Below are positions 1-22,676 of a stretch of DNA of 22,676 bases, in pieces. This stretch comes from a virus. The DNA lies in IMG/VR virus record IMGVR_UViG_3300031772_000307, positions 1 through 22,676 of that record; one strand, 5' to 3'. The notes beneath the pieces are model-generated. The model searched no databases and was not told the DNA's origin. It saw only the letters and a program-made list of their open reading frames with translations. The translations under genes were made by a program, and so were the position numbers. Each line of letters begins with the position of its first letter. Position 1 is the stretch's first letter.

Positions 1-1
1 T

Positions 2-190
2 GCAACTGTTGTCTCTGTTGCTGATACTCTTGTGGCTCAGAATGCCTATGCCCGTGCTTTGGTAGAACGTGGCGAAGATGGTGGTTTGACTTCATCTGAA
101 GCATACCAGTTGTACAAGGCTATGTTGGCTGATTACATTGCATTGGAAGGCACTCGCTATCCTGAAAATCAAGAGTTTGTGGCAACATGA
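2..190 (+). CDS. C-terminal end of an unknown phage protein (partial)
   Basis: An open frame enters from the left edge and stops at TGA 188-190. About 62 residues are visible; they are mostly helical in character and rich in Ala, Glu and Tyr. The next gene starts at ATG 187, inside this stop (ATGA overlap), so the two are translationally coupled and this is probably another structural or connector protein of the tail module. No motif is recognisable and the function is unknown. Confidence 0.7.
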   Translation, partial: ATVVSVADTLVAQNAYARALVERGEDGGLTSSEAYQLYKAMLADYIALEGTRYPENQEFVAT

Positions 191-1746
191 GTCAAGTACT
201 ACAGACTTATTCTTTAACAGCCCCCGGCTTTCAAGGGTTGAATACCCAAGAATCGCCTCTTGATTTGTCTCTTGGATTTGCCTTAGTTGCTCAAAATGCA
301 ATCATTGACCAGTATGGTCGAATCGGTTCTCGCAAAGGATACTCTAAGGTAAATTCTTCTAGTGGTGCTTTAGGTGCAAATGATGTAACTGTCATCCATG
401 AATTAGTGCAAGCAGATGGTACTTTGACTATTCTGTTTGCTGGAAACTTAAAGTTATTTAAACTTGATGGCTCTAATGCTGTTTCTGAACTAACCTATGG
501 TGGGGGGGGTACTGCTCCTACCATTACTGCAAATAATTGGCAGTGTGCATCCCTGAATAGCATCACATACTTTTTTCAATCAGGGCATGACCCATTGATA
601 TTTGACCCTGCTGTAAGCACTACAACATTTCGTAGAGTGTCAGAGAAAACTGGATATGTAGCAACAGTCCCATCAGCAAATATTGTTATATCTGCTTTTG
701 GTAGATTGTGGGCGGCAAACACAACAGCTAATAATGCTACTGTTTTCTTCAGTGACTTAATTTCAGGTCATGTATGGTCTACAGGTACTGCTGGTAGCTT
801 AAACGTAAACAATGTGTGGGTGAATGGTGCTGATGAGATTACTGGTTTAGCGGCTCACAATGGGTTCTTGTTTATCTTTGGTAAGCGTCAGATTCTTATT
901 TATGCTGGCGCTACTTCACCATCAACAATGACTCTTAGCGACACTGTTGAGGGTATAGGTTGCATTGCTAGGGACAGTATTCAAGCAACTAGTACAGATA
1001 TTATATTTTTGTCAAACAGTGGTGTGCGATCATTGATGAGGACAATTCAAGAGAAGTCTTCTCCTGAACGTGACTTGTCTAAGAATGTTCGCAATGATTT
1101 AATGTCTGCTGTTGCTGGTGAAACTGCATCAAATATTAAGGCTATATATTCAGAAAAAAATGCGTTGTATTTGTTAAATTTTCCAACATCAAAATATGTC
1201 TATGCGTTTGATACAAGAGGAATCATGCAAGATGGTTCATCAAGATCAACGATTTGGGATAGTATTGAACCAACGTCTTTTTGTGCAAGGCGTAATGGTG
1301 ATTTGTTGATTGGTAAGAATGGATATATTGGCAAATACGATACATATTTAGATGATGCAACATCATATAGATTGGCATACTATACAAATAATTCTGACCT
1401 TGGTGATGTGAACGTCACTTCTATTTTAAAAAAAATAAAGGTTATTGTTTTTGGTGGTTCTAATCAATTGGTAACACTGAAGTGGGGATATGATTTCACA
1501 GGAAATTATTACTCATCACAAGTAAACATACCAACTCAAACAACTGCTGAATATGGCATTGCTGAATATGGTGCGAATGCCACAACAATAGCATATTACA
1601 CATCTGGAATTGCATTAACAACAATAGAAACAAATGCAACTAGCAAGGGTAAAATTGTTCAAATAGGGGTTGAGATGGATATAAACAACAGTCAGTTATC
1701 CATTCAAAAGATTGAACTTCAAGCCAAAAATGGCAAGATTGCATAG
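187..1746 (+). CDS. Virion structural protein, probable tail nozzle/tail tube-like
   Basis: A 519-residue protein without signal peptide or membrane segment. It is beta-rich, with many repeated Gly/Asn/Thr turns and aromatic strand residues throughout, compatible with a propeller-like fold. The N-terminus carries a GLNTQESPLDL segment followed by a region with YGRIGSRKGY. Openings of this kind (a Gly-Leu/Gln segment, then an Arg-rich 'all parts together' motif) are seen in podovirus nozzle-type proteins, and this gene sits directly before the tail fibre and internal virion genes. The start overlaps the previous stop as ATGA. Assignment to virion structure is good; the exact nozzle role is inference from position and composition. 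Confidence 0.6.
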   Translation: MSQVLQTYSLTAPGFQGLNTQESPLDLSLGFALVAQNAIIDQYGRIGSRKGYSKVNSSSGALGANDVTVIHELVQADGTLTILFAGNLKLFKLDGSNAVSELTYGGGGTAPTITANNWQCASLNSITYFFQSGHDPLIFDPAVSTTTFRRVSEKTGYVATVPSANIVISAFGRLWAANTTANNATVFFSDLISGHVWSTGTAGSLNVNNVWVNGADEITGLAAHNGFLFIFGKRQILIYAGATSPSTMTLSDTVEGIGCIARDSIQATSTDIIFLSNSGVRSLMRTIQEKSSPERDLSKNVRNDLMSAVAGETASNIKAIYSEKNALYLLNFPTSKYVYAFDTRGIMQDGSSRSTIWDSIEPTSFCARRNGDLLIGKNGYIGKYDTYLDDATSYRLAYYTNNSDLGDVNVTSILKKIKVIVFGGSNQLVTLKWGYDFTGNYYSSQVNIPTQTTAEYGIAEYGANATTIAYYTSGIALTTIETNATSKGKIVQIGVEMDINNSQLSIQKIELQAKNGKIA

Positions 1747-1754
1747 GGGAAAAA

Positions 1755-3314
1755 ATGTCAAACTATACACAAACAACAAATTTTGCAACCAAAGATGCAC
1801 TTGCGTCTGGTAATCCTTTAAAAGTTGTTAAAGGTACTGAGATCAATGTTGAGTTTGCAAATATTGCAACAGCAGTTGCCACAAAAGCAGATTCTAGTGC
1901 TGGAACAATTTCAGGCGCAACAATAACAACTTCAACTATCAATAGTTCTACTATTGGTGCAACCACTCCAAGTACAGGTGCTTTCACAACACTATCTGCC
2001 ACAGGAGTATCAACTTTAAGTAATGTTGTATTACCTGTTATTGACAATATTAAGTTGGGTTACACAACTACTGCAACAGCCGCTGGAACAACAACATTAA
2101 CCTCTGCTAGTAACAACCAACAGTTTTTTACTGGCTCAACAACTCAAACAGTTGTTTTGCCTGTTACCAGCACTCTTGCACTTGGACTGAGTTATTTGAT
2201 TGTCAATAACTCAACTGGAGTTGTAACTGTTCAGTCAAGTGGTGCAAACATAATTACGTTAATTCCTGCTGGCGCATCTGTTAGATGTACTTGTATTCTT
2301 ATTACAGGAACAACTGCCGCAAGTTGGTCGTTTGCTTTTGAGGGTAGTTCAAACATACCTTATAAGGAAATTTTAACGATAACTGCAACTGTTGCGACAA
2401 ATATACTGACATTAGGATTGAATCCCTGTTCATTAGATTTCAGGTCATCTACTGCATCTTCAGGGGCAACAACAACAAGAAATGTTACAGCCGCCATTTC
2501 AATGACTGTTTCCAATGGTTCTACGCTTGGCGCAGTAAGCGGGATACTAGCTAAATTGGCTGTTTTGGCTATAGACAATGCTGGCACAGTTGAATTAGCT
2601 GTTGTAAATGCAAATGCTTATGGTCTGTTAGACGAGCGTAGTTTGATTAGTACAACTGCTGAAGGTGGAACTGGTACAGCAGACAGTGGAACTGTAATTT
2701 ACTCAACAACTGCTAGAACCTCTGTACCATTTAGGATTGTGGGTTATGTTGAGTCAACACAAGCAACTGCTGGCGCATACGCTACAGCACCATCTAATAT
2801 TGCGGGAATGGGTGGTGCAATTGTGCCTCAACCAACTCCAGTAATTACCTCTGGCACTGCTGTTGCGTCTACCAGCGGTACAAGCATTGACTTCACAGGC
2901 ATCCCAAGCTGGGTGAAGCGAATTACTGTGATGCTAAGTGGTGTGAGTACAAACGGGACGTCAGATTTAATTATTCAATTAGGCACAGGCGCAACACCCA
3001 CATATACAACAACTGGTTATAGAGGGTCTGCTGTAAAAACTGCCGCGCTACTTTTAGACACTTCGGGGTTTTATATTTCTTCTGGAATATCTGCAACTAC
3101 TATATTAAATGGTTCAGCTACCCTTTGTTTAATGGATTCAGCAAATAATATTTGGGTAGAAAATGGGGCAATTGGATATTCTGACGGCGCATCAGTTGCC
3201 CTTTCTGCTGGCGCTGTAACTTTACCAGCTATTTTAACAAGTGTTCGCATTACTTCTTTTGGCGGTGTAAATACATTCGATGCTGGTTCTATCAACATTT
3301 TGTCCGAGGGATAA
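1755..3314 (+). CDS. Tail fibre / receptor-binding protein
   Basis: A 519-residue protein, very rich in Thr, Ser, Ala and Gly. Residues 1-45 form an opening of the kind used by phage fibres to anchor (FATKDALASGNPLKVVKG, then an EFANIATAVATKAD segment). They are followed by a Thr/Ser repeat stalk (about 50-90), a beta domain containing QTVVLPVTSTLALG and SSGANIITL, and a C-terminal domain beginning near FTGIPSWVKRITVMLSGV, which resembles the common C-terminal domain of phage fibres. A GGGG-type ribosome-binding site precedes ATG 1755. The protein would recognise the host surface. The fold family is inferred from memory of similar fibres, not from a search. Confidence 0.75.
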   Translation: MSNYTQTTNFATKDALASGNPLKVVKGTEINVEFANIATAVATKADSSAGTISGATITTSTINSSTIGATTPSTGAFTTLSATGVSTLSNVVLPVIDNIKLGYTTTATAAGTTTLTSASNNQQFFTGSTTQTVVLPVTSTLALGLSYLIVNNSTGVVTVQSSGANIITLIPAGASVRCTCILITGTTAASWSFAFEGSSNIPYKEILTITATVATNILTLGLNPCSLDFRSSTASSGATTTRNVTAAISMTVSNGSTLGAVSGILAKLAVLAIDNAGTVELAVVNANAYGLLDERSLISTTAEGGTGTADSGTVIYSTTARTSVPFRIVGYVESTQATAGAYATAPSNIAGMGGAIVPQPTPVITSGTAVASTSGTSIDFTGIPSWVKRITVMLSGVSTNGTSDLIIQLGTGATPTYTTTGYRGSAVKTAALLLDTSGFYISSGISATTILNGSATLCLMDSANNIWVENGAIGYSDGASVALSAGAVTLPAILTSVRITSFGGVNTFDAGSINILSEG

Positions 3315-3317
3315 ATC

Positions 3318-3344
3318 ATGAGCACAATACAAGTAAACAAATGA
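3318..3344 (+). other. Eight-codon leader ORF coupled to the cupin gene
   Basis: A GAGGG Shine-Dalgarno sequence (3306-3310) lies seven bases before ATG 3318. That ATG opens a frame of only eight codons ending at TGA 3342-3344, and the stop overlaps the cupin start ATG 3341 as ATGA. The 20 bases before ATG 3341 hold no Shine-Dalgarno sequence, so ribosomes probably load at 3318 and reinitiate at 3341. It could instead be a remnant of an older start. Confidence 0.4.
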
Positions 3345-3649
3345 CCCAACCTGAGATCACTCACCACTTTTCTGATGGACTGTATGCCAAGGAAGCTAGG
3401 TTTCCTGCGGGTACTGCTATCTTGAAGCACACCCATAACTTCAGTCACTTGTCTATATTGGCTGAAGGTAAGGTTGCTGTATTGCGTGGGAATGAGATTG
3501 ATATTGTGAATGCTCCTGCTTGTATTGAAATTAAGGCTGGCTTGACGCATGGCGTTAAGGCAATAACAGATTGTGTTTGGTTTTGTATTCACGCCACTGA
3601 CGAGAAAGACCCGTCTAAAGTGGATGAGATTTTGATTAAAGGAGATTGA
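3341..3649 (+). CDS. Small cupin-domain protein
   Basis: A 102-residue single-domain protein with the cupin pattern: a Gly followed by H30-x-H32, then H36, Gly residues at the strand turns, and a second motif with KAGLTHG providing H70. These histidines are plausible metal ligands, though the Glu and Pro usual in the two cupin motifs are missing. It lies between the fibre gene and the internal virion genes, all on the same strand, with a coupled start. Cupins range from enzymes to sugar-binding proteins. A role in the virion or in modifying a surface sugar is possible but not shown. Confidence 0.7.
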   Translation: MTQPEITHHFSDGLYAKEARFPAGTAILKHTHNFSHLSILAEGKVAVLRGNEIDIVNAPACIEIKAGLTHGVKAITDCVWFCIHATDEKDPSKVDEILIKGD

Positions 3650-3650
3650 T

Positions 3651-4688
3651 ATGCCAATCGGTGCAGTATTAGGATTTTTAGGGGCGCAAGAACAAGCAGA
3701 TGCTACTAGAAGTGCGGCTAACATTTCTGCGGCGGCTCAACGTGAAGCGGCACGACAAGCGGCTGAAGCGGCTAAGTTTCGCCCTGTAGGAATTACCTCA
3801 CGTTATGGTACATCCAACTTTCAGATGTCTCCAGAGGGTTATCTTACTGGTGCTGGTTATAACCTGAGTCCTGACTTAAAAGCCTATCAAGATCGTTTGA
3901 TGGGTCTTACTGGTGGCGCTTTAACTCAGGCAGAACAAGCACAACAACAGTATGCACCTTTGTCTCAGGCGGCTACAGGACTGTTTGGATTGGGTCAGCA
4001 GTATCTTGCACAGAGTCCTGAACAGGTTGCGGCTAAATACATTCAACAGCAACAGGATTTGCTTGCACCTAGCCGTGAGCGTCAGATGGCTCAGTTGCAG
4101 AACCAATTGTTTCAACAAGGTCGTGGTGGATTGTCTGTAGGTGCTACAGGGACAAGACCTAGTGGTGCGGCTGGATTGGGTGCTACTACACCTGAGATGG
4201 AAGCGTACTACAACGCTATTGCTCAACAGGATGCTCAGTTGGCGGCACAAGCACAGCAAGCTGGTCAACAGAATGTTGCGTTTGGTGCTGGATTGTTTGG
4301 AACTGGTGCAGGGATGTTAGGTCAGTATCAAGCTGGTCAGGTAGGCGCATTGAACCCATTTACAACCTATTTAGGTGCTGGTCAAACAATTGAAGAACTT
4401 GGACAAGCGCCTTTGAAGTTGGGTGCGGCTTTAGGTGGTCAAGCGGCGGCTTATGGTGCTAATGTTGGTCAGGCATTATTAACTGGTGGTATTAGTGCCG
4501 CTAGAGCGCAACAGGCTGGCGCTGGAGGAAGTCCTTTAGGTGGTCTATTACAAGGGGCGGCTGGAGATAAACAGTTTATTCAGGGTCTGCAAAACTACTT
4601 TAATCCTCCTTATGTTCAAAATCAAACAGCTTTTAATTATGGACAAACATCTGGCTATTCTGATGGCACACCAGTTACATTGTTTTAA
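3651..4688 (+). CDS. Probable internal virion / DNA ejection protein (Gln/Ala-rich)
   Basis: A 345-residue protein starting at ATG 3651 behind an AAGGAG site. Residues 1-12 are hydrophobic (PIGAVLGFLG). They are followed by an Ala/Arg/Glu-rich amphipathic helix (about 13-45), long Gln/Ala-rich helical stretches, and Gly-rich hydrophobic patches such as FGAGLFGTGAGMLG. This composition, the position after the fibre and before two larger proteins of similar style, and the absence of enzyme motifs fit an internal virion protein that helps carry DNA through the envelope, like the T7 gp14 or P22 gp7 class. Homology to those is not established. Confidence 0.5.
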   Translation: MPIGAVLGFLGAQEQADATRSAANISAAAQREAARQAAEAAKFRPVGITSRYGTSNFQMSPEGYLTGAGYNLSPDLKAYQDRLMGLTGGALTQAEQAQQQYAPLSQAATGLFGLGQQYLAQSPEQVAAKYIQQQQDLLAPSRERQMAQLQNQLFQQGRGGLSVGATGTRPSGAAGLGATTPEMEAYYNAIAQQDAQLAAQAQQAGQQNVAFGAGLFGTGAGMLGQYQAGQVGALNPFTTYLGAGQTIEELGQAPLKLGAALGGQAAAYGANVGQALLTGGISAARAQQAGAGGSPLGGLLQGAAGDKQFIQGLQNYFNPPYVQNQTAFNYGQTSGYSDGTPVTLF

Positions 4689-4697
4689 GGAATAATC

Positions 4698-6236
4698 ATG
4701 GCAACCTCAGAAATTCTCGGTTTATTTACTACTCCTGAACAGTACCAACTTGCTCAACAGCAAGCACAACAGGCTCAGGCTATGCAATACGCACAGCTTG
4801 ACCCAAGGTCTCAAGCTAACTATGGTTTCTATCGTGCTGGTCAACAGTTAGGTGGTGCTATTGGCGGTGCTTTGGGTGGTCAAGACCCTATGCTTCAAAA
4901 GATTTCACAGCGTCAGCAGTTGATTGGGATGATTGACCCTAGCAACCCTGACACCTATGCTCAAGCCATTCAAGCTGCATTGCAAGGTGGAGATCAAGAA
5001 GCTGCTTTCCTGTTACGCAATGAGATGATGAAGGCGAGGCAGCAGGCGCAACAACAGCAGTTGCAAGGTTATAAATTAACTGATTACCTTACCGAGCGTG
5101 ATGTGGGTATGCAGAATCAAGGTCTTACCAACATGGCTAATCAGTTGGTTGGTCAACTCAAAAACCCTGATGGCACTATCAATGAGGATGTTAAGGCTAA
5201 ATTGCTTTCATTCCCTCAAGGTCGTACAGCTATATCTGAACAAGCCAAAGTTTTGCCAGCATTGCGTCAACTTGGTGCGGCTGGTGCTGTTGAAGATGAC
5301 CCATTCAAGATATTTACTCAAGACCCAACAATTCCTGCTAATGTGAAGACTCTTGCAACTCAATATTCAAGCAGTCTTTCTAAAGGAATAATTGACCCTG
5401 AGAAGGTTGATTCCAAGGTCAAAGAATTGACTGACATGACTCAACGCATTCAGCAGTTTGACCAAAATCAGGCTCAGATTAAATCTAATCAGGCACTGAT
5501 GGATAGTTATAAACAGCAAGGTCTTCAAACTTCTCAAGCATATCTTGCAATCGCACAATCTAATAATGCCCTTGCACAAAGACAAGCTGGATTCCAACAA
5601 CAAATGAAGTTGGATGAAGCGGCTAGGAAACGTGAACAAGATCAACTTAAACAAGAAGAAAAAGCCAACAAACCTCTTAGACCTGACTTGGCTAAAGATG
5701 AAGAAGCTGATTACCTTAATGCTGGTGCGGCAAGAAATCTTGCTATTGAGGCAAATGACTATGTAAACAGCATCAAACGTGGTGATATTAAGTTTGGCTT
5801 GAAAGATCGTGCATCTATTGCGGCTAGAAGTGCATTGGGTTCAAATGACCCTGATGTAGTGGCTAGAAATGACTTTGAGAGGTTCAAGACTCGTCTTGTC
5901 AATGAGTCTTTACGCCTAAATAAAGGTACTCAAACAGAAGGTGATGCCGCAAGATCAATCAAAGAATTGCAAGGCGCTGAATCTGAGGTTGATGCTGCTA
6001 AAGCAATTAACACACTGGCTGAACTTAATGCTAGAAAAGTCTCTGATGCACAAAAATCAATTGAAAGACGCAGGGTTAACGCTGGTTCTAGATTGCCTGA
6101 AGTTCCAATCGAAACATTGAGATTTGAGCCGCAAACATTTACGCAACAAGATGTTGATTCATTTTTGAAGAATCCAAAGTATCCATCAGGAAGTATTTTT
6201 GTTGACCCCAAGGGGACTAGAAGGGTGAAGCCATAA
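4698..6236 (+). CDS. Probable internal virion protein (Gln-rich, coiled coil)
   Basis: A 512-residue protein starting behind an AAGGA site. The first 130 residues are extremely Gln/Ala-rich with a short Gly patch (GGAIGGALGG). Residues about 230-330 form long charged and Gln-rich helices likely to be a coiled coil (including REQDQLKQEEKANK). The C-terminal third has a compact helical region with LNKGTQTEGDAARSIKEL, then a basic tail. Its stop overlaps the next start as TAATG. The order of three such proteins in a row matches the ejection-protein gene block of podoviruses. Function is inferred from composition and place. Confidence 0.5.
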   Translation: MATSEILGLFTTPEQYQLAQQQAQQAQAMQYAQLDPRSQANYGFYRAGQQLGGAIGGALGGQDPMLQKISQRQQLIGMIDPSNPDTYAQAIQAALQGGDQEAAFLLRNEMMKARQQAQQQQLQGYKLTDYLTERDVGMQNQGLTNMANQLVGQLKNPDGTINEDVKAKLLSFPQGRTAISEQAKVLPALRQLGAAGAVEDDPFKIFTQDPTIPANVKTLATQYSSSLSKGIIDPEKVDSKVKELTDMTQRIQQFDQNQAQIKSNQALMDSYKQQGLQTSQAYLAIAQSNNALAQRQAGFQQQMKLDEAARKREQDQLKQEEKANKPLRPDLAKDEEADYLNAGAARNLAIEANDYVNSIKRGDIKFGLKDRASIAARSALGSNDPDVVARNDFERFKTRLVNESLRLNKGTQTEGDAARSIKELQGAESEVDAAKAINTLAELNARKVSDAQKSIERRRVNAGSRLPEVPIETLRFEPQTFTQQDVDSFLKNPKYPSGSIFVDPKGTRRVKP

Positions 6237-8089
6237 TGACTGACTACACAAAATTACCTTTGGCTGAAGGTGAAGCTAGAACTTCAGTATTTCAAGAAAA
6301 CACTAAATACTCACCACTTGCTGAGTCAGCAAGGGCATTTGGTCAAGGTATGACTTTTGGCACTTTAGATGAACTTGAAGCAGCAGTAAGGACAGGTTCT
6401 ATTAGCGGTGCTGACTATGAGCGTCAACGAAATCTATTGCGTGAACAGCAAAAGCAGTTTGGTGAAGATATGCCACTAGTTAAGACTCCCTTGGAGTTAG
6501 CTGGTGGTTTTGCCCTCCCTTTGGGAGCAGCCCGTCAAGTTGCAAAGTTAGCACCTGAAACGCAAGCATTGGTAACTGGTACAACATTAATGGGTCAGGC
6601 GGGTCGTGGCACTGCTGTTGGTGCTACTACTGGTGCTTTATCAGGGTATGGATATTCTGAGAAAGATGCTGTTTCTGACACTGTTATGGGTGGTATTTTT
6701 GGCGGTGTTTTGGGCGGTACTGTCCCTATCATTATTGATAAAGCTGGCTCAATCATTAGGAATGTGCTTAACGCATCAGGCATTGGTGACCAAGCAACTG
6801 CATCATCCAAGATGCTTGCTAACTATATGCAGAAGGATAATCTGACTCCTCAAGAGGCGTTTGATGCACTCAATGAGTTGCGCCGTATTGGTGTTCCTAA
6901 TCCCGTTATTGCTGACTTAGGTAAGAACCTGAATGACTTAGCCTATAACGCATACATTGTTCAATCTAAAGCCAAGGGTTCTACAGCTAAGTTCCTTGAG
7001 AGTAGATTGATTGACCAACCAAATGACATTGTTCAGGGATTGGTTGAAAAGGCAGGATTGGCTAAGAATGTTAATGGCTATGAGTATTTGACTGCACTTG
7101 CTGAGAACCAAGCAAGTAAGGCTAATGCTGCTTATCCAAAAGCCTACAGCCTTGACATTGATGCAAGACCATTCAGAACTTACGTTGAAAGACCAGTATT
7201 TGTTAAGGCTTATGAAGAAGCACAAAAACGTGCATCTGTTTATGGTGAGACATTGCCTGAATTGGATGCCATTCGTAATGCCCAATCAGTACCTACAGAC
7301 ATACTTCACCAGATCAAGATGGGTTTAGATCGTGTCGTAGAGAAGGAAACTGATGCTGTAACAGGCAAAGTATCTGGTTATGGTCGTGATGTACTCAAGG
7401 TAAAAAATGAGTTCAATGACAAGATCAAATCATTGAATGGTGACTATGCAAAGGCTAATGCTGAATTTGCTGATGCCTCACGCATTAAGAGTTCATTTGA
7501 GATGGGTCAGAAGTATCAACAGATTGACCCAAAGGAAGCTGCCGCTAACATTAAGAAGATGAATTCTGATGAAAAGGAAGCATTCAGACTTGGCATGATG
7601 GCAGACATTAACAAACGAGTTGGTGACTTTAAAGGTGGTGATTTCTCTCGCCAAGTCTTCAAGTCTGACAATCAGAAGTTGATGGTTCGCTATGCCTTTG
7701 ATGACCAAAAGGCATATAACGAATTCTCTCAGTACGTTAAGGGTTTGACTGAGCAAAGCAAAACAGCAAAAGCGTTACTTGGTGGGTCTAAAACTGGTGA
7801 GCGTTTATCTACACAAGAGGAAGCTAGTGCTTTAGGAAGCATCACGCAAAGTCTTACAAGTGGTGACTTAACTGGTACAGCCTTGGGATTGTTGAAAACT
7901 GGTTTAGCCAGATCAAGAGGCATTAGCGGTGAAACATCAGAAGCATTGCAAAAGAAACTGTTTAGTGTTGACCCTATTGAGCAAAGAGCAGTGCTAGAGG
8001 AGTTAAATCGCAGAGCAAGGAAGAAACCTACAGGCTTGCTATCTGGTGCTGCTGGTCTTGGAACTGCCACAGGCATCTTAGGAGACTGA
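6236..8089 (+). CDS. Probable internal virion protein with glycine-zipper region
   Basis: A 617-residue protein, the largest of the virion block in this window. After a charged N-terminus, residues about 85-165 are Gly/Ala-rich and hydrophobic (including GTAVGATTGALSGYGY and MGGIFGGVLGGTVP), a glycine-zipper-like stretch suited to membrane insertion. The remainder is helical and charged, with Lys/Asp-rich segments. No lytic transglycosylase or peptidase motif is visible. The start overlaps the preceding stop by one base. It would be the large ejection-channel component, though this rests on context; it could be another structural protein. Confidence 0.5.
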   Translation: MTDYTKLPLAEGEARTSVFQENTKYSPLAESARAFGQGMTFGTLDELEAAVRTGSISGADYERQRNLLREQQKQFGEDMPLVKTPLELAGGFALPLGAARQVAKLAPETQALVTGTTLMGQAGRGTAVGATTGALSGYGYSEKDAVSDTVMGGIFGGVLGGTVPIIIDKAGSIIRNVLNASGIGDQATASSKMLANYMQKDNLTPQEAFDALNELRRIGVPNPVIADLGKNLNDLAYNAYIVQSKAKGSTAKFLESRLIDQPNDIVQGLVEKAGLAKNVNGYEYLTALAENQASKANAAYPKAYSLDIDARPFRTYVERPVFVKAYEEAQKRASVYGETLPELDAIRNAQSVPTDILHQIKMGLDRVVEKETDAVTGKVSGYGRDVLKVKNEFNDKIKSLNGDYAKANAEFADASRIKSSFEMGQKYQQIDPKEAAANIKKMNSDEKEAFRLGMMADINKRVGDFKGGDFSRQVFKSDNQKLMVRYAFDDQKAYNEFSQYVKGLTEQSKTAKALLGGSKTGERLSTQEEASALGSITQSLTSGDLTGTALGLLKTGLARSRGISGETSEALQKKLFSVDPIEQRAVLEELNRRARKKPTGLLSGAAGLGTATGILGD

Positions 8090-8090
8090 A

Positions 8091-8777
8091 ATTGACCCAA
8101 TCTCTATCTGTCTTCTTGCGGGATCGCTGGTTAGGAGCATTCAATCTTCTGTCGAGCTGTACCAATCTGCTCGTGAGCAGTTTGTCTCAATCAAAAAAAC
8201 TGTTGACGATGTTGCTGCCATTGGTAAAGAGGTCAAAGGATTTTGGGGTTCATTGCGTAAACTATTTGGCGGTAGTCCCAAGCCTGAAGCTACAAAGTCT
8301 GTGGTTCAAGCTAAAAAGTCTGAGTATGTCAATGTTGATGAAACTGAAGTCAAAGCAAAAATCGTAAAGGATTTAAGTGCATTTTTCAAATTACAGGCAC
8401 AGCTACAGCAGCATATAGAACAGGAAGAACTTAAAGCCAGAACAGTTGTATTTGCTGATGACGTAAATCTAATGGAAGAATCGCTCAACAGGGTTCTTGC
8501 CGCACAAGAAATGGAACGGATGGTCGTTCAAATTCGTGAGGTGATGGTATACGGCTCTAAAGATATGGGTGCTTTGTATTCAGAAGTTTTTGCCATGAGA
8601 GATGTGATTGCAGCAGAGCAAGACAAAGCAAGGAAGAATCGGGATGCAGAAATATGGCAACGAAAGCAAAAGGAGCGTCTTCTAGCAGAAAAGCAAGTGT
8701 ATCTAATGGTGACTATCCTCTGCCTCCTATATTTGTGGCTTCTGATAGCGTTCATAAGCAAGATTGGGAAAACGTAG
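8091..8777 (+). CDS. Membrane-anchored protein of unknown function, likely ATT start
   Basis: The frame opens after a TAG at 8079-8081. It has no ATG, GTG or TTG before TTG 8253, yet the codons between read as good protein (DPISICLLAGSLVRSIQSSV, then a charged helix). An AGGAG site at 8080-8084 sits six bases before ATT 8091, so ATT is the most likely start and gives 228 residues. An internal TTG at 8253 would give only 174 residues. The protein has an amphipathic N-terminus, a charged helical middle and a single membrane segment at about 203-222 near the C-terminus. It opens the lysis region; function is unknown. Confidence 0.65.
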   Translation: MDPISICLLAGSLVRSIQSSVELYQSAREQFVSIKKTVDDVAAIGKEVKGFWGSLRKLFGGSPKPEATKSVVQAKKSEYVNVDETEVKAKIVKDLSAFFKLQAQLQQHIEQEELKARTVVFADDVNLMEESLNRVLAAQEMERMVVQIREVMVYGSKDMGALYSEVFAMRDVIAAEQDKARKNRDAEIWQRKQKERLLAEKQVYLMVTILCLLYLWLLIAFISKIGKT

Positions 8778-8941
8778 TGGGGTGGATTGCCTGTTGTGTT
8801 CTCGTAATATTGTTGTTACCCATAATGGGTATCATTCTGCTAGAAACGCTAGAGGCAAAGCATGAGGTTAAGCAACAGGTCGAGAAGGTTGAGAAACTCA
8901 GAAGGCAGATTGAGCAGAAAGAAAGGGAGAAAGAGAAATGA
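8654..8941 (+). CDS. Small membrane protein with coiled-coil tail
   Basis: A 95-residue protein with a basic Ser-rich start (1-17), a conserved-looking segment YPLPPIFVASDSVHKQDW (21-38), one membrane helix at about 41-63, and a charged coiled coil at 64-95. It overlaps the end of the upstream gene by 124 bases in another frame. The overlapping DNA codes the upstream protein's membrane helix and this protein's soluble N-terminus. No later start exists before the membrane helix. Its stop overlaps the next start as ATGA. It may take part in lysis or envelope targeting; no enzyme motif is present. Confidence 0.7.
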   Translation: MATKAKGASSSRKASVSNGDYPLPPIFVASDSVHKQDWENVVGWIACCVLVILLLPIMGIILLETLEAKHEVKQQVEKVEKLRRQIEQKEREKEK

Positions 8942-9123
8942 ATATTTACTGTATTTGGGGCTTATCTATCCTGTTGGTACTGCTGATGGGTTGTGATGAC
9001 CGCTACCGTTACAAGTGCCAAGACCCATTGAATTGGAATGAGCCTGATTGCAAACCCCCAATCTGTACCGCTTCTGGTACTTGCCCTGAAATGTTAGTCA
9101 AACCCGAACAGGAGAAGAAATGA
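8938..9123 (+). CDS. Small Cys-rich lipoprotein
   Basis: A 61-residue protein with a short hydrophobic signal ending in a lipobox, LLMGC, with Cys19 as the lipidation site. The mature part (about 43 residues) is polar, with four further cysteines in the pattern KCQDP, DCKPPIC and GTCPEM, and it ends in a charged tail. It probably sits in the outer membrane facing the periplasm. It lies directly before the holin candidate and the spanins with ATGA-type overlaps on both sides. It is not an o-spanin, because a clear one follows; function unknown. Confidence 0.7.
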   Translation: MNIYCIWGLSILLVLLMGCDDRYRYKCQDPLNWNEPDCKPPICTASGTCPEMLVKPEQEKK

Positions 9124-9446
9124 TGCCTACCATTGGATATAAACCTAATAATCGTCTGACAGCAGATGAGATTGAAGTCAGAGTATGGGCATTCGTTATC
9201 GTGGTCTTGGTGAGCATTCTGTTGGCTTCTATGGGTATGTTTCTCTACTCTGTTTCGTTTGTTCAACAGCCAATGAACGGCAGTATGGCGGCAATTGACA
9301 AGGTATATACACAGCAGATCAGCACCATAATGGTCTTCATTACTGGTGTGCTTGGTGGTGTAGCTGGTAGGTCTGGCGTTAAGGCGATAGCCAATGCCAG
9401 CGCCAAGGCTGAAGCAATTGACAGCGATGAGCCACCAAAGCCATGA
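9120..9446 (+). CDS. Two-helix membrane protein, holin candidate
   Basis: A 108-residue protein with a polar N-terminus containing ADEIEVRVWAF, membrane helix 1 at about 23-45, a short loop, membrane helix 2 at about 67-84 rich in Gly (FITGVLGGVAG), and a charged Pro-ending tail. Size and two-helix layout fit a holin, and it is followed at once by spanins and endolysin. A tandem ATG at 9120 and 9123 overlaps the upstream stop; either could be used, and dual starts are known in holins. Holin function is inferred from position. Confidence 0.55.
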   Translation: MMPTIGYKPNNRLTADEIEVRVWAFVIVVLVSILLASMGMFLYSVSFVQQPMNGSMAAIDKVYTQQISTIMVFITGVLGGVAGRSGVKAIANASAKAEAIDSDEPPKP

Positions 9447-9916
9447 GTTTATTTAACCCTTGGGTGATCCTCGGCATCGTCATGGCGGTGCTGTCATCAT
9501 TTGGCGGTGGATACTTCAAGGGTGAGCATGATGAGCATACGCGCCAGCAAATCGAGATCGCCGCGCTGAACGCCAAGGCGAGGGAGACTGAGCAGGCGAT
9601 GGCGCAAGTGGTGCAGACTTATGGGCAGACATTACGAAAGGCGAATGATGTTGCAAAGGTTAAAGAAGCTAAGTTGCGTAGTGATATTGCTAGTGGCGAG
9701 CGCAGGCTGTTCATTCCTGTCAAAGCCGCCGAGTGCGCCATATCAGCCACCAGTGATACCGCCACTGCCAGCGGAGATCACAGCGGAACAGCATCAGCCG
9801 AACTTGACCGAAAGACTGCTGACGATCTTGTCGCCATCGCAGCCGAGGGAGACACCGCCATCCGCAAGCTCAACGCCTGCATCCAAACCTACGAAACCAT
9901 GAGGACCACAAAATGA
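9443..9916 (+). CDS. i-spanin (Rz-like)
   Basis: A 157-residue protein with one N-terminal membrane helix (about 7-24, PWVILGIVMAVLSSFGGGYF) followed by a long periplasmic helix/coiled coil (about 30-80, Ala/Lys/Glu-rich) and a Thr/Ala-rich C-terminal part. This is the inner-membrane subunit that joins the o-spanin to fuse inner and outer membranes at lysis. The o-spanin gene is nested inside it in the +1 frame. Start ATG 9443 overlaps the holin-candidate stop, and its stop overlaps the endolysin start as ATGA. GC content is visibly higher than in neighbouring genes. Confidence 0.8.
   Translation: MSLFNPWVILGIVMAVLSSFGGGYFKGEHDEHTRQQIEIAALNAKARETEQAMAQVVQTYGQTLRKANDVAKVKEAKLRSDIASGERRLFIPVKAAECAISATSDTATASGDHSGTASAELDRKTADDLVAIAAEGDTAIRKLNACIQTYETMRTTK
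9648..9902 (+). CDS. o-spanin (Rz1-like lipoprotein), nested in the i-spanin gene
   Basis: An outer-membrane lipoprotein of 84 residues in a different frame within the Rz-like gene. A basic start (MLQRLKKLS) leads into a hydrophobic stretch and a lipobox, ASAGC, with Cys21. The mature part is Pro-rich (PPSAPYQPPVIPPLP), the classic Rz1 feature. Starts at ATG 9621 and 9645 are also in frame. ATG 9648 was chosen because GAAAGG at 9636-9641 lies six bases upstream and the signal then has normal length. It would complex with the i-spanin across the periplasm. Confidence 0.8.
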   Translation: MLQRLKKLSCVVILLVASAGCSFLSKPPSAPYQPPVIPPLPAEITAEQHQPNLTERLLTILSPSQPRETPPSASSTPASKPTKP

Positions 9917-10383
9917 ACTTATCAAAAAACTTCAAACTTTCGGAACTAACCAAGTCGGAAACTGCTATACGCATGGACATTGACAATACGCCAAACGAAG
10001 AGCAGATCGAATCATTGCGTTTGCTTTGCGAGAACATCCTACAGCCTGTGCGTGACCACTTTGGCAAGCCTGTGAAAATCTCCTCTGGCTTTCGTTGTGC
10101 CGAATTAAATTCAAGCCCCGCCGTTGGTGGGTCTAAGACCTCTGACCATTGCAAGGGTCAAGCAGTTGACTTTGAAATTGATGGTCTTCCAAACCCTGAA
10201 GTAGCACAATGGATTATGGATAATTTAACGTATAGTCAATTAATCCTTGAATTCTATGTTCAAGGTCAAGTAAATTCAGGGTGGATACACTGCAGCTACA
10301 ACCCAGAGAAGCTGATTAAGCAAGAACTCACCGCCGTCAAGGTTGCGGGTAAGACTCAGTATCTTCAAGGATTACAGGCTTAA
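9913..10383 (+). CDS. Peptidase M15 endolysin (peptidoglycan peptidase)
   Basis: A 156-residue protein of the peptidase M15A type. It contains the SSGFRC segment, then SDHCKGQAVDFE giving zinc ligands His79 and Asp86, and WIHCSY giving the third ligand His126. The N-terminal FKLSELTKSE motif is also typical of this family. It would cleave peptide bonds in peptidoglycan at lysis. It has no signal peptide, so it would leave the cell through the holin. It is the last plus-strand gene before the leftward operon, with an ATGA overlap to the i-spanin. Confidence 0.9.
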   Translation: MNLSKNFKLSELTKSETAIRMDIDNTPNEEQIESLRLLCENILQPVRDHFGKPVKISSGFRCAELNSSPAVGGSKTSDHCKGQAVDFEIDGLPNPEVAQWIMDNLTYSQLILEFYVQGQVNSGWIHCSYNPEKLIKQELTAVKVAGKTQYLQGLQA

Positions 10384-10540
10384 TAAGCCGCCTACAGAAG
10401 TGTTTAGGGGTGAGGTGTTTGTACAAGATCACCTCACCACACTTCTCACATAACCAAGCTACCCCGTGGTCTACAGTGGTTACCTTGTTTCCACGTTGAC
10501 CATTCCTTTTGCCGTAAAAGGTTCTTATCTTCCTAATCAT
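10337..10540 (-). CDS. Small zinc-finger-like protein
   Basis: A 67-residue protein with a basic N-terminus and a possible zinc-binding core, WLCEKCGEVI, then KHLTPKHFC (two Cys, then His and Cys). It is the last gene of the leftward operon, starting in an ATGA overlap with the previous gene. Its final residues run 47 bases into the end of the endolysin gene on the opposite strand, and the long hairpin lies within it. The overlap lowers confidence in its exact end, but the Cys pattern supports a real gene. Function unknown. Confidence 0.55.
   Translation of the reverse strand: MIRKIRTFYGKRNGQRGNKVTTVDHGVAWLCEKCGEVILYKHLTPKHFCRRLIKPVILEDTESYPQP
10396..10446. terminator. Long hairpin between convergent transcription units
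   Basis: A perfect 8-base arm AGAAGTGT (10396-10403) pairs with ACACTTCT (10439-10446). Inside it a perfect 9-base arm GGTGAGGTG (10409-10417) pairs with CACCTCACC (10430-10438), with a five-base bulge on one side and a 12-base loop. It begins 12 bases after the endolysin stop. No U-tract follows on either strand, so it is not a textbook intrinsic terminator. It could stop or stabilise both converging transcripts. Confidence 0.45.
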
Positions 10541-10716
10541 TTACTCAATTTAGCCCGTGAATAGACAGTAACTTGTTGCTTTGACTCAAGTCCAATTTTA
10601 GCTTGTGCAGCCTGTCCCCATGCCCTACCCTGCGCTATCTGGCGCATCTCCTTATCCCTTGTCCAGATTGAGGGAGTGCCATCTTTCCAATCAAATACAG
10701 TCTTAGGCTTATTCAT
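10537..10716 (-). CDS. Small hypothetical protein
   Basis: A 59-residue protein starting at ATG (10716), five bases after an AGGGG site. A GTG three codons earlier has no room for a ribosome site. It is hydrophilic, with Trp residues near the N-terminus (FDWKDGTPSIW) and a Gln/Ala-rich helix. The start overlaps the end of the upstream gene by eight bases, and the stop overlaps the next start by four. No known motif. Confidence 0.6.
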   Translation of the reverse strand: MNKPKTVFDWKDGTPSIWTRDKEMRQIAQGRAWGQAAQAKIGLESKQQVTVYSRAKLSK

Positions 10717-10861
10717 GTACACCCCTCAACTGCCAGCCGAGAATGAAGTAATTCCAACGGGTCTGAATTGTTGGACTTGTATACCTACCTTTGACTTGCG
10801 TTAAGTCTGTATAGCCTTTGGCAACCATCATTGCCTCAAAAACTTCTTGTGCTTTTTTCAT
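10709..10861 (-). CDS. Small hypothetical protein (50 residues)
   Basis: A complete frame from ATG (10859-10861) to TAA (10709-10711) fills an otherwise empty gap between two leftward genes. The start shares ATGA with the end of the upstream gene, and the stop lies inside the start region of the next. The protein opens with MKKAQEVFEAMMVAKGY and ends with Trp-rich WNYFILGWQL. The continuous overlap chain is the main support. Function unknown. Confidence 0.6.
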   Translation of the reverse strand: MKKAQEVFEAMMVAKGYTDLTQVKGRYTSPTIQTRWNYFILGWQLRGVHE

Positions 10862-11292
10862 GTGTTCTTCTCCTCGGCGTAGCCGTTCTTTTGCTTGAGT
10901 TTGGCTTCAATGGCTCTAGCAAAGTCTTCTACCCAACCGCCAAACAAAATTCGATATTCGTTAGCAATCGGTTGAAGTTCGTTGTTTGTCAGTCCAACCC
11001 ATGTGCGCTGTGTGGGGGCGGTGTCATGCGATGTTTGGTCTAGCATCACAGTACGGGCTAATGCTTCACAAGTTGGGCATGGCTTTGGTTCTTTGTATAG
11101 CGCAGTCCATCGGTCAGGGTGACGCTCTAAGTCTGCTGGTCGCTTCCCAATTGAAATGCCGCCCTCAATAAAATTGTGTATCCACGCCACAGGCTCTTGC
11201 GTCTGTGCTTTGCACTTGTCACAATCGTGGTTTACACAACCGATCAAAGGCTCTTGCTCTTGTGCCATCTCAATGATTTCATCTTGTGTCAT
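10858..11292 (-). CDS. Hypothetical protein with Cys pairs
   Basis: A 144-residue protein. The N-terminal part has CVNHDCDKCK, followed by PVAWIHNFIEGG, a WTALYKEPKPCPTC segment with a second Cys pair, and a C-terminal helical unit (WVGLTNNELQPIANEY, then GGWVEDFARAIEAKL). Similar mosaics occur in small early phage proteins of unknown role. The Cys pairs could bind zinc. ATGA overlaps couple it to both neighbours. It is soluble, with no membrane segment. Confidence 0.7.
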   Translation of the reverse strand: MTQDEIIEMAQEQEPLIGCVNHDCDKCKAQTQEPVAWIHNFIEGGISIGKRPADLERHPDRWTALYKEPKPCPTCEALARTVMLDQTSHDTAPTQRTWVGLTNNELQPIANEYRILFGGWVEDFARAIEAKLKQKNGYAEEKNT

Positions 11293-11444
11293 TTCTTTGC
11301 CTCCTTAATTTCTTTCTGAATGCCTGCACTCATTTGCAGGAACATCCGCATCCACTTCACACCGCCCAAGCGAACATATTCTGCATATTCTGATTGGGTG
11401 AGTCTCAACGTGATGGCTTTACCCTGCTCTGTCTTTTCTTTCAT
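11289..11444 (-). CDS. Small ribbon-helix-helix-like protein (51 residues)
   Basis: A frame from ATG (11442-11444) to TGA (11289-11291) with ATGA overlaps at both ends. The protein has a basic start, a short strand-like segment KAITLRLTQSEY, then GGVKWMRMFLQ and a charged helix. A strand followed by two helices of this size resembles Arc/MetJ-type ribbon-helix-helix DNA-binding proteins, but that is a guess from pattern. It could be a small transcription regulator. Confidence 0.6.
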   Translation of the reverse strand: MKEKTEQGKAITLRLTQSEYAEYVRLGGVKWMRMFLQMSAGIQKEIKEAKK

Positions 11445-11635
11445 GCCTTTAAATTCCTGATGTAGATCGTTAGTGAATCAATCGTATCTTTCCCAAATCC
11501 AGTTAGCTTCTCAACCTCTATAGCTACTTCTTCAATGACTTGGTTGCGGTAAGGGTTGGTTGATATGGCTGCTTGTACGGCACGTTTACGCCACAGACTC
11601 TGCCTCTCCTTATCGTTGAATTCATCATCTGTCAT
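11441..11635 (-). CDS. Small helical hypothetical protein
   Basis: A 64-residue charged helical protein with NDKERQSLWRKRAVQAA near the start and GFGKDTIDSLTIYIRNLK at the end. It lies in the overlap chain with ATGA junctions on both sides, so it is very probably translated. No enzymatic motif. Small early phage proteins of this type may interfere with or help host functions; nothing in the sequence shows which. Confidence 0.65.
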   Translation of the reverse strand: MTDDEFNDKERQSLWRKRAVQAAISTNPYRNQVIEEVAIEVEKLTGFGKDTIDSLTIYIRNLKA

Positions 11636-11892
11636 AGCTTCTCTTTCAAATAAAACTCCATTGCAATGTGGTATGGGTCAAGCGCAGGTAAAGGCTGGTT
11701 GTTGAAGAAATAGTATGTTTGCTTGCTTTCATCAACTGAAGTAACGACTACGCCATCAACAACGTGGTGATACCTTGTCTTCTCCTCTCGGATTGCATAG
11801 CCCTCTGCCTTTGCCACTGCCAGCTTCAACTCAATGCTTCCAATGGGAACATTGTTCTTGAGGGTGTCGTCTATCCCAATCAATTCAGTCAT
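11632..11892 (-). CDS. Hypothetical protein (86 residues)
   Basis: Start ATG 11892 was chosen because an AAGGAG site lies seven bases upstream; an in-frame ATG at 11913 would precede that site. The protein has an Ile/Leu-rich start, KLAVAKAEGYAIREE, a beta-like segment HHVVDGVVVTSVDE, and an aromatic end (YYFFNNQPLPALDPYH). The start overlaps the upstream gene by eight bases, and the stop overlaps the next start by four. Function unknown. Confidence 0.65.
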   Translation of the reverse strand: MTELIGIDDTLKNNVPIGSIELKLAVAKAEGYAIREEKTRYHHVVDGVVVTSVDESKQTYYFFNNQPLPALDPYHIAMEFYLKEKL

Positions 11893-12103
11893 ACCCATAC
11901 TCCTTGAGTTCATTGATGCGTTTGTAGAGCCTGAAGATTCTCTGCTCGTTGTAGTTCACCAATGCTTGCGAATACTCCACCGAAGTTTCTGCTTGCATCT
12001 TGCAATGCTGCGCCTCAATCAGTTCCTTTTCAGCTACCTCTAAAGGTGTTCTTGCTCTGAGTAAATCCTTAACGTACTTGATGGTGAGTTCTCGCCAGTT
12101 CAT
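11885..12103 (-). CDS. Small helical protein (72 residues)
   Basis: ATG 12103 has an AAGGGG site five bases upstream and was preferred to an in-frame ATG at 12148, which lacks one. The protein is almost wholly helical and charged (MNWRELTIKYVKDLLRA, then long Glu/Gln/Ala and Arg/Lys helices), probably a short coiled-coil hairpin. Small helical proteins with a similar opening recur in early operons of tailed phages. The start lies within the end of the upstream zinc-binding frame (35-base overlap). Function unknown. Confidence 0.65.
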   Translation of the reverse strand: MNWRELTIKYVKDLLRARTPLEVAEKELIEAQHCKMQAETSVEYSQALVNYNEQRIFRLYKRINELKEYGYD

Positions 12104-12209
12104 GCTTTCCCCTTCTCTTGATTTGAGTTGCAAGAATGACTCGTTCAATCTTCTTGCACATATAGCGGTTGTCTAGCGTTCTAGTCCACTCGCAATCTGG
12201 ACACTTCAC
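12069..12209 (-). CDS. Small zinc-binding candidate with GTG start
   Basis: A GTG at 12207-12209 overlaps the TAG of the preceding membrane microprotein by one base and opens a 46-residue frame. It begins with KCPDCEWTRTL and has a third Cys (YMCKK), then a basic His-rich tail. The Cys pair near the start suggests metal binding. The same codons also form the C-terminal part of a longer open frame from 12416, so this may be either a separate product or the tail of that protein. Confidence 0.4.
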   Translation of the reverse strand: MKCPDCEWTRTLDNRYMCKKIERVILATQIKRRGKHELARTHHQVR

Positions 12210-12416
12210 TACTCGTCTGCTTCCTTGTTTAGTAGGTACAAAACAAACCCGATGCAGACGCAAACCCCCAATGCGAACCCTGAAATCCCCATTACGGCTA
12301 CCCAGATGATTGTTTCCCACATTGGCTCTCTCCTTTGGTTTGTTGTCTAGCGAATCAAAGTACATCAAAGACACTGCACAGGCAACGGCAATGACAAACT
12401 TGATGAGGGTATTCAT
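12069..12416 (-). CDS. Membrane-anchored hypothetical protein overlapping two small frames
   Basis: An open frame of 115 residues whose start ATG 12416 overlaps the upstream stop as ATGA. Residues 1-22 form a signal-anchor or membrane helix (TLIKFVIAVACAVSLMYF). The middle (about 32-70) is Gly/Arg-rich and looks less like normal protein, which fits its overlap with the microprotein in another frame. The end carries the KCPDC pair. It may be translated whole, or only its first part may be the ancestral gene. Confidence 0.5.
   Translation of the reverse strand: MNTLIKFVIAVACAVSLMYFDSLDNKPKERANVGNNHLGSRNGDFRVRIGGLRLHRVCFVPTKQGSRRVVKCPDCEWTRTLDNRYMCKKIERVILATQIKRRGKHELARTHHQVR
12209..12322 (-). 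CDS. Membrane microprotein (37 residues)
   Basis: ATG at 12320-12322 lies seven bases after a strong AGGAG site. It encodes a 37-residue peptide that is nearly all one membrane helix (ETIIWVAVMGISGFALGV, then CVCIGFVLYLL) with a short acidic tail, ending at TAG 12209-12211. The strong ribosome site and clear hydrophobic pattern support translation, even though a longer frame covers the same DNA. It would lie in the inner membrane; function unknown. Confidence 0.6.
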   Translation of the reverse strand: MWETIIWVAVMGISGFALGVCVCIGFVLYLLNKEADE

Positions 12417-12676
12417 TTGCTCTCAGCCGCCAACAGGTCGAGTTCAAGGGACTTCATCTGGTCTTTGATGATGGTCATTTCTTGTTCCATCAGTTCAAGT
12501 TTCTTCCCAAAACGCTTTCTGGTCATGCTCTCTGCATGGCTCCACCCAATTACAACTGCTTGATTAGCAACCTTGGTGATCAACTCTTTCATGTCAGACC
12601 TTGAAAGAATGCCGCCTGCGTAGCAAGCTGGCACAAACTTCTCTGCGAGTTCTGCAATCTCTTTCTCCATGCTCAT
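12413..12676 (-). CDS. Small helical hypothetical protein (87 residues)
   Basis: ATG 12676 was chosen because AAGGAG lies seven bases upstream; an in-frame ATG at 12709 is before that site. The protein is acidic and helical (MSMEKEIAELAEKFVPA), has a short middle with ILSRSDMKELITKVANQA, and ends in a coiled-coil-like stretch (KKLELMEQEMTIIKDQM). ATGA-type overlaps link it to both neighbours. No known motif. Confidence 0.65.
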   Translation of the reverse strand: MSMEKEIAELAEKFVPACYAGGILSRSDMKELITKVANQAVVIGWSHAESMTRKRFGKKLELMEQEMTIIKDQMKSLELDLLAAESK

Positions 12677-12924
12677 GCTGTTTCTCCTTGTGGTTGTGGG
12701 GTATGCCATGCGGATTGCAGGGCGGTGAAGTTCATAGGCGTGATAGTGACAGTGGATAGGAATAAGCCCTTGCCATGCGTTCTACGCCCCCAATCGTCTG
12801 TAGCCTTGGTGTTGGTCAACTCTTTACGCTTAACAGCGTTGTAGACGCTATTAGGTTTGAATCCTGCCTCTACCAACTCATCCATTGTGCGAGGCTCTTG
12901 GCAGAAGTCTTGGAGGTCGGTCAT
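12673..12924 (-). CDS. Small helix-turn-helix-like protein
   Basis: An 83-residue protein. Residues about 11-37 read as a winged-helix/HTH-like unit: PRTMDELVEAGFKPNSVYNA, then VKRKEL. A basic, Gly-containing wing (DDWGRRTHGKGLFL) follows, with a Gln/Pro-rich tail. It may bind DNA and regulate phage or host genes, but the HTH call is from pattern only. Four-base overlaps on both sides place it in the leftward operon. Confidence 0.65.
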   Translation of the reverse strand: MTDLQDFCQEPRTMDELVEAGFKPNSVYNAVKRKELTNTKATDDWGRRTHGKGLFLSTVTITPMNFTALQSAWHTPQPQGETA

Positions 12925-13112
12925 GCTTGCCTCACTCTCAGCATATGGTCTGCTACTTTGTAAGCGCTTTCCGCAACATCATCAAAGAAAGCCTCTTTGT
13001 CGATTAATGCTTGCATAGCCTTTGCCGCAAAGTAGTCCCGCAAGGTCATGCCTAAATGGTTTTCCTCATAATGTTCGGGGTGAAGGGGAAATGCGTGTGG
13101 GTTTCTAATCAT
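12921..13112 (-). CDS. Small hypothetical phage protein (MTLRDYFAAKAM type)
   Basis: A 63-residue protein with the segment MTLRDYFAAKAMQALI followed by AYKVADHMLRVR. I recognise this as a recurring motif of small phage proteins of unknown function. ATG 13112 is preferred to an in-frame ATG at 13124 because it forms an ATGA overlap with the stop of the 28-residue gene upstream. No membrane segment or enzyme motif. Confidence 0.7.
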   Translation of the reverse strand: MIRNPHAFPLHPEHYEENHLGMTLRDYFAAKAMQALIDKEAFFDDVAESAYKVADHMLRVRQA

Positions 13113-13195
13113 GTTGACCACCATGAAGCCAAGAGTACGGCTAGACCGATGCCGATAGCAACGGCGGTGAGAATGTCGGGGATTGTTTCTTTCAT
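13109..13195 (-). CDS. Membrane microprotein (28 residues)
   Basis: ATG at 13193-13195, seven bases after an AAAGGAG site, opens a 28-residue frame ending at TGA 13109-13111. The peptide has a short acidic start (MKETIPD), then one membrane helix (ILTAVAIGIGLAVLLASWW). The stop overlaps the next start as ATGA. It is below usual gene-calling length, but the strong ribosome site and the coupled downstream start support it. Function unknown. Confidence 0.65.
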   Translation of the reverse strand: MKETIPDILTAVAIGIGLAVLLASWWST

Positions 13196-13222
13196 GGGGT
13201 TGCTCCTTTAAGGTTGAAAGAT

Positions 13223-13236
13223 GGGGCTTGCGCCCC
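13223..13236 (-). terminator. Small GC hairpin after the first leftward gene
   Basis: On the minus strand GGGGC and GCCCC pair perfectly around a GCAA loop, a GNRA-type tetraloop. It lies just after the stop of the 209-residue gene, and the sequence after it has only a short broken T run (ATCTTT). It may be a weak terminator or attenuator that lowers expression of the rest of the operon, or a 3' end stabiliser. Confidence 0.45.
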
Positions 13237-13246
13237 GTTGGGTTGA

Positions 13247-13876
13247 TTAGGCGGCTGCTAACTCTTTAACAGCTTTGGGGCGCTGGATGACAGTCTGCTT
13301 GACTCCATTGCGAACACCATGATCTTTAACAGTGGCGGTGATGGTGAGAGTGTCACCCTTGCTACGCACAGTACCCTCTGGAGTCCAAGCAACAGCATCA
13401 GAGTTACCTTTGTAGATGACAACATTTTTGTCGGCATCTTCCATAATGTAGATGTAGCTAGTGCCATACGCACCATCTAAAACAACGATATGACCAATGG
13501 TGAGGGTAAGGGTCAACTTAGCACCAACTTCACCCAAGTGGGTGCGTGAGGCATTCAAGGCAGCTTCTTTGTCAGCCCACTCAGCTTTACGAGCAGCCTT
13601 GGCATCAATGCCTTTAAGGATAGCGGCGCACTGCTTTTCGCTGAGTTTGCCCCATGTATAAAAAGAGTTAGCCATAGAGCCAATAAAGCTATCTTCATAG
13701 CCCATAAAGCTACCATGACTGTTATGTATGATGCCAGCGGTCAAAGCACTTTCAATTTCGCCAGCACGATCAGTCTTGGTGCGCCAAGTTTTCTGAGCGT
13801 TAGCAATGATGTAGCTTTTAACGGCATTGTGATATGCCACTGGGTTTTCGATAACTGGTGAGAAGTTGTTAGCCAT
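13247..13876 (-). CDS. Early protein with helical N-part and OB-like C-part
   Basis: A 209-residue protein, the first and best-expressed-looking gene of the leftward operon, with AGGAG seven bases before its ATG. Residues 1-110 are helical, with LSEKQCAAILKGIDAKAARK, a pattern seen in small phage proteins. Residues about 118-205 are strand-rich (LTLTLTIGHIVVLDG, SYIYIMEDADKNVVIYKG, GDTLTITATVKDHG) and resemble an OB-like beta barrel, so nucleic-acid binding is possible. A promoter with an operator-like palindrome lies just upstream. Role not established. Confidence 0.7.
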   Translation of the reverse strand: MANNFSPVIENPVAYHNAVKSYIIANAQKTWRTKTDRAGEIESALTAGIIHNSHGSFMGYEDSFIGSMANSFYTWGKLSEKQCAAILKGIDAKAARKAEWADKEAALNASRTHLGEVGAKLTLTLTIGHIVVLDGAYGTSYIYIMEDADKNVVIYKGNSDAVAWTPEGTVRSKGDTLTITATVKDHGVRNGVKQTVIQRPKAVKELAAA

Positions 13877-13909
13877 TTTGAATCTCCTGCTTGGTTGTTG
13901 ATGTTGCCA

Positions 13910-13937
13910 ATCATACAGCGTTTGACTATCTAGTCAA
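13910..13937 (-). promoter_or_regulatory. Leftward sigma70-type promoter
   Basis: On the minus strand TTGACT (13937-13932) is followed after 16 bases by TATGAT (13915-13910), a near-consensus sigma70 promoter. It would start the transcript about 25-30 bases before the ATG of the 209-residue gene and drive the whole leftward operon. Its -35 box is inside a perfect palindrome, so a repressor bound there would block it. Confidence 0.7.
13922..13937. promoter_or_regulatory. Palindromic operator candidate
   Basis: TTGACTATCTAGTCAA is a perfect inverted repeat with seven-base arms and a two-base centre. It covers the leftward -35 box. The half-site TTGACTA recurs at 13991-13997 at the rightward -35 box. 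The small HTH protein encoded at 14029 is the natural candidate to bind both sites. Confidence 0.6.
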
Positions 13938-13990
13938 CCCCTACCCATTTAATCCCACACACTCCACTAGGGTATTTAATCAGATAGGAC

Positions 13991-14020
13991 TTGACTAATC
14001 AATCCAATGTTCCCTAGAAT
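13991..14020 (+). promoter_or_regulatory. Rightward promoter with near-leaderless start
   Basis: TTGACT (13991-13996), an 18-base spacer and TAGAAT (14015-14020) form a sigma70-type promoter. The expected start of transcription is near 14027, while the HTH gene's ATG is at 14029. There is no Shine-Dalgarno sequence before that ATG, so the mRNA is probably leaderless or nearly so. Confidence 0.6.
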
Positions 14021-14028
14021 CCTTACCC

Positions 14029-14256
14029 ATGAACACTCCAACCATGCAAACCATTGAAAACATTAAGGAAAAAGCTGAGAAGGCTGGCTACACCATCACC
14101 GATGTTGCCCGTCATGCTGGCTTTGACCCCTCTCAGGTATCTCGTTACGCCACTGGTAGAACCATACCATTGGTGACTTCTGTCAGGCGGCTAGAAGAAT
14201 CGGTAGATTCCCTAATCCAGCAGCGTATTACAGCCTTAAATGGGGGTACAGAATGA
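14029..14256 (+). CDS. Small HTH transcription regulator (Cro/CI-like)
   Basis: A 75-residue protein with a XRE/Cro-type helix-turn-helix: AGYTITDVARHAGFDPSQVS, then RYATGRTIPL (about 19-48), followed by a helical tail. It probably binds operators in the divergent region just upstream, controlling the leftward operon and its own rightward one. The start at 14029 has no ribosome site and lies almost at the predicted transcript start; ATG 14044 is an in-frame alternative, also without a site. Its stop overlaps the resolvase start as ATGA. With no partner repressor or integrase in view, lysogeny cannot be judged. Confidence 0.75.
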   Translation: MNTPTMQTIENIKEKAEKAGYTITDVARHAGFDPSQVSRYATGRTIPLVTSVRRLEESVDSLIQQRITALNGGTE

Positions 14257-14744
14257 CCACTACAGTCTTTACACCAAGGCGCATCATTGGTATTGACGTT
14301 GGCTTAAATGGCGCTATCGCCATGATGCAAGGCGAGACTCTCACTGGTGTAGTTGATATGCCAACAGTCACCTTAGATCGCAACGGCAAAGCCAAGCGTC
14401 AGATCAGCATCCCCGAGTTGATCGCCATACTGGATGAGTTCAAGCCTGACGAGGCATACATAGAAAAAGTGTTTGCAATGGCAGGCCAGGGCGTCACCAG
14501 CGTATTCAGCTTTGGGCGCAGCCTTGGTGCGATTGAGGGTGTCATTGCCGCAAGATCAATCAAAGCCACTCTCATCACTCCACAGACATGGCAGAAGGCT
14601 ATGGGCGTGACAGGTGGTAAGGATGGCGCTAGAGCAAGGGCTATGGAGTTGTTCCCGTATAACGTGGACTACTTCAAGCGTAAGAAAGATGATGGTCGTG
14701 CTGATGCAGCATTAATAGCAGCTTGGGGGTTAAGACATGGATGA
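14253..14744 (+). CDS. RuvC-like Holliday junction resolvase
   Basis: A 163-residue protein with the RNase H-like fold signature of RuvC: IIGIDVG with Asp15, AYIEKV with Glu71, and DDGRADAALIAAWG with Asp147 and Asp151. These four acidic residues would hold the two metal ions. FSFGRSLGAIEGVIAA between them is also typical. It would cut branched DNA during recombination or before packaging. It starts within the HTH gene's stop and stands in the rightward DNA-metabolism operon. Confidence 0.85.
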   Translation: MTTTVFTPRRIIGIDVGLNGAIAMMQGETLTGVVDMPTVTLDRNGKAKRQISIPELIAILDEFKPDEAYIEKVFAMAGQGVTSVFSFGRSLGAIEGVIAARSIKATLITPQTWQKAMGVTGGKDGARARAMELFPYNVDYFKRKKDDGRADAALIAAWGLRHG

Positions 14745-14961
14745 CAAAGAACGGCAAACCTTGCGTGAGCATATCGTTTGGCTAGGCTCACAGCTTGAGC
14801 AAGAGCGTAGGCAGAACCAGCAGACTGTTGTCTTCATCAAGCGTCTGCTAGACCCCGAAGACTTAGGTCATGCAGTCTCAAATGAAACAAGGCAACTCGC
14901 CTATCAACTACTCATTGAAAACCATCACATTGAAAGAGCATCATGGCAATCAAACAATTAA
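14737..14961 (+). CDS. Small helical hypothetical protein
   Basis: A 74-residue charged helical protein (ERQTLREHIVWLGSQLEQER, then a Gln-rich stretch), starting eight bases before the end of the resolvase gene and overlapping the next gene by 19 bases. No motif is recognised. Between a resolvase and a nuclease it may be an accessory of DNA processing, but nothing in its sequence shows this. Confidence 0.6.
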   Translation: MDDKERQTLREHIVWLGSQLEQERRQNQQTVVFIKRLLDPEDLGHAVSNETRQLAYQLLIENHHIERASWQSNN

Positions 14962-16052
14962 GCCTACGAGCATCAGCGGCATCTAGATGGATTGCCTGTC
15001 CTGCCAGTGCAAGACTCTCAGCACTCATGCCCTATGTGGAAGGTGGCGAGGCGGCGAAGATCGGCACAGCCATTCATGCCTTGGCGGAGACTTGCTTTCA
15101 GTTGGACTCTGACCCCATGAAGTCAATCGGTACAGTCGTGGAAGGTATCAAGATGACTGAGGAAAACTGTGAGTTTGCTCTTGAGCATTTGAAAGCTATC
15201 TGGGCTATGGAGGATGAGTTTACAAAGGCGGCAATGCTTGTCCCACAACATCAACTTTTTGTAGAGAAGTTTTTACCATACGTTGATACGCCAACCCATA
15301 AGGTTGGTGGTACTGCTGATGTAATTGGTTTTAGCTATGAAAGCCGCAAACTCATCATTGCAGACTTAAAAACTGGTCGAGGCTATGTAGACGCTGACAA
15401 TGACCAGTTGCGGCTTTACGGGTTGGCTGCTCTTGAAGCTGAACAACTCTACAAATATATAGATACTGTCGAACTTTGGATTATCCAGCCTCATCATGGT
15501 GAGACTCGCAAGCACTCAATGACAACGCAAGAACTTGTCGATTGGGAACATTACGTTCTCATCCCTGCCATTGAGAATGCACTGAACCCATTGTTTCAAC
15601 CCCTACCCTCGGACTCTGCTTGCCAATACTGCAACGCTAGAACTATCTGCCCTGCACAAGCAAACATTGCTGAAGTAGTTGCCACTGCACCACCTGTAGA
15701 GATGCTTAACGAGCAACAGATTAGCGTCTTGCTGACTAAGTTTGACATGGTTGAGGGCTACATCAAGGCAGTGAGAGATCATGCCCTTAAACGCATGGAA
15801 AAAGGCTCAGTCATTGATGGTTGGCAACTGCAGCCTAAACGAGCGTTGAGGTCTTGGACTGATGAATCTGCCGCTATAAAAGGACTCTTAGCCTTGGGGC
15901 TTACCGAAGATCAAGTGATGAAGAATGAAATCATCACCCCCGCACAGGCTGAGAAACTGCTAACAAAAGACCAAAAGCCTAGCCTTGAAGCGTTAACTTC
16001 CCGCATATCTAGCGGATTAACGCTTGCAAGGGACAAAGGTTTGACCCAATAA
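14943..16052 (+). CDS. Cas4/RecB-like PD-(D/E)XK nuclease (DUF2800-type)
   Basis: A 369-residue protein with the PD-(D/E)XK nuclease core: GTAIHALAE (His45), GGTADVIGF (Asp126), IIADLKTGRG (Asp141, Lys143) and DNDQLRLYG (Gln156). Cys19 near the start and Cys227, Cys230 and Cys236 near the end (CQYCNARTIC) match the iron-sulphur cluster arrangement of Cas4/AddB-type nucleases. DUF2800 proteins of this type are common phage nucleases. It would resect DNA ends for recombination, and the SSB-like gene follows. The C-terminal part has a helical region of unclear role. Confidence 0.8.
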   Translation: MAIKQLSLRASAASRWIACPASARLSALMPYVEGGEAAKIGTAIHALAETCFQLDSDPMKSIGTVVEGIKMTEENCEFALEHLKAIWAMEDEFTKAAMLVPQHQLFVEKFLPYVDTPTHKVGGTADVIGFSYESRKLIIADLKTGRGYVDADNDQLRLYGLAALEAEQLYKYIDTVELWIIQPHHGETRKHSMTTQELVDWEHYVLIPAIENALNPLFQPLPSDSACQYCNARTICPAQANIAEVVATAPPVEMLNEQQISVLLTKFDMVEGYIKAVRDHALKRMEKGSVIDGWQLQPKRALRSWTDESAAIKGLLALGLTEDQVMKNEIITPAQAEKLLTKDQKPSLEALTSRISSGLTLARDKGLTQ

Positions 16053-16120
16053 TCACTACCCCGAATCCCCCAACCCTGTGGCATCAGCCACTTCAACTTA
16101 AACTTTAAACAGGAAACTTT

Positions 16121-16714
16121 ATGAACTTAAACCTCTCAAACTCTGGCGGCTCTGGCAACTACATCCGCTTCTCCCCCCAAGCTAATGCTTGGTCAAACCA
16201 AGATGGTGAATTTGTCTTAGAGAAATTTGTCTTTGACCACGAGAACTTGCAAACTGGATGGATGCTCATTGCAACTGGAGTCTTTGAATTCCAGCCTGAT
16301 GAGTCTTTAGGTCGTAAAGCAGCGCAACCATCACCCGAACATAAGAGGGGCTTCAAAGCCGTGTTTTATAACAAACAGATGAACGTGGCGGAATTTAGTG
16401 CCAACGGTGCAGGCGCTAACATGGGCTTGGAAGGTCTGTGGAAGCAAGTGCAAGCGCAAGCTGGCGCCAATGCGGGTAAGTTGCCCGTGGTCGAGTACAC
16501 AGGCTCTAGACCCGAAAAGGTTGGTAAAGGTAGCACCCGTGTACCTGAGTTCAATGTCACTGGTTGGGTAGCTAGACCCGCGGCGATGCAAGAAGGTGCA
16601 TCGCAAGCAGAACCTGAGATACCAGCGCCAGCACCAGTTGCTAAACCCGCACCTAGCAAACCAGCACCATCAAAGCCAGCAGCATCATTGGATGATGACG
16701 AGATGTTTAGCTAA
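16121..16714 (+). CDS. Single-stranded DNA-binding protein (phage type)
   Basis: A 197-residue protein behind an AGGAAA site. Residues 1-145 are mixed strand and aromatic-rich, with IRFSPQANAWSN, GWMLIATGVFEF and RGFKAVFYNKQMNVAEFSAN. Then comes a Pro/Ala linker (about 155-188, PAPAPVAKPAPSKPA) and an acidic tip, SLDDDEMFS. An acidic C-terminal tip ending in an aromatic residue after a flexible linker is the hallmark of SSB and T7 gp2.5-type proteins, used to dock partners. It lies after the nuclease and before the primase-helicase and is followed by a strong terminator. Confidence 0.7.
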   Translation: MNLNLSNSGGSGNYIRFSPQANAWSNQDGEFVLEKFVFDHENLQTGWMLIATGVFEFQPDESLGRKAAQPSPEHKRGFKAVFYNKQMNVAEFSANGAGANMGLEGLWKQVQAQAGANAGKLPVVEYTGSRPEKVGKGSTRVPEFNVTGWVARPAAMQEGASQAEPEIPAPAPVAKPAPSKPAPSKPAASLDDDEMFS

Positions 16715-16733
16715 CCCCTAGCACTCAACAGCA

Positions 16734-16764
16734 CCAGAGTTTCGGGGGAGACTCTGGTTTTTTT
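16734..16764 (+). terminator. Intrinsic terminator after the SSB gene
   Basis: CCAGAGT (16734-16740) and ACTCTGG (16751-16757) form a perfect seven-base stem around a ten-base loop, followed by seven Ts. It would end the regulator-resolvase-nuclease-SSB transcript. The primase-helicase gene 25 bases later then needs read-through or another promoter. Confidence 0.85.
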
Positions 16765-16788
16765 GTCCCTTTAAAATAAAGATGCCAA

Positions 16789-18840
16789 ATGTCAGCACAA
16801 GAAATAGCCACTACCCTCGGGAACGCAAAGAAGGTAGGCAATGGTTACCTAGCATCATGCCCTGTACCCTCTCATGGTCAAGGTAACGGCGACAAGCATC
16901 CAAGCCTATCCATAACTATGTCGGATGATGGCAACTTCCTGTTCAAGTGTCATAGTGGCTGTGACCAGCATACAGTCTTCTCAACCATCAAAGAGATGGG
17001 ACTTCTGCCAGCATTACCAGACAGACCTGACTACCTTGACAGTATCAAACCCATGAAACCAATCCCACTCATCTCTACCCCTGTGCTAGAGCATGAATGG
17101 CATTACACCGATGAAGATGGCACAAGCCTATTCATTAAGCAAAGATTTAAGACCTTTGACTCCAAAGGTAAGACATACAAAACCCTTAGAGTCATGCCTG
17201 ATGGCAGTCGAATTGGCAAGCTAGGAGATTGCCGCCTCGTACCCTACAAGCTGCCCGATCTGCAACAGGCAACAGCCGCTGGTAGGGTTGTCTATATAAC
17301 TGAAGGTGAGAAGGCGGCAGATGCCTTGGGCAGTCTGGGCGTGGTAGCTACGACAAGTCATGCAGGAGCAGGTGGTTGGAGCGATGAGTTAAACCAATAC
17401 TTTAAAGATGCCAACGTGGTAATCGTGCCTGACAATGACCTAGTAGGTTGGCATTACGCTCAGAAGGTTACAGAGGCACTCATACCATTTGCCAAAAGCG
17501 TCAGGGTCTTGGACTTGAACCTGTCGAACCCCAAAGAAGATGCTTACGAGTGGGTCAATAGATACGATGGCAGCAGAACCTTGCTGGCGCAAATAGCGAA
17601 AGCCTGTCCTATCGTGAAGTCAGCAGAAGAAGTCTGGACTCCACAAAGGCTAAGTCTGTATGTCCCTGAAGCATCACAAGACTCTGAACAACCCCCCAAG
17701 TCCAAGTTCCTTGTCGAGTCTTGGGACTCCATAAAGGATGAACCAGTTGAGTGGTTGATTCAGGACATACTGCCTAAAAAAGCATTCTGTGCATTGTTTG
17801 CTCCCCCTGCCTCATGGAAGTCATTTTTAGCACTGGACATGGCTGAAGCAATAGCAACTGGCAGAGATTGGATGGGTTGCAGAATCCCGCAAAAAGGGGC
17901 TGTTCTCATTATTGCTGGCGAGGGACATGGTGGACTAGGTGCTAGGGTTAAGGCTTGCAAGATACAGAACAACTCACCAGATGGGGCAAACCTGTATGTC
18001 ATCAGGTCGCAAATCAACCTTAGATCAAGTCCCGAAGAGTTTGAGGCACTAATTAACTCCATCAATGACTTGATAGCGCAAATTGATGAGCCACTGCAAT
18101 TAGTCATACTAGATACCTTGATGCGTATGAGTGGCGGCAACTTTAACGAGAATAGTTCTGAGGATATGGGTGCGGTAATTACGCAAATAGGCAGAATCCA
18201 ATCCATCTTTGGTTGCGCGATCATGGTCATCCATCACAGTGGTAAAGATGTAACCCGTGGGCTACGAGGTCACTCCAGCTTGCTTGGTGCAGTAGATACT
18301 GAACTTGAAATTAACAGGTTAGATAGCGTCATCAACTCAGCAGACCCATCAGTTAAAGGGTCTGGAACTATCACCACCACAAAGCAGAAAGACGGGTCTG
18401 ACTCCATAGTCATAGGATTTGAGGTCGTACTGATTGAGGTTGGAACATCAGATTTAGGGTTTGAAACCATCACCTCATTAGCCGTTAGACAGAACCAAGA
18501 AGTTGCAAAATCCAACCCCAAAGGCTCTAAGAACAATAATGGCAGCGGCAATAATCAACGCATTGAGTTAGATTCTCTATACAAAGCGATTAAGGCTAAA
18601 GGTTCATATCGTGTAGTGGATGGTTCTAGTAGGTTTGGCGTGAGTTTGGTTGATTGGAAGGATGAATTTTGGAGCATGATGGGATGTACAGAGGATGATA
18701 AAGTTGCTTTCAAGCAGGCTTGGTTACGAGCAAGAAAGAGATTGGTAGCGATAAATAAGGTCACGATTGGGTCAAATTGGGTTTGGCTGAAGTCCACAAT
18801 AGATTACCCAACAGGGGACAAAGGGGACAAAGATGTATAG
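16789..18840 (+). CDS. Primase-helicase (zinc finger, TOPRIM, RecA-like ATPase)
   Basis: A 683-residue fusion. Residues 24-58 hold a primase zinc finger (Cys24, His29, Cys54, Cys58). A TOPRIM domain follows, with EGEKAADAL (about 171-179) and VPDND (about 213-217). After a linker, a RecA/RepA-like ATPase has a P-loop position FAPPASWKSF (about 337-346), Walker B QLVILDT (about 437-443) and HHSGKD (about 481-486). It would prime and unwind DNA for phage replication. The P-loop lacks both consensus glycines. The last codons are made of GGGGACAAA repeats that continue downstream. There is no clear ribosome site. Confidence 0.85.
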   Translation: MSAQEIATTLGNAKKVGNGYLASCPVPSHGQGNGDKHPSLSITMSDDGNFLFKCHSGCDQHTVFSTIKEMGLLPALPDRPDYLDSIKPMKPIPLISTPVLEHEWHYTDEDGTSLFIKQRFKTFDSKGKTYKTLRVMPDGSRIGKLGDCRLVPYKLPDLQQATAAGRVVYITEGEKAADALGSLGVVATTSHAGAGGWSDELNQYFKDANVVIVPDNDLVGWHYAQKVTEALIPFAKSVRVLDLNLSNPKEDAYEWVNRYDGSRTLLAQIAKACPIVKSAEEVWTPQRLSLYVPEASQDSEQPPKSKFLVESWDSIKDEPVEWLIQDILPKKAFCALFAPPASWKSFLALDMAEAIATGRDWMGCRIPQKGAVLIIAGEGHGGLGARVKACKIQNNSPDGANLYVIRSQINLRSSPEEFEALINSINDLIAQIDEPLQLVILDTLMRMSGGNFNENSSEDMGAVITQIGRIQSIFGCAIMVIHHSGKDVTRGLRGHSSLLGAVDTELEINRLDSVINSADPSVKGSGTITTTKQKDGSDSIVIGFEVVLIEVGTSDLGFETITSLAVRQNQEVAKSNPKGSKNNNGSGNNQRIELDSLYKAIKAKGSYRVVDGSSRFGVSLVDWKDEFWSMMGCTEDDKVAFKQAWLRARKRLVAINKVTIGSNWVWLKSTIDYPTGDKGDKDV

Positions 18841-18899
18841 ATATACAGTGACAAGTAAGGGTTTACCATGGGGACAAATGACAAATTAGGTTTGTCCCC
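18814..18899 (+). repeat. GGGGACAAA repeat cluster at the end of the primase gene
   Basis: GGGGACAAA occurs as a perfect tandem pair at 18814-18822 and 18823-18831, inside the last codons of the primase-helicase. It occurs again at 18870-18878, and inverted as TTTGTCCCC at 18891-18899, which makes a nine-base stem with a 12-base loop. Iteron-like repeats at the end of a replication gene suggest an origin or a binding site for a replication protein, or a regulatory RNA hairpin. Confidence 0.7.
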
Positions 18900-18910
18900 A
18901 CCCCTGAAAT

Positions 18911-18947
18911 TGCCTGTTTTTTAGGCAGTTGCTTAAAAATTAGGCAG
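18911..18947 (+). repeat. AT-rich segment with TTAGGCAG repeats
   Basis: TTAGGCAG is present at 18921-18928 and 18940-18947, and TGCCT (18911-18915) pairs with AGGCA (18923-18927) around a T-rich loop. The segment and the bases after it (to about 18960) are A/T-rich, suiting DNA unwinding next to the GGGGACAAA repeats. Confidence 0.5.
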
Positions 18948-19000
18948 AATTTTATTAACTTTTGGAGGATTAGATTGAAACAACTGTATGCTTATCCAGT

Positions 19001-19117
19001 GACAAACGAGACAAATAGGGACAAACGATACAAATGTCCCTTCGAGGAGACGGGGACAAACCACCCCTTGTCTATAAACAAGGGGTTTGTCTCCTGCCGG
19101 TTTGTCTCTTTGTCTTT
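19001..19117 (+). repeat. Second GACAAA repeat field with long hairpin
   Basis: GACAAA copies lie at 19001, 19010 and 19019, and GGGGACAAA at 19052-19060. This last copy pairs with TTTGTCTCC (19086-19094; one G-T pair), and inside it CCCCTTGT (19064-19071) pairs perfectly with ACAAGGGG (19078-19085), making a hairpin of about 17 pairs. Inverted TTTGTCTC and TTTGTC copies follow at 19101 and 19110, close to the next gene's ribosome site. Together with the upstream cluster this is a 300-base repeat region. Confidence 0.65.
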
Positions 19118-19134
19118 TGTTAAAGGAAATTAAA

Positions 19135-19791
19135 ATGGTTAGATCAAGGTCAAGAAAAGATGTTCCAGATGTTCAAGTACCGAAACGTCAGGCAACGCAG
19201 TGGGAGATTCAGTCTAACGCTGTGCTGGTGGAGTTGGAGCGTAAAAAGGGTCAACATTACGAGAAATGGGGAGTTGACCGATTGATTACTTTAGTTGACA
19301 TTGAGTTTAGGACTAAGTTTTGGGTGCAGATGGGTAGAGTTTGGGATGCTGTGGACTTGGGTGACATTGATAGGCTGCATAAAGCAGTTAATGGAATGTG
19401 CAAAGGTTTCGATGCTATAGAGAAGTGGGCTGAAGAAAATGAGATTGAGCCTAATCCAGCAATCCAGTTCCTTGAATGGAAGTCAGTCAAGGGTGTTCCG
19501 ATGGTTATCGTCAGGACTGAAGCTGATGCGGTTGAACTTCAGACCCACCGCAAAGACATAAACAATGGGAACATCTGGACACTTGAGGAGATTGAAGTGT
19601 TCCTGCAAGAGCCACAGGTTCAAGAGATCATTAAGCTGAAGGCACTTGTGCCAACGGCAAGGATTACTAAGTTCACGCCTAAAGAGGGATTTGGTCAAGG
19701 TTCAGGGTTTGATGACATGGAAAGCGATCTGGATGCAATCTTCTCTGGTGAGCCTTATGAGGCTAAATATAAGCCGATTGGGACTAAGTAA
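19135..19791 (+). CDS. Hypothetical phage protein (218 residues)
   Basis: ATG 19135 follows AAAGGA by seven bases and is preferred to an in-frame ATG upstream, which would include repeat DNA. The protein is basic at the start (VRSRSRKDVPDVQVPKRQ), then helical with WEIQSNAVLVELERKKGQHY and KWGVDRLITLVD. The middle holds IVRTEADAVEL and WTLEEIEVFLQ, and the C-terminal part is acidic. No catalytic motif is seen. It may form part of the replication or packaging module, standing between the primase and the HNH gene. Function unknown. Confidence 0.75.
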   Translation: MVRSRSRKDVPDVQVPKRQATQWEIQSNAVLVELERKKGQHYEKWGVDRLITLVDIEFRTKFWVQMGRVWDAVDLGDIDRLHKAVNGMCKGFDAIEKWAEENEIEPNPAIQFLEWKSVKGVPMVIVRTEADAVELQTHRKDINNGNIWTLEEIEVFLQEPQVQEIIKLKALVPTARITKFTPKEGFGQGSGFDDMESDLDAIFSGEPYEAKYKPIGTK

Positions 19792-20039
19792 TGAACCGAG
19801 GTGGTAGACCGCCAAGCATTAACTCTCGCTGGTTCTATCGTGAATTAACCATGCCAGACAAGATCATCCTAGCTTGTGCTGGCGATGGGAACATCTCTGA
19901 TGGGTTCAGGAACGTACTTGATGCCTATCAAGTCTTATGGAATTGCGGATACCGCCCCACAGTCGATTTATACGATTTCCTTGGGGTAGATAAGGATGGC
20001 ATAGAAAAGCCTGTTGTAGGCGATTCTGAGGCTTCCTAG
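19791..20039 (+). CDS. Hypothetical protein (82 residues)
   Basis: ATG 19791 shares one base with the previous stop (TAATG). The protein opens with a basic GRPPSINSRWFYREL segment and contains DKIILACAGDGNISDGFRN, then an aromatic helix and an acidic tail. The small basic start could touch DNA. It is the last gene before the 561-base non-coding region. Function unknown. Confidence 0.7.
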   Translation: MNRGGRPPSINSRWFYRELTMPDKIILACAGDGNISDGFRNVLDAYQVLWNCGYRPTVDLYDFLGVDKDGIEKPVVGDSEAS

Positions 20040-20081
20040 CGGTATTGAAGTGGTAAGGTTTAGCACTGGTTTGCGAGGAAT

Positions 20082-20137
20082 CTAAAAGTGCATAACGAAT
20101 GCGTTTGATATAACTAAAAGTCCTTATGACTAAAAGT
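20082..20137 (+). repeat. Three CTAAAAGT direct repeats
   Basis: CTAAAAGT occurs at 20082-20089, 20114-20121 and 20130-20137, with starts 32 and 16 bases apart. The regular 16-base unit suggests iterons or a protein-binding array near the DnaA boxes, though three eight-base copies in A-rich DNA is modest evidence. Confidence 0.5.
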
Positions 20138-20224
20138 AGTCAAGTACCCCGATAATGCACCACCCGCCTCTCTCCCTCTCCAGCACCGCCCAGAAAATCC
20201 TTTTCAGAATGCGAAATATAAAAG

Positions 20225-20267
20225 TTATCCACAGGTTATCCACAGATCGGAGGGTAAGTTGTCCACA
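20225..20267 (+). promoter_or_regulatory. Tandem DnaA boxes
   Basis: TTATCCACA, the consensus DnaA box, is present at 20225-20233 and 20236-20244, eleven bases apart (one helical turn). A one-mismatch copy, TTGTCCACA, is at 20259-20267. All three are in the same direction. They would bind the host DnaA initiator. Confidence 0.8.
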
Positions 20268-20423
20268 ATTTGCCAGTTTGGTTTCATTTCCTGTCACAGT
20301 TTGCAGATACGTGTAACACTTTCAGATATTTAAAGTTAACATAATGGACATTGTATAAAACCGTTTTTGTAAGCAATCTGTAAGTGTTTGTAAAAAGTCC
20401 AGTAGAATCAACAACTTACAGAA

Positions 20424-20458
20424 GTTATCCACAGTATCCACAGATGCCTGTGGATAAC
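20424..20458. promoter_or_regulatory. Inverted DnaA-box pair
   Basis: GTTATCCACAG (20424-20434) and CTGTGGATAAC (20448-20458) form a perfect 11-base inverted repeat, each arm holding a consensus DnaA box. A one-mismatch box, GTATCCACA, lies at 20434-20442. With the tandem boxes about 200 bases upstream they bracket an A/T-rich zone. Confidence 0.8.
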
Positions 20459-20475
20459 TCGGCAATTTTTCGGAT

Positions 20476-20492
20476 GGGGGGGGAGGGGGTGG
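20476..20492 (+). other. G-run, possible G-quadruplex
   Basis: Eight Gs, an A, five Gs, a T and two Gs stand 17 bases after the inverted DnaA boxes, followed by more G-rich bases. This could fold into a G-quadruplex on the plus strand. Long G-runs are also error-prone in sequencing, so the exact length is uncertain. Confidence 0.45.
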
Positions 20493-20542
20493 TCGTCGCC
20501 CGTGATAATTGTGGGAGCCTCCTCTCCTCTCAAGAAGGTAAA

Positions 20543-20571
20543 TTGACTTTATCCTGTTTTTGCGATACCCT
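20543..20571 (+). promoter_or_regulatory. Possible promoter for the HNH gene
   Basis: TTGACT (20543-20548) is followed after 17 bases by TACCCT (20566-20571), a weak -10 match. The expected transcript start, near 20578, is inside the hairpin loop, so transcripts from here would lack the left arm that hides the HNH ribosome site. Confidence 0.35.
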
Positions 20572-20598
20572 TTGGGGGTGCTAATAAAACAGGAAAAG
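20547..20598 (+). promoter_or_regulatory. Hairpin covering the HNH ribosome-binding site
   Basis: CTTT (20547-20550), a bulged A, and TCCTGTTTT (20552-20560) pair with AAAACAGGA (20586-20594) and AAAG (20595-20598): 13 pairs with one bulge. The right arm contains the AGGA ribosome site of the gene at 20601. In read-through mRNA the site would be hidden and translation low. Confidence 0.6.
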
Positions 20599-20600
20599 CC

Positions 20601-21074
20601 ATGTTGACTCAAGCCAGACTAAAAGAGTTAATGACCTATGACGCTGACACTGGCGTGTTCACCCGAATCAAATCTGTACAGCGATCTGGTCGCCGAGTAA
20701 GTGATATACCAAATACCCACGGGTATCTTTCTGTCTGCATTGACTACAAAATGTATTTACAGCACCGAGCTGCTTGGCTGTACGTTTATGGTAAGTTCCC
20801 TGAAGGTCATTTAGACCACATAAACCGAGTAAAGACGGACAATCGCTTATGTAACTTAAGGGTGGTTACCGACTTTGAAAACAGCCAAAATACTCCACCA
20901 GCAAAAAACAATCTCTATCCCCATGTTCACTGGGTAGCCAAAAAAAATAGCTTTAGAGTGAGAATTAAATCGGCTGGAAAGGCATACGCTAGATACTTTA
21001 AGTCTTTGGAAGACGCAAAAAATTGTTCTGACGAATTTAGGAAAAAATACAAACCCTTATTCACTATTGGTTAA
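20601..21074 (+). CDS. HNH endonuclease with AP2-like C-terminus
   Basis: A 157-residue protein. HRAAWLYVYGKFPEGHLDHI (55-74) holds the HNH His residues (LDH, His73), followed by DNRLCNLRVV and FENSQN, the Asn-rich end of the motif. The C-terminal part, HWVAKKNSFRVRIKSAGK then YFKSLEDAKNCSDEF, resembles an AP2-type DNA-binding unit. This layout is typical of free-standing phage homing endonucleases, and some HNH proteins beside terminase genes aid packaging. A ribosome-site hairpin suggests tight control. It lies between the origin candidate and the terminase genes. Confidence 0.85.
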   Translation: MLTQARLKELMTYDADTGVFTRIKSVQRSGRRVSDIPNTHGYLSVCIDYKMYLQHRAAWLYVYGKFPEGHLDHINRVKTDNRLCNLRVVTDFENSQNTPPAKNNLYPHVHWVAKKNSFRVRIKSAGKAYARYFKSLEDAKNCSDEFRKKYKPLFTIG

Positions 21075-21119
21075 ATCGGCAAAACGAAAATAGAAAAAAA
21101 AGACTATTGACCTCTAATT

Positions 21120-21128
21120 TGCTATAGT
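21120..21128 (+). promoter_or_regulatory. Possible extended -10 promoter for the terminase genes
   Basis: TGCTATAGT in the 90-base gap before the small terminase matches an extended -10 element (TGn then TATAGT). The nearby TTGACC (21107-21112) is only ten bases upstream, too near to be its -35. The predicted transcript would start about 30 bases before the GTG at 21165. Confidence 0.35.
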
Positions 21129-21164
21129 CCCCCCCTATCACGCCCACAACTCCCAAGGACAATC

Positions 21165-21593
21165 GTGAAGATCGAACAGATTGACGACATTCAAGACGAG
21201 GTGCAGCCCAACAAGAAGAAGGCTGGCAGACCCAAGGGTGTATTTGGCTTAAAGCGCCAGATACAAGAGTACGCAAGGAATCCTGACTTAGCGTTACCCA
21301 AGACCGACAATCAAAGAATAAAAGACTTGAAGGATATGCTTATCAGGTCGAGTGGTAAGGATGTTGTCGAAAAGATGATCTCAATAGCGTTGAATGACAA
21401 CCACCCCGCACAGATGGCGGCTATCAAGATGTGTGTAGACCGCACCCTGCCCGTGAGTATGTTTGAGAAGGATAAGAGCCAGAGGAGTGCAATCCACATT
21501 AATATCACGGGCATAGGCGCACCCACAGTAGCCACAACGACAGTTGAAGAAGAACCCAAGGACATAGAAGACATAGAGGCTAAAGATGGCTGA
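21165..21593 (+). CDS. Terminase small subunit
   Basis: A 142-residue protein directly before the large terminase, overlapping it by eight bases. The start is GTG 21165, with AAGGA nearby. It opens with an acidic then basic segment (PNKKKAGRPKGVFGLKRQ), has a helical core including SSGKDVVEKMISIAL and HPAQMAAIKMCVDRTLPVSM, and ends in a Thr/Glu-rich acidic tail. The core pattern and position fit a phage small terminase that recognises packaging DNA. The fold is inferred from context and resemblance. Confidence 0.8.
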   Translation: MKIEQIDDIQDEVQPNKKKAGRPKGVFGLKRQIQEYARNPDLALPKTDNQRIKDLKDMLIRSSGKDVVEKMISIALNDNHPAQMAAIKMCVDRTLPVSMFEKDKSQRSAIHINITGIGAPTVATTTVEEEPKDIEDIEAKDG

Positions 21594-22676
21594 CTTGAAC
21601 TTTGCGCTACTGCCTTGGCAGCAGGAGGTCTACGCCGACAAGACGAGGTTCAAGGTTGTGGTAGCTGGCAGGCGGTGCGGAAAGTCAAGGTTAGCTGTCA
21701 CGACACTATTAATAGAGGGGTTGAACTGTCCCGCTGGCAGTGCGGTGCTGTATGTTGCCCCTACCCAAGGTCAGGCTAGACAGATTGTGTGGGATGTTTT
21801 GCTTGACGTTGGCAGGGAGATTATCCAAAGCAGCCATGTCAACAACATGGAAGTTACCCTCATTAACGGCGCCAAGATATACGTTAGGGGTAGTGACAGA
21901 CCCGACACATTGCGGGGTGTCAGCTTGACTTACGCTGTACTAGACGAGGTTGCTGACATTAAGCCTGAGACTTGGGAACAGGTAATTAGGGCATCCCTAT
22001 CTGACAAGAAGGGTAAAGCCATGTTTATCGGCACACCCAAGGGTAGGAACTGGTTCTTTGATTTGTACAACTTAGGGCAGGAAGGTAGTGACCCTGATTG
22101 GAAATCGTGGCACTTTACTACCCAAGATAACCCGTTAATTGACCCTAGCGAAATCGAGAGTGCGAAGAAGACCCTATCAAGTTTCGCCTTTAAGCAAGAG
22201 TATATGGCATCTTTTTCCAATGCTGGCTCTGATGTATTCAAGGAAGAATGGATTAAGTACGGGGTAGAACCTGAGTATGGTTCTTACTTTGTAGCTGTTG
22301 ACTTAGCTGGCTTTGAGGAAGTAGCTAGACAGGCGGCAAATTCTAAAAAGCGTCTTGACCAGACTGCCATTGCTGTTGTTAAGGTAACTGATGAGGGCAA
22401 ATGGTTTGTCAAAGAGATTGCTTATGGGCGTTGGGACATTCGGGAAACTGCTGCAACGATACTGTTGAAGATACGGGAATACCGCCCTTTAAGTGTTGGA
22501 ATTGAGAGGGGAGCGTTAAAAAACGCTGTTTTGCCGTATTTGAGTGATCTAATGCGGAAAAATAATGTATATTCCCACATAGTTGACTTAACGCATGGCA
22601 ACAGGAAAAAGACTGACAGGATTATCTGGAGTCTCCAAGGAAGGTTTGAGCATGGGCGTATTGTGCTGAACTCTGA
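21586..22676 (+). CDS. terL: Terminase large subunit (partial, runs off the right edge)
   Basis: The frame from ATG 21586 stays open to the window end (363 complete codons). The ATPase motor has the Walker A-like AGRRCGKS (27-34), Walker B YAVLDE (Asp120, Glu121) and the coupling motif FIGTPKG (about 148-153). The nuclease domain begins with FVAVDLAG (Asp239) and SVGIERGA (Glu307); the remaining nuclease residues lie past the edge. It packages phage DNA into the head and cuts it. The start overlaps the small subunit's end by eight bases. Confidence 0.95.
   Translation, partial: MADLNFALLPWQQEVYADKTRFKVVVAGRRCGKSRLAVTTLLIEGLNCPAGSAVLYVAPTQGQARQIVWDVLLDVGREIIQSSHVNNMEVTLINGAKIYVRGSDRPDTLRGVSLTYAVLDEVADIKPETWEQVIRASLSDKKGKAMFIGTPKGRNWFFDLYNLGQEGSDPDWKSWHFTTQDNPLIDPSEIESAKKTLSSFAFKQEYMASFSNAGSDVFKEEWIKYGVEPEYGSYFVAVDLAGFEEVARQAANSKKRLDQTAIAVVKVTDEGKWFVKEIAYGRWDIRETAATILLKIREYRPLSVGIERGALKNAVLPYLSDLMRKNNVYSHIVDLTHGNRKKTDRIIWSLQGRFEHGRIVLNS

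Follow-up and report, generated by a model that had tools for sequence, protein, structure and literature searches.

Most well-studied tailed phages start replication with initiators or polymerases of their own. The locus described here may let a phage without a recognised DNA polymerase begin to copy its genome on host machinery, a cluster of DnaA boxes being the proposed starting point. The window, i.e. the whole stretch of DNA analysed, is the entire virus record IMGVR_UViG_3300031772_000307 (22,676 bases) and, going by larger relatives, it is likely to be part of a phage genome that measures about 33-35 kb in full. In one 41-kb contig (G006; L138, L139) the first genes recur at the end, so that the complete genome should measure about 33.1 kb.

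A cluster of DnaA boxes above chance

Six DnaA boxes are arranged around an A/T-rich core, TTAACATAATG (20336..20346, plus strand), from which the distances below are counted. The left array comprises two exact copies of TTATCCACA on the plus strand, box 1 (20225..20233, core -113) and box 2 (20236..20244, core -102), followed by box 3, TTGTCCACA (20259..20267, plus strand, core -79), which has one mismatch here and is exact in most close relatives. Box 2 is the most conserved of all; position -113 is filled in 50 of 196 distinct sites. The right array comprises box 4, an exact TTATCCACA (20425..20433, plus strand, core +87) retained in the window's own subgroup, box 5, a degenerate GTATCCACA with one mismatch (20434..20442, plus strand), and box 6, an exact TTATCCACA on the minus strand (20449..20457, core +111), invariant in the close relatives (36/36). 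Boxes 4 and 6 lie in a perfect inverted repeat of 12 bp (20423..20459), with arms AGTTATCCACAG (20423-20434) and CTGTGGATAACT (20448-20459).

The cluster is real and exceeds chance. Dinucleotide shuffling of the window (300 shuffles) gave a mean of 0.25 exact boxes per 22.7 kb and never more than two exact boxes within 240 bp, against the four observed, which are also the window's only exact boxes. Likewise, none of eight larger related contigs has an exact box outside this one site. The initial annotation had listed four exact and two one-mismatch boxes flanking an A/T-rich zone, which held, the zone being placed between the left and right arrays; its inverted repeat of 11 bases held in part, the true length being 12 bp.

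A fixed distance between box and core

We defined the site set by the core with a box at -101/-102/-103 or -111/-112/-113, which gave approximately 196 distinct sites in IMG/VR. The core, nearly invariant in close relatives, is common to all of these sites and is preceded in them by a box at a near-fixed 101-103 or 112-113 bp; the motif AACATAATG occurs in one copy per phage genome. When IMG/VR was scanned for TTATCCACA at a distance of exactly 102 bp ahead of AACATAATG, at least 120 stretches were returned. Among the spacings of 103-132 bp, 103 and 112 were prominent and brought in family members (28 and 40 new loci, respectively); a spacing of 113 bp is that of box 1 in the window's subgroup. 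Stray spacings gave a few matches each, mostly without family genes; those within 103-132 bp had no more than one or two apiece, none with these genes. Spacings of 82-100 bp gave 52 matches across 19 spacings, incompletely classified, of which at least three (L355, L371 and L403) are family members with further boxes. As the two preferred ranges, 101-103 and 112-113 bp, differ by one helical turn, box and core may need to lie on one face of the helix.

Relatives found by protein search have the array in the same place. The left boxes are at nearly identical spacing in 45 distinct close relatives, 35 of which also have the right array at a fixed distance. Relatives with 42-50% identical proteins have different box arrays, yet they keep a DnaA box 101 or 102 bp before the core. 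More than half of the sites lack the right array, and in some lineages no more than two boxes can be recognised.

Computed instability and a putative IHF site beside the core

The least stable 60 bp near the core, by nearest-neighbour stability, lie at 20313..20372 and form a putative DNA unwinding element, which ranks by computed stability among the most unstable 0.1% of the window. Across nine contigs the 60 bp around the core belong to the most unstable 0.01-0.7% of windows, and the mean stability profile over 189 sites has its minimum at the core. An exact match, AATCAACAACTTA, to the IHF-binding consensus WATCAANNNNTTR (as defined in PMC4585315) is found at 20406..20418 (plus strand). In close relatives the variable positions of this consensus vary and the fixed positions are constant; of 189 sites, 93 have an exact consensus, with few exceptions at core +57/58 or +67/68, offsets that differ by about one helical turn.

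Smaller elements are conserved as well. Two TGTAAG direct repeats 11 bp apart (20368..20384, plus strand), kept as TGT(A/C)AG in close relatives, have an unknown reader, and CTTACA, the inverted copy, is found at 20415-20420. The G tract GGGGGGGGAGGGGG (20476..20489, plus strand), conserved in close relatives, is of unknown role; a C tract replaces it in some distant lineages. Contig breaks nearby had suggested a genome end at the G tract, an idea that was rejected, the ends being scattered.

DnaA as the probable reader of the boxes

The 196 distinct sites hold 527 exact boxes. Boxes with one mismatch depart from the exact form mostly at positions 3, 5 and 1 (83, 81 and 54 boxes), rarely at positions 6, 8 and 9 (8, 1 and 10), and never, across these sites, at positions 2, 4 or 7; the commonest are TTgTCCACA (82) and TTATgCACA (71). 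Because the search seed was an exact or one-mismatch box, the absolute counts are conditioned on it, the spread over positions being unaffected; related sites share ancestry, so that box counts are not independent events. The published DnaA consensus leaves position 5 free (PMC4585315), and the published order of affinity at this position is C, then A or G, then T (PMC5835720). The mismatch pattern matches what is expected of DnaA and fits both the consensus and the position-5 affinity, an inference made from sequence alone, without binding data.

Gene neighbourhood and orientation

Upstream of the site are genes for a RuvC-like resolvase, a DUF2800-type exonuclease, a 197-aa protein without assignment, a primase-helicase (16789..18840, plus strand) and then two proteins of 234 aa (19087..19791, plus strand) and 82 aa (19791..20039, plus strand); downstream are an HNH endonuclease and then the packaging genes. 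The primase-helicase has an AAA_25 RepA-type helicase domain, and a Toprim domain was detected in a relative. The 234-aa protein, which is conserved, family-specific and adjoins the primase-helicase, has no family match and might be an initiator or loader. Its low-confidence AlphaFold model matched no fold in a meaningful way, and no relative was found among the isolate phages searched. The 82-aa protein is conserved and of unknown function. The HNH endonuclease gene (20601-21074) stands between the site and the packaging genes; as the latter lie nearer the core in most relatives, it is probably a homing insertion. An inverted repeat, GACTAT...ATAGTC (21102-21130), directly ahead of the gene preceding the large terminase and retained in many relatives, could be a late promoter or operator.

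Searches of 16 larger relatives turned up no family A DNA polymerase, and searches of eight of these none of family B (PF00136) or III-alpha, all with working controls; a search with PF03175 was uninformative, its control having failed. Nothing in the isolate phages matched the region at the DNA level, and the primase-helicase had only remote relatives there. The bacterial genomes searched likewise gave only remote primase relatives, so that no host or prophage was identified, and an Rfam scan gave nothing close to gathering level.

At 178 of the 196 sites the visible genes (primase-helicase upstream, terminase downstream) run along the site direction, 15 sites are reversed relative to the genes, and 3 have no such gene in view. 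Since the reversed sites have several box arrangements, some common to unreversed ones, it is likely that more than one inversion took place. One reversed group has the site just after the small terminase gene. The 15 reversed sites argue against a promoter, as flipping is tolerable for an origin and not for a promoter; promoter and terminator scans found no more than chance.

The core in bacterial genomes

We scanned 249 Pseudomonadota genomes for a DnaA-type box no more than 20 bp from TTAACATAATG and obtained two matches, with about 0.15 expected by chance (a rough estimate). One match is a plasmid-type origin with a gene of the TrfA/RepC family, iterons and four boxes. The other falls among ten DnaA-type boxes spread over about 430 bp, a locus with the look of a chromosomal, oriC-like origin. 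A looser scan found, in the first genome, a second plasmid-type origin with a CTGTGGATAA-ATTAACATAAT junction, whose replication protein would be of the TrfA/RepC type by analogy, given its likeness to the first and in the absence of a family search. The core thus occurs next to DnaA boxes in known kinds of origin, two of plasmid type and one oriC-like.

The motif TTAACATAAT adjoins a DnaA box in the two plasmid origins of one genome (L406/L408 and L412) and in the oriC-like locus of another genome (L407) from the same bacterial order. It might represent a general unwinding motif. Mimicry of the host origin by the phage was considered and rejected, the triple-box pattern being missing from 398 Pseudomonadota genomes.

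A probable host-DnaA-dependent origin and its rivals

We consider it likely that the site is a host-DnaA-dependent, IHF-assisted phage replication origin. The box cluster beyond chance, the adjacent A/T-rich unwinding element (computed) and the IHF consensus in the window and in 93/189 sites speak for it; the missing IHF site in about half of the sites speaks against it. The sequence directly shows the boxes with their fixed spacings, the core and the IHF consensus, as well as the computed instability, the conservation, the independence of orientation and the lack of three polymerase families in relatives. DnaA and IHF binding and origin activity are inferred, there being no binding or replication data, and so are the melting, the loading of the helicase and the use of a host polymerase.

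In this reading, host DnaA would bind the left array (core -113, -102 and -79) and, in the window's subgroup, also the right array (core +87 to +111), beside which host IHF would bend the DNA in the lineages with an IHF site. In the manner known for DnaA from oriC, the complex would melt the A/T-rich DNA surrounding TTAACATAATG, and the phage primase-helicase would be loaded onto the opened strands, perhaps brought by the 234-aa or the 82-aa protein. Host DNA polymerase III would then copy the phage genome. A bolder reading, which we hold to be less likely than not, is that of a widespread class of phage origin without an initiator of its own. Here host DnaA, unaided, would melt a fixed TTAACATAATG core lying at a helix-phased distance, and would go on to load the phage RepA-type primase-helicase in place of host DnaB.

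The initial annotation had inferred that the phage recruits the host replisome through DnaA. This is supported by the conservation, the box mismatch pattern and the missing polymerases, with binding and origin activity remaining inferred. Its remark that no polymerase is in view held, and was extended by the lack of families A, B (PF00136) and III-alpha in larger relatives. The conservation in relatives that it had proposed as a check was strongly borne out, with boxes, spacing, core and position kept in approximately 196 distinct sites. The check by GC skew gave no support: there is no minimum near 20.3 kb and no GC-skew switch at the site, but gene direction confounds skew here, and both GC skew and third-position skew were uninformative. 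The initial annotation had overlooked that the core is invariant, that an IHF consensus is present, that the spacing is helical and that some sites are inverted.

Three other explanations must be weighed. The boxes could form a DnaA-control locus that titrates DnaA or, with IHF, alters its nucleotide state in the manner of datA or DARS, slowing host initiation or favouring the phage. High-affinity boxes and IHF describe datA too (PMC4585315, PMC10380432), and phage DNA in many copies would bind a large number of DnaA molecules. However, titration requires no invariant core, helical spacing or unstable zone. In both E. coli loci, 5 bp separate the head-to-head boxes of DARS, whereas the phage pairs have a 6-bp gap and are missing in many lineages, and the DARS criterion (a head-to-head pair at DARS spacing plus a third box) is unmet by the phage site. 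Of datA, which is defined by DnaA boxes around a single IHF site and by DnaA-ATP hydrolysis, the window shows the boxes and an IHF consensus, the latter being missing in half of the sites. We regard this explanation as unlikely, and titration, the alternative raised at the outset by the initial annotation, as disfavoured, though possible as a side effect.

The rival least excluded, still an improbable one, is a packaging (pac or cos) site, at which terminase would bind repeats near its own genes with the help of IHF, as at lambda cosB. The site is near the terminase genes in all lineages where these are visible, in one group directly after the small subunit gene, and it has an IHF consensus and a conserved G tract. 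Against this, the repeats show the degeneracy of DnaA boxes, contig ends near the site are scattered without a single point, plasmid origins also have the core plus a box, and inversion is unexpected for a directional signal unless its direction changed too. Very unlikely, finally, is a role in controlling transcription of the late genes, which DnaA would activate or repress. The position between replication and packaging genes would suit it, and DnaA is a known transcription factor (PMC4585315), but 15 sites are reversed relative to the genes, no promoter rises above chance, and the core misfits a -35/-10 pair, as the -10-like positions vary and the would-be spacer is invariant.

If the origin reading is true, a DnaA-box origin in a family of probably several hundred uncultured phages ties phage replication to the control of host initiation, and a phage without a recognised DNA polymerase could start replication on host machinery. 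It also raises the question of how DnaA hands over melted DNA to a foreign helicase. The core with its 101-103 or 112-113 bp spacing is short enough to serve as a testable signature of such origins, with which other phages and plasmids can be screened.

Comparison with known systems

The P1 origin, oriR, resembles the phage site in its two DnaA-box arrays around an unwinding element, its IHF site by one array and its use of host DnaA (PMC4980987). Unlike P1, which has RepA iterons together with a RepA initiator of its own, the phage site has no recognised initiator, and the phage encodes a helicase-primase. In RK2-type (TrfA) iteron origins the DnaA boxes also adjoin the A/T-rich opening zone, and two TrfA/RepC-type origins have TTAACATAAT by a DnaA box; unlike these, the phage has neither a long iteron array nor a TrfA/RepC-type protein. 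No Rep family match was found among the phage genes tested, and repeats were limited to the short TGTAAG. Without an iteron array or a Rep protein found, the phage site falls outside the iteron-plasmid class. The core was not found in the stretch of the IncP plasmid R751 examined.

The E. coli oriC shares exact DnaA boxes, an IHF site and an unstable A/T-rich zone (layout in PMC10380432), but the phage site has one GATC only, no GATC cluster and no consensus Fis site, and box order and orientation differ. The loci datA, DARS1 and DARS2 are likewise box clusters, with an IHF site in datA and DARS2; no unwinding core is described there, and the DARS pair is 5 bp apart against 6 bp in the phage. 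Vibrio phage VH7D has seven direct DnaA-type boxes, three of them exact, in about 110 bp of intergenic DNA (L405:1506-1614), but it is an unrelated, T4-like phage of 247 kb without a TTAACATAATG core in the stretch examined. The ten best isolate-phage records for this type of match are all such Vibrio phages with the same match. A DnaA-box origin has been predicted in a Pseudomonas phage (PMC11512268), and the open-access literature searched has no description of the origin type proposed here. The nearest layouts are those of the P1 origin, the RK2-type origins and E. coli oriC. To the extent that sequence alone can tell, the phage site meets the general definition of a DnaA-dependent origin, in a new form defined by its spacing.
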